From positions 1-50,105 of the IMG/VR virus record IMGVR_UViG_3300025687_000065: DNA of 50,105 nt, one strand, 5' to 3'. The notes under the pieces are model-generated. The model saw nothing but the letters and a program-made list of their open reading frames with translations. It was not told the DNA's origin and ran no database searches. The position numbers and the translations under genes are program-made. Shown in pieces: positions 1-50,105 of this stretch (within the stretch, counting starts at the first letter, position 1; each line of letters starts with the position of its first letter). This DNA is from a virus.

Positions 1-187
1 CGAGTTCCGTCGCTTTAATATTTTCAATAAACCTTTGCCTAGTCATTTTTTCAATACCAGGATCTTTTTCTGGGCGAGGTAAGTTAGAATTAGCCGGTCT
101 AACAACACCTCTTACTCTGTTTTGAGGAATACTAGGAGTATTCTTGTTAGGATTTACTGTTATCTTTTTAATTGATCGTCTTCTCAT
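1..187 (-). CDS. N-terminal part of a protein with a basic leader (cut by window edge)
   Basis: The minus-strand frame opens with ATG at 187 and runs off the left edge after 62 codons, so only the N-terminus is seen. It begins MRRRSIKKITVNPNKNTP, a basic, Pro/Asn-rich and probably disordered leader. A very similar motif (TVNPN preceded by basic residues) occurs in the N-terminus of the plus-strand Rossmann-fold protein at 38385-39191, and a looser version in the glycosyltransferase at 933-1685. Its ATG overlaps the TGA of the upstream gene (ATGA), so the two are probably translationally coupled. Because its neighbours are glycosyltransferases it may be another one, but no catalytic domain is visible here. 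Confidence 0.75.
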   Translation of the reverse strand, partial: MRRRSIKKITVNPNKNTPSIPQNRVRGVVRPANSNLPRPEKDPGIEKMTRQRFIENIKATEL

Positions 188-936
188 TTTTCATGTGTAA
201 AGTTTTTAAATGTAGGTAACACATTTGAATAAGGGGATAACTGTTCCCATACATGTGGATATCCTAGTCTCTTATACTCATTAATGTCCTTCAGTGCAAT
301 GTTTCTAATTCTTGAATCTTCTTCCTTAGAACTATTTTTTCTAGTTTGTCCTTGATAGTGAATAATAGGAGAACTTAATGCAACAGCTATTCTTAAGTTC
401 TTTCTTCGTATCATTTCATATATAAAATCATCTCCGCAATAAAATTGAAGAGATGGTGGAATGTTAATCCAATTATGAGTTCTTATTGTTAAATCCCAGC
501 CTTGTCTAACTCTCTGTTTAGGATCTAATAAAACATAATCCAATTTGGATTTAACTGTGGAATAATTAGGATGATTAGTTGCATGAATAACACAAGTAAC
601 TAATTTTTGTTCATTAAATATTTTTAGTGTATCATCAATAAAATTTTCAGGAATGACAATATCATTATTTAAGAGTGATACAAAATCATATGCAGTATTT
701 GATGCATATTGATTCCATATTTTATTTAAAGAAATATTCTGACGGTTCCTAACGACTCTATGTGGAGTGTTACCTTCAATCTGAGAAAGGAATTCTTCAG
801 TTCCTGGTTCGGTAGATGCATTATCAATTAAGAATATGTCAAATGATCTATTTGTTTGTACACTAAGATTCTTCATAAGATTTTTAGTGTAATTAAGACA
901 ATTTCTATTAACGATAATAACGGCTAATCTGTTCAT
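184..936 (-). CDS. Glycosyltransferase family 2-like protein
   Basis: 250 residues with a GT-A fold signature. The N-terminal strand LAVIIVNRN is followed by a Rossmann-like nucleotide-binding segment with IDNAST (residues 37-42), the usual GT2 'D-N-A/G-S' motif. A metal-binding DXD-like motif LLNNDIVI lies at about residues 88-95 (N-N-D). It would transfer a sugar from a nucleotide sugar to an unknown acceptor, perhaps phage DNA, a virion protein or host surface glycan. Start and stop overlap both neighbouring genes by ATGA, indicating a tight operon of sugar-transfer genes. The family is fairly clear; the substrate is not. Confidence 0.8.
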   Translation of the reverse strand: MNRLAVIIVNRNCLNYTKNLMKNLSVQTNRSFDIFLIDNASTEPGTEEFLSQIEGNTPHRVVRNRQNISLNKIWNQYASNTAYDFVSLLNNDIVIPENFIDDTLKIFNEQKLVTCVIHATNHPNYSTVKSKLDYVLLDPKQRVRQGWDLTIRTHNWINIPPSLQFYCGDDFIYEMIRRKNLRIAVALSSPIIHYQGQTRKNSSKEEDSRIRNIALKDINEYKRLGYPHVWEQLSPYSNVLPTFKNFTHEK

Positions 937-1685
937 ACTAATTTTTTATATCTTCTACTTGCTTGGAAGTGTTCTATTACAGGATTTATATCTGGGTATA
1001 TTTTTTTCATACTATCAAATATAAACGTATACTCTGGGGGTAAGTTTTTTGTAATAAGTTTACCTTCCTTTTCCATTGCTTCAATAACAGATCCTAGATT
1101 CCATTGTTCAAAGGTAGTAGCATTAGGTCCTTCTTGAATATTTATTTGCTGCCACCTTTTACATAATTCTCTATTAACCTGGTTATTTGTCATGAATATG
1201 GTACCACTTAAACATTCATTTTTTCTCCATCTAAAATCTTGCCATCTTACTGCAATATCACACTTATAATTTCTGAATAATGTTGGGTAAGTATAAAAAA
1301 TTGCATCACAATCAACATAAAGTAAATTGTAATCCTTATGTTTATCTAACATCTCCAGCATAAAAGTTGCCTTATACCTAGTATTAGCCTGCCAACCTCC
1401 TTTATTAGGAACCCCAACAACATCGTGCTTAATCTTAAACTTATTCAGAGACTTAATAAGAGTGTCGGCTTCCTTTTCATAAGGTGTCCCAACTGTGTAA
1501 TATGCAACTACTATAAGGTTTTCAATAATAGAACCATCCCATTCATGTTTTGTATGATTAGGACTAGGTTGTGGGTTAGATTTAATTGGCCTATTTGAAT
1601 TAACAGGAGTATATTGTTTTGCCGTAGATTGAGGAGATACAATTATCTTTCCTCTCCTACCATGCCCTCTTCTTCTAAGTATCAT
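933..1685 (-). CDS. Putative nucleotide-diphospho-sugar glycosyltransferase with basic leader
   Basis: 250 residues. The first ~55 are basic and Pro/Ser/Asn-rich (MILRRRGHGRRGKIIVSPQ), probably a disordered tail. The rest looks like a GT-A transferase: strand LIVVAYYTVG, the YVDCDAIF segment (about 122-129) carrying a DxD metal-binding motif, and SGTIFM further on, as in families that act on sugar or glycan chains. It is coupled to the next glycosyltransferase by ATGA overlap. A putative late promoter lies just upstream (1697-1709). Acceptor and sugar cannot be read from the sequence. Confidence 0.7.
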   Translation of the reverse strand: MILRRRGHGRRGKIIVSPQSTAKQYTPVNSNRPIKSNPQPSPNHTKHEWDGSIIENLIVVAYYTVGTPYEKEADTLIKSLNKFKIKHDVVGVPNKGGWQANTRYKATFMLEMLDKHKDYNLLYVDCDAIFYTYPTLFRNYKCDIAVRWQDFRWRKNECLSGTIFMTNNQVNRELCKRWQQINIQEGPNATTFEQWNLGSVIEAMEKEGKLITKNLPPEYTFIFDSMKKIYPDINPVIEHFQASRRYKKLV

Positions 1686-1696
1686 TGACCATTCTT

Positions 1697-1709
1697 TTTT
1701 TATATATTT
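1697..1709 (-). promoter_or_regulatory. Candidate late promoter for the glycosyltransferase operon
   Basis: On the minus strand this reads AAAATATATAAAA, a match to the box repeated upstream of many genes here, about 12 bases before the ATG at 1685. It resembles the T4 late box TATAAATA. Confidence 0.5.
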
Positions 1710-1718
1710 TAAACTAAA

Positions 1719-1743
1719 AAAGGGACCTTAAGGTCCCTTTTCT
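1719..1743 (-). terminator. Rho-independent terminator after the 76-residue ORF
   Basis: Perfect self-complementary stem AGGGACCTTAAGGTCCCT, flanked by runs of A and T. On the minus strand it is followed by TTTTTTAG, directly after the stop at 1761. T-runs on both sides suggest it could also work in the other direction. Confidence 0.8.
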
Positions 1744-1760
1744 AATCGGTCAATATAAGA

Positions 1761-1991
1761 TTACTGTACCTTTTCAATTACCGGTTGAACAGCCTCATTT
1801 GTGGGCTCTTCCTCATTAATTACAGGATCCTCTCCTTCTGTCTGAGCTTCCTGTGGTACAAAAACTCTAATAGCTTTTGCAACTAATTCAGCATCTTCCA
1901 AACTAAAGGCTCCTTTAGACTGAGCAATACGAGCGGCTTGAATCAAAACATTTACAGCTTGACCTTGGTTTAACTCTTGAGTGTTTTCCAT
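1761..1991 (-). CDS. Small acidic protein of unknown function
   Basis: 76 residues. The N-terminal half is a likely helical segment (QAVNVLIQAARIAQSKGAF then LEDAELVAKAIRVF); the C-terminal half is acidic and Pro/Glu-rich (GEDPVINEEEPTNEAV). It has its own terminator directly downstream and an ATATAATAA promoter-like box upstream (about 2005-2015), so it is a monocistronic unit and could be abundant. No family recognised. Confidence 0.7.
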   Translation of the reverse strand: MENTQELNQGQAVNVLIQAARIAQSKGAFSLEDAELVAKAIRVFVPQEAQTEGEDPVINEEEPTNEAVQPVIEKVQ

Positions 1992-2035
1992 AATTATGAT
2001 TTGTTTATTATTATATGGTATTCTTTTTCTTAGTT

Positions 2036-2389
2036 TCAGAGTACCTCAATAATACTTTCAGAATCTTTTTTAAGTGGAATGTTAACACTAAGTACTCCAT
2101 TTTCAACAGATGCTTTAACTTTTTTAGTATCAGCTTCTTCAGGCAAGATAAATGTTTTATCAAATTCTCCAACCCATTTGTTTTCGGATTCTGATTTGAC
2201 ATTTAGTCTTCCTTTTACGATCTTAACTGAAAGATCACTTTTTTCTAGACCAGGAACGGCCATCTCTAATACATACCCATCTTCATTTTTTTCTGAGCGA
2301 TAGTCAATAAAAGATGAAGTGGTCTTTTCAAGATCCTTCCAAATTGGATCGTCAAAAATTGATTTGAATGATTTTGTTGTAAGAAACAT
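2036..2389 (-). CDS. Small heat shock protein, Hsp20/alpha-crystallin family
   Basis: 117 residues. An alpha-crystallin domain spans about residues 30-117: EMAVPGLEKSDLSVKI, then GRLNVKSE, then the conserved end of the domain VENGVLSVNIPLKK with the A-x-x-x-n-G-v-L pattern. It would act as an ATP-independent holdase that keeps unfolded proteins soluble. Homologues occur in T4-like cyanophages, where they are thought to help virion protein folding. The N-terminal arm and C-terminal tail are short compared with bacterial Hsp20. It lies alone between two terminators or short genes. Confidence 0.92.
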   Translation of the reverse strand: MFLTTKSFKSIFDDPIWKDLEKTTSSFIDYRSEKNEDGYVLEMAVPGLEKSDLSVKIVKGRLNVKSESENKWVGEFDKTFILPEEADTKKVKASVENGVLSVNIPLKKDSESIIEVL

Positions 2390-2449
2390 AGTTTATAAAT
2401 TTTTTTGGTTAAACATTTTAGGGTTTCCCCTATACAGTATTATTATATA

Positions 2450-2486
2450 CAAAACCGTGCCAAAGTTAATTTTAGCACGGTTTCTA
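2450..2486 (-). terminator. Rho-independent terminator after the lipoprotein gene
   Basis: Stem AACCGTGC / GCACGGTT with a 14-base AT-rich loop, at 2453-2482. On the minus strand it is followed by TTGTATATAATAA. It lies about 45 bases after the lipoprotein stop and just before the Hsp20 promoter region. Confidence 0.7.
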
Positions 2487-2531
2487 CAAATATTGACATG
2501 GTTTATGTTAACCTAGTGACAGGTTGTCAAT

Positions 2532-3044
2532 TTAGTTTTGGCATTCTTCTGCAATTGAAAAAGTAACCTTTTCATTCATTGGATCACCTGCATTTTCAAC
2601 ATCAATTTTAAATTGCCAATTCTGACCAGGGTAGTGATTTCCTGGGGTTGGATTACTGGCATTCTTTGCCCAGTCGGCTGTTACATGTGCAGCACCATTC
2701 CAAAATCCATAAGTTTGCTGAGCATCTCCATTTGCCGGGTCGCAAACACCAGTTCCTTCTTTATTTTCAGGAGCTTGTGGCTGAATGATAAACACAGTAC
2801 CTGCAGCACTATGTGTATTAGACTTCATTACATACGTATCCCCAGCAGGAATAGTATATTTTTGATCTTTAACATTATCACCCCATGTAGCATGAGTAGG
2901 TAATGGTTTTCCAGTATTGTTTACGACTGTTAATTGTACAGTTACTGGGTCAGCTTCTACCGTTACGGTTTCTTCTGTGGTTTGATTATTTTTACATGCA
3001 ACAAATGTTAATGCTACGAGTAAAAGTGTAAATAAGTTTTTCAT
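2532..3044 (-). CDS. Putative phage-encoded lipoprotein
   Basis: 170 residues. The N-terminus MKNLFTLLLVALTFVAC is a signal peptide with a lipobox (F-V-A-C, Cys17), followed by polar KNNQTTEE, so the mature protein should be lipid-anchored in the host envelope. The rest is a Gly/Asn/Thr/Trp-rich, probably beta domain with C-terminal EECQN and cysteines in GVCDP and EECQN that could pair. No known family recognised. A late-type leader AAAAAAATCAAAACA precedes the ATG. Phage lipoproteins sometimes block superinfection; that role is only a guess here. Confidence 0.75.
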   Translation of the reverse strand: MKNLFTLLLVALTFVACKNNQTTEETVTVEADPVTVQLTVVNNTGKPLPTHATWGDNVKDQKYTIPAGDTYVMKSNTHSAAGTVFIIQPQAPENKEGTGVCDPANGDAQQTYGFWNGAAHVTADWAKNASNPTPGNHYPGQNWQFKIDVENAGDPMNEKVTFSIAEECQN

Positions 3045-3096
3045 TGTTTTGATTTTTTTTGTTTTACATTTATTATATACATTTTCTTAAAAAGGT

Positions 3097-3483
3097 TTAA
3101 GAAAACTTCTTTTTCTTTCCACCGTCGTATTCATGAGCATGGCCTTCGGTAATAAGGGTCTCATTAACATTTAATACATTTCCATCTTTATCCATAACGA
3201 AAAGATCTGCAAGTACTCTGCCGTATTTACCTTCACCATAAGATTTAATTCTAAAGAATCCTGGTTTTGAACTTACCTCAGTTAAGAGTTCTTCAACTCT
3301 AGATTTTGCTGCTAAACCTAAAGCCTTTTCTTTGAGGTTTCTTGTACGGCTTTCCCACGCATTCATACCTTTGAATCTGATTCTCCTCTTAATCCAAATA
3401 TCAAAACCAACATCAATCATTGCATCAACAGTATCACCGTCAACTACTCTTTCTAATTTTGCTCTGTAAATATACTTTTCCAT
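3097..3483 (-). CDS. Thermonuclease (SNase)-like nuclease
   Basis: 128 residues covering a single staphylococcal-nuclease-type OB fold. The visible motifs fit the family: VVDGDTV (residues 13-19, metal-binding Asp), RIRFKGMNAWES with Arg36 and Glu44 in the places of catalytic Arg35 and Glu43, and YGRVLADLF carrying the second catalytic Arg, then the ending LITEGHAHEY. There is no signal peptide, so it acts in the cytoplasm, perhaps in host DNA breakdown. It is followed after one base by the gene ending the next operon unit. Confidence 0.85.
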   Translation of the reverse strand: MEKYIYRAKLERVVDGDTVDAMIDVGFDIWIKRRIRFKGMNAWESRTRNLKEKALGLAAKSRVEELLTEVSSKPGFFRIKSYGEGKYGRVLADLFVMDKDGNVLNVNETLITEGHAHEYDGGKKKKFS

Positions 3484-3484
3484 T

Positions 3485-4129
3485 TTACTTTTCTTTTATT
3501 TCATAGAAGAAGTCATCACTATCTCCTGCTGACCATTTTGAGCCATCTTCACAAAAGAATTCATGAGTTGAAACTTTAAAATCAGGAATCTTAATTCCTG
3601 TAGAAGTTAATGATTGATCATAAAAAAGAACTCGGTTATTTGGTTGTGCTGCAAACTGACCATTATCTAGTTTTATTATGTTAAAGCTTTTATGTTCATT
3701 TGGTGTTTGGGATAAAGAAACATTAAGCTCATTGGCATCACTGTGGCAGCTATCAATTGTAAACATATAATTTCCATTATAGAGTTTACGATCCTTCATG
3801 TAAACCTTACAATTTAATCCAGAAAGGGTGCTCTTTTCTAATACGGTAATGTTATATGAAAATGAGTCCCATATCTCTAAAAAATCTAATGGTAGAAGAT
3901 TCTCTTTATCTATATCAGTTTTCCATACATAAGCAGAAAGGGGCAGCTTATCATAGACTGCCCCATAATTTGTTAAAAGAGATTCAAAATAAAGAGCCCT
4001 TCCTTTAATTGACTTTACACTAATCCAATAACAAGGTTCATATTCTCCATGCCCTTTTTCAAAATCATAAAGATATTCCTTTCTTACATAACATTGTATT
4101 GGGGGTATGTTTGCAATTAAATAACTCAT
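3485..4129 (-). CDS. Conserved phage protein of unknown function
   Basis: 214 residues, soluble, with no membrane segment. It starts MSYLIANIPPIQCYVRKEYL and has a mixed alpha/beta pattern rich in aromatic residues; the sequence style (CYWISVKSIKGRALYFESLL, TNYGAVYDKLPL) resembles a family I recall from other large phages, but I cannot name a function. Its ATG overlaps the TGA of the 45-residue gene upstream (ATGA), so they are coupled. The thermonuclease-like gene starts only one base after its stop. Confidence 0.75.
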   Translation of the reverse strand: MSYLIANIPPIQCYVRKEYLYDFEKGHGEYEPCYWISVKSIKGRALYFESLLTNYGAVYDKLPLSAYVWKTDIDKENLLPLDFLEIWDSFSYNITVLEKSTLSGLNCKVYMKDRKLYNGNYMFTIDSCHSDANELNVSLSQTPNEHKSFNIIKLDNGQFAAQPNNRVLFYDQSLTSTGIKIPDFKVSTHEFFCEDGSKWSAGDSDDFFYEIKEK

Positions 4130-4263
4130 TTACCTTGTCCTCTATAAGACTTCTTATAATGTTTAGATTTCTTATTCTTAGATGTTTTTGTTTTTGCATG
4201 AACGCCTGGTCTAGTAACCTTAGGCTTATCAGCTCTTACCTGTGTAGGATTGTATTTAGCCAT
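4126..4263 (-). CDS. Small, very basic 45-residue protein
   Basis: ATG at 4263 and TGA at 4126-4128 overlapping the ATG of the next gene. The product MAKYNPTQVRADKPKVTRPG... continues with a Lys/Ser/Tyr-rich end (SKNKKSKHYKKSYRGQGK). About a third of the residues are Lys or Arg, so nucleic-acid binding is likely. Short proteins ending in K-x-Y-x-G-Q-G are, from memory, common in large phages. Function unknown. Confidence 0.75.
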   Translation of the reverse strand: MAKYNPTQVRADKPKVTRPGVHAKTKTSKNKKSKHYKKSYRGQGK

Positions 4264-4277
4264 TTTTGTTTTATTTT

Positions 4278-5159
4278 TTATAGACTTACTAACATATCCA
4301 TCAACTCTTGTTGAGGGAACATGTCAACTTTATCTTTTCTAGTATTTGTATGAGTCCAAGTACCTTTAACTCTACCATAGTATGCATCTGCATTCCATTC
4401 AAACGCATCAACACCTTTTTCTTTAATTAAGGCAGGAAGCCCAGCTCTAATGTCAATTCCATCCCTTTCTCCAATCCAAAGAATCCACTTTTGCAATGCC
4501 TCAATTTGAGCATCAGAGTATCTATGCCATGTAGAATGTCCTCTAAACGGTTTTGCCAATTTAACTATTTGGGATTCTGCGACAGTAGTTCCTTGATAAG
4601 CCTTACCGTTTACAACATAACCAAAGTTACAAACTTCAATTGCAACAGAATTCTTATGCATAGTTTGAGAACCATTCTTTCCTAAGTGCCATCCATAATT
4701 TCCTTCAGGAAATGCTTGTACCATTACACCGTCATACTTATCATCATTTCCTTTTATTGAAGGACCACCTAAAACAAATTCAGTAGCAATAGCACCTCTA
4801 GTATCTTTTGCCCAGTTGTTAATTGTATTATAGGGGTTATGCCATCCTGCTGTGTGGTGTAAGAATACCCATTCAGCTTTTATAGGGCCTTGTTTATATT
4901 CACCTACAGGCATAAAGTGACGATTAATGATTAACCCATTTTCTGTTGTATAAACTTTTTCCGAAGCATCAGTACTAGCAATACCCATAGCATCCCAAGT
5001 GGCAGGGCCAACAATCCCATCAGAAACAAGGCCGTTATTGGATTGCCATTTTTTGACAGCTGCTTCAGTTCCTGAACCAAAAACACCATCTGCTTTGATA
5101 CCCAAGAATTCTTGTAATTCTTTAACCTCATTCCCCCTTGAACCTTTTTTAAGTAACAT
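4278..5159 (-). CDS. Endolysin: peptidoglycan-binding domain plus N-acetylmuramoyl-L-alanine amidase
   Basis: 293 residues. Residues 1-60 form a PG_binding_1 domain (GSRGNEVKELQEFLG, ADGVFGSGTEAAVKKWQ, DGIVGPATWDAM). From about 80 to 240 is a zinc amidase of the amidase_2 type: FLHHTAGW (His101-His102, first zinc ligands), MHKNSVAIEVCNFG, and GHSTWHRYSDAQ with the later His ligand, then a C-terminal helix and tail. It cleaves the bond between MurNAc and L-Ala and lyses the host late in infection. There is no signal peptide, so a holin is required. The domain order (binder first, catalyst second) is common in phages of Gram-negative hosts. Confidence 0.92.
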   Translation of the reverse strand: MLLKKGSRGNEVKELQEFLGIKADGVFGSGTEAAVKKWQSNNGLVSDGIVGPATWDAMGIASTDASEKVYTTENGLIINRHFMPVGEYKQGPIKAEWVFLHHTAGWHNPYNTINNWAKDTRGAIATEFVLGGPSIKGNDDKYDGVMVQAFPEGNYGWHLGKNGSQTMHKNSVAIEVCNFGYVVNGKAYQGTTVAESQIVKLAKPFRGHSTWHRYSDAQIEALQKWILWIGERDGIDIRAGLPALIKEKGVDAFEWNADAYYGRVKGTWTHTNTRKDKVDMFPQQELMDMLVSL

Positions 5160-5172
5160 ATCTTTTTCTTTT

Positions 5173-5292
5173 TTAACACGCTGAAATAAAGATAAAGAAA
5201 GCCACCTTTAGTCGGATCCATAATTGTTTCCATAAAGGTAGCTTTCTAAATTCTTCGAGCTTAAATAAATCTTCAGGCTCTTTTATTTCCAT
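5173..5292 (-). CDS. Possible tiny membrane protein upstream of endolysin
   Basis: A 39-codon frame, ATG at 5292 and TAA at 5173-5175, fills the gap between PhoH and endolysin. It begins MEIKEPEDLFKLEEFRKLP and ends in a hydrophobic stretch VAFFIFISAC after basic residues, which could be a short membrane anchor. It stops 13 bases before the endolysin start, so it could be a lysis accessory protein. It also contains most of an imperfect inverted repeat (5196-5247). Too short to judge by composition. Confidence 0.45.
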   Translation of the reverse strand: MEIKEPEDLFKLEEFRKLPLWKQLWIRLKVAFFIFISAC

Positions 5293-5309
5293 TGTGGGTT
5301 TTATTTAAT

Positions 5310-6023
5310 CTATTTATTAGATTTACCACCGCTTCTTCTTAAATTCTCTTCTTCATATATCTGAATAAGATCATCAACAATAGGATCTCTATGATTTTCA
5401 ACTAAGGTTATTGCAGAAAGGCTCTTTACCTTTCTTGAACAGTTATAGAGAAATCTAAAACCTGAATCACTTTTATTTTTAAGATCGACCTGACCATCAT
5501 CACCACATATAATCATTCTAGAACGAAGACCTACACGGGTAACAATCATTTCCATCTGTTCATTAGTCACATTTTGCGCTTCATCAACAATTACACAACT
5601 ATCAAGAAAGGTACGGCCTCTCATAAACGATACAGGTACAATTTCAATTTGACCACTTTGAATATAGGGATCAATTTTGTCTTTTCCATATAAGAGGTAC
5701 ATGTTTTGATAGATAGGCTGTACCCATGGATCCATTTTTTGATGAAGGTCGCCAGGTAAGAATCCAATTTCTTCTTTTGAGACGGTCGGTCTTGTAATGA
5801 TTATTTTTTCATAATGTCTTCTAAATAGACCGTCTAAAGCCACCTGGCAGGCTAACATTGTTTTTCCACTCCCGGCTTTACCAGCCAATAAAGTGATTGT
5901 ATTATTTAGAATTATTTCTTTTGCTAGTTTCTGTTCTTCATTAAGAGGTATTTTAAATTTAATCGGATTTTTTACAATTCTTTTTTCACGAAACACTTCG
6001 TCGTCGTATGTTCTAGCTGGCAT
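5310..6023 (-). CDS. phoH: PhoH-like ATPase
   Basis: 237 residues of a PhoH-family P-loop ATPase. Walker A is GKAGSGKT (48-55), Walker B is CVIVDEAQN (Asp147, Glu148), and arginines in the ITRPTVSKEEIGFLPG and GLRSRMIICGDDGQVDL segments match the family. PhoH proteins are common in marine and other large phages; their role (RNA or phosphate metabolism) is unsettled. The start MPARTYDDEVFREKRI gives an N-terminal extension of about 28 residues before the core fold. Confidence 0.9.
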   Translation of the reverse strand: MPARTYDDEVFREKRIVKNPIKFKIPLNEEQKLAKEIILNNTITLLAGKAGSGKTMLACQVALDGLFRRHYEKIIITRPTVSKEEIGFLPGDLHQKMDPWVQPIYQNMYLLYGKDKIDPYIQSGQIEIVPVSFMRGRTFLDSCVIVDEAQNVTNEQMEMIVTRVGLRSRMIICGDDGQVDLKNKSDSGFRFLYNCSRKVKSLSAITLVENHRDPIVDDLIQIYEEENLRRSGGKSNK

Positions 6024-6072
6024 ACTCTTGAGATATTTTTAATTTCCATAAGCAAAAACTTGTCTATTTACC

Positions 6073-6705
6073 TTATGGTTTGTAAATAAACTTCTTCTTA
6101 CTTCCGCTAACTTCCGAATCTTTCACGTCGTCAATGCTAGGATTTTCTGTAATTTGAGGTTCAACGGTAACATGACCAATTTTAGCCTCATCTACTTTAG
6201 GCGACGGAGATTCCATTACTTCAACAGAATCAGAGTATGTAGGGTTTTCTTGTGTGCTTTCTTGTGAGATTTCCGCAGGTCTAATATAATCAACTAGTGA
6301 TTTAATAAATCCTAATGCAACCAAAGGTAACACTGCTCCACTCACTATAGATAAGATTCTTTTCTGAAAGATAGGTTCCTCTTCTTCTAAACCAAATAGT
6401 TCAATCCAAGGCATATAGTCTTCTAGATTGACAAATGCATGAAAAGAGTTTGCCATCATTTGAAATGCGGTAAGTAGGGTAAATAATCCCCACACCATTG
6501 TCTTATTAGTTTTATCAAGAATAATAATTGCAGCTAATGATGCAGCTGCTCCTAATTCAAACCCAATTGCCAAAGCCCAGCTCATAGCACCATCATGAGC
6601 CAAGTCAAAGAAAGCAACGGAGTTAATCATTGAAATTGTAGCAACCAAAAAGTATAAGCTACAAAATATTCCTATGATAAAAAAGTGTACTAATTTATTT
6701 TTCAT
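6073..6705 (-). CDS. Integral membrane protein with acidic cytoplasmic tail
   Basis: 210 residues with four probable membrane spans: about 5-28 (LVHFFIIGIFCSLYFLVATI), 40-62 (MSWALAIGFELGAAASLAAI), 70-90 (MVWGLFTLLTAF) and 120-142 (ILSIVSGAVLPLVALGFI). The remaining ~65 residues are polar, Ser/Glu/Pro/Val-rich and likely disordered, ending KKKFIYKP. No family recognised. The leader AAAAAAGATCTATT before its ATG resembles that of the internal start in the scaffold gene. Confidence 0.75.
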   Translation of the reverse strand: MKNKLVHFFIIGIFCSLYFLVATISMINSVAFFDLAHDGAMSWALAIGFELGAAASLAAIIILDKTNKTMVWGLFTLLTAFQMMANSFHAFVNLEDYMPWIELFGLEEEEPIFQKRILSIVSGAVLPLVALGFIKSLVDYIRPAEISQESTQENPTYSDSVEVMESPSPKVDEAKIGHVTVEPQITENPSIDDVKDSEVSGSKKKFIYKP

Positions 6706-6717
6706 AATAGATCTTTT

Positions 6718-7296
6718 TTAATATACTCCAGTAACAAATCCACTATGGCCACAGCCAGAATTTCCACCATTCTTGTGGATCTTGGATTCAAGTATTTTTG
6801 CTACCTGGAAGCAAGGTATTCCGAATATCTCTTGTGTACCTGTTGGAAACTCTCCAGTAGGACCAACTCCTGTCACTCCGCTAGGTACATTAGAACACTC
6901 TGTTAAAAGAATCTCTGCAAATATATTACCGGGTGAAGTTTTTGTACATTCTGCGTCTAGGCATATTCTTATCATACCTTCATTTACAATTGTTCCACTG
7001 GAGGTGGTATACTGTAAAATGTCTAGATAAAATCCTTTAGAGCCTGAAGGAATATCAGGCCACCAGAAATTTGCTAATACACAATCAAGTTCATTAAATA
7101 GTTGTACTTGAATATCGCAAAAGTTATCTAAGTTAAGTGGAGTTTCATCTGCTCCAAAAAACTGAATATCAATGCATGCAGTAGTACCTTGCATTATATA
7201 CTTAATGCAATCAACCTGTGCGATAATTCTTCCACAGTATGTTAAAGCACAAGATGGATCGCTAGGTGTTGGTACTCCTGGTATGATATTAGCCAT
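6718..7296 (-). CDS. Cysteine-rich protein of unknown function, possibly virion-associated
   Basis: 192 residues, beta-rich in appearance, with many cysteines (about 13: e.g. SCALTYCG, QVDCIKY, TTACIDI, NFCDIQ, LDCVLA, ICLDAECTK, LLTECSN, GIPCFQ, GCGH). The C-terminus has Gly/Pro/Thr stretches (VTGVGPTGEFPTGTQEIFG) like those in phage fibre or adaptor proteins. No signal peptide. It lies between membrane-protein genes in an accessory operon. Function unknown. Confidence 0.7.
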   Translation of the reverse strand: MANIIPGVPTPSDPSCALTYCGRIIAQVDCIKYIMQGTTACIDIQFFGADETPLNLDNFCDIQVQLFNELDCVLANFWWPDIPSGSKGFYLDILQYTTSSGTIVNEGMIRICLDAECTKTSPGNIFAEILLTECSNVPSGVTGVGPTGEFPTGTQEIFGIPCFQVAKILESKIHKNGGNSGCGHSGFVTGVY

Positions 7297-7299
7297 TCA

Positions 7300-7587
7300 T
7301 TAATTTTCTTTTTCCTCTAATGCATTAATAGAGATTCTTTCCTTATCAGAAATTTCTTCGATTCTTAAGGTCTTCCATGCAGGAACTGTTTTGATAAGTT
7401 CAATCATTTCTTCTTTATTGACAACTTCATTGGTTAGTGTATCAATTTCAGTAGAAAGATTTCTTACATCCTTTTTAACTCTCTCAAGTTCAGAATCAAC
7501 TCCACAGGATTTAAAATACCCTAAAATCAATAATGCAATAATAATCTTGGATCCATGATCCGCAAAAAATTTGTTAAATTTATTCAT
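7300..7587 (-). CDS. Small membrane-anchored coiled-coil protein
   Basis: I choose ATG at 7587 (MNKFNKFFADHGSKIIIAL...), giving 95 residues; a longer frame would overlap the upstream gene by about 110 bases and puts implausible basic residues in front. One membrane segment (KIIIALLILGYFKSCG, about 13-28) is followed by a heptad coiled coil (LERVKKDVRNLSTEIDTLTNEV). This type II single-span plus coiled-coil layout is like inner-membrane spanins and other envelope proteins, but no outer-membrane partner is seen beside it. It overlaps the previous gene by 8 bases (AATGAATAA). Confidence 0.7.
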   Translation of the reverse strand: MNKFNKFFADHGSKIIIALLILGYFKSCGVDSELERVKKDVRNLSTEIDTLTNEVVNKEEMIELIKTVPAWKTLRIEEISDKERISINALEEKEN

Positions 7588-7870
7588 TACTAAACTTTTG
7601 TTTTGGTTTACTTTTTTGTTCTTTTCCTTTAGGAACACGATGATAAACTTTAGTTGACCAAGGATCTTCTTCTTGGCATTTACAGTCATCTATATGTTCA
7701 CCACATCTAGGACATTCTTCGGCTACATCATCAAGATATTCCTCAACCTCTTTTTCTAACTTACCGTTAGATTTATCATCAGTCTCAATATCCTCGGTAT
7801 GTTTGACCTTTTTATGTCTAACATTACCAAGACCTTCTGATATAAATTCGTTAAATTTCTTAATAGCCAT
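7580..7870 (-). CDS. Small zinc-ribbon-like protein with capsid-targeting-like N-terminus
   Basis: 96 residues. The N-terminus MAIKKFNEFISEGLGN resembles the MKxYQEFIxEA leader by which T4 internal head proteins are sent into the prohead and then cut by gp21. The middle is acidic, and a C-P-R-C-G-x(6)-C-x-C cluster (ECPRCGEHIDDCKC) suggests zinc binding; the end is basic (GKEQKSKPKQKF). It could be an internal head protein or a DNA-binding protein. A late-promoter box (7884-7894) precedes it. Confidence 0.7.
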   Translation of the reverse strand: MAIKKFNEFISEGLGNVRHKKVKHTEDIETDDKSNGKLEKEVEEYLDDVAEECPRCGEHIDDCKCQEEDPWSTKVYHRVPKGKEQKSKPKQKFSNE

Positions 7871-7883
7871 TAAAGAATTCTTT

Positions 7884-7895
7884 TTTTATATATTC
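7884..7895 (-). promoter_or_regulatory. Candidate late promoter upstream of the zinc-ribbon gene
   Basis: Minus strand reads GAATATATAAAA, about 14 bases upstream of the ATG at 7870 and just inside the end of the preceding gene. It matches the repeated late-like box. Confidence 0.55.
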
Positions 7896-8629
7896 TCAGT
7901 TAGTGGGTACTGTTTATGATAATCTTTAACCATCCCAAGAAACTTCTTACCATACTCTTGAATATCCTCCCATGTAATTTCAAATATTTGAGGTTCATCA
8001 TTTTCAACACCTATCCATATTTCGCCTCCATTAGGTTTGATGCCATTCATTTCCCAATATGCTAAAAAGTATGCAGCAATTTGCATAAAGTAGTTTTCAA
8101 TCCACTCTTTCTTTTTGCGTTTACGGCTAGTCTTAAAATCTAAGATGAGTAGATGAGCTTCATCATTCTCGTAAATATTATCCACTCTACCTGCGTACCC
8201 TCCCATCTGGTGGGAGTACAGCGTCTCCTCGATACTTACAACTCGGTTTATTTTATCAAATAAGCCATTATTATAGAAACTATAAAATAGCTTTCTACCT
8301 ACCTCAAGTTCTTCCTCAGAAAAACCTTGTTCATTTGCAAATTCAATAATTAATTGCTGTGCCTCTAAAAGTCTTTCTTTTTGTGTATCTAATTCAGATC
8401 CTAAAAAGTACTCAATCATTTGATGCATAACGGTTCCACGGTTTGCAGAAAACTTTGAAATGCGATCTGCTTCTTCTTCACCTACACGTTTTCTCCACTT
8501 ATCTAATCCAGAACTATCTGTCATAGATCCTAGTATTGTGGTTACTGAAGGGTACTTATTTTTTCCAATGAGATAATACCTCTTTCCGTTAATTGTTTGT
8601 GTTTGTGTTAATGATTCAGCTGTAGCCAT
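7886..8629 (-). CDS. PD-(D/E)XK exonuclease, MGME1/Cas4/RecB-like
   Basis: 247 residues. It starts with the pattern KYPSVTTILG and carries RGTVMHQMIEYFLG (helix with His), then GGYAGRVDNIYENDEAHLLILDFKTSRKRKKK where D..(D)xK is the catalytic core, then YFMQIAAYFLAYWEMNG with Gln and Tyr of the RecB motif. This arrangement is that of phage and mitochondrial MGME1-like single-strand exonucleases. It probably processes DNA ends in replication or recombination. It overlaps the 81-residue gene upstream by 14 bases. Confidence 0.85.
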   Translation of the reverse strand: MATAESLTQTQTINGKRYYLIGKNKYPSVTTILGSMTDSSGLDKWRKRVGEEEADRISKFSANRGTVMHQMIEYFLGSELDTQKERLLEAQQLIIEFANEQGFSEEELEVGRKLFYSFYNNGLFDKINRVVSIEETLYSHQMGGYAGRVDNIYENDEAHLLILDFKTSRKRKKKEWIENYFMQIAAYFLAYWEMNGIKPNGGEIWIGVENDEPQIFEITWEDIQEYGKKFLGMVKDYHKQYPLTENI

Positions 8630-8861
8630 CTTTTTTATTTGTTCCTAAGAAGATATCTTGTTGCTCTTTAGTAGGCCAACCTAATTCCTTCTTACATTGT
8701 TTACAGTAAAGTCTCATGTCTTTAGTTTCATTAAAAGCAACATGAGATTCGGAATGTTTACAATTTTCTTGTAATGATTCCTTTTGTTTTTCCAAGTCAC
8801 GTACTACTTGTTCGATTTGATTAACTTGGTTTAAAATATCAGATTCATCGTTTTGTTCCAT
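8616..8861 (-). CDS. Small coiled-coil zinc-finger protein
   Basis: 81 residues. The N-terminal third is a coiled coil (ILNQVNQIEQVVRDLEKQKESLQ); it is followed by C-x-H and C-x2-C (NCKHSESHVAF ... RLYCKQCKKELGWP), which fits a zinc finger of the type seen in small phage regulators. It overlaps both the nuclease gene downstream and the gene upstream, so the three are co-translated. Confidence 0.75.
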   Translation of the reverse strand: MEQNDESDILNQVNQIEQVVRDLEKQKESLQENCKHSESHVAFNETKDMRLYCKQCKKELGWPTKEQQDIFLGTNKKDGYS

Positions 8862-9277
8862 ACTTCAATAACTTTTTCCATGGGAAGAAGAACATAGAGT
8901 ATTCTTAATAAGAGAATAACACCACCTGTTCTAAGAATAGATTTAGTGAAAGGCCACCATTTACTATATTCCCTATCTGGCGATAAAACTAAGAGATATG
9001 CTGATGCATCTTCAAGTTTTGTCATTTCAGGCGCCACAGCGTCAGCAATACCCATATCTAAAAAGAAGCGATCAAATTCTCTTAATTTCATCAATACATA
9101 CCCTTCTTCAGAAAAGGGTTGATTGATTACTTCCTCAGGTAGATTAATTACAGTGTAGATTCTACCTACCCAGTCTACTCGGAAGCCTTTTTCGTTTAAT
9201 GATTTTTCATTTTCTTTGGCAACCTTTCTAACCTTTCGCCAAAGATTTATTTCCTTAAGTAATTTGTAGATGTACAT
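8831..9277 (-). CDS. Putative membrane-anchored protein of unknown function
   Basis: 148 residues. A basic helical N-terminus (YKLLKEINLWRKVRKVAKENEK) is followed by a small soluble domain (GFRVDWVGRIYTVINLPEEV), then a hydrophobic segment at about 113-131 (ILRTGGVILLLRILYVLLP) and a short tail. No family recognised. It starts about 20 bases after the sigma-factor stop and overlaps the next gene by 31 bases. Confidence 0.7.
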   Translation of the reverse strand: MYIYKLLKEINLWRKVRKVAKENEKSLNEKGFRVDWVGRIYTVINLPEEVINQPFSEEGYVLMKLREFDRFFLDMGIADAVAPEMTKLEDASAYLLVLSPDREYSKWWPFTKSILRTGGVILLLRILYVLLPMEKVIEVWNKTMNLIF

Positions 9278-9298
9278 AACTTTATTTTTTTTATGTAT

Positions 9299-9937
9299 TT
9301 AAACTTCAGAGAAGAGACTCATACCTTCTAACTGTTTTTTAACTATTTTTCTCCCTCTAAAAATACGATTCTTAACAGTTTGTAAATTAATTCCTTTTTC
9401 ATACTCTAACATAATATCTAAAATGTCATTATATGATTTATGGTTTAAGAATCTTTCAACCATATATCTCTTATACATTGGAGGTAATGCATTAATAGCT
9501 TCACGTGTTAATCTAACTTGTTCCACTAAAGTATTTTCCTCTTCCCAGAATTCATCATCAGTTTTAAGAGATGGGTCATCTTTAAAAATATCATAGTCAG
9601 TTGGTTGAGGTTCAACGCCAGCATCGGTAAATACATTCATACTCACCTTTTTATTTCTAAATCTAATCCACCCAATACATTCATTGTAAGCAATACGATA
9701 TGCCCATGTAGTTATCTGATATGATTCATCGTATTGATCAATTTTAAGATAAACCGTTGTAAGTGTAGTAGAAACAATATCATCGGCAACAGCAGGATCT
9801 TTTACTATGTTATTTACATAATTCCATAATCCTGGTCTCATCTTGCGATAAAGTTCATTGTAAGTTTTTTCAGATCGTGTCTTTTTGAATTCAATTGCCA
9901 GTTCCTTGTAAGTCTTAGTTGTCTTAGTTTTTGCCAT
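9299..9937 (-). CDS. ECF-like sigma factor
   Basis: 212 residues. Region 2 is clear: RPGLWNYVNNIVKDPAVADDIVSTTLTTVYLKIDQYDESYQITTWAYRIAYNECIGWIR, with the AxDixq-type core helix and the TWAYRIAYN segment. Region 4 follows a 45-residue linker: LTREAINALPPMYKRYMVERFLNHKSYNDILDIM...INLQTVKNRIFRGRKIVKKQL, a helix-turn-helix ending with the typical V-K-x-R-I-x-R-G-R. It should bind host RNA polymerase and direct it to phage promoters. It is distinct from the gp55-like factor at 47126-47491, so the phage encodes two. It overlaps the phosphoesterase-like gene upstream by 14 bases. Confidence 0.88.
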   Translation of the reverse strand: MAKTKTTKTYKELAIEFKKTRSEKTYNELYRKMRPGLWNYVNNIVKDPAVADDIVSTTLTTVYLKIDQYDESYQITTWAYRIAYNECIGWIRFRNKKVSMNVFTDAGVEPQPTDYDIFKDDPSLKTDDEFWEEENTLVEQVRLTREAINALPPMYKRYMVERFLNHKSYNDILDIMLEYEKGINLQTVKNRIFRGRKIVKKQLEGMSLFSEV

Positions 9938-10463
9938 TTATAAAATCTTTAATAGTTGAAAATTTAATTGGTGAATAGTTCCAAAAATCGGAACATACAT
10001 TAATGCGATTTGATTTTCTTAAATCAGTTGCATGAGAAAATACTGTATGGCCATGGAAGTGAATTGTTCCACTGTCCTTTCCATTCCATACCTCCAAAGG
10101 ATAATGTGAAATAACAGAATCAAATTGTGGAAGTTCAATAATTTGACCTTCTAAAATTTCTATATCATCAAATTCTTCAATAACATCTAAAAGAGCCTCA
10201 TCAGAATTACCTATCATAAAATAGATTGTTCCGTTGAGCCTTTTTAGAATTCTTTTTGCAGTATGAGGATCCCATGCAAAATTTCCTAAATGAAATACAA
10301 TATCATCTTTAGATACTATTTTGTTCCAATTACGAACAAGAGAATCATTCATATCATCAATATCTTTGAATGATCTGCGATTAGCTATTTCTAAAATTTG
10401 TGGCCTTCCAAACCACGTATCAGATGTTATATAGAAATCTTTAGGTACATTTTCTTTAACCAT
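9924..10463 (-). CDS. Calcineurin-like phosphoesterase fold with degenerate metal site
   Basis: 179 residues that align by eye with phage metallophosphoesterases: TSDTWFG (Asp15; the His of D-x-H is Trp17), DIVFHLGNFAWD (GD replaced by Gly-Asn61), YFMIGNSDEA (GNHD has Ser at 87), ISHYPLEVW (His120 kept) and HFHGHTVFSH (GHxH ends in Val141). The ligands specific to the first metal are lost and the bridging Asp is Asn, while second-metal ligands Asn86, His120 and His139 remain. It is therefore probably inactive or altered in chemistry and may act as a binding protein. It is the first gene after a likely early promoter. Confidence 0.82.
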   Translation of the reverse strand: MVKENVPKDFYITSDTWFGRPQILEIANRRSFKDIDDMNDSLVRNWNKIVSKDDIVFHLGNFAWDPHTAKRILKRLNGTIYFMIGNSDEALLDVIEEFDDIEILEGQIIELPQFDSVISHYPLEVWNGKDSGTIHFHGHTVFSHATDLRKSNRINVCSDFWNYSPIKFSTIKDFINGKN

Positions 10464-10501
10464 ATATACTTTCGTTTAGAACAGTAAAATTACTGTCAGT
10501 A

Positions 10502-10532
10502 CAAATATAAAACAAAAATTTGAGAATTGAAA
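10502..10532 (-). promoter_or_regulatory. Candidate early/host-type promoter (31-bp element, copy 1)
   Basis: Minus strand: TTTCAATTC, 14 bases, then TATATTTG, which matches the Bacteroidota -7 box TAnnTTTG. The same TTTCAATTC-N14-TATATTT arrangement recurs at 19324-19354 with exactly the same spacing. A start site about 7 bases further would leave a ~30-base leader before the ATG at 10463. Confidence 0.6.
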
Positions 10533-10540
10533 GATTTAGA

Positions 10541-11482
10541 TTAACTTTTTACAGAAAATCTTTTGCCGCCATCTTTTTCAATAGTTTTATCAATCATAGT
10601 CTTAGAATACTCATCAAGTTTTTTCATTGATTCTTTATCAATTGGCTTTCCGTAAAAATCTTCATAAATCTTTTTATAGGCTTCAACTGTACTATCAAAA
10701 GGTACTCCAGGTTGAGCGTTTGATTCAATTACATAAACCTTACCATCCTTTGACTTCATCATATCAAAACACATATAAGGAAGGTCTTCATAGATTTTGC
10801 AAAACTTATCTAAAACCTTCTTATATTCAGTAGGTATGTTTTTAACGTCTCTTCTTGCATAACCAAACTCCATTTCTTCTTTGGCATCGCCATCACCATT
10901 TTTTGCTTTGGCATTTAGTGGAGTTCGCTCCATCCAAAATATAGGTTGACCTTTAAAATTAATGAAACGCATTTCCTCAGCCTTATCTACATATTCAGAA
11001 AAGGTATCAAAAATCTTTTCATCCAAATCTTCCATGAGTTCAGGTTTCTTAATTACCTGAATACCAATTCCACTATGTCCCTTTGAAGGTTTTGCAATAA
11101 TAGGAAAGTTAAGTTTTTCTAAAGCTTCATTTTTAGAATAAACCGTTTTAGGTACATTTTCATCTTCACCTACAAGTTTATGAAACTCTTCCTTAGATCC
11201 AGATTTTGAAATATGCTTAGGGTGATTATAGACATTCTCTTCCTTAATTCTTTTTTCTTTTAGCAATTGATCAATAATACTACTATGATAATTAAGAATA
11301 GGATAATCAGGATTTATGTCAATCTTATCAATGTTATTCTCAGTAACCTGAATAAAAAACTTATCTCCAGCAAATCCTTTATAAGACCACCATCTTTGAC
11401 CACTATCTCTACGAGTAGCAAGATAGACTTTCTTTAATGCAGAATCATTTGAAAATTCCTCAAAGAGTTTTACGTATTTCAT
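10541..11482 (-). CDS. ATP-grasp family ligase with capsid-targeting-like N-terminus
   Basis: 313 residues. An ATP-grasp core is visible: FPIIAKPSKGHSGIGIQVI (Lys131 and the glycine-rich loop 134-140), EEMRFINFKGQPIFWMER (central strand), and FDMMKSKDGKVYVIESNAQPG carrying the metal ligands Asp240, Glu253 and Asn255. Enzymes of this fold join an acid to an amine via acyl-phosphate, for example amino-acid additions by RimK relatives. The substrate is unknown. The N-terminus MKYVKLFEEFSNDS resembles T4 capsid-targeting peptides, so the protein might be packaged in the head. A late-like box lies just upstream (11498-11509). Confidence 0.8.
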   Translation of the reverse strand: MKYVKLFEEFSNDSALKKVYLATRRDSGQRWWSYKGFAGDKFFIQVTENNIDKIDINPDYPILNYHSSIIDQLLKEKRIKEENVYNHPKHISKSGSKEEFHKLVGEDENVPKTVYSKNEALEKLNFPIIAKPSKGHSGIGIQVIKKPELMEDLDEKIFDTFSEYVDKAEEMRFINFKGQPIFWMERTPLNAKAKNGDGDAKEEMEFGYARRDVKNIPTEYKKVLDKFCKIYEDLPYMCFDMMKSKDGKVYVIESNAQPGVPFDSTVEAYKKIYEDFYGKPIDKESMKKLDEYSKTMIDKTIEKDGGKRFSVKS

Positions 11483-11497
11483 TAGGCATGGATATTT

Positions 11498-11510
11498 GTT
11501 TATATATCCA
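11498..11510 (-). promoter_or_regulatory. Candidate late promoter for the ATP-grasp gene
   Basis: Minus strand GGATATATAAAC, overlapping the 3' end of the upstream gene and about 16 bases before the ATG at 11482. Confidence 0.5.
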
Positions 11511-12381
11511 GGAAAATTGCATCAGATATCCAACGGTGTAAAGGATCGTCTTTGGTTCTTATTGTTTCTATATCAGACATTATCTCTTCTTCAATTTCTT
11601 TAATACCATCTAAAGGAGTACCTTTAGGATCAATAAAGAACTCTCTTATTGAAGGGAATGACATAGGTTCAAATGGATGCATAAGCATTTCACCAATCAG
11701 ATCAAAATGCCTTTCATAAATGTGGAGGGAATGGGCAATGTGTGTATAGGTACCTAATTCTAAGTCAGGATAATGTGGACGCAGATGCTGATACATTTGT
11801 TCCTGTAATAAACAGAAGAATGCAACATCAGTAGCAGTACCTAAGATAAGATCATTAGATCTCATATCAATAGTAAAGTTAAGTTTATTATCTCTTATCT
11901 GAAATACACCATTAAGAGTACAAACAAAATCTTTATTACCATTCCATTGATGGGAAGGTTTGTTAAAATGTAAAATTGCTTGGCGAGAATCTTTATCCTT
12001 AATTAAGGATTCTAATGCCCATTGATATTGATTATAATAATGTTCATTATATTCGCTAAAGATTAAGTTACCATAAGCAGAATTTACAGAGCCATCTTTA
12101 TTTGCAATCTGATCCCAGAATTTTGCAAACTTTGTAATGAATTCGGTATCTTTACGGCCTGTAAAATACCAAACTAATTCACCTGCAATATATTTAAATT
12201 GGCTGCTTCTTCTTTTATTTTCATAGAGAGGAAACCGAGGATCCTCAATTACCATAGCAGCATTGGTAACTTCAAATATTTTCATACCTCTTGGTGAGGT
12301 AATGTATTCAGGGTTATGTAATACATCATTAAGAGCTGTTGCATAAACATCAGCGAAGGTTTCTCCTTTGTATATTCTCAT
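11500..12381 (-). CDS. Thymidylate-synthase family enzyme, likely dCMP hydroxymethylase (gp42-like)
   Basis: 293 residues with TS motifs: catalytic Cys154 in DFVCTLNGVFQIRDNKL and RSNDLILGTATDVAFF (174-189). In thymidylate synthase the residue that reads the uracil ring is Asn177, 31 residues after the catalytic Cys. Here the residue 31 after Cys154 is Asp185, as in T4 gp42 (Cys148/Asp179), where Asp selects dCMP. The Cys-Thr pair and the VNSAYG stretch also match gp42 (MCT, INSNYG) rather than TS (PCH, PVYG). I infer a dCMP hydroxymethylase or methylase, hence modified cytosine in phage DNA. Nucleotide kinases follow upstream. Starts in overlap with a 66-residue gene. Confidence 0.85.
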   Translation of the reverse strand: MRIYKGETFADVYATALNDVLHNPEYITSPRGMKIFEVTNAAMVIEDPRFPLYENKRRSSQFKYIAGELVWYFTGRKDTEFITKFAKFWDQIANKDGSVNSAYGNLIFSEYNEHYYNQYQWALESLIKDKDSRQAILHFNKPSHQWNGNKDFVCTLNGVFQIRDNKLNFTIDMRSNDLILGTATDVAFFCLLQEQMYQHLRPHYPDLELGTYTHIAHSLHIYERHFDLIGEMLMHPFEPMSFPSIREFFIDPKGTPLDGIKEIEEEIMSDIETIRTKDDPLHRWISDAIFLDI

Positions 12382-12550
12382 TTGATTTTTCTTCTAGGGT
12401 TTTTAAAACATTATTAAGAGCCTCTTCATATATACGCTTTGTTTCATGATGCTTATAACCATCAATTCCTCTTAAGCGATTAACTTCAGCAAAGACATCA
12501 TCTTTAATGCCTTTATGCCAAGCTTCATATAAAATATCTTCTAGACTCAT
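12350..12550 (-). CDS. Small protein coupled to the dCMP-modifying gene
   Basis: 66 residues, basic and helical (MSLEDILYEAWHKGIKDD ... YEEALNNVLKTLEEKSNENIQRR). It overlaps the next gene's start by 32 bases and its own ATG overlaps the kinase stop (TAATG), so it is clearly part of the same operon. No known domain recognised. Confidence 0.65.
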   Translation of the reverse strand: MSLEDILYEAWHKGIKDDVFAEVNRLRGIDGYKHHETKRIYEEALNNVLKTLEEKSNENIQRRNLR

Positions 12551-13143
12551 TATGCAAATAGACTTAATTGTCGCGGATCACCAGTAACGGTATTTTCGTG
12601 ACTAAGAAAATCAATAATAATTTTTGATACATCATCAGCACTCATAGTACCAATGTTAACCATTAGTTTATTTTTAATCTTACTTAAGCGATGAGCACGG
12701 TTAAATCCATCTACTTCAGCTTTAATCTCCTCTTCATTACCGTAGAATGATTTACCATCATCTCTACTCATAATGATTTGTGGATTATTGGTAAGAGTAA
12801 TAAGATAAAGATTTTCTCTTAATGCATTTGCAAATTGTTTTTCAATATCAAAAACATAATCACCTGAATACCCTCGGTAAAGTGGAGAGTAAACAGTTTC
12901 GCCTAAATGTGAGCGGTTAAAGATTATGTTAACATCTTTATCTTTTAATTCCATCATCATTCTAAACATATCAGTGTACATTTGTTTTGAATAAGATGTA
13001 TGTTTTTCTGTATCATTTTTAAAAGGCAATGATGAATAATGCATCTTATGAAAAACTAAATCATTAAGTTTTTCAATAATAAGATTTTGTTGAGTGTCTT
13101 TGCCTGTGTTATCTGTACCCTCTATGATGATGAATTTACTCAT
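12550..13143 (-). CDS. Deoxynucleoside monophosphate kinase, thymidylate-kinase-like
   Basis: 197 residues with P-loop EGTDNTGKDT (8-17) and the thymidylate-kinase-style segment NRSHLGETVYSPLYRGYSGDYVF (the DR-motif region, here N-R-S), then a LID-like SRDDGKSFYGNEEEI. It would phosphorylate dTMP or, given the neighbour, a hydroxymethyl-dCMP, as T4 gp1 does. Its C-terminus ends PRQLSLFA. It is directly coupled to the 66-residue gene. Confidence 0.83.
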   Translation of the reverse strand: MSKFIIIEGTDNTGKDTQQNLIIEKLNDLVFHKMHYSSLPFKNDTEKHTSYSKQMYTDMFRMMMELKDKDVNIIFNRSHLGETVYSPLYRGYSGDYVFDIEKQFANALRENLYLITLTNNPQIIMSRDDGKSFYGNEEEIKAEVDGFNRAHRLSKIKNKLMVNIGTMSADDVSKIIIDFLSHENTVTGDPRQLSLFA

Positions 13144-13157
13144 TTTATTTTTATATG

Positions 13158-13637
13158 TTAAAAGTTATGGTTGTTTATTTCAATGTCGTAATTAGTAAAG
13201 CCTTCAAAATCTTTTTCATCAGCTTCTAATCTACGCTCTAATGTATCACCTGGCATATTACGTTGATGTAACCTATTCCTTCTTACTTCAATTGGCATAT
13301 TAAGATAAATGATAGTACATTCTTTACGGTCAATTGGATTGATATGAGAAATGCCTTTGGGCGTCATTATGAAAAGATTACATTGTTCTTTAAATTGCTT
13401 ATAGCTTGTACCATAATACCAACCATTGAACTCTACCCATTCATACCAAAAGTTATTTTTTATTCTATCCTCAAAATCATCCTTTGTCATAAAGTAATAA
13501 TCACGACCATCAATTTCCCCTTCTCTAGGTGGTCTTGTAGTATAGGAAATGCCGTAGACAAATCCACGGCCTTCCATAACCTTTCTCATATGATCCTTAC
13601 CTGATGCAGCTTTTCCTACTAAGATTATCTTATTCAT
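13158..13637 (-). CDS. Guanylate-kinase-like NMP kinase
   Basis: 159 residues. P-loop GKAASGKD (8-15), then the GMP-binding signature SYTTRPPREGEIDGRDYYFMTKDDF and WYEWVEFNGWYYGTSYKQF, as in guanylate kinases. It probably supplies dGDP or a modified dNDP for phage DNA synthesis. It lies 14 bases upstream of the dTMP-kinase-like gene, so the phage has two separate kinases where T4 uses one multi-substrate enzyme. Confidence 0.87.
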   Translation of the reverse strand: MNKIILVGKAASGKDHMRKVMEGRGFVYGISYTTRPPREGEIDGRDYYFMTKDDFEDRIKNNFWYEWVEFNGWYYGTSYKQFKEQCNLFIMTPKGISHINPIDRKECTIIYLNMPIEVRRNRLHQRNMPGDTLERRLEADEKDFEGFTNYDIEINNHNF

Positions 13638-13682
13638 TTAATTAGAGTATAGGTAATGATTAAATCTTTTGACCATGTATTA

Positions 13683-13931
13683 TCAGATACCCATTTCATT
13701 ATTAATAGATTTGTTATTTTCCTTTACCTCAAAGGTTTCGTTTAAAATATCAAGGCATCCTTGTGCATCTGCCAAATTCCTGGTAAGTTTTACCATTTCA
13801 TCAATAAGATCAGGATGTTCTCCAATTCCTACTGGGTTTGTTAAATAAACTGTTAGTTGTGCAATTGCTTTTTGTTTCTGTGCAGTGAATTGCGCTTTAA
13901 CTGCTTCGTACATAACGTTTGAAGTTGACAT
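13683..13931 (-). CDS. Small conserved helical protein
   Basis: 82 residues. The sequence MYEAVKAQFTAQKQKAIAQLTVYLTNPVGIGEHPDLIDEMVKLTRNLADAQGCLDIL has two helices around a VGIGEHPDL turn. I recall similar short proteins in many T4-like phages but not a function. It starts 2 bases after the KTSC-domain gene stop. Confidence 0.75.
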   Translation of the reverse strand: MSTSNVMYEAVKAQFTAQKQKAIAQLTVYLTNPVGIGEHPDLIDEMVKLTRNLADAQGCLDILNETFEVKENNKSINNEMGI

Positions 13932-13933
13932 AA

Positions 13934-14161
13934 CTAGTCTGTAATTAGTTTTGAATGTTCGTAATTGTTTTTAATTTTTTCATTAAAGAATTTTCCTTGG
14001 GATTCTGCTTTACACATATCTTCATATAATTGAGGATCCACATTAGAGTATTCATAAAGAGAACCTCCATTAAATTCTACTTTCAATGAATTTGTGGCAA
14101 AGTTATAAACCACTCTTTTAATCATTGACGAATCGGTCGTCGAGCTTTGTTCTAATATCAT
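13934..14161 (-). CDS. KTSC-domain protein
   Basis: 75 residues. SSMIKRVVYNFATNSLKVEFNGGSLYEYSNVDPQLYEDMCKAESQGKFFNEKIKNNYEH matches the KTSC domain, whose typical end K-G-K-x-F-N-x-x-I-x-x-x-Y is nearly intact (QGKFFNEKIKNNY). KTSC domains occur alone or next to lysyl-tRNA synthetase and RNA-related proteins; function is unclear. It overlaps the upstream gene by 44 bases from ATG 14161; an alternative ATG at 14125 would leave an 8-base overlap, but the SS-M-I residues fit the domain start, so I keep 14161. Confidence 0.8.
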   Translation of the reverse strand: MILEQSSTTDSSMIKRVVYNFATNSLKVEFNGGSLYEYSNVDPQLYEDMCKAESQGKFFNEKIKNNYEHSKLITD

Positions 14162-14318
14162 CGTTTACTAATTTAAATTGTTTCTTAAGTTCTGCGATAG
14201 GAAGTCTTTTGATCTGGGCTAAAGATTCCCATGCTTCTTGTTCGGTTTCTGCTTTACATTTCCATGTAATTTCTCTACCTACAATTTTAAACTCTTTTAT
14301 CTGTTTGTAATCTTCCAT
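14118..14318 (-). CDS. Small protein of unknown function
   Basis: 66 residues: MEDYKQIKEFKIVGREITWKC then AETEQEAWESLAQIKRLPIAELKKQFKLVND. It looks like a small alpha/beta domain with one Cys-rich-less core, and it precedes the KTSC gene with overlap. A late-like box sits about 12 bases upstream (14329-14341). Function not recognised. Confidence 0.65.
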   Translation of the reverse strand: MEDYKQIKEFKIVGREITWKCKAETEQEAWESLAQIKRLPIAELKKQFKLVNDDIRTKLDDRFVND

Positions 14319-14328
14319 TTAGAATTTA

Positions 14329-14341
14329 TTTTTATATTGTT
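14329..14341 (-). promoter_or_regulatory. Candidate late promoter
   Basis: Minus strand AACAATATAAAAA, about 11 bases upstream of the ATG at 14318, in the short gap after the topoisomerase gene. Confidence 0.45.
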
Positions 14342-14357
14342 AATATGTTAAAAGGTT

Positions 14358-15698
14358 TCATATAGATTTCTTAAGTTCCTCAAGATCTTTAATATACATA
14401 TCCTTAGGTTCAGTTCCTTCAATAACCTTAATCTCTGCTTCTTTTTCTGCCTTTTGATTTAACAATTCTTCAAACCTTTCTTTCGTTAATGAATAGATAG
14501 GCATACTTAATAAGTAATTAAATGATCCGTCAATTTGATCATATTTGTTCTTTTCAAGATACTCTACAATCTTTTGCTTAGGTACATTATTTATCTTAAG
14601 CTTACCTTCAATAATATCTTTAATAAATCTTGCTTTATTTGAAATAATAAGAAGCTCACGATTAAGCTTATCTAAAAGATAGGCTTTTCTCTTATCATAA
14701 TACCCTAAGCGAATACATACAAAATGTTTTACAATATCCTCAACACGATCAAAGATTTTAAGATTACCATTTTCATCAATTGTTGTAAGGTTTTCTGTTT
14801 CTTGTGTATGAATCTTTAATAGACCATCAAGCCTATCTTTTGAAATGTATTCTTTAAGTACTGCCCTCTGAAACTTAAGAATGTATTCAATCTTATCTGA
14901 TGAATTATCTTCATAATCAATAATAATTCTTCTTTCAACTAAGTTATTTAAATGGGCTTCATACTTTTCGTATGTAAAGGCAGGAGGTATTTCGGTTACC
15001 TTTACTGCTGTAGTATTTAAGACTTCGTATGATCCACTAATTTTCCAAGTTTTAGGATTGCCTGGATCTCTTTCAAACGTTCCGGTAAATTCACTTAACC
15101 ATGGAGGAAGAACCTTTATTCGCTTTTCCTTAAGAACAGCCAAACATGCATCTACCACATCTTTTGGATTTCGGTTAAGAATGTTAGTTGCAAAACCTAC
15201 AGCAATACCAGAAGATCCATTTAAAATTACAGTAGGAACAATAGGTAGAAAGAATTCAGGTTCAATCTGTTCACCTTCTTCTATCTTATTATTAAGTAAT
15301 TCAAAGTCCTGATAAATTAGTCTAAAGTTAGGATGCAATTTTGCACTAATGTAACGAGGAGCACCTGCAGATGGACTACGTAAAGATCCGTATTGACCAA
15401 TACCTTCTAAGAGAGGCATTGAGTTTTTAAACTTTTGACCCATACCAATCATTGAAGATTCTAATGAAGTATTACCATGATGATAATATGCCTCGGCTGC
15501 AACTCTACCTGCAAGTTGGAAAAGCTTCATAGGTTTTTCATTACCTCTTTTCCAAATTTTATTTGCTACATGTACAACCTTTCTCTGTGTTGGTTTAAGA
15601 CCGTCAATACAACTTGGGATAGCTCTGTTCTCTACAACATACTTAGCATACTCCAAATACTCTTTATCAAAAAATGATGTTACCGTTCTCTTATTCAT
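14358..15698 (-). CDS. DNA topoisomerase II medium subunit (gp52-like, ParC/GyrA fold)
   Basis: 446 residues. The breakage-reunion domain starts near residue 15 (RAIPSCIDGLKPTQRKVVH) with HHGNTSLESSMIGMGQKF and the active-site GAPRYISAKL, where Tyr116 next to Arg115 is the catalytic tyrosine. The C-terminal coiled coil (RLGYYDKRKAYLLDKL) is short and the GyrA beta-propeller is absent, as in T4 gp52. It pairs with the large subunit, whose stop codon overlaps its ATG, to form a type II topoisomerase for replication origin function. Confidence 0.93.
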   Translation of the reverse strand: MNKRTVTSFFDKEYLEYAKYVVENRAIPSCIDGLKPTQRKVVHVANKIWKRGNEKPMKLFQLAGRVAAEAYYHHGNTSLESSMIGMGQKFKNSMPLLEGIGQYGSLRSPSAGAPRYISAKLHPNFRLIYQDFELLNNKIEEGEQIEPEFFLPIVPTVILNGSSGIAVGFATNILNRNPKDVVDACLAVLKEKRIKVLPPWLSEFTGTFERDPGNPKTWKISGSYEVLNTTAVKVTEIPPAFTYEKYEAHLNNLVERRIIIDYEDNSSDKIEYILKFQRAVLKEYISKDRLDGLLKIHTQETENLTTIDENGNLKIFDRVEDIVKHFVCIRLGYYDKRKAYLLDKLNRELLIISNKARFIKDIIEGKLKINNVPKQKIVEYLEKNKYDQIDGSFNYLLSMPIYSLTKERFEELLNQKAEKEAEIKVIEGTEPKDMYIKDLEELKKSI

Positions 15699-17575
15699 TA
15701 AAATAATGATTTGTTATTTGTTTTTAATTCTACAGACTCTCCTAAAATCTTTTTCTTCCGAGGGCTAGAGTCACCTGAAAACCAGATTTTTAAAGTGGAG
15801 TTAAAACCATTATCTCTGGTAAGAATGTATGACTGGGGGCTTCTAATGATCTCTCGATATTCATCGTCTTCCAATGCAGCCAAACCTTTCTTGTATTCAA
15901 TATTCCAAGCAGATAGGTTTTTCTGTTTCTTTTCCCATTCCTTATACTCTTCATCAGAATAGAAACTTAAAGTTTGATTACCTTTCTTAGCAACCATAAG
16001 AGGTGTTTCTACTTTTAAGATTCTTCCTTCTTCAAAAAGCTCTGGCCAATATTTACCAAAGAAGTTTATAAGAAGGGCCGAGATTGAATTACCATCAACA
16101 TCAGCATCAGTATAAAATAAAATCTTACCGTATCTTAAATCCTTTGGCTCATGACCAATCTTAAGTCCTATTGCAGCCATAAGAGATTGTACTTCTTTAT
16201 TTTGTACAACCTTAGTATCAGGAATTTCACTTACATTAATGAACTTACCTCTTAGTGGAAATGCCCCTTGCATTTGTGGTTCACGGTACCTCCTAAACGC
16301 AGAAGAAGCAGAATCACCTTCAAATATTGCAAGAGTACATTTTTCTCTATTCCCTTTTGTCTTGGCATCAATAAGTTTAAGAACCTTTGACTTATCAAGA
16401 TTATTATTTAACTTACGAAGTTTTGCCCTTTCCTCAGCTGCCTTTTTCCGTTCAATCCAATCTAGGACAGATTGAATAATTTCAGAACCAAAGATTTGCT
16501 TTAAGATCTTATCAGAAAGTTCGTGAATGCTTCCGAAGTCTTTAGGTTCAGTAATAAGCTTTTCTTTAGTTTGAGAAGAGAAGGCAGGATTAATGACCGT
16601 ACAATTAATAAAAAGATACAGATGTTGCCTAAGCTCTGATGGCTTAACGTCTACACGATACTTCTTTTTGATTCTCTCCCTTAGGTCCTGTGTAATTTGC
16701 CATGTAATGTTATTAACATGGGTACCGCCGTCCTTTGTTTCAACAGAGTTAACAAACGAGATTGCCTTAAATCCATTTTCTGAATGACCAATTCCAATTT
16801 GCCAATTTTCAGATTGTTCATAAAAAACTGGAGTGGTATAAAGTTCAGAATATTCCTTAAATGATTTAAATGAAATAGGTTCATCATTTAACCAAATCTT
16901 TAGTTTAGGATTACATGCAGCAATATCATATAACCTCTTCTCCATCATCTGTAAAGATGGCTTATCAATCTTTTTCATACCAAATCTTTCAAAATCTGGT
17001 ACATAAGAAATTTCAGTAAAGCCTCGTTTTGAAGATACTACTTTAGGTTTAGTTTTATCTGCCATGTTATTTGAAAAGGTCTGTGTAAACCTTTTCTTAC
17101 CATCACATGTATCAATTACAAATTCTTTACTAAAAATATTGGTAAGTGTACTACCTACACCGTTTGTACCTACAACAGTTCTCTGTTCGGTATCATCAAA
17201 GTTACTTCCTGTCTTAAGGTTACTGAATATCATTTCAGGAACCCACTCATTATACTCCTTATGAATTTCAACAGGAATACCGCCGTTATCCCATATTGAT
17301 ATTTTATTTGTATCTAGGTCAACAGTTACTTTAATCTGATTAAGCTTAGAATTTCTTTTATGCTCGTCCACAGAATTGGAAACGATCTCATCAAAGAGTT
17401 TTAAGAAACCTGGGTTATAAGTAACCTCTTTAGGTACCAATTTCCAACTTCTACGATCTAAGAGATAAACTTCCTCGGTATGAGGCTTAACAGAACCGAT
17501 GTACATCCCTGGTCTTAGTAGTACATGTTCAGTGTCGGTAAGCTTTTGATATCTCTTCTCTATGTTTACTGCCAT
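15698..17575 (-). CDS. DNA topoisomerase II large subunit (gp39/gp60-like)
   Basis: 625 residues: GHKL ATPase (FDEIVSNSVDEH near 62-72, IWDNGGIPVE, GTNGVGSTLTN near 140), transducer domain, and TOPRIM with FEGDSASSAF and TDADVDGNSI. In T4 this is split into gp39 and gp60, with a 50-nucleotide bypass in gene 60; here ATPase and TOPRIM are in one uninterrupted frame. It makes topoisomerase II with the medium subunit, overlapping it by one base. A late-like box (17585-17596) precedes it. Confidence 0.93.
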   Translation of the reverse strand: MAVNIEKRYQKLTDTEHVLLRPGMYIGSVKPHTEEVYLLDRRSWKLVPKEVTYNPGFLKLFDEIVSNSVDEHKRNSKLNQIKVTVDLDTNKISIWDNGGIPVEIHKEYNEWVPEMIFSNLKTGSNFDDTEQRTVVGTNGVGSTLTNIFSKEFVIDTCDGKKRFTQTFSNNMADKTKPKVVSSKRGFTEISYVPDFERFGMKKIDKPSLQMMEKRLYDIAACNPKLKIWLNDEPISFKSFKEYSELYTTPVFYEQSENWQIGIGHSENGFKAISFVNSVETKDGGTHVNNITWQITQDLRERIKKKYRVDVKPSELRQHLYLFINCTVINPAFSSQTKEKLITEPKDFGSIHELSDKILKQIFGSEIIQSVLDWIERKKAAEERAKLRKLNNNLDKSKVLKLIDAKTKGNREKCTLAIFEGDSASSAFRRYREPQMQGAFPLRGKFINVSEIPDTKVVQNKEVQSLMAAIGLKIGHEPKDLRYGKILFYTDADVDGNSISALLINFFGKYWPELFEEGRILKVETPLMVAKKGNQTLSFYSDEEYKEWEKKQKNLSAWNIEYKKGLAALEDDEYREIIRSPQSYILTRDNGFNSTLKIWFSGDSSPRKKKILGESVELKTNNKSLF

Positions 17576-17584
17576 ACTCTTTAT

Positions 17585-17597
17585 TTTTATATTGTAG
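17585..17597 (-). promoter_or_regulatory. Candidate promoter for the topoisomerase operon
   Basis: Minus strand TACAATATAAAAA about 10 bases upstream of the ATG at 17575. Confidence 0.4.
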
Positions 17598-17610
17598 AAA
17601 CCTAAAAGGT

Positions 17611-17829
17611 TTACTCGTCATTAAACTCATACCTAAGTTTAAGCCTAAGATAATTTACATATGAATGATAAAGATCAGGATGTTTCTTAGAGATGTGCTT
17701 CCATTTAGTTGCAAAGTTTTCTGTTAGGTTTTTTAACCCGTCATAGTGAATACAAGTATTCTTTTTGTTAGAGATAACCTTTTTTACCCAGTAAAAATCA
17801 GCTTTAATTTTCTCAAATAAATTTCCCAT
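17611..17829 (-). CDS. Small basic protein next to the tRNA gene
   Basis: I choose ATG at 17829 (MGNLFEKIKADFYWVKKV..., 72 residues), because a longer frame would extend into the tRNA gene. It is Lys-rich with aromatic residues (KADFYWVKKVISNKK, SYVNYLRLKLRYEFNDE) and is otherwise unrecognised. It starts 14 bases after the 3' end of the tRNA and may share its transcript with the tmRNA and topoisomerase. Confidence 0.65.
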   Translation of the reverse strand: MGNLFEKIKADFYWVKKVISNKKNTCIHYDGLKNLTENFATKWKHISKKHPDLYHSYVNYLRLKLRYEFNDE

Positions 17830-17843
17830 ACTATTTAATTTAG

Positions 17844-17918
17844 AGCCCCCTGTAGGAATCGAACCCACGACCTACTGAGTACAAATCAGTTGCTCTAAGC
17901 CATCTGAGCTAAGGGGGC
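17844..17918 (-). tRNA. tRNA-Thr, anticodon UGU
   Basis: Cloverleaf read on the minus strand: acceptor stem GCCCCCU / AGGGGGC, D-arm GCTC...GAGC, anticodon stem ACUGA/UCAGU with loop UUUGUAC (anticodon UGU), T-arm GUGGG UUCGAUU CCUAC, discriminator U. The CCA is not encoded. UGU reads ACA, the codon expected to be frequent in AT-rich genes. It lies 4 bases downstream of the tmRNA, so both are probably cut from one transcript. Confidence 0.95.
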
Positions 17919-17922
17919 ATAG

Positions 17923-18327
17923 TGGAGGTGGTGGGATTCGAACCCACGTCCAATAAGTTTCCATACCAGGCATTCTTACAGCTTATCCAGTTATTTGACT
18001 CTGGCAAACTTTTTGCCTTAAAGTTTTTGGACTGACGTTTTTAGCTTTGGTCAGCGAACCTACCACTAGAGCCGATCTTAATGGGTATTGGATTTCTCCT
18101 CAAGGTTTCTCGTGGTTTCGATAGAGGTACTATAAACCTTTTTTCCCTCAATTGCTTCCTTTAACACCTTATCTATCTACAAGCATACTCAATAGGATGG
18201 TGTGCGTTAGTGCCTAACTCTTAGGCTGCCATCGCAAGTTCAGTGTTGCCACTTACTTGTTTGATGTAGGTCATCACCCGTGCTGTACCTAATACTTCTA
18301 ACAAATTGTCAAAAGCCGGTCACCCCC
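17923..18327 (-). ncRNA. ssrA: tmRNA (SsrA), one-piece, phage-encoded
   Basis: 5' end GGGGGTGACCGGCTTTTGAC pairs with the 3' end CACCTCC(A): seven base pairs including the G3-U70 pair that alanyl-tRNA synthetase reads. The T-arm is GTGGG TTCGAAT CCCAC. CCA is not encoded. The resume segment (18250 to 18221, minus) reads G-N-T-E-L-A-M-A-A then TAA, so stalled proteins would get a tag ending MAA rather than the more usual ALAA. Length about 405 nt, close to bacterial tmRNAs. The RNA rescues stalled ribosomes with SmpB. A TATAAATA box (18350-18357) is about 22 bases upstream. Confidence 0.95.
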
Positions 18328-18349
18328 ATATTTTCAAAGAACTGTTTGA

Positions 18350-18357
18350 TATTTATA
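18350..18357 (-). promoter_or_regulatory. TATAAATA box upstream of tmRNA
   Basis: Minus strand reads TATAAATA exactly, the T4 late-promoter consensus, 22 bases upstream of the tmRNA 5' end. It lies in the short gap after the 100-residue ORF. Confidence 0.55.
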
Positions 18358-18361
18358 TTGC

Positions 18362-18664
18362 TTATGACTCCTTTAGTTTTTGTTGCCAATAAGCCATTTC
18401 TCTTTCTCTTTTAGCTTTACGCAGTTCCCACTCCCATTTTTCATAGAGTGTATATGAATACTTCCAACCACAGTCTTCATCATAATCGTCATCTTCGACT
18501 ACCACGATTGAAGGTCCCATGATTTCCTGGAGTACTCCAAGATCTACCGGTCTCCAATAACCAAATCGGAAATAGTTATGATTACCATCTCCCATAATAC
18601 GGCCAACTTCAAATTGACCAAATGCTTTTTCAACTTCTTTAAGTTTTGAGATATCCATTTTCAT
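18362..18664 (-). CDS. Small acidic protein of unknown function
   Basis: 100 residues; the ATG at 18664 overlaps the TGA of the gene upstream, with an alternative Met two codons later. It has an aspartate-rich stretch (VVVEDDDYDEDCGW) followed by a basic, helical C-terminus (EWELRKAKREREMAYWQQKL). It ends 35 bases before the tmRNA. No family recognised. Confidence 0.65.
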   Translation of the reverse strand: MKMDISKLKEVEKAFGQFEVGRIMGDGNHNYFRFGYWRPVDLGVLQEIMGPSIVVVEDDDYDEDCGWKYSYTLYEKWEWELRKAKREREMAYWQQKLKES

Positions 18665-18888
18665 CGTTCTAAAATTACAAGTTCTCCAAAATGGCGGTCA
18701 AAAACCTGAATGAGATTTTCATAATCACCGCTCATCATTTCAGTGGTAAGTTCTCCGCGTTGTTGTGGTTCATAATCCAATTGCTTTGCCAAATTCTGGG
18801 CAAGGCTAATTAGAGCAAATGCATTTCCATCAGGACCAGTAAGATCCACGATAATTGGTCCACTATGTTGTTTCTTTTCTCGTATCAT
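18661..18888 (-). CDS. Small protein of unknown function
   Basis: 75 residues: MIREKKQHSGPIIVDLTGPDGNAFALISLAQNLAKQLDYEPQQRGELTTEMMSGDYENLIQVFDRHFGELVILER. It looks like a compact alpha/beta domain. The whole run of four small genes from 19300 to 18362 is tightly packed with 2-4 base overlaps or gaps, so it is one operon probably read from the early promoter at 19324-19354. Confidence 0.65.
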   Translation of the reverse strand: MIREKKQHSGPIIVDLTGPDGNAFALISLAQNLAKQLDYEPQQRGELTTEMMSGDYENLIQVFDRHFGELVILER

Positions 18889-18890
18889 AT

Positions 18891-19085
18891 TTACATTGAC
18901 ATATAAGTTTCAGACTGAGTCCATCTTTGGTACCACTCATCATGAGCTTCGGTAACCTCAGACTTTTGAATTCCTTTATGGTAAACATGGTTACCAAAGA
19001 TAGCTCCTAGATTAACAGTGTTCTTGGTTTCGCGAGTAATGCGGTAGAATCCACCATCATACTTTACTATAGTTCCTTTTTCCAT
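18891..19085 (-). CDS. Small protein of unknown function
   Basis: 64 residues, starting MEKGTIVKYDGGFYRITRET with a short beta-strand pattern like a small SH3-type or nucleic-acid-binding fold, ending WYQRWTQSETYMSM. It stops 2 bases before the next gene's ATG. No known family recognised. Confidence 0.62.
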   Translation of the reverse strand: MEKGTIVKYDGGFYRITRETKNTVNLGAIFGNHVYHKGIQKSEVTEAHDEWYQRWTQSETYMSM

Positions 19086-19087
19086 GA

Positions 19088-19300
19088 TTAGATGTAGTTA
19101 AGGTGAGAGTTAAATTCCTTTTCTTCCTGTGCCCATTGGCGAAGGATAGAGTTAACTTGGGTTGAGATCCATCCCATATCCCATGGAGTAAGTTCTCCAT
19201 AGCGAGCGATTTGACGATGGGTAAAGTATTCCACGCGGTCAGTATTACCTTGTGCCATGTGGAAGGCAATTTTAGGAAGGTATCCGTTTTCGTATTTCAT
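19088..19300 (-). CDS. Small protein, first gene of an early operon
   Basis: 70 residues: MKYENGYLPKIAFHMAQGNTDRVEYFTHRQIARYGELTPWDMGWISTQVNSILRQWAQEEKEF. Aromatic- and charge-rich, probably helical. It is the first gene after the early-type promoter element with a 10-bp inverted repeat. No family recognised. Confidence 0.65.
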   Translation of the reverse strand: MKYENGYLPKIAFHMAQGNTDRVEYFTHRQIARYGELTPWDMGWISTQVNSILRQWAQEEKEFNSHLNYI

Positions 19301-19311
19301 ATTCCGTTTAA

Positions 19312-19354
19312 ATTTGTATATTATAAATATAATACAAATTTTTGGGAATTGAAA
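19312..19354 (-). promoter_or_regulatory. Candidate early promoter with palindrome (31-bp element, copy 2)
   Basis: Minus strand TTTCAATTC, 14 bases, TATATTTA: same layout and spacing as the element at 10502-10532. The -7 box lies in an inverted repeat, AAATTTGTAT ... ATACAAATTT (10-bp arms, 12-base centre, about 19312-19343), which could be an operator for a dimeric regulator. Confidence 0.55.
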
Positions 19355-19393
19355 ACTTTTCCTAGACTTTTTTCAAAAAGTTATTAACAATTT

Positions 19394-20188
19394 TTAGAAT
19401 GGCATTTCAGGCTCAGCTTTCATCTTTTCCATAAGCTTACGAGCGATGATTTTGGTTTCCTTTGAGAATTCTCCTTTATCAATCATCCATTCAATATAAC
19501 GTGAATCTGCTTCATATACTTCACGGAAAGGTTTTCCACTCCATTTACCAAAGTTAAAGATAATTTCTTTCTTGCCATTAATTTCAGCAAACTTAAACTT
19601 ACCGCTTAGGTCAACTTGTGTTTGGCGAGATTCATTAACTACTTTATCAATTTCTTCAACTGTTTGTGGCATATCATAGAGTTCACGTTGAGCCTGGAAG
19701 ATTTCCATTGTTGCACGAATATCATTCTCTGCACGGTGTGCACCTTCTAAAGTCTTACCTGTGTATTTCGTATATGCCGTGCTTAAGTCTCTTCTTTCAT
19801 ATTTTGAGTAAATAAGGAAAGGATCAATAACAGCTCGGTTACGATGATTGAAAACGATACCGGCTCTCATAAGTTCTTCGGTAAGCATTGGGATATCGAA
19901 GTAAAGTGCATTATAGCCACCTAGATCACTATCACCAATGAAGTCAACAACTTCTTTTGCCATAGCCTCAAACCTATCTTGGTCTTCTAATAGATCTGGT
20001 GTAATTCCATGTTTATCAATCGCCTCTTGTCTCCATTCAACATTAGTACCTGGATTTACGAGGGAATAAAAAGATCCAATTTCATTTCCATCAAGATCGG
20101 TCTTTATCATACAGATCTCAATAATACGATCCGTTGCTGTGTTTACACCTGTAGTTTCTAAATCAAACCATACAATACTTTTAGCCAT
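19394..20188 (-). CDS. DnaQ-like 3'-5' exonuclease (DEDD family)
   Basis: 264 residues. The exonuclease I motif FDLETTG (Asp9, Glu11) opens the protein, motif II is GYNALYFDIPML, and motif III is HRAENDIRATMEIF, giving the DEDDh set. The first ~185 residues match the epsilon-like domain; the C-terminal part (SGKFKFAEINGKKEIIFNFGKWSGKPFREV) looks like the small domain often found after DnaQ exonucleases that act on RNA or DNA ends. It could proofread or trim DNA or RNA. It is separated from the tape-measure gene by an 80-base gap containing an ATATAAAA-type box. Confidence 0.88.
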   Translation of the reverse strand: MAKSIVWFDLETTGVNTATDRIIEICMIKTDLDGNEIGSFYSLVNPGTNVEWRQEAIDKHGITPDLLEDQDRFEAMAKEVVDFIGDSDLGGYNALYFDIPMLTEELMRAGIVFNHRNRAVIDPFLIYSKYERRDLSTAYTKYTGKTLEGAHRAENDIRATMEIFQAQRELYDMPQTVEEIDKVVNESRQTQVDLSGKFKFAEINGKKEIIFNFGKWSGKPFREVYEADSRYIEWMIDKGEFSKETKIIARKLMEKMKAEPEMPF

Positions 20189-20268
20189 AATATACTATTT
20201 TCGTTAACTCTCTGTTAATTTTATATAGTAACAGGTTAACTTAGTTTTATGAATCTAAGAGTTTTATT

Positions 20269-23200
20269 CTATGATTCCACTACCTTAAGAGTGATTCCTT
20301 CAATTGCTGCAGGCAATGAACCCAATGTAGTATTAATTCTTCCTAATGTAGAGTTTAATTGTGACATATCAGGACCTTTGCCACCACCTCCGCTGAAAAG
20401 ACCTTTAAGACCAGCTAAAATACCACCACCTTCGCCACCTTCGCCACCTTCAGACGATAGAAGTTCCTTAATTTCTTTAATAGCATTAATAAGTTCTTCT
20501 TGTGCCTTCTTGTTACGGGTTAATGTTCCAGCAGAACTAAATAATTCAGCAAACTTTTCAGCCTTGTAAGGATCAATCTTATTTATAGCAGCTGTAATTC
20601 TTTGCATCTCGTTAGCAGCAACCGTTAAAGAACCGTCTTTGGCACGATCTGAGATTTCTGTTAAGAATCCTTCCATGTGGTCTACCTTATCCGCAAAGTC
20701 AGGATTATCGTAATAGAACATAAATGAATCTTGGATAGAAGTAAAGAGTGCAGTGATTGCATCGGCTACCGCATAAGGATCGTCGATCGTATCCATAAAT
20801 GTTCTTAATTGGAATGCAGTACTAATTAATGATTTGTTAATATCTTTAACTGCATCAATACCTACCTCAACAGCATTTTGGCTCCATGAAGTACTAAAGC
20901 CAAACATTCCTTTAACTTCTTTAGTAACTTGCTGTCCACCAATGTGTGCGAATGCATTACCTACAGCAGTAAGGGTATACGAGATGGCATCCCCAACTGA
21001 TTTAGCATCTTCAAATTCACCTTGGAAAATATCCATAAAGTACTTAAGACCATCCGTAACTTCCATTAATGCTTCATTAATTCCAGAGACTGATTCAATA
21101 CCTTTTTGTACAGCGTTTTCTTGGAATCCAAAGAAACTTAAGAATGGATTGCTTGAAGGCTGACCTGTTCCAATTGAAGCAAATGCATCACCAACAGTTG
21201 ATAAAACAAAGCTTACAGTTTCCCCAATTGTCTTAAAGTCTATATCCTTGTCTGCAAATGCCTTAAGACCCTCTGCAATACTACTTAATTCTGTTCCAGC
21301 ACCTTGAACATTTTCAACACCTTTTGCAACAAGATTCTCATCCCAACTAAACATAAACCAACCATCTTCCTCTTCTTTACCTCCAATTACAGCAAAAGCA
21401 TCACCGACAAAGGTTAATGATTTAGTAACAGCATCGGCTAATGCATCCCAATCAACATTAGCGTCTATCATTTCCTGGAATGTTTTTAATCCGGTTGCAA
21501 TGTTAGTTAATTCTGTTCCAGCACCAGCAACTGCATCGACACCTTTTGCAACAAGATTCTCATCCCAACTAAAGATAAACCAACCGTCCTCTTCTTCTTT
21601 ACCTCCAATTACAGCAAAAGCATCACCAACGAAAGTTAGTGTATTAGTAACAGCACTGGCTAATGCATCCCAATCAACTCCAGCATCTATCATTTCCTGA
21701 AATGATTTCAATCCAGTTGCAATGTTAGTTAATTCTGTACCTGCTCCTTTAACCGCATCAACCCCTTTCTCTACAAGGTTTTCATCCCAACTAAATGGAC
21801 CCCATCCATCTTGAACTTCCATGCCACCGATAGTAGCAAATGCTTTACTTAAGAATCCTAAGGTATCTGTAATAGCAACATTAAGGTAACCGCCTTCTTG
21901 GAATGATTCTGTGGTTAGACCATATTCCCTTTGTAAATCCAAGAATGATTTTAATCCAGTCGTAACATCTTTAAGAGCATTACCTGAACCCTTAACTGCA
22001 TCAATACCTTTCTCAACTAGGTTCTCATCCCAACTAAATGGACCCCATCCATCCTGGACTTCCATTCCTCCAATTGTAGCAAATGCTTTACTTAAGAATC
22101 CTAAAGTATCGGTAATAGCAACATTAAGGTAACCACCTTCTTCAAATGCTTTATTATCTAATTTGTATGCCTTCTTAAGATCAAGAAATGCAGCTAACCC
22201 TTTTGTAACCTCATTAAGAGCATCACCTGCTCCCATAACAGAATCAATACCACGTTCAACCGCATTGGGGCTAAACATGTTTCCAAAGACTGCACCAAAT
22301 AATCCACCAGGGCTAGCAGGTTCTCCACCTGCTTGAGCAAATGCCCCACTCACAGCACCTAATGCAACAGCCAATTCCTTAGAATCTTGTTCGTCAAACC
22401 CAACAGCTTTAAAATCAGTTAAACCTTTTGATAGTTCCTGTAATGCGTAGCCTGCAGCTGCATACATTCCGGCAGCAGCCAAGCCAGCACCACTCTGCAT
22501 AACTCTAGTAAATAATCCCTTGAGCATACCAAATGCACCAGCCTCGGGATCAACACCAGAGAATGCCATCGCAACACCACCTAATACCGTTGCAAGATCT
22601 TTGGCATCTTGTTCAGAATAATCTAATTCTTTCATTGCCTTAAGACCTGGTGCTAATAAGAGTAATGCACCACCAGCAGCAGCAAATAGAGCAGGACCTA
22701 ATAGAGCAGCCCCAGCTGTAGCAGCAACAGCCAATCCGGCTAAAGCCATAACCGTACCGATTCCTAATAGGATTCCGGATTGTACTAAGATATCACCAAG
22801 GCCCATACCTTCTGTAGCTTTGGCAAAAGGAACATATCCTAAAGAGAATACAAGTAAACCTAAACCATTTAGAGCCAATGATAATGCACCTTGTGCAATA
22901 TTGGACAATCCAAATTTACCAACTAATGCAGTAGCCACACCTATACCTAAGATAACAGCAGATTGAATTAAAACATCCATCAATCCCAGCCCAGCTGTAG
23001 CAAGACGGAATATTCCAAGACCAACAGAGAATACTATTAATCCTAATCCTATTAATGCTACTGCGGCTGCCCCTTTACGAATATTTTTAGACATCTTTCT
23101 ACTACCAAGTAAAGAGAATGCTCCTCCTATCAAAACAAGGCTAGCAACCATACCTATTAAAACAACCGGTGCCATTATTATAAGAGCAGCGGTAAGAGCA

Positions 23201-24048
23201 AAGAATGCTAATCCTATTGCAAAGGATTTCATAGCATCCCCCATCCTATCCACAGCCCTAGTGCCTTTCCTTATCTGCTTATCTTTTCTACCTACCTTGG
23301 TAAAAACCCACGCCATAATACCTATCGCAGCCCCAATGATAGGTGTAAATAAAATACCAACAGCAGAAGCAACAGCAGCAAAGACTAGACCTTTTGCAAA
23401 ACTTTGCAAAGAATCTCCCATTATCTGTAAGGTTTTAGCGCCTTTCTTTGCATCTTTATTTTGACCTAACTCATTAAAAATGTCGCTTACTTTTGTAACA
23501 ACCCTAGCTAATAAATTTAGCCCACCTAGCTTTTCAACTATTGCTAAAGGTATTACTGATTTTGCTAATGACTTTGAAAACCCAAGTATAGAACTACCCA
23601 TTACTTCTAAAGTCTCTGCTGCCTTGGCTACCTTTTTAGGTTTCTTAATGTCTTCTAAAACCCCAAAGGTTTCTCTTATTGTATCAATAAAATGTTGAGA
23701 GGTCTTTCTCTTAACACGTCTAAATGCTACAAGACCAGTAGCCAATTCCATAGCACTGGCACCTAATGCCGATAGGACATCACCTGCATTTTTTGCAGCT
23801 GAAAGTTTGCCACCTTTACCACCCTTACCTCCTAATGCAATAGAACTCTTTCCAGTATTAAGTTCAATTTGTTTAAGGTATTCAGTTTGGGCCTGCAGCT
23901 CATAATAGATAGCATCCTCTAAACTCTTAGCCCCACCACTTCCAGTTGCCATAGCAACAAAAGCGTCTAATTTTTCGTTAGTCGCTTCTGTTGCCGCTGC
24001 AATTTTGGATAGCGGATCCATTAAGTCTTTGAGTGTAACAGCTGCCAT
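20269..24048 (-). CDS. Tail tape-measure protein
   Basis: 1259 residues. The N-terminal ~130 are polar and helical; residues about 200-490 hold many hydrophobic stretches typical of tape measures; from about 490 to 1090 the sequence is a series of repeats of ~60-65 residues, whose core is G-x-A-F-A-x-I-G-G-x-E...DGWxxFSWDENLVxKGVDAVxGAGTELTNIATGLKxF. The C-terminal end has a Glu-Gly-Gly triplet run (GGEGGEGGG). It sits after the tube and chaperone genes as expected for the tail-length ruler. Repeats of the DNA itself are long enough for unequal crossing-over. Confidence 0.9.
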   Translation of the reverse strand: MAAVTLKDLMDPLSKIAAATEATNEKLDAFVAMATGSGGAKSLEDAIYYELQAQTEYLKQIELNTGKSSIALGGKGGKGGKLSAAKNAGDVLSALGASAMELATGLVAFRRVKRKTSQHFIDTIRETFGVLEDIKKPKKVAKAAETLEVMGSSILGFSKSLAKSVIPLAIVEKLGGLNLLARVVTKVSDIFNELGQNKDAKKGAKTLQIMGDSLQSFAKGLVFAAVASAVGILFTPIIGAAIGIMAWVFTKVGRKDKQIRKGTRAVDRMGDAMKSFAIGLAFFALTAALIIMAPVVLIGMVASLVLIGGAFSLLGSRKMSKNIRKGAAAVALIGLGLIVFSVGLGIFRLATAGLGLMDVLIQSAVILGIGVATALVGKFGLSNIAQGALSLALNGLGLLVFSLGYVPFAKATEGMGLGDILVQSGILLGIGTVMALAGLAVAATAGAALLGPALFAAAGGALLLLAPGLKAMKELDYSEQDAKDLATVLGGVAMAFSGVDPEAGAFGMLKGLFTRVMQSGAGLAAAGMYAAAGYALQELSKGLTDFKAVGFDEQDSKELAVALGAVSGAFAQAGGEPASPGGLFGAVFGNMFSPNAVERGIDSVMGAGDALNEVTKGLAAFLDLKKAYKLDNKAFEEGGYLNVAITDTLGFLSKAFATIGGMEVQDGWGPFSWDENLVEKGIDAVKGSGNALKDVTTGLKSFLDLQREYGLTTESFQEGGYLNVAITDTLGFLSKAFATIGGMEVQDGWGPFSWDENLVEKGVDAVKGAGTELTNIATGLKSFQEMIDAGVDWDALASAVTNTLTFVGDAFAVIGGKEEEDGWFIFSWDENLVAKGVDAVAGAGTELTNIATGLKTFQEMIDANVDWDALADAVTKSLTFVGDAFAVIGGKEEEDGWFMFSWDENLVAKGVENVQGAGTELSSIAEGLKAFADKDIDFKTIGETVSFVLSTVGDAFASIGTGQPSSNPFLSFFGFQENAVQKGIESVSGINEALMEVTDGLKYFMDIFQGEFEDAKSVGDAISYTLTAVGNAFAHIGGQQVTKEVKGMFGFSTSWSQNAVEVGIDAVKDINKSLISTAFQLRTFMDTIDDPYAVADAITALFTSIQDSFMFYYDNPDFADKVDHMEGFLTEISDRAKDGSLTVAANEMQRITAAINKIDPYKAEKFAELFSSAGTLTRNKKAQEELINAIKEIKELLSSEGGEGGEGGGILAGLKGLFSGGGGKGPDMSQLNSTLGRINTTLGSLPAAIEGITLKVVES

Positions 24049-24060
24049 TACATTATATAT

Positions 24061-24294
24061 TTAGAACTTCGGCATGCTTATGCTAGGCATAGATGGCATT
24101 TTATAACTACTCATCTGTTTTTGCGCTGTTTTCTGCATTGAGTTAGGTTTATATTTGTCTTCGTAAGAAGAACTTGACCTCTTCTCCTCGTCGTTACGCT
24201 CTTTAACTATATCATTGTAGATTTCAAGAGTGTATTCGTATTCATAAAATGGAAGCATATCCAGCTCAGTTGGCTGGACATGCAATTTTTCCAT
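24061..24294 (-). CDS. Tail assembly chaperone, second protein (gp51-like position)
   Basis: 77 residues from ATG 24294: MEKLHVQPTELDMLPFYEYEYTLEIYNDIVKERNDEEKR, then a Ser/Met/Pro-rich tail. The P-F-Y-E-Y-E-Y stretch resembles the downstream tail-assembly chaperone that sits just before the tape measure in many phages. The frame is open upstream through the stop of the gp26-like gene, in the +1 frame, so a frameshift fusion (about 416 residues) is also possible. Confidence 0.75.
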   Translation of the reverse strand: MEKLHVQPTELDMLPFYEYEYTLEIYNDIVKERNDEEKRSSSSYEDKYKPNSMQKTAQKQMSSYKMPSMPSISMPKF

Positions 24295-24310
24295 AAGTAG
24301 AACTCTAATC

Positions 24311-24316
24311 TTAAAG
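24311..24316 (-). promoter_or_regulatory. Candidate +1 ribosomal frameshift site (CTT-TAA)
   Basis: The gp26-like gene ends CTT CTT TAA G. A +1 slip of the last Leu codon onto TTT puts the ribosome in frame AAG ATT AGA..., continuing into the downstream chaperone. CTT before a stop is the slip codon of the bacterial RF2 gene. No upstream Shine-Dalgarno-like stimulator is obvious, so this is only a candidate. Confidence 0.4.
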
Positions 24317-25312
24317 AAGTTCAGAAGAGATATCTGAAATAATGAAGAGAGCCTTGACACCTCCGGGAAAGGAAAGCGGAACTGTGACCTCCGCGCCACA
24401 AGATATACAAGGATAGACAAATTCCGGTTTGACTCCTAATTTCATTTTTTCAATAAGACGATATACGATTGAATATTTTCCAGAATCCCATCCCTGTAAT
24501 GCTGTTACAGCAGAAAAGATTTCTTTATCGTTAAATGCTCGCCATTCTCTTTGAATATAAGGGATAATACTTAATGTAGATTTATCCCAAGGTTTATTTT
24601 CTTCTTCTCTTTTTCTAACCCAGTCAGTGATAGCCCTCATAACACCAATTGTAGGTGGTGCCAATGTCAACTCTCCATGACTTTTTGTTGGAATGGTATA
24701 GCATCTATTTTGATCATCATAATATTTTCCAATCAGATCATCGATTTCTTGGAACTGTAAATTGTCAGTTTTAAGTTCCACGCTATCCTGAGATTTACAT
24801 GCAGATGATGTACATTTCTTTTTACCAACAGGCATCATCAATTTGTTTTCACCGTTCTTAAATGTAATTTCTCTAATAGTTAAGATAATAAAGATTCGGT
24901 CTTCTTCAAGAATATCACGATAAGATCCTCTTTGGTTACCGTACATAATTTTTGTACAATTAACAAGAAGAGAATTAAGCTTTTCATCAACATCTCTAAT
25001 GTTATCTTCTTCCATTGTAGAAAAATCACGAATTTCTCCAACACGAGCTGCTCTAAGGTGGATTTCAAAATCTTCACGGTAAAAGCGACCACGTGAAGGT
25101 AATCTACTTAAATCTAATTTAACGTATCCAGCTAATTCCTGGATTCTTTTAATTTCTGGATCATCTGGTGAAGTAAGTCCCATTCCTCTAGTAGGATCTA
25201 CCTTTCCTAAAGATGAAACTGTACCATCTTCTTTAATTTGAGTTGATTCAACATCCTGAATTCCTTCAGCTGCTGCAAACTCTTTCTTAATGTCTTCTTC
25301 GTGAGTACTCAT
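24311..25312 (-). CDS. Baseplate hub/tail assembly protein (gp26-like)
   Basis: 333 residues. N-terminal part polar; middle alpha/beta with RIFIILTIREITFKNGENKLMM; two Cys pairs: KKKCTSSACK (174-181 region) and YPCISCGAEVTVPLSF near the end, the second matching the C-x-x-C-G-x-x-x-x-V/I-P-L signature of T4 gp26-type baseplate proteins. It is likely a chaperone or hub assembly protein before the tape measure. Starts just after the GIY-YIG gene stop and has a possible +1 frameshift at its 3' end. Confidence 0.78.
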   Translation of the reverse strand: MSTHEEDIKKEFAAAEGIQDVESTQIKEDGTVSSLGKVDPTRGMGLTSPDDPEIKRIQELAGYVKLDLSRLPSRGRFYREDFEIHLRAARVGEIRDFSTMEEDNIRDVDEKLNSLLVNCTKIMYGNQRGSYRDILEEDRIFIILTIREITFKNGENKLMMPVGKKKCTSSACKSQDSVELKTDNLQFQEIDDLIGKYYDDQNRCYTIPTKSHGELTLAPPTIGVMRAITDWVRKREEENKPWDKSTLSIIPYIQREWRAFNDKEIFSAVTALQGWDSGKYSIVYRLIEKMKLGVKPEFVYPCISCGAEVTVPLSFPGGVKALFIISDISSELL

Positions 25313-25314
25313 TG

Positions 25315-25785
25315 TTATTTAATTTTTGTTAACTGTTTTTCTGGTGAAGTTTCTTCGACGATATGCTCAACTATAAGGCTTCTTACATATCTTGAAACAG
25401 GAACAGGTTTAATACCATGTTCCATTGATTTTTGTATGATAATTGAATTTAAGTTATCCTCATCCTCAGGCGTTAATAAAACTTGTAATTTTTTAGTTAA
25501 CCTTTTCTTTTGAGGTATCATTTCTTGTACGCTTTCATTATAGCCGTACTTAGAGTTATCAGCTTTGTACTTTTTAATCCAAAACTCTACTCGGTCCATT
25601 ATCTTTCCTAAAGACTCTTCATCATCGAAGGTTTCTAGTATTTCTCGAGTAAATGATTTTATGCCAAAGTCTTTAACTGCCCTTTTAATATATTTACCCG
25701 TTCCTAAGTTATTTGGGTTATCGTTTACAGAGTAACCGATGTAAACTTTACCGTCATTAACATTTTCAACTTTAAATATGATCAT
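25315..25785 (-). CDS. GIY-YIG-like endonuclease, free-standing
   Basis: 156 residues. KVYIGYSVND (residues 13-22) is the KVYIGxT motif of GIY-YIG proteins, then NNLGTGKYIKRAVKDFGIKSFTREILETF, with the conserved Gly-x-Gly and F-x-x-E-I-L of the fold, and YGYNES as the expected end of the catalytic domain. The N-terminal Gly-Ile-Tyr strand is reduced (IIFKVENV). The C-terminal ~60 residues (LTKKLQVLLTPEDEDNLNSIIIQKS) may be a DNA-binding helix pair. It sits between tail genes with its own terminator nearby, as homing endonucleases of the Seg type do in T4. Confidence 0.78.
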   Translation of the reverse strand: MIIFKVENVNDGKVYIGYSVNDNPNNLGTGKYIKRAVKDFGIKSFTREILETFDDEESLGKIMDRVEFWIKKYKADNSKYGYNESVQEMIPQKKRLTKKLQVLLTPEDEDNLNSIIIQKSMEHGIKPVPVSRYVRSLIVEHIVEETSPEKQLTKIK

Positions 25786-25831
25786 AATTATGTAATATGT
25801 ATTCTATATTATATATTAGTGTGATGACAAA

Positions 25832-25857
25832 AAAACTGGCCTATGGCCAGTTTTTCT
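25832..25857 (-). terminator. Rho-independent terminator after the tail tube gene
   Basis: Stem AACTGGCC / GGCCAGTT around TA, followed on the minus strand by TTTTTTTG, 17 bases after the tube stop at 25874. Confidence 0.85.
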
Positions 25858-25873
25858 ATATAAAGAGTTTAGA

Positions 25874-26428
25874 TTAAGCTCCTACGTTTTCCTCAACCCA
25901 ATGATCACAACGGTAAGTCATTGAAAGTTCAACGGCATCAGCAGTTTCATAGTTCAATTCATCTACGAAATCTGGTTGACCTGTTGGGAATACATCTTTA
26001 CAGGTAATCTTTCTAAAGATATCACCTGCTCTGTTGTATTGTACAATGATCATACTTCCAACATAGTCTTTCTTTAATCCCATTTCACCAGTTAAAGGAT
26101 CATAGATTAATTTATACCAGTTACGGAAGGTATTGTACATGTAGTTTTCATTAGCTTCATTCAAGTTAAGAGTGAAGTTTAAAGTTAGATCAACGAAAGT
26201 CTGTCCTGGCATACTTGCAAATGAACGGTCAGCAAACTTATATTTCTGTCCGATTGCATCTACTGATGGATTAAGGTTATTCAAACCTCCAATTGTCTTA
26301 ACATGCTCTAAGATCAAACCTGTATCATCGCCTAGTGGGCTAAAGATAGTAACCTCAAACAAGTTAGGTTGAATTGGTTCGTATCTTTGACTGCTAGCCC
26401 TTGATTGCGTATAATGTGGTAATGGCAT
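25874..26428 (-). CDS. Tail tube protein (gp19-like)
   Basis: 184 residues, starting MPLPHYTQSRASSQRYEPIQ, with NLFEVTIFSPLGDDTGLILEHVKTIGG and a beta-rich body, LTLNFTLNLNEANENYMYNTF, ending VELSMTYRCDHWVEENVGA. Size and pattern match the T4 gp19 tube subunit family. It would polymerise into the inner tube around the tape measure. It lies directly after the sheath gene in transcription order, as in T4. A box GAATAAATAAAA lies about 16 bases upstream (26444-26455), and it has its own terminator, consistent with high expression. Confidence 0.9.
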   Translation of the reverse strand: MPLPHYTQSRASSQRYEPIQPNLFEVTIFSPLGDDTGLILEHVKTIGGLNNLNPSVDAIGQKYKFADRSFASMPGQTFVDLTLNFTLNLNEANENYMYNTFRNWYKLIYDPLTGEMGLKKDYVGSMIIVQYNRAGDIFRKITCKDVFPTGQPDFVDELNYETADAVELSMTYRCDHWVEENVGA

Positions 26429-26443
26429 AACTTATCTTATTTT

Positions 26444-26456
26444 TTTATTTATTCTC
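26444..26456 (-). promoter_or_regulatory. Candidate late promoter of the tail tube gene
   Basis: Minus strand GAGAATAAATAAA, about 16 bases upstream of the ATG at 26428; variant of the repeated box. Confidence 0.4.
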
Positions 26457-26467
26457 TTTTCTTTTTC

Positions 26468-29400
26468 TTATTGGAAGTTTCCTGTACTAATTGCTCCAGT
26501 TCTAAGAATTGTGGTTCTTTGTACAAGAATTTCCATTCCTCTTACTGGTTCAATGTAAGTATCAAGAATACCAACATTCTGGTCAATAACCTCAGGTGTA
26601 TTATTGGTTTCATCCATAATATTTCTGAAGTCATAAACACCATCATCGTTTTGAACAGTTGTTAAGAAGTTATCAGCAAGAGTCTTAATCTCTAATCTCG
26701 TTTGAGCAGTATTGAACTCGAACAAGTAGTTCTTAAGGATTGCCTCAATTCCATCTTGGATGTAAATAACAACCTCTCTAACGTTAATTGAACTTAAAGC
26801 AGATTTTGGCGTTTGTTGCGCAGTTTTATTTGCAAAGATAGTTGGACCTGTTCCGCTTTGGAATACAATTGGATTCAATCCAAATGGCTCCAAGTATTCT
26901 CTATCTTCCTTATCTAAGTTAAGTTCTAATCCTACAACTCCAGTACCTCCTACAACACCTCGGCGAACTCCTGCAACTAATGACCATGGTAAAGCATTTT
27001 CATATTTTGCAATAAAGTTATTAGAAACATAAGCAGCAGGTGGAACATTAATGTTCTTTCCAAGATCTCTTACGGTAATGTAAGGATAATAGAATGCTCC
27101 CCAGCTACCACCTTGAGTTGGTGAAGGCAACGAGTATCTAACAGTTGGATTCTTAGTAAGATCACCTCCAGTAGAAATTAGTCTAGATGAAAGGCTTCCA
27201 GTTGCATCTAAGAAAGAAGGATCAGTGTTATTTTTAAAGTCCTTAGCAGAAGGTGCATTAAGAATAGCAAATGCATTCTTTCTATCTTGGCATAACTGTG
27301 TAAAGATTGCCTTAGATCCACTCTCAATTCCATTTCCGAAAGTATCAACGACATAACGGAAGTTAATAGTTTCTCTATCAGTGAGTGCTTTGTATAAATT
27401 AGTACCACTTAAAGTTCCACTTAAGATAGCATTTTGTCTATCATTAGAACCATCAGGTACGTGTTTAGTAACATCTAATTGGAATCCGTCTAAAGTAAAG
27501 ATGTTTAAGTAATCAACCCATCTATCGATTGGGTAATACAATTCAACTTTCTTATCGGCCCCAACAGTATCTACAGAAATTTCAGATTGACAAGTTACTA
27601 ACAGTGCAGTTACTCCAGCAGGAATAACAGGGAACTGAGTAGTGGTTTGTCCACCTATAACTTCATTAATTCTGGTTAATCTTGAATGAGGTACCGCAAT
27701 AGAACCTTCAAAATTCAACAAGTAATTACCTACAACTACATCAGCAGCTTCTGGAGAATTAGCAGCGATAAGTACCTGGTTAGGTTTCAAACTAGGTTCA
27801 TCATCAGAATCTGCCAAGATATCAATAGTAAGGTTTAATGCTCCTTTTAGAGTTTGAACACCTAAAGTATTTGCAGCTAAAGCAGATGCATTAGAATCTA
27901 AGAATACTCCAGTACCATCAATATCAAATTCAGATTTAGGAGTTAGGTTTACATATCCATCTTCTTGGTATGCAACAATTCTAACAGAAGGCAAGTAATA
28001 AGAAGGATCGGATATTTCAATTTTATCAACCCCGGTAGTTGGAACTGCTGTATGAATGTATCCATAGTCAGCAGCATTAAATACCAAGAATGAGGTATAT
28101 TGAGTTCCACCTACTTCGTATACTGCTTCATCGCCATCGGTAACAGTACCATTAGAGAATGCAGTGTAAAGTGAACTTCCATAAGAACCTATTACTTGTG
28201 AGTTTGAAGAAGCACCATCAAATTCCTGTACGGTGAAGTTAAAATCATCCTCATTAATATAAGTATATACAGTTCCTCCAGCTGTTGGGAAGTCTCCTGT
28301 TACAATACCACCAGTATCAGACATAATTAATGTAACTGTTGTGCTTGTAACATTAACAGATAAAACCGGAACAAATTTACCACTTACAGCACCTTTAATA
28401 AAGGAACCTACAGCACTTGAACTGTTTGCAGTCATACTTGCGAATGCATCATAAACAGCATCACCAGCAGAACCAACAACAGAAACTTGAATAGAACCTC
28501 CGGTGATAGCGGTTGTTGTAACTACTTCAGTACTTACAGTAGCAGTATTAACTGCTTGTGCATTTCTTGCATATGAAAGATCAGATACAATAGCACCACT
28601 ATAAGATAAGAAGTTTACATCGTCCTGAATACTAGTTGCTTGAGTATATTCAATGTTATGTCCAATTAAATCAATACCACCAGCAACACCGTCAATCAAA
28701 AAGTCTCCGCTAAACAGATCTTCATTAACAGCACAGAATAAACCAGTAGTAGCAGTGTCTGCGTTGATTAATTTTTCAATGAAAAGGTTATTACCAATAA
28801 GATCCACAAAATCAGGGATCAAACATGCAGTATAAGTTGCAATTAGGTTAACCTCAGATTCATTAAAGAATTCATTTAATTTAGTATCGGTAGTATCAGA
28901 TTGGAATACCTTTCTCTGAATACCTTTAGTTTTATCAAAATAGGTTTGGAATGTTGGATCAGCCTCAAATCTTTCGTAAGGAGTAGCTGAACTAAAATCT
29001 CCACCAAAATCTCCACCGATAACAAATACATCTACCATGAAGTCAGAGATTAAGCTATTCTTATCCAAGAATCCTGGAACGTTTGCCGCCCCATACCATT
29101 CTTCAACCGTTACATTAAATGAAGCAACATTTGCATTAGCTGCCTTTTTAACAATTACAGAAATAGGATTCTGACCTAAGTTAACAAAATCTAAAAGATC
29201 ATTTGTTGAAGTTGAGCTTAATGTATTTCTATTTGCCCCAACATTATCTAAAAATGCATCGCTATCAGGGAAAAAGAATTTATCTCTGTTGTAAAACTTT
29301 TGATATTCTCCGGATGCGCCTGCGTTAATTTGTGCTTCTGGTGTAGATGCAGTACCTAACTTAATGTAATCAACTGTATCGTCTGAGTCTAATGCTAATA

Positions 29401-29677
29401 GGTTAAGTGCCAAAATTGGACCTCTTTCTAATGCAGATAGACAGCTTCTATGAAAATAAGAATCCTTTCTTTCCAAGTTTCTATCAATATCTCCAAATAC
29501 TTGCTTAAAAAATGCAGTATCTGGGACAAAAACTGGTGTATTGAAAGGTCCTCTTTTTGAGAAGCCAACAATTAATCTTGTCTGGTTGGCAGGAATGCTA
29601 ACAACTTGACTTTTGTCAAACTCAAAGCGGTAGGTACCTGCAGCTTTAAGAGAAGCGATTTTCGGATCTAGTGCCAT
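26468..29677 (-). CDS. Tail sheath protein (gp18-like), enlarged
   Basis: 1069 residues against about 660 in T4 gp18. The N-terminus (NQTRLIVGFSKRGPFNTPVFV, FKQVFGDIDRNLERKDSYFHRSCLSALERGP) and the C-terminal third (NAFAILNAPSAKDF, PPAAYVSNNFIAKYENALPWSLVAGVRRG, LNPIVFQSGTGPTIFANKTAQ, REVVIYIQDGIEAILKNYLFEFN) carry the sheath signature including the C-terminal core domain. The extra ~400 residues lie in the middle (about 330-740), Thr/Val/Ser/Asp-rich and beta-like, so they would decorate the outer surface of the tail. The late box ATATATAAAA is about 25 bases upstream. Confidence 0.93.
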   Translation of the reverse strand: MALDPKIASLKAAGTYRFEFDKSQVVSIPANQTRLIVGFSKRGPFNTPVFVPDTAFFKQVFGDIDRNLERKDSYFHRSCLSALERGPILALNLLALDSDDTVDYIKLGTASTPEAQINAGASGEYQKFYNRDKFFFPDSDAFLDNVGANRNTLSSTSTNDLLDFVNLGQNPISVIVKKAANANVASFNVTVEEWYGAANVPGFLDKNSLISDFMVDVFVIGGDFGGDFSSATPYERFEADPTFQTYFDKTKGIQRKVFQSDTTDTKLNEFFNESEVNLIATYTACLIPDFVDLIGNNLFIEKLINADTATTGLFCAVNEDLFSGDFLIDGVAGGIDLIGHNIEYTQATSIQDDVNFLSYSGAIVSDLSYARNAQAVNTATVSTEVVTTTAITGGSIQVSVVGSAGDAVYDAFASMTANSSSAVGSFIKGAVSGKFVPVLSVNVTSTTVTLIMSDTGGIVTGDFPTAGGTVYTYINEDDFNFTVQEFDGASSNSQVIGSYGSSLYTAFSNGTVTDGDEAVYEVGGTQYTSFLVFNAADYGYIHTAVPTTGVDKIEISDPSYYLPSVRIVAYQEDGYVNLTPKSEFDIDGTGVFLDSNASALAANTLGVQTLKGALNLTIDILADSDDEPSLKPNQVLIAANSPEAADVVVGNYLLNFEGSIAVPHSRLTRINEVIGGQTTTQFPVIPAGVTALLVTCQSEISVDTVGADKKVELYYPIDRWVDYLNIFTLDGFQLDVTKHVPDGSNDRQNAILSGTLSGTNLYKALTDRETINFRYVVDTFGNGIESGSKAIFTQLCQDRKNAFAILNAPSAKDFKNNTDPSFLDATGSLSSRLISTGGDLTKNPTVRYSLPSPTQGGSWGAFYYPYITVRDLGKNINVPPAAYVSNNFIAKYENALPWSLVAGVRRGVVGGTGVVGLELNLDKEDREYLEPFGLNPIVFQSGTGPTIFANKTAQQTPKSALSSINVREVVIYIQDGIEAILKNYLFEFNTAQTRLEIKTLADNFLTTVQNDDGVYDFRNIMDETNNTPEVIDQNVGILDTYIEPVRGMEILVQRTTILRTGAISTGNFQ

Positions 29678-29703
29678 CTTATATTATTTTTTTTATTTGC
29701 TTT

Positions 29704-29716
29704 TTTTATATATCCA
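29704..29716 (-). promoter_or_regulatory. Candidate late promoter of the tail sheath gene
   Basis: Minus strand GTGGATATATAAA, about 27 bases upstream of the ATG at 29677. Confidence 0.55.
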
Positions 29717-29731
29717 CTACCTAGATACTTT

Positions 29732-31549
29732 TTATATGAGATCATAGATATCGTAATTAAGATTTCCTCCCTTAGAATCTTTTTCCAGTATTGCATCAAT
29801 CTTATCTTGGACATCTTGTTCTACCTCATCATAAATCTCTTCAGCAAAATCAGAAAAGTCTAAAGTAAAGAAGAATTCAGAACTATTTATACATGTCATT
29901 ATTAGGTCATCGTTTCCTAATTGACCTGCATATGATCCGTTTGGCATCTTTCCGAAAGTAGAAGCTTCATAAACAGTTTTCTTATCTTTTATAATAATTC
30001 TATTCTGTGTTACATACTTTTTAAAGTTTTGGCAAAAGATAGGTTTATTGTCTTTCTTAACCTTAAGCCCAAATTGCTTTGTCCTTGCATCAATACGATG
30101 CTTAAACTTAACAATCATTTCTTCATCAAAATCATTTCTCTGTGGAAAGACAGTTTCTAATCTCTTAATGACTTCTCCACCAAACATATTCCACTCAATG
30201 ATCATCTTAACGTTTTCAGAATAGAACATATCAAAAGCAAGAATATAAATTGCCTTTGCAAATTCTTCTATAGTATGTTCATTACTTCTAAATCTTCCAA
30301 TTTGTCTAAGTCTAAAAAAGTCAATAAAGCTACCTGGTGAAGTAACTTTGTTCCAATCTTTTTCATCCATCATCTCAATCTTAAAGATATTAATAATGGA
30401 ATAGTCACCGCCGTTACCCTCTGCAATATCAATTGAAAATACCCAGTAATTAGTATCTTCTTCAATTTCTTCTAAATCAAAGGTTGGATCCCATAGCATA
30501 CCATCATAATCAACATCCTCTTCTTCAAATGCAGGAAGTTCACGATGAACAAATTCTTTTTGATTAGTTTGAAGTTTTTTAAGACTGTCAGCTCCTAATA
30601 GTAATGAGGAACTTGCAATAAACTGGTTTCCATATTGCCTATTAAATGCTTCCTCACTTCCTAAGTTAGCAACTTCTTGGCGCATCCACTTCTCATCTCT
30701 CCCAGGTACATCCCACCAATCAACTCTGAATGGGGTATACTCATTGGTACCTTTTTCGGCTGCTGAGTAAATATCATAAAACTTATTAAACCCATTAGGA
30801 GTACTTGTAATAATAACCTTTGAGTTTGAAGAAGCGGATACCGTTGGATACACGTTTTCATAAAAGGTTTCTACAAAGTTTTGAGGGATGTGAGCAAACT
30901 CATCCATAAATAGCAAATGAATAGTAAAACCAATCGCTGCCTTTTTAGTTGTAGTTTGACCTATAATACGACAGCCATTATCAAACTTAGAATTAAATAC
31001 ATCCCATTTTAAAACCCCAGGTTTTAAAAAGAATGGCAAATGTTCAAGAATTGTTTTACCCTTATCAATGATTTCTCTCGTGGTAGCACCCTTATTTGAA
31101 AGAACGAGAGAATTCTTATCATAATTGAATAATGAATACCAAGCAATAAAGATTGATGAACAAATTGTTTTACCAATCTGACGAGATGCTAAACATACAT
31201 TAAATCTCTCTGCCTGGAATTGCCTTAGCATTTCCTCCTGGTATCCTCTTAGTTTAATTGTCTGTAGACCAAAATCGGTCATTACAGTACAATAGGTATT
31301 TGCAAAGTATACGATATCAGTTGCACATTTCTTTATCTCTCTAATTTCATGTGCAGTATAATTAAATACAATGTTGCCTTTTCTTAGGTTTGGATTACCT
31401 TCATAAAAGGGAGTTGACTTAGGTTTATAGCCTTCTTCCAAAGCAAGCATAAGTTGTTCAACCTTTTCACTTGTCCATGAAAACGACTGCTCGGCTTTTC
31501 CAACACTAAGTTCAAAGCCTGCGCTAGGTGCTTGGGGTCTCTGTGGCAT
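29732..31549 (-). CDS. Terminase large subunit (gp17-like)
   Basis: 605 residues. ATPase: adenine-binding LRGYQEEMLRQF, Walker A LASRQIGKT (120-128), Walker B LLFMDEFAHI (Asp216, Glu217), coupling motif ITSTPNG. Nuclease: RNase-H-like with VFSIDIAEGNGGDYSIINIF, and NDDLIMTCINS near the end supplying a further acidic ligand. It pumps DNA into the prohead and cuts the concatemer. It overlaps the GroES-like gene by 26 bases. Confidence 0.96.
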   Translation of the reverse strand: MPQRPQAPSAGFELSVGKAEQSFSWTSEKVEQLMLALEEGYKPKSTPFYEGNPNLRKGNIVFNYTAHEIREIKKCATDIVYFANTYCTVMTDFGLQTIKLRGYQEEMLRQFQAERFNVCLASRQIGKTICSSIFIAWYSLFNYDKNSLVLSNKGATTREIIDKGKTILEHLPFFLKPGVLKWDVFNSKFDNGCRIIGQTTTKKAAIGFTIHLLFMDEFAHIPQNFVETFYENVYPTVSASSNSKVIITSTPNGFNKFYDIYSAAEKGTNEYTPFRVDWWDVPGRDEKWMRQEVANLGSEEAFNRQYGNQFIASSSLLLGADSLKKLQTNQKEFVHRELPAFEEEDVDYDGMLWDPTFDLEEIEEDTNYWVFSIDIAEGNGGDYSIINIFKIEMMDEKDWNKVTSPGSFIDFFRLRQIGRFRSNEHTIEEFAKAIYILAFDMFYSENVKMIIEWNMFGGEVIKRLETVFPQRNDFDEEMIVKFKHRIDARTKQFGLKVKKDNKPIFCQNFKKYVTQNRIIIKDKKTVYEASTFGKMPNGSYAGQLGNDDLIMTCINSSEFFFTLDFSDFAEEIYDEVEQDVQDKIDAILEKDSKGGNLNYDIYDLI

Positions 31550-31790
31550 TTTCTTCTATAACGGCAAGGATATGATTTTCATGTAAGATTTCAAGTTCTT
31601 CATCTCCAAAGTTATGAATGGTTCCTTTGCCTATTGTTTTTATTATCGTATCGCCTTCTTTTACATCTACATCATCTCCTGCTAAAAGTACTACAGCTTT
31701 ACGATTGTATTTTTCCTCAGGAATAATAATTCCACCTGCAGTAACAGTTTCCTGAGGGCATTCTCTAATGAGAACATATTTATTCTTCAT
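31524..31790 (-). CDS. GroES/gp31-like co-chaperonin
   Basis: 88 residues from ATG 31790 (MKNKYVLIRECPQETV); earlier in-frame ATGs at 31796, 31802 and 31811 are possible. The co-chaperonin pattern is clear: KYVLIREcpqeTVTAGGIIIPEE, then VVLLAGDDVDVKEGDTIIKTIGKGT and EELEILHENHILAVIEE, the last matching the typical C-terminal strand of GroES. T4 gp31 replaces GroES to fold gp23. The gene is wedged between the two terminase genes with overlaps on both sides. Confidence 0.87.
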   Translation of the reverse strand: MKNKYVLIRECPQETVTAGGIIIPEEKYNRKAVVLLAGDDVDVKEGDTIIKTIGKGTIHNFGDEELEILHENHILAVIEENATETPST

Positions 31791-32397
31791 TTTCATCTTC
31801 ATCGCTATCAACGTCTTGTATATCTTCTTCGTTAATGGTATCTTGTAAGGCTCTCATTAAATCTTTAGTTCCTCTAGATTTAATACCACCTTGTTTATTT
31901 GTAGGACTATTTGATTCTGAGCTGCCATGATATACATCAATATCTCTTGATATCTTTTTTGCATTTTCTTCAATTGCAACCATGTACATTGTCTGACTTT
32001 TAATAATATCTAATAGAGTTCTTTGAAGATCGCTAAGTACCTCAAACATTCTTGGTGCAACATCGCCTTCATTGATTTGATCCATTAAAGCAGTAATAGC
32101 ATATTCGCTATTTTGCATTTGACGAATGAGCATACTTAATGCATATTCATCAAGCTCGGCTTTTGCTTTAATGTATTCATGTTCCTCAATTATCTCCTCA
32201 CTTAAATAAAACTTTAAGAGATTAGACATAACACTCTTTGCTTTAGTTGTTGCTCTAGCTAATGCAGCAGACTGAGTATTTTCGGCTCTTACTTTTGGTA
32301 ATTGTGGAGTTTCATCCAATCCTGGTACTTCATCAGGTAAATCGTTTAATAAATCACCTAATGAATCTCTAAATCTATCTTTAGACTCTTCTTTCAT
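31780..32397 (-). CDS. Terminase small subunit (gp16-like)
   Basis: 205 residues. Long helical middle (EEIIEEHEYIKAKAELDEYALSMLIRQMQNSEYAITALMDQINEG) and DLQRTLLDIIKSQTMYMVAIEENAKKI, with an acidic, Asp/Glu-rich C-terminal end (DIQDVDSDEDENEE). Position two genes before the large terminase, size and coiled-coil nature fit gp16. Direct sequence similarity to T4 gp16 is low, so the call rests largely on context. A late box (32412-32424) precedes it. Confidence 0.72.
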   Translation of the reverse strand: MKEESKDRFRDSLGDLLNDLPDEVPGLDETPQLPKVRAENTQSAALARATTKAKSVMSNLLKFYLSEEIIEEHEYIKAKAELDEYALSMLIRQMQNSEYAITALMDQINEGDVAPRMFEVLSDLQRTLLDIIKSQTMYMVAIEENAKKISRDIDVYHGSSESNSPTNKQGGIKSRGTKDLMRALQDTINEEDIQDVDSDEDENEE

Positions 32398-32411
32398 TAA
32401 TCCCTAAATTT

Positions 32412-32424
32412 ATATTATATATTC
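32412..32424 (-). promoter_or_regulatory. Candidate late promoter of the small terminase gene
   Basis: Minus strand GAATATATAATAT, about 15 bases upstream of the ATG at 32397. Confidence 0.5.
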
Positions 32425-32428
32425 TAGG

Positions 32429-34390
32429 TTATCTAGGATTAGTTGATCTATCAATAAGAAGCTGAGGGGCGGCATTATCTAATAGCAAAGTCAAGTGTGT
32501 ATCCTTTACTACATATTGAGATAATATTAAATTTTGTAATTCTTCTTCTATTGGCTTTTTCCAAATTCTAATATTTGTAATATCAGTTGGAGAACCTAAC
32601 AGCTTCCACTTATTTGAATCAGGAATTGCTATTGGAGTAAATTCTTTAGTTTCAGTGTATACCTTATTTAAAGATTGTTGCTGATTTGGATTAATTGAAC
32701 CAGTTGGAGAAGAAGTATCATATACAAATAAACTTAACTGTCTTGCTAAACTATTTAGGTTTATAACAAATGCATACCATTTATCCTTGACTAATGTCAC
32801 ACCTTCTGAAGATAAACCATACTTATAATAGGTATCATTAAGCTTAATAATAAATGTAGTAGGTGTATATGTTAAAGATACAAATTGTGTAGGTGGCAAT
32901 AGTTCATTTTCATATATTAAGAAATTACAACTTTTTTCTCTATTAAATCTTGGGGTACCTTGTGTAATATTATCTACATAAGAAACGTCTAAATCAATAC
33001 TAGTATTTCCTATTGCAATAATTTTATGTATACCATTATATGACTTTGTGCCACTCACTCTTACCCAGTCACCAACATATATTTTTTCGGATGCTTTAGT
33101 AGGTAACCCAGATGTATTGAGTTTTACTTTACCTCCACTGTTACTTATGCTTGTAACTAAAACATTTTCACCTATTGGGTTAGTATACTGAGGTCTTACC
33201 CAAAATGTAAATGAGCGGTCATCAGAAGTAATCCATCCTTTATCGTATCTGTATTCAACACCTTCTTCCCTTTGTGTTAGTGTATTTAATTGATAATGAT
33301 ATTTAGATATTATTGTCCAATTGTTGTAAACATTCTCTTCTTTAATAATTAGTTTCTTATCAAGAATCCTTCTAACATAATCATTAGAAAGAGAACCAAT
33401 TGTATTATACTGATTAGGCTTTCTTACATCCTGGAATTCATTTTCTCTCTCTTCTTTAAATTTTTCTTCAACGCTAGAAACAAGTTCGTCTTTAGCATCT
33501 TCAATGTTTTTATCAGGATAAAGAACAGCTGTTCTTTGTTGATACGGTACAAGACTTACTCTCCAATATGAACCGGTATATAAAAAGTCATCTGCTTCTG
33601 CAATTGCATCTACTTCATACATCTTATTCATATACTGCTTAAAGTATAAGTAATCTCTCATCTCTGGTTTTGAACCAACACCAAAGACAGCTTCAAACGC
33701 AGATTTTACAATATGAACTTCAAATTGAACAGGAAAGTCCATCATAAGAGGATTAAACTGAATCTCCCTAGTTGGAAGTTCATTATCCGGTATCATAATT
33801 TTTACTTCAGCTTTTGCAATAACATCAAATAAAGAATACTCTTTAAGTATTACATCTTTACTTCTTTGGTCAGCAGAAGTCTTAAAGTAATCAACGCAGA
33901 AACCAAAAAGGTTAGATGCAACTGCTGAAAGTTGGTTATACATCTGGGATGCCCTAGATAAATCATAAGGATTCCATGAAGTACCACAACAATCAACAAC
34001 TAAGTTTTGTGCACCTGATAAAGTTTGACCATCACAGCATTCTACTTGAGGAACTTTACAAATTATTCCACCGTCTGTAATTATTTCAAGTGATATAGAC
34101 TTAAATTCTAGTGTGCCGTCGCCCACCTGTTCATACTTATATTGAATCCAAAATGGATTATTTGGATCTAATAATAAGGCTTCTAGATTCACATTTGTTA
34201 AAGGAACCCAATCAGAATACGTGACACCATCTATTCCCCATCTAAAAGATTTGCTAAAAAACACTGAAGTATCTTCACCGACAGTTACATCAGAATAAGA
34301 TATTACTTCAACTACATTTTTATACGGTTCTTGTAGACTTATAAGAATAGCATCACCATTCTCATTTGTTGTTGTTCCAGTAACTGCCAT
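32429..34390 (-). CDS. Large virion structural protein of unknown type
   Basis: 653 residues. First 130 residues beta-rich with Cys pairs (ECCDGQ, VDCCGTSWNP); the middle includes REIQFNPLMMDFPVQFEVHIVKSAFEAVFGVG and KMYEVDAIAEADDFLYTGSYWRVSLVPYQQRTAV, which looks like phage baseplate or neck proteins. The C-terminal ~280 residues are a jelly-roll or laminin-G-like beta domain (FTFWVRPQ, KWYAFVINLNSLARQLSLFVYD, NIRIWKKPIEEEL). It lies just ahead of the terminases in transcription order, where T4 has neck genes 13-15. No confident homologue. Confidence 0.72.
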   Translation of the reverse strand: MAVTGTTTNENGDAILISLQEPYKNVVEVISYSDVTVGEDTSVFFSKSFRWGIDGVTYSDWVPLTNVNLEALLLDPNNPFWIQYKYEQVGDGTLEFKSISLEIITDGGIICKVPQVECCDGQTLSGAQNLVVDCCGTSWNPYDLSRASQMYNQLSAVASNLFGFCVDYFKTSADQRSKDVILKEYSLFDVIAKAEVKIMIPDNELPTREIQFNPLMMDFPVQFEVHIVKSAFEAVFGVGSKPEMRDYLYFKQYMNKMYEVDAIAEADDFLYTGSYWRVSLVPYQQRTAVLYPDKNIEDAKDELVSSVEEKFKEERENEFQDVRKPNQYNTIGSLSNDYVRRILDKKLIIKEENVYNNWTIISKYHYQLNTLTQREEGVEYRYDKGWITSDDRSFTFWVRPQYTNPIGENVLVTSISNSGGKVKLNTSGLPTKASEKIYVGDWVRVSGTKSYNGIHKIIAIGNTSIDLDVSYVDNITQGTPRFNREKSCNFLIYENELLPPTQFVSLTYTPTTFIIKLNDTYYKYGLSSEGVTLVKDKWYAFVINLNSLARQLSLFVYDTSSPTGSINPNQQQSLNKVYTETKEFTPIAIPDSNKWKLLGSPTDITNIRIWKKPIEEELQNLILSQYVVKDTHLTLLLDNAAPQLLIDRSTNPR

Positions 34391-34393
34391 CTA

Positions 34394-34816
34394 TTATGAA
34401 TTTATTTGTTCCAATGATTCTTGTTGAGATTCCTTTTTAAAAGTTTCCCCAATAATATATGATCCAACGAAAGGAGTTAATGCAGCAAAATATGCACTAG
34501 CCCCAACAAGATCTGCTCTATTAATTATAACCCACATACCAACAATTAGCCATAATCCAATAGTAATGTACATCATGGATTCTCTTCTACTATTAGGCCC
34601 CTTTAAAAAAACAGAAGGTTTAGAACTCTTTCTTACACTCTCACCAAAAATATATGTAGCAACGAAACCAGTAAGAGATATGAAATATGCGGCAAGGTCT
34701 GTGAGATTTGTATCAAAATAGGTTGCGGTTACACCTACCACTACCCAAAGAAAAACTACAAGGTAGGTAACACATTCTCTTTTTGATTCACAACATCTAC
34801 TCAGAAATTTTTTCAT
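34394..34816 (-). CDS. Four-span membrane protein from tandem duplication; holin candidate
   Basis: 140 residues made of two copies of the same unit: basic S-[KR]-R-E, span one (TYLVVFLWVVVGVTATYF / MYITIGLWLIVGMWVII), a loop containing DL, then AYFISLTGFVATYIFGESVRKSS / AYFAALTPFVGSYIIGETFKKES. Both copies end in G-E-[ST]-[VF]-[RK]-K. No signal peptide and a basic start. Small, duplicated and in the structural region, it could be a holin; the endolysin is 29 kb away. Proof is lacking. Confidence 0.75.
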   Translation of the reverse strand: MKKFLSRCCESKRECVTYLVVFLWVVVGVTATYFDTNLTDLAAYFISLTGFVATYIFGESVRKSSKPSVFLKGPNSRRESMMYITIGLWLIVGMWVIINRADLVGASAYFAALTPFVGSYIIGETFKKESQQESLEQINS

Positions 34817-34830
34817 AATAAAGACAATTT

Positions 34831-34843
34831 TATTTATATATCC
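34831..34843 (-). promoter_or_regulatory. Candidate late promoter of the holin-candidate gene
   Basis: Minus strand GGATATATAAATA, about 15 bases upstream of the ATG at 34816. Confidence 0.55.
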
Positions 34844-34844
34844 C

Positions 34845-35510
34845 TTAATAAGGGGTATAGTCTGTCTTTACTACCAATATAGGATCGTCTTCTTCAAGTT
34901 TAGGATCAATATGATCAAGAATTTCAAATGTACTTAATTCACCGTCAACTTCCAATTGAGTAAATATCTCAAGAAGTGCAGAAGCTTTCATATAAAAAAA
35001 AGAAGATCTTTCAAGATACTTATTTTTCATTATACCAAACTGGATTATCTTTTTATTGATAATATCAAGTTGTTCTCTTTCAAATACTTTAGTAAGATCA
35101 AAAATACCTTCATTAATTTTAAAGTAAAAACTCATCACAGACCTATTTTCAATCTTAACCATTCTGGTATATTTCTTATCATAAGATATCTTAAATGTTA
35201 ACCACTCAAGATTATTTAGTCTATCCATAATAGACCATAAGAAATGCATTGAATTAGGCTTATTATCAGGACTAGATGATAAACCATCAGTTTCAGCTTT
35301 TAAGATTTCTCTAAGTAGTCTTTTACTTCCTTTTATAGCATTCTTAAATGAATCTACTTTAATAGTGTAAATACTGGATTCCGTATTGTAATTTTTACAT
35401 TCGTTTAATACTCTTGTAATAATGACACTGTCAATGTAATCAAATTTATAAAGAGTAAATTCAATGTGAGTTGGAATCCCTAATTCAAAGGTGTTATCAA
35501 TCAGCATCAT
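34845..35510 (-). CDS. Hypothetical protein, possibly replication-associated
   Basis: 221 residues, starting MMLIDNTFELGIPTHIEF, helical, Lys/Ile-rich: YDKKYTRMVKIENRSVMSFYFKINEGIFDLTKVF and helix FYMKASALLEIFTQLEVDGE; the structure could include a winged helix (LLREILKAET). In T4 the genes next to rnh are dsbA, 33 and 59; this gene is in that neighbourhood but I see no firm similarity. Overlaps the upstream gene by 14 bases. Confidence 0.65.
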   Translation of the reverse strand: MMLIDNTFELGIPTHIEFTLYKFDYIDSVIITRVLNECKNYNTESSIYTIKVDSFKNAIKGSKRLLREILKAETDGLSSSPDNKPNSMHFLWSIMDRLNNLEWLTFKISYDKKYTRMVKIENRSVMSFYFKINEGIFDLTKVFEREQLDIINKKIIQFGIMKNKYLERSSFFYMKASALLEIFTQLEVDGELSTFEILDHIDPKLEEDDPILVVKTDYTPY

Positions 35511-35907
35511 TGCCCATCTGTTTTTCTAATATATCTATCGAAGTTTGAACTTGTGATGGGTTATGTTTTAGTGCTTCTTTAAACTCTCGCATGCCAATTT
35601 CATTAAATTTCATATAAAGTTCAACCGCCTTTGGGTTTGGTACCCATTCTTTTTCTTTAGGCTGCTTTTTTACTTTAGTGTAAATAAAGCCTGGTACTCT
35701 ATTAAATTTAGAAGAAACTAATCTCCATGCTTCAGCTTGTCCTACTGGATCTATTTTAAGAGTATTAAATAAATTTGCCTGAATTGGAAACTTAATACTC
35801 ATAAAACGATTTGTCATAAAAGAATTTTTTGACTTATCGTAGTTAGTTACTTTATCCCACTGTTCATCCTTACCAAAAAGAACCTTTATATAGTCAAATA
35901 ATTTCAT
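35497..35907 (-). CDS. Hypothetical protein adjacent to RNase H
   Basis: 136 residues, starting MKLFDYIKVLFGKDEQWDKV. The C-terminal helix reads EIGMREFKEALKHNPSQVQTSIDILEKQM. Position next to the FEN/RNase H gene suggests a replication role, for example a helicase loader or accessory factor, but sequence evidence is weak. A late-like box (35917-35929) precedes it. It overlaps the downstream gene by 14 bases. Confidence 0.65.
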   Translation of the reverse strand: MKLFDYIKVLFGKDEQWDKVTNYDKSKNSFMTNRFMSIKFPIQANLFNTLKIDPVGQAEAWRLVSSKFNRVPGFIYTKVKKQPKEKEWVPNPKAVELYMKFNEIGMREFKEALKHNPSQVQTSIDILEKQMGNDAD

Positions 35908-35916
35908 TTACTATTT

Positions 35917-35929
35917 TATATTTATATGC
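35917..35929 (-). promoter_or_regulatory. Candidate late promoter
   Basis: Minus strand AGCATATAAATAT; contains TATAAATA, about 11 bases upstream of the ATG at 35907. Confidence 0.5.
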
Positions 35930-35945
35930 TTATCTAAGCAAAGGT

Positions 35946-37163
35946 TTAAAATATCTTCTTCTGTTGTTTCTTATCTTTAATGAATGAAAAATCCCCATCG
36001 TCATCATCATCATTAAAGATCTTTGAAGATACCGCAATACTTTCGTCTCCATCATATTGTGTATTTTCAAGAAGGGCTTTCATAGTGGAAACCTTTTTAA
36101 GTTCCAACGTGTTAATATTCATTTTAGATTCAACTGAACGGAACATTTCGTCTAGGATACCTTCTGGTATAGATTCCGCCGCAAGTACCATTAGGTTTAC
36201 ATTAGATTTAATGTTGGCAATAATCTGTTCTCTGCTCATATGTTTAGCCTTCATAACCCTAATAGTAATATTGGCAAGGTCAGTGACATACTCATCATTA
36301 TAAAGATACATATGAGAAAGGGATCCATGTTTTTCTTTAAACTCTGTAATAATATCGATTGCCTTTTTCTCACTAATACCGTATCTACGATTTTTAGATA
36401 CATACCAATATGCAGGTTGTACATTATCACCAGCATCACCAGTAAGAACTTTACGGAAACGGAATTCTTCTGGGTCAACTTCTATGACGTTTACCTTTTT
36501 CTTTTTAATTAGATTTTGAATAAGTTTTTTGGCCTGATTTTCTGGTGAAACAGATACCTTCATAAGATCAAAAATATCAGTGGTTTCTTCTTCAGTTTCA
36601 GATTCCATCCATTCAGTAAACCCTTGGTATGTGTATAGCTTTTTATGAGCAGGTGAAAACAGAATAGTATGGGTATTGTTATTTACACTCTTATTAACTA
36701 ATTGAACAAGATCACGGTCACCAGTAAACATGATAACTGATTTATCATTAGCCAAAGATTCTGTATTCCATGCATACATAAGATCGTCGCCTTCGGCGCC
36801 GTCAACCTTTGAAATAATAACTCCACTCTTAATAAGTAATGAAACAAAATCATCGGTAACTTTAGAAAAGTTTTCCCAGTTAATTGTACTATCCTGTTTA
36901 CGATTGCCTTTATAGTCAGCCTCTGGGTAAAAATCTTTACGCCAAGATCTTGAATCAATAGTCCAAACTATTTTATCAATAAGACCTTCAAAAAGGCGAA
37001 CCTGGTATGCAAAGTCAGTTGCCAATTTTTTCATAAAGGCATTTACATCATCTTGTGTACCAAGCATTTCTTTAGTTTTACCGCGTCTTGGTAAAACATA
37101 TAGTGTCCTAAACAAAAAATAATTTCCGTCTATAACAAAGGTATGTCTGCCGGTTTTTCTCAT
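35946..37163 (-). CDS. RNase H / 5'-3' exonuclease (FEN-like, T4 Rnh)
   Basis: 405 residues. FVIDGNYFLFRTLY opens the FEN fold (first catalytic Asp); IVWTIDSRSWRKDFYPEADYKGNRK holds the second and the basic patch; DGAEGDDLMYAWNT and FTGDRDLVQLVNKS carry the clustered Asp residues; KVLTGDAGDNVQPAYWYVSKNRRYGISEKKAI is the helix-3-turn region with the metal-binding D-x-x-D. Removes RNA primers from lagging strands. Longer than T4 Rnh (305) by a Glu/Asp-rich C-terminal tail (DDDDDGDFSFI). Confidence 0.92.
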   Translation of the reverse strand: MRKTGRHTFVIDGNYFLFRTLYVLPRRGKTKEMLGTQDDVNAFMKKLATDFAYQVRLFEGLIDKIVWTIDSRSWRKDFYPEADYKGNRKQDSTINWENFSKVTDDFVSLLIKSGVIISKVDGAEGDDLMYAWNTESLANDKSVIMFTGDRDLVQLVNKSVNNNTHTILFSPAHKKLYTYQGFTEWMESETEEETTDIFDLMKVSVSPENQAKKLIQNLIKKKKVNVIEVDPEEFRFRKVLTGDAGDNVQPAYWYVSKNRRYGISEKKAIDIITEFKEKHGSLSHMYLYNDEYVTDLANITIRVMKAKHMSREQIIANIKSNVNLMVLAAESIPEGILDEMFRSVESKMNINTLELKKVSTMKALLENTQYDGDESIAVSSKIFNDDDDDGDFSFIKDKKQQKKIF

Positions 37164-37190
37164 ATTAATATTTAGTAAAATAATAACAGG

Positions 37191-37352
37191 TTAAATGCTA
37201 TTCTGAAAGTTTCTAAGAAATTCATTTTCTAATTCAACAATACTTAAATTAGGCTTATCTCTCTTCATATGCCAAAAGGCCCTAATTGCATTTCCTAATT
37301 CATAATTATTAGGAAAGAGTTTAATTAATTGATCTAAAAATTCAGGTGTCAT
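37191..37352 (-). CDS. Very small partner gene of clamp loader (gp62 position)
   Basis: 53 residues (MTPEFLDQLIKLFPNNYELGNAIRAFWHMKRDKPNLSIVELENEFLRNFQNSI). The ATG at 37352 overlaps the TGA of gp44 (ATGA), the same coupling that T4 uses between genes 44 and 62. T4 gp62 is 187 residues, so this is either a minimal clamp-loader subunit or an unrelated protein. Helical and amphipathic. Confidence 0.6.
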   Translation of the reverse strand: MTPEFLDQLIKLFPNNYELGNAIRAFWHMKRDKPNLSIVELENEFLRNFQNSI

Positions 37353-38311
37353 GCTCCATTTAATATTGATTGCAGTTCGTAGATACAAGCAAGCATTGAT
37401 ACTGCAGGATCAATTACCTGTTGTCTTTGTGATTGGTACTTAGAGACGGTTACAATAATTTGAGGAATGAATTGTGTATATGATTGCCTCTCTTGTTGTA
37501 TATATTGAATGAATTCAGCACCTAGAGAAGAAAGTACATCATCAGTCCTATTAGAATAGTTTGATAACATATACTGATAGTTTTTAACAGGATCAGTTTG
37601 ATCAATGATAAGATCATATACATCTTTATAAACCGAACTGAATTGTTTAATATCCTCAACAGTGACAGTTTCTATTCCTTGTGATTTAAATCCTTGTAAT
37701 TGATTAAGCATGTTACGAAGATCAGGGAACTTACGCTTTACTAATTCCACTGCTGCATGTTTATCAATCTTAAGATCTTCTGCTTTACATATCTGAAGAA
37801 TTCTCATTATGTAACTTTTCATAATTTCAGTTTCTTCTTCTTTAGTAAAATCAAAATCAATCATTTCAAATCTTGACTGAATTGGATCAGGTACTTTATT
37901 AATATAATTACACGTTGCAATAAATCGTGCATTAACATTAAACTGATCCATAGTAGCACGAAGGGCTTTAAAGAATTGGTCAGATACACCGTCAATCTCA
38001 TCAAGAATAATAACCTTCATTTTACCAGGTTCATCCATGATAGAACGATTTGCGCAAAAATCAGTAATACGATTTCTAACAATATCAACCGATGTATCAG
38101 TTGATGCATTAATGTAAAGATAAGGGTGGTTAAAATGTTTCACCAACGCTTTTGCTGCTGATGTTTTACCTGTACCTGGACTACCATGTAAAAGTAAATG
38201 TTGATAAACACCTTTAGCAAGTTTATCACCTACTCTCTTTGGTGTAATAAGATCATCTAGATTTTTAGGTCGGTACTTTTCAGTTAAAAGAATATTTTGG
38301 ACGTTCCGCAT
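37349..38311 (-). CDS. Sliding clamp loader large subunit (gp44-like, RFC/AAA+)
   Basis: 320 residues. The AAA+ clamp-loader signatures are complete: EKYRPKNLDDLI (RFC box II), HGSPGTGKTSAAKALVKHF (Walker A), VIILDEIDGVSDQFFKALRATMDQF (Walker B), ARFIATCNYINKVPDPIQSRF (sensor 1 and the SRC-like motif S-R-F). Loads the sliding clamp for the replicative polymerase. Coupled to the 53-residue gene. Confidence 0.95.
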   Translation of the reverse strand: MRNVQNILLTEKYRPKNLDDLITPKRVGDKLAKGVYQHLLLHGSPGTGKTSAAKALVKHFNHPYLYINASTDTSVDIVRNRITDFCANRSIMDEPGKMKVIILDEIDGVSDQFFKALRATMDQFNVNARFIATCNYINKVPDPIQSRFEMIDFDFTKEEETEIMKSYIMRILQICKAEDLKIDKHAAVELVKRKFPDLRNMLNQLQGFKSQGIETVTVEDIKQFSSVYKDVYDLIIDQTDPVKNYQYMLSNYSNRTDDVLSSLGAEFIQYIQQERQSYTQFIPQIIVTVSKYQSQRQQVIDPAVSMLACIYELQSILNGA

Positions 38312-38358
38312 ATGTAGAATTTATTTTTATATGAAGAATCTCCAATAGGTTTAAGACA

Positions 38359-38370
38359 AAATAAATAAAA
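38359..38370 (+). promoter_or_regulatory. Candidate late promoter for the plus-strand gene
   Basis: Reads AAATAAATAAAA, 14 bases upstream of the ATG at 38385, the same spacing as minus-strand late-like boxes. It is a weaker match. Confidence 0.4.
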
Positions 38371-38384
38371 AAATCCATGTGTAA

Positions 38385-39191
38385 ATGAGGAGGATTAGAA
38401 AGCTATCAGGAACCGATAAGAGAATACCTATCATAAAAGAAGAGAGGGCTGGGAATATTATTAGGTCAAAAGTCATAAATAAAAATGTAACAAAGGTTAC
38501 AGTTAACCCAAATAATATTCCTATTGTTACTAGGAATGAAGCTAGAGTAAATATGGAATCTCAGCATAATAAGAATATGTATAATGGAAAGGTTGATCCA
38601 ATATGGTCAGGTGAAACTGTATACATTATTGGCGGAGGTCCTAGTTTGGCCGGATTTAATTGGAAAGGTCTTGAAGGAAAAAAGACTATTGCAATTAATA
38701 AAGCATTAATTACATACCCTAATGCAGATGTTGTTTATTGGACTGATTCAAGAGTATATCGTTGGTACACTCAAGAAATTAATCGCTTTAAAGGATTAAA
38801 GTATACAATTAAAGGTAATGCTGGATATGCACCTGATGTTAAAGTACTAAAAAGAGGTGTTAAATTTGGTTTGGAAGAAGCAAGAGATAGATTGGCCCAT
38901 GGTAATAATAGTGGTTATGCTGCTATTAATTTAGCATATCTATTAGGAGCAAAAAGAATTATACTTTTAGGCTATGATATGAAAAATGATGGAATAAAAG
39001 GACATTATCATGATGGATATCCTGTTCCTATGACATCAGATAAAATATACAGAGATCAGTTTTTACCAGGATTTGAAATTTTAGCAGAAAAGTTAAAAGA
39101 GAAAAAAGTACAAGTATACAATGCATCTCCTATAAGTAACATCAAATGCTTTCCTAAGATTAATTATGAAAAAGCATTAACCTTTAGATGA
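38385..39191 (+). CDS. Rossmann-fold DUF115/MptE-like protein, only plus-strand gene
   Basis: 268 residues. After an 80-residue basic leader containing KVTVNPNNIPIVTRNE (shared with the gene at 1-187), the core begins ETVYIIGGGPSLAGF, a nucleotide-binding loop as in DUF115 and hydroxymethylpterin-diphosphokinase-like proteins, then KKTIAINKALITYPNADVVYWTD and HGNNSGYAAINLAYLLGAKRIILLGYDMK, typical of this family, which is often linked to surface sugars or motility glycans. It is in the opposite orientation to the head module, with its own promoter-like box, and its end overlaps the next gene's end by 15 bases. This is a moron-like insertion. Confidence 0.8.
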   Translation: MRRIRKLSGTDKRIPIIKEERAGNIIRSKVINKNVTKVTVNPNNIPIVTRNEARVNMESQHNKNMYNGKVDPIWSGETVYIIGGGPSLAGFNWKGLEGKKTIAINKALITYPNADVVYWTDSRVYRWYTQEINRFKGLKYTIKGNAGYAPDVKVLKRGVKFGLEEARDRLAHGNNSGYAAINLAYLLGAKRIILLGYDMKNDGIKGHYHDGYPVPMTSDKIYRDQFLPGFEILAEKLKEKKVQVYNASPISNIKCFPKINYEKALTFR

Positions 39192-39668
39192 TCTACGAAC
39201 ATAGGTGAGAAACTCCCTCTGTTCACCTTTTAGAAGAGATTTGCAGTGTTTTGTAAATTTAATGGACGAATCTATTATTCTTTGATCAACCCTTTTATTT
39301 CGTCGGTTATGTGCTTCAGAACATTTTTTACATACAAAGTTTTCAATGTTCTTTGAATCCATTCTACATTTAATATCAACTCGACATACTGCACAATTCC
39401 AATCGATAAGATTTGAATCAGCCTCTAATTCTTTTACATTAGTAAAAGTTTCCCTAAATGGATTCCATAAGATTCTGTTAGGATTCTTTTCATGGTCATT
39501 CATATCCTCCACTTTAAATATGATTTCATACGTCTGTGGGTCTGGCTCTAACCATTTAAGATAGTCATTCTCTACCAAGAATCGTTGCTTTGAAGGCGGC
39601 AGATTCTCCAAAAGAATACCATGCCGCCTTCTATACCATCCAAAGTTAATTTTACGAACTTTATACAT
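39177..39668 (-). CDS. Zinc-finger protein of unknown function
   Basis: 163 residues with NCAVCRVDIKCRMDSKNIENFVCKKCSEAH, a C-x2-C...C-x2-C zinc ribbon, preceded by a small beta domain (YEIIFKVEDMNDH) and followed by a very basic end (FTKHCKSLLKGEQREFLTYVRRSSKG). Possible DNA or RNA binding. Its 3' end overlaps the plus-strand gene by 15 bases, and its ATG touches the stop of the next gene (TAATG). Confidence 0.75.
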   Translation of the reverse strand: MYKVRKINFGWYRRRHGILLENLPPSKQRFLVENDYLKWLEPDPQTYEIIFKVEDMNDHEKNPNRILWNPFRETFTNVKELEADSNLIDWNCAVCRVDIKCRMDSKNIENFVCKKCSEAHNRRNKRVDQRIIDSSIKFTKHCKSLLKGEQREFLTYVRRSSKG

Positions 39669-40774
39669 TAAGATCTATTTTCCATCAGCCTTCTGAACTT
39701 AGCAGAAACCGATTCGTTTACATAAGATTCGTTACCGGCTTTCTTTTTCTTAGGTTCGCCTTCTTCCTCATCTTCTTTCTTTTTACCAGGAGGTGGCGGT
39801 GGAGGTGGTGGAGGTGTTCCACCGTCTTTCTTTTTACTAGGAGGTGGCGGTGGGGGTGGTGGAGGTGTTCCACCGTCTTTCTTTCCGCCTTCAGGTTGAC
39901 CTTCACCGTCTTTCTTTCCGCCTTCAGGTTGACCTTCTCCATCTTTTCCTTTTGCAGCTAATTCTTGTTTCCTTTGCATCAAGTCACCTATTGCCTTGGA
40001 GTCTTTTGTAGTATCCTTACCTTCAAGTTTATTTCTTTTCATCACTGCTTTGGCCCATGCGATTTGAAAATCAATTTTATCTTCTTCCTTCGCATTATCA
40101 TTACCGATTATAATATCCAATTCAGCCTTAGCTTGATCTACTTCTTTTTGAGCAGCATCTATTTTAGCCTGATCAACTTCTTCTTTACCACCTTTTTCTT
40201 TACCGTCATCAACCTTTACGTTATCGGTGTTTTGTTGATTTGTATTATCAGGTCCTGTCTTGTTATCAGATTTCTTTTCATAATCCGATAGCTCCTGTTG
40301 ATCAGCGGCAACCTTTTGGTTAAGACCTTTAATCTTTAACTTAAGTGCTTTTGCTTCTTCGCCGTCAGCAGTCTTAAGTGCAGTTTCAGCAGCAGCCATT
40401 CTTGATTTATTCTTAGCAATAGAGGCAACCTTTTTTAGACCGTCCGTTGATGCTAATTGATCCATTCTATCGGAAATAGCAGATGCAGTATCTTTTAGCG
40501 CCTGATTCTTTTGAGCATTTGCAGCTTTAAGAACATCAAGTTGATTTTTATCAGCGGAACCTGCAGCCTTTTTCTTTTCATAATCAAGATTATTAATTGC
40601 TATCTGAACCAAAGCCTGTTGGTATTTCTTTGCATTATTTTTAATCTTGGTAAATTTAATAGGGCTACCTAATGCAGCTCCAATGTTTTCGTTTAATGTT
40701 TTATCTAAATCAGCTTCAAAAGCTTTAGAAGATTCATTTAACATTTTATATCCTTCAAAAGATAATAATTTCAT
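39668..40774 (-). CDS. Coiled-coil protein with polyproline and Gly/Lys repeats; possible internal head protein
   Basis: 368 residues. N-terminus MKLLSFEGYKMLNESSKAF resembles capsid-targeting leaders. Residues ~20-250 are Lys/Ala/Gln-rich coiled coil. Then two copies of GEGQPEGGKKD, two runs of about nine prolines separated by S/GKKKDGGT, and a Lys/Glu-rich end; the last residues are ESYVNESVSAKFRRLMENRS. Low complexity with poly-Pro is unusual for a phage head gene. It comes directly after the major capsid gene in transcription order. Confidence 0.78.
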   Translation of the reverse strand: MKLLSFEGYKMLNESSKAFEADLDKTLNENIGAALGSPIKFTKIKNNAKKYQQALVQIAINNLDYEKKKAAGSADKNQLDVLKAANAQKNQALKDTASAISDRMDQLASTDGLKKVASIAKNKSRMAAAETALKTADGEEAKALKLKIKGLNQKVAADQQELSDYEKKSDNKTGPDNTNQQNTDNVKVDDGKEKGGKEEVDQAKIDAAQKEVDQAKAELDIIIGNDNAKEEDKIDFQIAWAKAVMKRNKLEGKDTTKDSKAIGDLMQRKQELAAKGKDGEGQPEGGKKDGEGQPEGGKKDGGTPPPPPPPPPSKKKDGGTPPPPPPPPPGKKKEDEEEGEPKKKKAGNESYVNESVSAKFRRLMENRS

Positions 40775-40796
40775 GATAAGTATTATTTTTCTGTTG

Positions 40797-40809
40797 TATT
40801 ATATATTGG
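40797..40809 (-). promoter_or_regulatory. Candidate late promoter of the coiled-coil/polyproline gene
   Basis: Minus strand CCAATATATAATA, about 23 bases upstream of the ATG at 40774. Confidence 0.5.
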
Positions 40810-40821
40810 AGCAATAAACAA

Positions 40822-40852
40822 AAAAAGGTCCACCGAAGTGGACCTTTCTAAA
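40822..40852 (-). terminator. Rho-independent terminator after the major capsid gene
   Basis: Stem AAGGTCCAC / GTGGACCTT around CGAA; minus strand continues TTTTTTTG. It lies 21 bases after the capsid stop at 40873. Confidence 0.9.
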
Positions 40853-40872
40853 GATATACTTTATTAGGTTGA

Positions 40873-42585
40873 TTAGATCAAGCTTACACCTGAACCGAAT
40901 GCGAAACCTAATGTGTAGTACATAGTTTCTGGGTGGAATCCAGCGTCTACTAAAGCGAATCTAGATTTAACCGCGATTTTAGGAGCCATAGTTCCTTCAG
41001 CGATAGTTTCAACAGATTCAGCCATTAAGTAAGGCATGAATACCAATCCTGGAGAGTTTCCGTCACCTTTACGTCCAACAGCAACTCTATAGTCAGTCCA
41101 AGCCATGTTTGGATCAACATAGATAGTTACACCAGCAACAGCACCGATTGGGTAGAGAGATCCACCAGCTTGGTTAACTGTATTTGATAATGGGTAAGGA
41201 ACGAATCCAGCAACATCTTGAAGAGCGGTTGCAATTTCACCAGAAGTTACTGCGAAAGTAGCAGGTCCTCTACGACCACGAGTAGCGATCAAGTTAGAAG
41301 CAGCTAAGATCTTAGTAAGAACTCTACGTTGTAAAGTACCTTGAGTTTCACCTCCACCGCTAACAACAGTACCAGCAGTAGTTAAAGTAATGTCAGTATT
41401 ACTAGAATTACCAGGTCCTAAGTTAACTGTAGTAGATGCAGCAGCAGTAACGTAGTAAGCAGAAAGATTCAATCCGTCTACAGTAGAAACATTGCTTGCG
41501 TTAGTAGCTCCATTACGGAAGATACGATCCAAGATGTACTTGTTGATAGATTGAGTCAATTCGTTAACCAATACAGCTTCTACTTGAGCAACTGCGTCGA
41601 TTCCGAACTGCTTAAGGTCTTGTACTTGCTCACGAGTAACAGCAGCGGCAACTTGGTAAGTTTTAGCAGCAACTGATTTGTTGAACAATGAAAGACCCAT
41701 GATGTTATCAGGAGTAGATTCTCCAACACCTCTTTCGTATGGATTCACAGAATCGATAGATTCAGTGAATGCAGGAGCACCAGATAATGGGTTGTTAGCT
41801 TCGAAGGCATTTCCAGAGAATCCAGGAATGTGGTCTTCCAAAGCTTTTACCAATTCAGGAGTATCAGCCCAGTCACCGATGTCAGTGCTAAGAGCAGCAT
41901 CAGAATACAAGTTAGTAGTACTCGTGATAGCTTCATAGATTGCTTCGTAACCTTCCTCGCCTTGAGCAAAAGTAGTAGTAGAAGCATCGTTGTTACCTCT
42001 TACACGGAAGATTCCGTAACCGTCGATACGAGATTTACCAACATAGGTTAATTCGTAAGAAGCGTTAGCTCCATTACCAACGTAAACCAAATCATCAACA
42101 GCAAGAGCAGAAACTCCAGATGCCAATGTGTATTGGGCTTTGATCATCAAAGGTGCACTGTCAGTAACTTTATTACCGGCATTGCTAACTCTACCTCCAC
42201 CGTATACAAAGTCTAAGTAAGTAAGAACTCCCATAGGACCTTGCATAGGTACAACAGGTACTAAGTCAAGACCAACAGTCTGAGCAGCAACCTGCATAGC
42301 AAGTGGCAACAAAGAGAAAGGTCTATCACCAGAACCTACAGCCTGAGTAGAGAATGCATTCATGGCTCCAGGATCACCTGGGAATGCAGGAGCACCCATA
42401 GCTTGAGTGTTCATGTTTGGATTGAGGTGTACAGTATTGTAAACCGACTCATTAAGGTTGTGGTAGTGACAGTACTTAGACATCCAAGATAACTTAGACT
42501 TTTCAGTAACGCCAGTAGCCTCCTCAATAATAGGTCCCCAAGTCTTTTGTACTTCGGCCTCATTAATTAATTGATTTGCGTACAT
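40873..42585 (-). CDS. Major capsid protein (gp23-like)
   Basis: 570 residues. N-terminal 50-60 residues are a leader of the type removed by the prohead protease (ANQLINEAEVQKTWGPIIEEATG, then YHNLNES). The mature part begins around AFSTQAVGSGDRPFSLLPLAMQVAAQTVGLDLVPVVPMQGPMGVLTYLDFVYGGG, a stretch strongly conserved in gp23. The C-terminal region (IAEGTMAPKIAVKSRFALVDAGFHPETMYYTLGFAF) is also characteristic. About 35 residues longer than T4 gp23. Strong terminator follows; a TTAAATAAAA box lies about 22 bases upstream. Confidence 0.96.
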   Translation of the reverse strand: MYANQLINEAEVQKTWGPIIEEATGVTEKSKLSWMSKYCHYHNLNESVYNTVHLNPNMNTQAMGAPAFPGDPGAMNAFSTQAVGSGDRPFSLLPLAMQVAAQTVGLDLVPVVPMQGPMGVLTYLDFVYGGGRVSNAGNKVTDSAPLMIKAQYTLASGVSALAVDDLVYVGNGANASYELTYVGKSRIDGYGIFRVRGNNDASTTTFAQGEEGYEAIYEAITSTTNLYSDAALSTDIGDWADTPELVKALEDHIPGFSGNAFEANNPLSGAPAFTESIDSVNPYERGVGESTPDNIMGLSLFNKSVAAKTYQVAAAVTREQVQDLKQFGIDAVAQVEAVLVNELTQSINKYILDRIFRNGATNASNVSTVDGLNLSAYYVTAAASTTVNLGPGNSSNTDITLTTAGTVVSGGGETQGTLQRRVLTKILAASNLIATRGRRGPATFAVTSGEIATALQDVAGFVPYPLSNTVNQAGGSLYPIGAVAGVTIYVDPNMAWTDYRVAVGRKGDGNSPGLVFMPYLMAESVETIAEGTMAPKIAVKSRFALVDAGFHPETMYYTLGFAFGSGVSLI

Positions 42586-42605
42586 TTTTTAAATTATTTT
42601 TTCGC

Positions 42606-42618
42606 GTTTTATTTAATC
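42606..42618 (-). promoter_or_regulatory. Candidate late promoter of the major capsid gene
   Basis: Minus strand TTGATTAAATAAAACG; weaker box (TAAATAAAA) about 22 bases upstream of the ATG at 42585. Confidence 0.4.
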
Positions 42619-42659
42619 AAATCTTCAGCTTTTTGCTTCTTAGCTATTAGATTATGTTT

Positions 42660-44348
42660 TTATCTTCCTAAATTGAATTTAACTTTGTTAATTAAATCAG
42701 CAGCATAAGCTTCATTTACTAACGGAGTTTTCTTAGCTTCTGATGATTGTTCAGCAGCAGTTTTACTTTCATTTAAATTTTGAGTCTCAACTTGTGCAGA
42801 TCTTAAATCTCTAGTTGACCAGAAATTATTAATTGCATAAGGAGTATTTAATGAATGAAACTTAGACTCAGAAATGATTTGCTGTTGACGGGCCTCAGAA
42901 AGGTTATCCCACTTAGCGCGGAATTTTTCTGGCATATCATCAATAAAGTTAATTTCTTTTCTCTTTTCAATAAAACAAGATTCCCAAACATTTTCAGCTT
43001 GAACAGTTGACATGATTGGTTTAGCATTCATTGATTCAACGATTGCTGTTTGCTTTTCTTCAGAAAGAGAATTAAATTCGTTTTTCTTAGACTCAGAAAG
43101 GAAGTTCATAAAGTGCATTTCAGAAACATTCTTAGCTTCTGCTTTTGCAATTAATCTTTCTAACTTCTCCTCAATTGAATCTTTATAAGATTTAGTTTCT
43201 TCAACCTCAACTTCAGCTTCTTCTTCAGTTTCTTCAACCTCAGCAGATTCATTAAGAGGAGCGGCATCTACTGAATTAACATTTTCTGCAATGTATTCAG
43301 AATACTTAATGCTCTTATCTAAACCTTCAGCAAGATACTCAGAATAAGCAATATTTTGATCAACCTTTTCAGCAACATATTCAGTATACTCAATTCCTTT
43401 CTCTAAGCTTTCGCCTAAGTAATTGGAATATTGAATACCTTTGTCGGCTCTTTCGGCAACATGCTCAGCATAAGAAATTGTATTATCTAATTCTTCAGCC
43501 AAATAGGTCGTGTAATCTTTAATTTTGTTAACATTCTCTGCAAGATAGTCAGAGTAAGAAATGTTTTTGTCAAGATTTTCAGATAGGTATTCAGTATAAT
43601 CAGTCAATTGATTTACTTTTTCTGCGATGTGTTCTGAATACTTAACAAGCTTCTCAACCAATTCGTTATTGTTTGAGTTGGCAGATTCCTTAACATTATT
43701 CAAAACGCCAGAAACATACTCTGTGTATTTTTGAAAATCCTCAACGGTTACGAATTCATTATTTTCCATTGTTAGATCTTTTTTATCTTCTGTTTTATTT
43801 TCTTCCATTTCATAAATGATTAAAGAACCATCGTTTTCAAATCCATAAGATTCATTAACTCGTGACAGTTCAGCATTTTCAAAACCAGGATCAGCAACTA
43901 GGTCATAAGTAAAGAATTTCTTAATCTTTACCTTTCCACTTTCATCAACCGTTCCAGCAGCTCTACTAGAAATATGCAAAGGAATTCCATCTTTAACCAA
44001 AGCCTGAGCTTCTTTACCCTTAGAAGTATTTAATAAACGGATCTTTCCTAGAACTTGCTTTTTATTCTCATCATATCTTAAATCTTCAACAACATGAGAA
44101 ACATTAGATAGGCTAATATCAAAATCCTTTGGGTGATCTAATTCGCCTAAAAGTTTGCTAGAAGCAACCTTTTCTTTAAGCTCATTAATATGAGGGAGAA
44201 CTTCTTTCTCCTCATAAATTCTGTTATTCTTGTTACGTACTCCAATTTCGGTAAATACACCCTCTAAAACTATAGAACCGTCATCATCGGTTTTATAATT
44301 TAGGTTAGATGTTGATCTTTCAAGAATTAAAAGCTTCTTTCCTGACAT
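42660..44348 (-). CDS. Prohead protease fused to scaffold core (gp21-gp22-like)
   Basis: 562 residues. Residues 1-180 are the gp21-type serine protease: LEGVFTEIGVRNKNNRIYEE, catalytic-region LLGELDHPKD (His72), VSHVVEDLRYD and LHISSRAAGTV (Ser127/128). From about 195 on is a scaffold: an array of about eight 14-residue units such as YSEHIAEKVNQLTD, YTEYLSENLDKNIS, YSEYLAEGLDKSIK (positions roughly 235-355), then an acidic stretch and a helical C-terminus. In T4 these are two separate genes. An in-frame ATG at 43769 (Met194) has a leader like those of real genes and could yield a scaffold-only product. Confidence 0.9.
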   Translation of the reverse strand: MSGKKLLILERSTSNLNYKTDDDGSIVLEGVFTEIGVRNKNNRIYEEKEVLPHINELKEKVASSKLLGELDHPKDFDISLSNVSHVVEDLRYDENKKQVLGKIRLLNTSKGKEAQALVKDGIPLHISSRAAGTVDESGKVKIKKFFTYDLVADPGFENAELSRVNESYGFENDGSLIIYEMEENKTEDKKDLTMENNEFVTVEDFQKYTEYVSGVLNNVKESANSNNNELVEKLVKYSEHIAEKVNQLTDYTEYLSENLDKNISYSDYLAENVNKIKDYTTYLAEELDNTISYAEHVAERADKGIQYSNYLGESLEKGIEYTEYVAEKVDQNIAYSEYLAEGLDKSIKYSEYIAENVNSVDAAPLNESAEVEETEEEAEVEVEETKSYKDSIEEKLERLIAKAEAKNVSEMHFMNFLSESKKNEFNSLSEEKQTAIVESMNAKPIMSTVQAENVWESCFIEKRKEINFIDDMPEKFRAKWDNLSEARQQQIISESKFHSLNTPYAINNFWSTRDLRSAQVETQNLNESKTAAEQSSEAKKTPLVNEAYAADLINKVKFNLGR

Positions 44349-44365
44349 TTTCTAATTATTATTTG

Positions 44366-44378
44366 ATTTATATATTAC
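44366..44378 (-). promoter_or_regulatory. Candidate late promoter of the protease-scaffold gene
   Basis: Minus strand GTAATATATAAAT, about 18 bases upstream of the ATG at 44348. Confidence 0.55.
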
Positions 44379-44394
44379 AATCTTTGTAAAGTTT

Positions 44395-46044
44395 TTATCC
44401 AAGTCCAGCTAGTGGATCCTCTTCAACACCACCGCTATCTTTCTCAGGTTTAAAATCTGCCTTATCGGCACCTAAAAGGATTTTTTCAATATCTTCTTCT
44501 TTATAACCTTCTTCCTCTAATTTGCTTCTATCTTTAGCTCTTTGATTAGCCTTAAGGTCATCTCTAGTAAATCCACCATATCTCTTAACAAGGAATCCTA
44601 AATCAAAGAATGGTATTTCGTTCATTTCAGCATCCATTGTACTTAATTGGGTTTTCATATTTCCAATAAAATCAACTCTTTTTGTTTGGAGTTCCATTTC
44701 TTTCATTTCTTCAAATACGTTATCCTTAACGAATTTAAGTCCTAAACCAGCTTTAAATGCAATATCATTTTTAAGCTCAGGGTGATTTAAGCACATTTGA
44801 AGATACACAGGTTTAACAAGAATTTCCTGCCACATTGATCTTAGGCGGTCAATAAACTTAGAAAATTTAATTTCATCTCTCATCATACCGCTTGCATCCA
44901 TATCATAAGTAGCCCCGCCTTCTTTATCAAATCTTGAGAATGGAATCTTAGATGCCAATTTTAATTTATCAGAAAAATACTTAAGAGATTCAGTGTCACC
45001 TAAATCAGGACCGTCTCCACCAATTGTACTAATCTCTGGAGATTCACCATCTTTAGAAGGTAACCAATACTCTTTATTGAATGGCATCATTGGTTTACCG
45101 TTTGTTGCAATTTCGCCACTCTCGTAATTAAAGTCTACTACTTCACGGTATGAGTTCATTAACTGTGCTAGAGACTGTTTTGCTCTTGTTTTAGATTTAC
45201 CACCAACAGGGATAATAAACTGTGTCTTAAATGAAGCATTTGAAACAGCCCAGATAATTCTGGTGGTTTCCATGATTCTTAAAAGATTAAAAGAACGTAT
45301 AAGTCTTTCAACATAAGAGATTCTTTGGGGTGAATTGACTTGAGAATATGAAAGGTAAATAATTTGAGAATCCCAAAGCTTTCTTTCTTTAGCACCACCA
45401 CCTTTGTATTGGACCCATTGTTTCTTTCCAGTGTCAGAATCAATTCCAGGCATTAGAGATATAGGGTCTAATTCTTTAAATCCTATAATCTCCGTTTGTT
45501 TATCATTATAAACTATTTCAAATGCAAGAAAGCCATCGACTAACCACTTTCTGAAATAATTCCAAGGTTGAATAGCATCGTTAAATCCAAAGTAATTGTA
45601 GATGTTATTATAAATATCAGCAATTTCTTCCTCTATTGAATTACTTATATGACCATTAAACTCGGCATATGCACAGTAATTACTTTCATCAAATACAATA
45701 GCTTCATCGGTTAGCACATCCAAGATATCTTCAATCTCATCCTGTACTGCAAAAGTTCTAAGTTGATCTCTCTTCTTTTCATAATCTTTATCAAAGAATG
45801 AAATATTCTTTTTAAGACTAGTATCAGTTAGGGATAGAGCAGCAAACGCAGAATAGATATCATCTGCATCTGATCCCATAGGATTAAATGTGTAACCTAT
45901 TTGGTTCTCAGTAAAACCAACTGCTCTTGAATTACGAATGATCATGTCATCATACGCCATCCCTAAGTTAGATAAATCCTTTAAAATCTTTCTAACTGGG
46001 TTTGAATTTGTAAGAGGACCTCGTCTGTCAGTAAAACCTGCCAT
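44395..46044 (-). CDS. Portal protein (gp20-like)
   Basis: 549 residues. The portal signature is clear: RRGPLTNSNPVRKILKDLSN, RTFAVQDEIEDILDVLTDEAIV, NYFGFNDAIQPWNYFRKWLVDGFLAFEIVY, WDSQIIYLSYSQVN, RVVRSF-like helix YVERLIRSFNLLRIMETTRIIW, and YDMDASGMMRDEIKFSKFIDRLRSMWQEIL. It forms the dodecameric vertex through which DNA is packed. Late box at 46062-46073. Confidence 0.95.
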   Translation of the reverse strand: MAGFTDRRGPLTNSNPVRKILKDLSNLGMAYDDMIIRNSRAVGFTENQIGYTFNPMGSDADDIYSAFAALSLTDTSLKKNISFFDKDYEKKRDQLRTFAVQDEIEDILDVLTDEAIVFDESNYCAYAEFNGHISNSIEEEIADIYNNIYNYFGFNDAIQPWNYFRKWLVDGFLAFEIVYNDKQTEIIGFKELDPISLMPGIDSDTGKKQWVQYKGGGAKERKLWDSQIIYLSYSQVNSPQRISYVERLIRSFNLLRIMETTRIIWAVSNASFKTQFIIPVGGKSKTRAKQSLAQLMNSYREVVDFNYESGEIATNGKPMMPFNKEYWLPSKDGESPEISTIGGDGPDLGDTESLKYFSDKLKLASKIPFSRFDKEGGATYDMDASGMMRDEIKFSKFIDRLRSMWQEILVKPVYLQMCLNHPELKNDIAFKAGLGLKFVKDNVFEEMKEMELQTKRVDFIGNMKTQLSTMDAEMNEIPFFDLGFLVKRYGGFTRDDLKANQRAKDRSKLEEEGYKEEDIEKILLGADKADFKPEKDSGGVEEDPLAGLG

Positions 46045-46061
46045 ACTTTATTTATTTGTTG

Positions 46062-46073
46062 TTTTATATATTC
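46062..46073 (-). promoter_or_regulatory. Candidate late promoter of the portal gene
   Basis: Minus strand GAATATATAAAA, 18 bases upstream of the ATG; a clean example of the box. Confidence 0.6.
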
Positions 46074-46636
46074 TTGTAATATAATGCTTGCGCATTCAGT
46101 ATTGTTCCACCAAAGAAAAAGTTATCATCATTAACAGTACCAATATACCAATCTTCATATCCTAATACTCTTGGCTTTTTCATTCTATCTAATCTATACT
46201 GCCTTATTGCATATTTAATATTGTATTTCCTTCCTAATGACCTACTAACAGTTTCATAATTAAAATCAGCAAGAAAGCTTTGGGCATTAGGATTTCCTAT
46301 TGCTTTATTTGATTCTCTTTCCATTATAGAACCAAAAGATCTTACAATATCTTTTACGAATGGAATTCTTGCATCATAAGGAATGTAATGTAAGTTAATA
46401 CCTAATTGATTGCCGTCTATAGATTTTCCTAATCCAATAACGATTGGGTAGGTATCATAAAAAGTTTCATCCTCGGTAAAATATCTAAAGCTATACATTT
46501 TACCTTGATCTAAAACACCTTTTGATTTTTGCCCTGCCTTTGCCAAGTCTTTGGTAGATGCTTTAGAAGCTCCAGTTCTACCTTTATTTTCGGCTAAGTA
46601 AATATCTAAGTCATCTTGAAAATTACCAACTATCAT
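46064..46636 (-). CDS. Conserved T4-like phage protein of unknown function
   Basis: 190 residues. A Lys/Ala/Ser-rich N-terminus is followed by YSFRYFTEDETFYDTYPIVIGLGKSIDGNQLGINLHYIPYDARIPF, a beta-rich motif F-x-Y-x-x-Y-x-x-x-P-x-V that I recall from proteins next to the portal in T4-like phages, and helices RYRNIK-like near the end. Between the gp4-like gene (2-base gap) and the portal; possibly a virion or head assembly protein. Confidence 0.72.
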   Translation of the reverse strand: MIVGNFQDDLDIYLAENKGRTGASKASTKDLAKAGQKSKGVLDQGKMYSFRYFTEDETFYDTYPIVIGLGKSIDGNQLGINLHYIPYDARIPFVKDIVRSFGSIMERESNKAIGNPNAQSFLADFNYETVSRSLGRKYNIKYAIRQYRLDRMKKPRVLGYEDWYIGTVNDDNFFFGGTILNAQALYYKNI

Positions 46637-46638
46637 AA

Positions 46639-47115
46639 CTAAAATAAATTTGAATCCTCGGTTATTAGCATAACTTTAAACTTTCTCTGCTCTGCTGCTT
46701 TATTAAGAGCTTCTGTCTTACAAAGATTTCTAACATAGGTTTCATACCCATATTTGAAATTAGCCATTGCTTTTGCAGTTTTTCTCTTAGGAGGTTTTGG
46801 TTTTTGTAATTGTGCCTTAGGTTTAATCTCAACTACATATTCCTCAAGAATTCCATCCTTATTCATTTTTACATAAAAATCCGGATAGTAATTATGAAAT
46901 TTTTTATCTAGGATATTAAAATACTTAATTGCAAAAGGTTCGGATATCCACTTAATAACATTTTCATTATGATCACACCAATGGCAAAATTTTCGTTCCC
47001 AACTACTACGGTATATAATAGGACCTGGTCCCATATACTTTTCAGGATTATGAGGTTTATAATAACCTTGCTTATAGCCTGACTTTGGAGTTGGTTTAAC
47101 TTTTTTTATACTCAT
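46639..47115 (-). CDS. Head completion protein (gp4-like)
   Basis: 158 residues from ATG 47115 (MSIKKVKPTPKSGYKQG), chosen because the longer frame would overlap the sigma gene by about 38 bases. YKPHNPEKYMGPGPIIYRSSWERKFCHWCDHNENVIKWISEPFAIKYF matches gp4 closely (YKPKNP, IVYRSSWELKFCVWCDNN), and DFYVKMNKDGILEEYVVEIKPKAQLQKPKPP gives the D...E-I-K nuclease-like core. gp4 is needed to finish filled heads before tail joining. It starts 11 bases after the gp55-like stop. Confidence 0.9.
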   Translation of the reverse strand: MSIKKVKPTPKSGYKQGYYKPHNPEKYMGPGPIIYRSSWERKFCHWCDHNENVIKWISEPFAIKYFNILDKKFHNYYPDFYVKMNKDGILEEYVVEIKPKAQLQKPKPPKRKTAKAMANFKYGYETYVRNLCKTEALNKAAEQRKFKVMLITEDSNLF

Positions 47116-47125
47116 TGGTATTATA

Positions 47126-47491
47126 CTAGATTGTATAAATTCCTTCACTATCAGTTCCCCCATCTATTGATACGGTTCCTGCATATTTCTTTGGGTGTAA
47201 TTTATTCCAACCTTTTGCAAATCCTCTTTTTGCTATTTCAGTAAAATATGCAAATGCATTTGTACTTTTTTCTGGATTAAAGTTTCTCCAGTATCTATAA
47301 AGATCCATATAAGCATATGCGATACAGTCTTCTCTATCCTGAGGATCTCGGTAGGTTAGTTTTCTTGAACATTTATCGGCTAAGAGCATTAAGAACTCTA
47401 ATGCCTTTGGGGTTAATTCATCCAGTTCTTGGGATTTTATGATTTCTTCTAATAGGTCTCTATTGTTAAGATAATTTCTTTTCCTTGGCAT
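47126..47491 (-). CDS. Late transcription sigma factor (gp55-like)
   Basis: 121 residues. Similar to T4 gp55: NNRDLLEEIIKSQE, then region-2-like LADKCSRKLTYRDPQDREDCIAYAYMDLYRYWRNFNPEKSTNAFAYFTEIAKRGFAKGWNK, where gp55 has SGYT...[20 protein letters not shown]...NPHAYITQACFNAFVQRI. It lacks sigma region 4, as gp55 does, and should direct RNA polymerase to TATAAATA-like late promoters. A terminator and an ATATAATAATAAA box are just upstream, and the gene leads the head-gene cluster. Confidence 0.85.
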   Translation of the reverse strand: MPRKRNYLNNRDLLEEIIKSQELDELTPKALEFLMLLADKCSRKLTYRDPQDREDCIAYAYMDLYRYWRNFNPEKSTNAFAYFTEIAKRGFAKGWNKLHPKKYAGTVSIDGGTDSEGIYTI

Positions 47492-47523
47492 AATCTACAT
47501 TATTTTATTATTATATACAAAAA

Positions 47524-47549
47524 AAGCCGACAGTTTATTCTGTCGGCTC
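47524..47549 (-). terminator. Rho-independent terminator after the 611-residue gene
   Basis: Stem GCCGACAG / CTGTCGGC around a TTTATT loop, followed on the minus strand by TTTTTTTGT. 17 bases after the stop at 47567. Confidence 0.9.
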
Positions 47550-47566
47550 TTAGTATAGTGGAGAGG

Positions 47567-49402
47567 TTATAATTGTACCTTAACAATTTCTTTTTTGATG
47601 ATTGTTGTTTTTCCTGTCTTAGGATTAATTGAATTTAACAAATCATCATCACCAAGAGAAGTATATTCTTCTGCATTTACCAAAACTTCATCGCCTTTTC
47701 TAAGACCGCCTGATGTTTTAATAACCTCGGCTTCAACATATCCATCGTCTAGATATTGATCTTTAGTTTTTTTTTCAACGACAGAAAAGGTTTCTTGGAG
47801 TTCTTTCTCAAACTTAGATAATTCAGAATCCAATAAATTCATAGCTTCTTTAAGTTCTTCGGTTTCTCCAACCTTTTTCATAGTTTCAGCAATCTTAGTT
47901 TTCTTTTCTTCTAAAAAAGAAATCTTATCATTGATATCAGCTCTTTTCTTATCGTTAGCCGCCTTTTCATTTCCTTCGGCAATTAATCTTTCGGATAAGA
48001 TTGAAGAAGCATCATAATTAATGAATTCTTTAATAACATTAACGGCTTCAGTAGCAGAAGGAATAAAATTCATTTCATTAAGTTGCATTCCACCGTTAAC
48101 CTTATTAACCCAGATACCTTCTTCAACAGCAATCATTGTTAAGAAAAGATTCAAAAACTCAGTTGATTGAATATTTGTAAAGTTATCCATTTCTGCTAAC
48201 ATATCAACAGATTCAAAGAATCTGCAAACTTGATCAACTTTCCATTGCTCTCTGTAACCAAAGAAGCCAGTTCCTAATAAAGATTCTTTTAATTCAATAA
48301 CGCTTGAGTTAGTTAAATCAATGTCTCCTAGCTTAAGAGTTCCTTCAGTAAGATTAAATTCTAAAGTTTTTCCGTTTTCACTGAATGTTACCAAAGAATC
48401 TCCAGTGTGCTTAAATAACTTTAATCCTTCAAGAACATCAAAGAATCTGGAATCCTCAACTTTAGTTTCGGTGATTTCCTTACCATTATAATTGTAATTC
48501 TTTCCGTGAAGGTGGAAAGTAAGACCATTTTCGTTTTCCAATACAGGAGAAAGAATTGATGTAATCTTTCCAGAGTTATTTGCAGTTGCCTTATGTTCAG
48601 CTTCTGCCATTTCATTAAGAATATTTTTGCAATCATTTGACCATGGGTGCTTAGATGCAACAATTCCTAATTTAGTTTTTAAACCATCTTCTGATTCTGA
48701 AAGAAGAGAAGTCAATTCTGAAGTAAGACCTTCATAAAGCTTTCCTCTTTGTGCAGAATTTCTTTCGATAGATTCAGCAATTTTATATGACCACTTACCA
48801 TTATCATAAGTGTTAGCGATGTATGATCTTAATTCTTTAACAGGATTAAGCCATGCTGCTGAAGATAATGCATTGTGTAAGTTTTTAGCAATCTTAAACT
48901 TAAGTGTTGGATTAACACTGTTTTCAATTTCTTCGCTGACAACGGATACATCCTCAGATTTAAATCTCATAGGAAACTGTCCTAATGAATTTTCTAAAAT
49001 GCCGAGAGCATTTTTGGCAGTATAAGAAACTCTTGAATTATCAGATTCCATTTCTTTTAGGCCATTGATACTCTTCATAACATTTTCATACAATTCCGTA
49101 AGTGTAAAGTTCATTTTGTTATGATTTTTTTGTTTATTGTTATTTTCTGTTGTATACATATTCATACCAGCCTTATAAGCATTAATTCCAGACATTGCTA
49201 ATTGTTGAGGTGTTCCCATTCCAACTAAAATAGCTAAAACCTGAGAATCTGATTTACCACTTCTATAGAATTCATTAATAATGTCTATAAGTTGCTTAGG
49301 AGGGTTATTTAGATAAGGCGCATTAGTATTAACTCCGTATTGTGGATTAATACCGCCATCCATATAAACCTGAGTTTGTCCTTCATTGACTGAACTATTC
49401 AT
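47567..49402 (-). CDS. Large structural protein of unknown type (head region)
   Basis: 611 residues, Glu/Lys/Asn-rich and largely helical, with a coiled coil near 490-545 (ISFLEEKKTKIAETMKKVGETEELKEAMNLLDSELSKFEKELQ) and a small C-terminal beta domain (GYVEAEVIKTSGGLRKGDEVLVNAEEY). It precedes gp55 and gp4, with its own late promoter (49422-49433) and terminator, so it is probably abundant. An in-frame ATG at 49114 (MNFTLTELYENVM, residue 97) has a leader like other starts and could give a shorter form. No family recognised. Confidence 0.72.
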   Translation of the reverse strand: MNSSVNEGQTQVYMDGGINPQYGVNTNAPYLNNPPKQLIDIINEFYRSGKSDSQVLAILVGMGTPQQLAMSGINAYKAGMNMYTTENNNKQKNHNKMNFTLTELYENVMKSINGLKEMESDNSRVSYTAKNALGILENSLGQFPMRFKSEDVSVVSEEIENSVNPTLKFKIAKNLHNALSSAAWLNPVKELRSYIANTYDNGKWSYKIAESIERNSAQRGKLYEGLTSELTSLLSESEDGLKTKLGIVASKHPWSNDCKNILNEMAEAEHKATANNSGKITSILSPVLENENGLTFHLHGKNYNYNGKEITETKVEDSRFFDVLEGLKLFKHTGDSLVTFSENGKTLEFNLTEGTLKLGDIDLTNSSVIELKESLLGTGFFGYREQWKVDQVCRFFESVDMLAEMDNFTNIQSTEFLNLFLTMIAVEEGIWVNKVNGGMQLNEMNFIPSATEAVNVIKEFINYDASSILSERLIAEGNEKAANDKKRADINDKISFLEEKKTKIAETMKKVGETEELKEAMNLLDSELSKFEKELQETFSVVEKKTKDQYLDDGYVEAEVIKTSGGLRKGDEVLVNAEEYTSLGDDDLLNSINPKTGKTTIIKKEIVKVQL

Positions 49403-49421
49403 ATTTAAGTACTTTGATTTG

Positions 49422-49433
49422 TTTTATATATTC
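49422..49433 (-). promoter_or_regulatory. Candidate late promoter of the 611-residue gene
   Basis: Minus strand GAATATATAAAA, about 20 bases upstream of the ATG at 49402. Confidence 0.6.
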
Positions 49434-49451
49434 TAAGATCTCAAAGTTAAT

Positions 49452-50105
49452 TTATCCTTGATTATCATCCGCATTCCTATATTCTTTACTTTCATTTGCC
49501 TCTGGTACTATAGGTGCGCTGTCAATATTATTTTCTAAATAAGGACCTCCTGTTTTGATAGTATCTGGGTTAACATAACCGCTATTAGAATCTTCTGATG
49601 TAACTGGAGATTTCTTAATGTCCTCAATTGTATAGTTAAATTCCTGGAATACTCCACCAAATTGAATACCAATCTCGCCATTGGGGCCGGTTCTAAATAA
49701 CCCAATTCCTTGCGGAGTAGAACTACCAGTACTGCCGCCACCGCCGCCACCGCCGCCACCGCTGGTAGCTGCTGCAATTGCCTGCTTGGTCATTTCTACA
49801 ACCTCGGTTAATAGAATTCCTCCTTCAAATACTGGCATAAATGATTTAACTTCTAAATCAAATGTAACATTAAATTCTTTCTTGTCATTCAGACCAAATT
49901 CAAAAAGCCTATCCTGTGAGTAGTCTTCTGGCACTGCCATAGAGGATTCTACTCTAAACATACCTAGATCTACACTATACATAGTTGTCTTATATAGCTT
50001 TGACATGATTGCTTCGGTAACTTTTAGCATTTCTAAATTATTAGAACATACCACAGTAATACCAAACGTCATTGTTATAGGTAAGAAATTTGTTTCTAAT
50101 GCAAA
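49452..50105 (-). CDS. C-terminal part of a virion protein, perhaps neck/connector (cut by window edge)
   Basis: The frame stays open to the right edge, past an internal ATG at 50072 (the codons beyond it, FALETNFLPITM, look like real protein), so this is probably a truncated gene. The visible 217 residues include PITMTFGITVVCSNNLEMLKVTEAIMSKLYKT, a pattern seen in phage neck or tail-end proteins, then a run of nine glycines (around residue 120), ending in a polar acidic tail. Position at the head of the structural run suits a gp13/14-type neck protein, but this is inference. Confidence 0.7.
   Translation of the reverse strand, partial: FALETNFLPITMTFGITVVCSNNLEMLKVTEAIMSKLYKTTMYSVDLGMFRVESSMAVPEDYSQDRLFEFGLNDKKEFNVTFDLEVKSFMPVFEGGILLTEVVEMTKQAIAAATSGGGGGGGGGSTGSSTPQGIGLFRTGPNGEIGIQFGGVFQEFNYTIEDIKKSPVTSEDSNSGYVNPDTIKTGGPYLENNIDSAPIVPEANESKEYRNADDNQG

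Follow-up and report, generated by a model that had tools for sequence, protein, structure and literature searches.

The 50.1-kb virus record IMGVR_UViG_3300025687_000065, probably a fragment and analyzed here over its whole length of 50,105 nucleotides (hereafter, the window), carries a genuine one-piece tmRNA gene, which very likely belongs to an uncultured T4-like lineage of Bacteroidota phages and stays with tRNAs in a fixed slot as a component of a translation-support cassette. ARAGORN called a one-piece tmRNA (ssrA) gene with the tag GNTELAMAA on the minus strand at 17922-18327, and the Rfam model RF00023 matched this gene from end to end (1-374 of 374) with 84.4 bits (cut-off 47, E 2e-31), a call joined by covariation in an alignment of 17 sequences. 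An initial annotation of the window had read a complete one-piece tmRNA from the sequence without naming the strand, which is minus, and had proposed a covariance search in which a score below the threshold would count against it; the score obtained lies above the cut-off, so this objection falls away, and the parts that it had named are all present. The 5' strand of the acceptor stem, GGGGGUG with G3 (18321-18327), pairs with the 3' strand, CACCUCC with U70 (17924-17930), and the G3-U70 pair is a G-U in 17/17 aligned sequences. The RNA ends at the discriminator A (17923) and the next letters are CUA, meaning that CCA is not encoded in this gene; it is encoded by the tmRNAs of some relatives (L049, L050 and L115). 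In the T stem, 100% of the cells are paired, with 2 compensated pairs. The tag frame (18221-18250, minus strand; ARAGORN coding part 78-107) reads GGC AAC ACU GAA CUU GCG AUG GCA GCC UAA, is kept in relatives, and ends in a stop after a C-terminus of hydrophobic and small residues, as expected of a tmRNA. A tRNA-Thr(UGU) gene (17843-17918; ARAGORN, Rfam tRNA 65.9 bits) follows on the same strand 3 nt downstream, and the two genes form one unit, as had been proposed.

To analyze the RNA structure, we counted pairs in an alignment of 17 family sequences, including the GNTELAMAA tmRNA, for the structure written from the 17922-18327 sequence. Across the 17 sequences, 91.2% of the cells are paired, and pairing falls to 37-47% when the partners are slid. 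Cells changed on both sides number 59 (17 expected in shuffles) and pairs changed on both sides number 20 (9.5 in shuffles). P2 is compensated, as are both stems of pseudoknot PK2 (18153-18203, helices 8-11) and of PK3 (18102-18149, helices 11 and 12), the latter in 5 long sequences. In PK4 (18031-18073, helices 13 and 14), the stem GCUGAC/GUCAGU is invariant in 5 sequences and therefore carries no covariation information for or against the pseudoknot, and the other stem is weak. PK1 is represented by a reduced element, GGG-U-GAUG-A-CCU-A-CAUC (18263-18279, all on the minus strand), a putative pseudoknot of two 3-4-bp stems with loops of 0-2 nt, which are kept in relatives with few changes. 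Pairing of the pseudoknots, which had been set as a second check, was thus borne out for PK2 and PK3 and is present in PK4, but PK1 is reduced. PK3 and PK4 are confined to long family members, and covariation there comes from 5 sequences; shorter members (326-372 nt) do not have the PK3-PK4 block as it occurs in 17922-18327, and their 3' part differs. The GNTELAMAA tmRNA has extra hairpins between PK4 and P2.

The window encodes a T4-like gene set comprising a gp23-type capsid protein, head protease, terminase, clamp loader, both topoisomerase II genes, and a dexA-like exonuclease. These head, packaging, and replication genes agree with the earlier assignment to a T4-like phage. The closest relatives of several genes are those of huge uncultured phages, chiefly LR756500 (462 kb; capsid 58.8%, terminase 50.1%). 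The tmRNA slot is flanked, on the basis of synteny, by an exonuclease gene (19394-20188, minus strand; RNase_T fold, dexA/DNA polymerase exonuclease-like, PF00929 and phrog_192) and by the gene for the DNA topoisomerase II large subunit (15698-17575, minus strand; tblastn matches to topoisomerase II large subunits annotated in phages). A small gene of 100 amino acids (18362-18664, minus strand) with homologues in relatives and with no family match in Pfam or PHROG lies immediately upstream of the slot. Its homologues precede both of the tmRNA types described below by 38-130 nt (38 nt at the GNTELAMAA tmRNA). We considered it as a tmRNA-linked protein and rejected this, since relatives that lack a tmRNA also have the gene, and in others it lies at a distance of 3.6-4.3 kb. 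Another small gene (17611-17829, minus strand), located between tRNA-Thr and the topoisomerase gene, has matches in relatives, which mostly begin around residue 21 of the longer frame; its conserved part starts close to the internal ATG at 17829 and not at the GTG overlapping the tRNA. Scanning for sigma-70 promoters and searching for exact copies of a Bacteroidota-like -7 motif gave nothing usable near the tmRNA gene. Elsewhere in the window, whose gene set otherwise lies on the minus strand, the longest ORF of the plus strand (38385-39191) has a weak MptE-like Pfam match below the family cut-off.

The host of this phage is likely a member of the Bacteroidota, as judged from the absence of Shine-Dalgarno sites and from capsid and terminase kinship. 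Bacteroidetes mRNAs are without Shine-Dalgarno sites (PMC6847099), and the motif was found at 3/51 genes of the window (2.9 expected); in the controls it was found, as expected of them, at 34/50 genes of T4 (8.5 expected) and at 1/46 genes of Tenacibaculum phage PTm1 (1.5 expected). An A occurs at -13 in 41/51 genes of the window. Full-length capsid matches were obtained with Prevotella, Tenacibaculum, Flavobacterium, and Chryseobacterium phages, with huge uncultured phages, and with phage PAU, whose recorded host is Sphingomonas. A Bdellovibrionota host was also considered because the tags GNNEFAMAA and DNSELAMAA occur there; the absent Shine-Dalgarno sites and the capsid kinship speak for Bacteroidota instead.

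The initial annotation had called the tag atypical for ending in AMAA. We analyzed the tags in a sample of 60 Bacteroidota genomes that was drawn evenly except for the seed genome (GNTEFAMAA), which was chosen for its tag. AMAA was the commonest end (31 of 60), followed by ALAA (19), RLAA (5), and RMAA (2), and the tags GNTQYAMAA and GNTEFAMAA of this sample share the GNT[EQ]-AMAA scaffold with GNTELAMAA. Hence, an AMAA end is nothing unusual in the likely host phylum, and the Met is expected from that phylum rather than from phage innovation; calling such a tag atypical by the E. coli yardstick is misleading. The exact GNTELAMAA tag was not seen among the bacterial matches of an E[LF]AMAA scan or in the 60 Bacteroidota genomes. 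The pattern E[LF]AMAA was found in 98 stretches of viral contigs, most of which are tmRNAs, and in 102 stretches from 84,980 genomes of bacteria and archaea, with approximately 34 of these stretches being tmRNAs from several phyla. Such counts by pattern are biased, since the ELAMAA scans select by tag. Among viral tmRNAs sampled blind to the tag, 10 of the 116 called end in AMAA and 54 in ALAA; this sample omits loci fetched earlier, and AMAA is therefore understated in it. Two-piece phage tmRNAs with the tag GEQVELAMAA occur on many viral contigs (L075-L170), showing the AMAA end in an unrelated tmRNA class.

To analyze the distribution of the gene, we compared 51 IMG/VR loci that encode relatives of the topoisomerase. 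The tmRNA-bearing loci, in relatives of 71-93% topoisomerase identity, have the gene in the same slot, with the exonuclease gene on one side and the topoisomerase II genes on the other, and the tags of this family are GNTELAMAA, DNAELAMAA, DNAEFAMAA, GNAELAIAA, GNTSYAMAA, GNAEYAMAA, and DKAEYAMAA. The tag amino acids are conserved to a modest degree, with a pN/pS of 0.51 for the 9 distinct tag sequences, in a region that is also structured. Loci with tmRNA nearly always have tRNAs and loci without tmRNA have none, with few exceptions. Searching 32 related contigs over their whole length, which are fragments, gave no tmRNA on 23 of them; the gene is therefore probably not essential. Altogether, the tmRNA gene is accessory but established in an uncultured T4-like lineage, which keeps it with tRNAs in a fixed slot, and many relatives have lost it. 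In a tmRNA tree, the family is grouped at a support of 99 and stands weakly near one Bacteroidota clade (fork support 81, drawn open), a weak placement for a Bacteroidota origin of the gene.

Sister phages have arrays of about 22 tRNAs directly after the tmRNA (L023:1340-4718 and L045:858-4716), compared with the single tRNA-Thr of the window. At L276:6434-6879 (minus strand), a tmRNA with the tag GVAEQVEDLALVA is 76.7% identical to the 3' half (positions 178-406) of the GNTELAMAA gene and differs in its 5' part, making it a mosaic; its contig has Shine-Dalgarno sites at 3/7 ORFs and a higher G+C, so tmRNA exchange may have crossed host groups. Two tmRNAs missed by ARAGORN score above the Rfam cut-off, at L008:1501-1857 (LR756504, 65.2 bits) and at L452:1501-1908 (G009, 57 bits), and the frame of the latter appears to end in ...QVALAA. 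Vibrio phages Va1, pv27, and qdvp001 (L611, L612, and L613, near 1501-1576) gave 75-82% blastn matches to the PK3 region, which lie inside tRNA arrays in 2 of the 3; unannotated tmRNAs were considered there, and none was called by Rfam or ARAGORN.

In one subclade of sister phages, the tmRNA has been replaced in place by an unrelated one. The slot of L023-L030 and L067 holds a different tmRNA with the tag GEEKSSFTWEDAM[SA]F[IV]GADYAVAA, located 44-56 nt downstream of the same small gene, and in the tmRNA tree each of the two types forms a group of its own. L045 retains the GNTELAMAA type with the tRNA array in the same order as at the long-tag loci. The presence of the GNTELAMAA type in L045, L047, and more distant relatives would most simply make it the older resident of the slot. 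The long-tag family comprises 78 IMG/VR stretches (L023-L030, L067, and L467-L541), and its tag of 24 residues, [ADG]xE[LKI]S[ST][FMW]T[FW]EDAM[AS]F[VI]GADYA[VLI]AA, is conserved (pN/pS 0.27 over 32 distinct tag sequences). The motif was not found in 395 Bacteroidota genomes and was seen in phages only, and its carriers show little Shine-Dalgarno excess (19/314 ORFs, 13 expected). This apparently phage-only tag is a more unusual thing than the GNTELAMAA tag. For Bacteroidota phages, the tmRNA tag might be a module that can be swapped within one slot, either host-like and short or phage-only ([ADG]xELSSFTFEDAMAFVGADYAVAA), with the long tag acting beyond ClpXP marking, for example through another protease or a host factor, an idea that we put forward as a rather improbable speculation. 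The swap of a short tag for a long conserved one constitutes a natural experiment on the tag's own contribution during infection.

The most likely role of the GNTELAMAA tmRNA is host-type ribosome rescue during infection through host SmpB and proteases. It would be transcribed jointly with the upstream genes and tRNA-Thr, host RNase P would cut it from tRNA-Thr in the joint precursor, and host enzymes would add CCA. Host alanyl-tRNA synthetase could then charge it through G3-U70, and host SmpB would deliver it to ribosomes stalled on broken mRNA, where the tag (A)GNTELAMAA, of the Bacteroidota kind, would direct the product to host ClpXP-type proteases. Searches of the lineage contigs, among them 181 kb of the L098 contig, and of all of LR756500 gave no SmpB gene, so host SmpB would have to serve; phages of 634-735 kb do encode SmpB. 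The initial annotation had suggested that the tmRNA keeps late translation going when host mRNA is being destroyed. Support of translation during infection is indeed its most plausible use. When T4 infects E. coli, host mRNA is destroyed but the tmRNA of the host remains stable (PMC9697503), and hence mRNA decay alone does not explain why a phage would need a copy of its own. The phage would probably gain extra rescue capacity while mRNA is cut, which the linkage to tRNAs fits.

Three other readings of the gene were weighed against host-type rescue. The AMAA end could be a phage-specific change in protease recognition through which proteins with the tag escape proteolysis or are handed to a different protease, as the initial annotation had raised. 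In E. coli, the ALAA end of the tag binds the ClpX pore and AANDENY binds SspB (PMC8512704), and AMAA is retained in most of the phage tmRNA family; however, the same end predominates in the Bacteroidota sample, and E[LF]AMAA tags occur in bacterial tmRNAs of several phyla. Such a change is neither needed nor supported, and we regard it as very improbable. It is somewhat easier to imagine, though still improbable, that the tmRNA is a captured passenger that is kept or lost with the tRNA cassette and brings little or no benefit of its own, given that its presence tracks that of tRNAs and that it is absent from most of the contigs searched. Against this, the helices are held by compensatory changes over deep divergence, the slot, tag length, and G3-U70 are all kept, and in L023-L030 the gene was replaced by another tmRNA and not merely lost. 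Lastly, the RNA could be a decoy, titrating SmpB of the host and thereby inhibiting its trans-translation, a role that has been proposed for the TLD-only tmRNA of mycobacteriophage DS6A. This would agree with the inhibition of tmRNA by TLD-like molecules (PMC4131195) and with the lack of SmpB on the known phage contigs, but a decoy would have no need of the tag frame, stop codon, and pseudoknots, all of which are kept, and we give this reading hardly any credence.

A tmRNA in a T4-like phage had been presented as unusual, a view that the literature does not uphold, as phage tmRNAs, including those of T4-like phages, have been published (PMC9004378, PMC7162821, PMC8776804). They were reported in 402 of 18,146 phage genomes (PMC9004378), in flavobacterial podovirus Calle (PMC8776804), and in mycobacteriophages and phage G (PMC4131195), and T4-like viruses of Bacteroidetes have been described as well (PMC7198788). 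In the literature searched, covered in part, we found no description of the GNTELAMAA lineage or its slot. What is new here is local, namely the lineage, the slot, and the in-place replacement, phage tmRNA itself being already known. The tag tails of the tmRNAs of mycobacteriophages (Bxz1 and its relatives) are unlike GNTELAMAA. These phages likewise carry a tmRNA gene, but their hosts belong to another phylum (PMC4131195). Methylophage Melnitz, a myophage whose genes for replication and transcription are T4-like, and Pelagibacter phage Mosig share with the lineage a marine phage tmRNA (PMC9004378); however, the Melnitz tmRNA is two-piece, permuted, of the alphaproteobacterial kind, and accompanied by a glutamine riboswitch, whereas the GNTELAMAA tmRNA is one-piece and Bacteroidota-like. 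Huge phages, some of which carry tmRNA and SmpB (PMC7162821), provide the closest relatives of several genes of the window, and the tmRNA tag of LR756500 is GNNAEMRMAA; SmpB is found in the 634-735 kb ones, in contrast to the GNTELAMAA lineage, where none was found. With the Bacteroidota-type bacterial tmRNA (RF00023), the GNTELAMAA tmRNA shares the full model match, G3-U70, T-arm, tag frame, PK2-PK4, tag scaffold, and AMAA end, and it differs in being phage-borne, in its reduced PK1, in the extra hairpins between PK4 and P2, and in an exact tag that was not seen among the bacterial matches. Thus, T4-like phages of Bacteroidota can have a tmRNA gene as an established component linked to tRNAs, and its tag can be of the type used in the host phylum.
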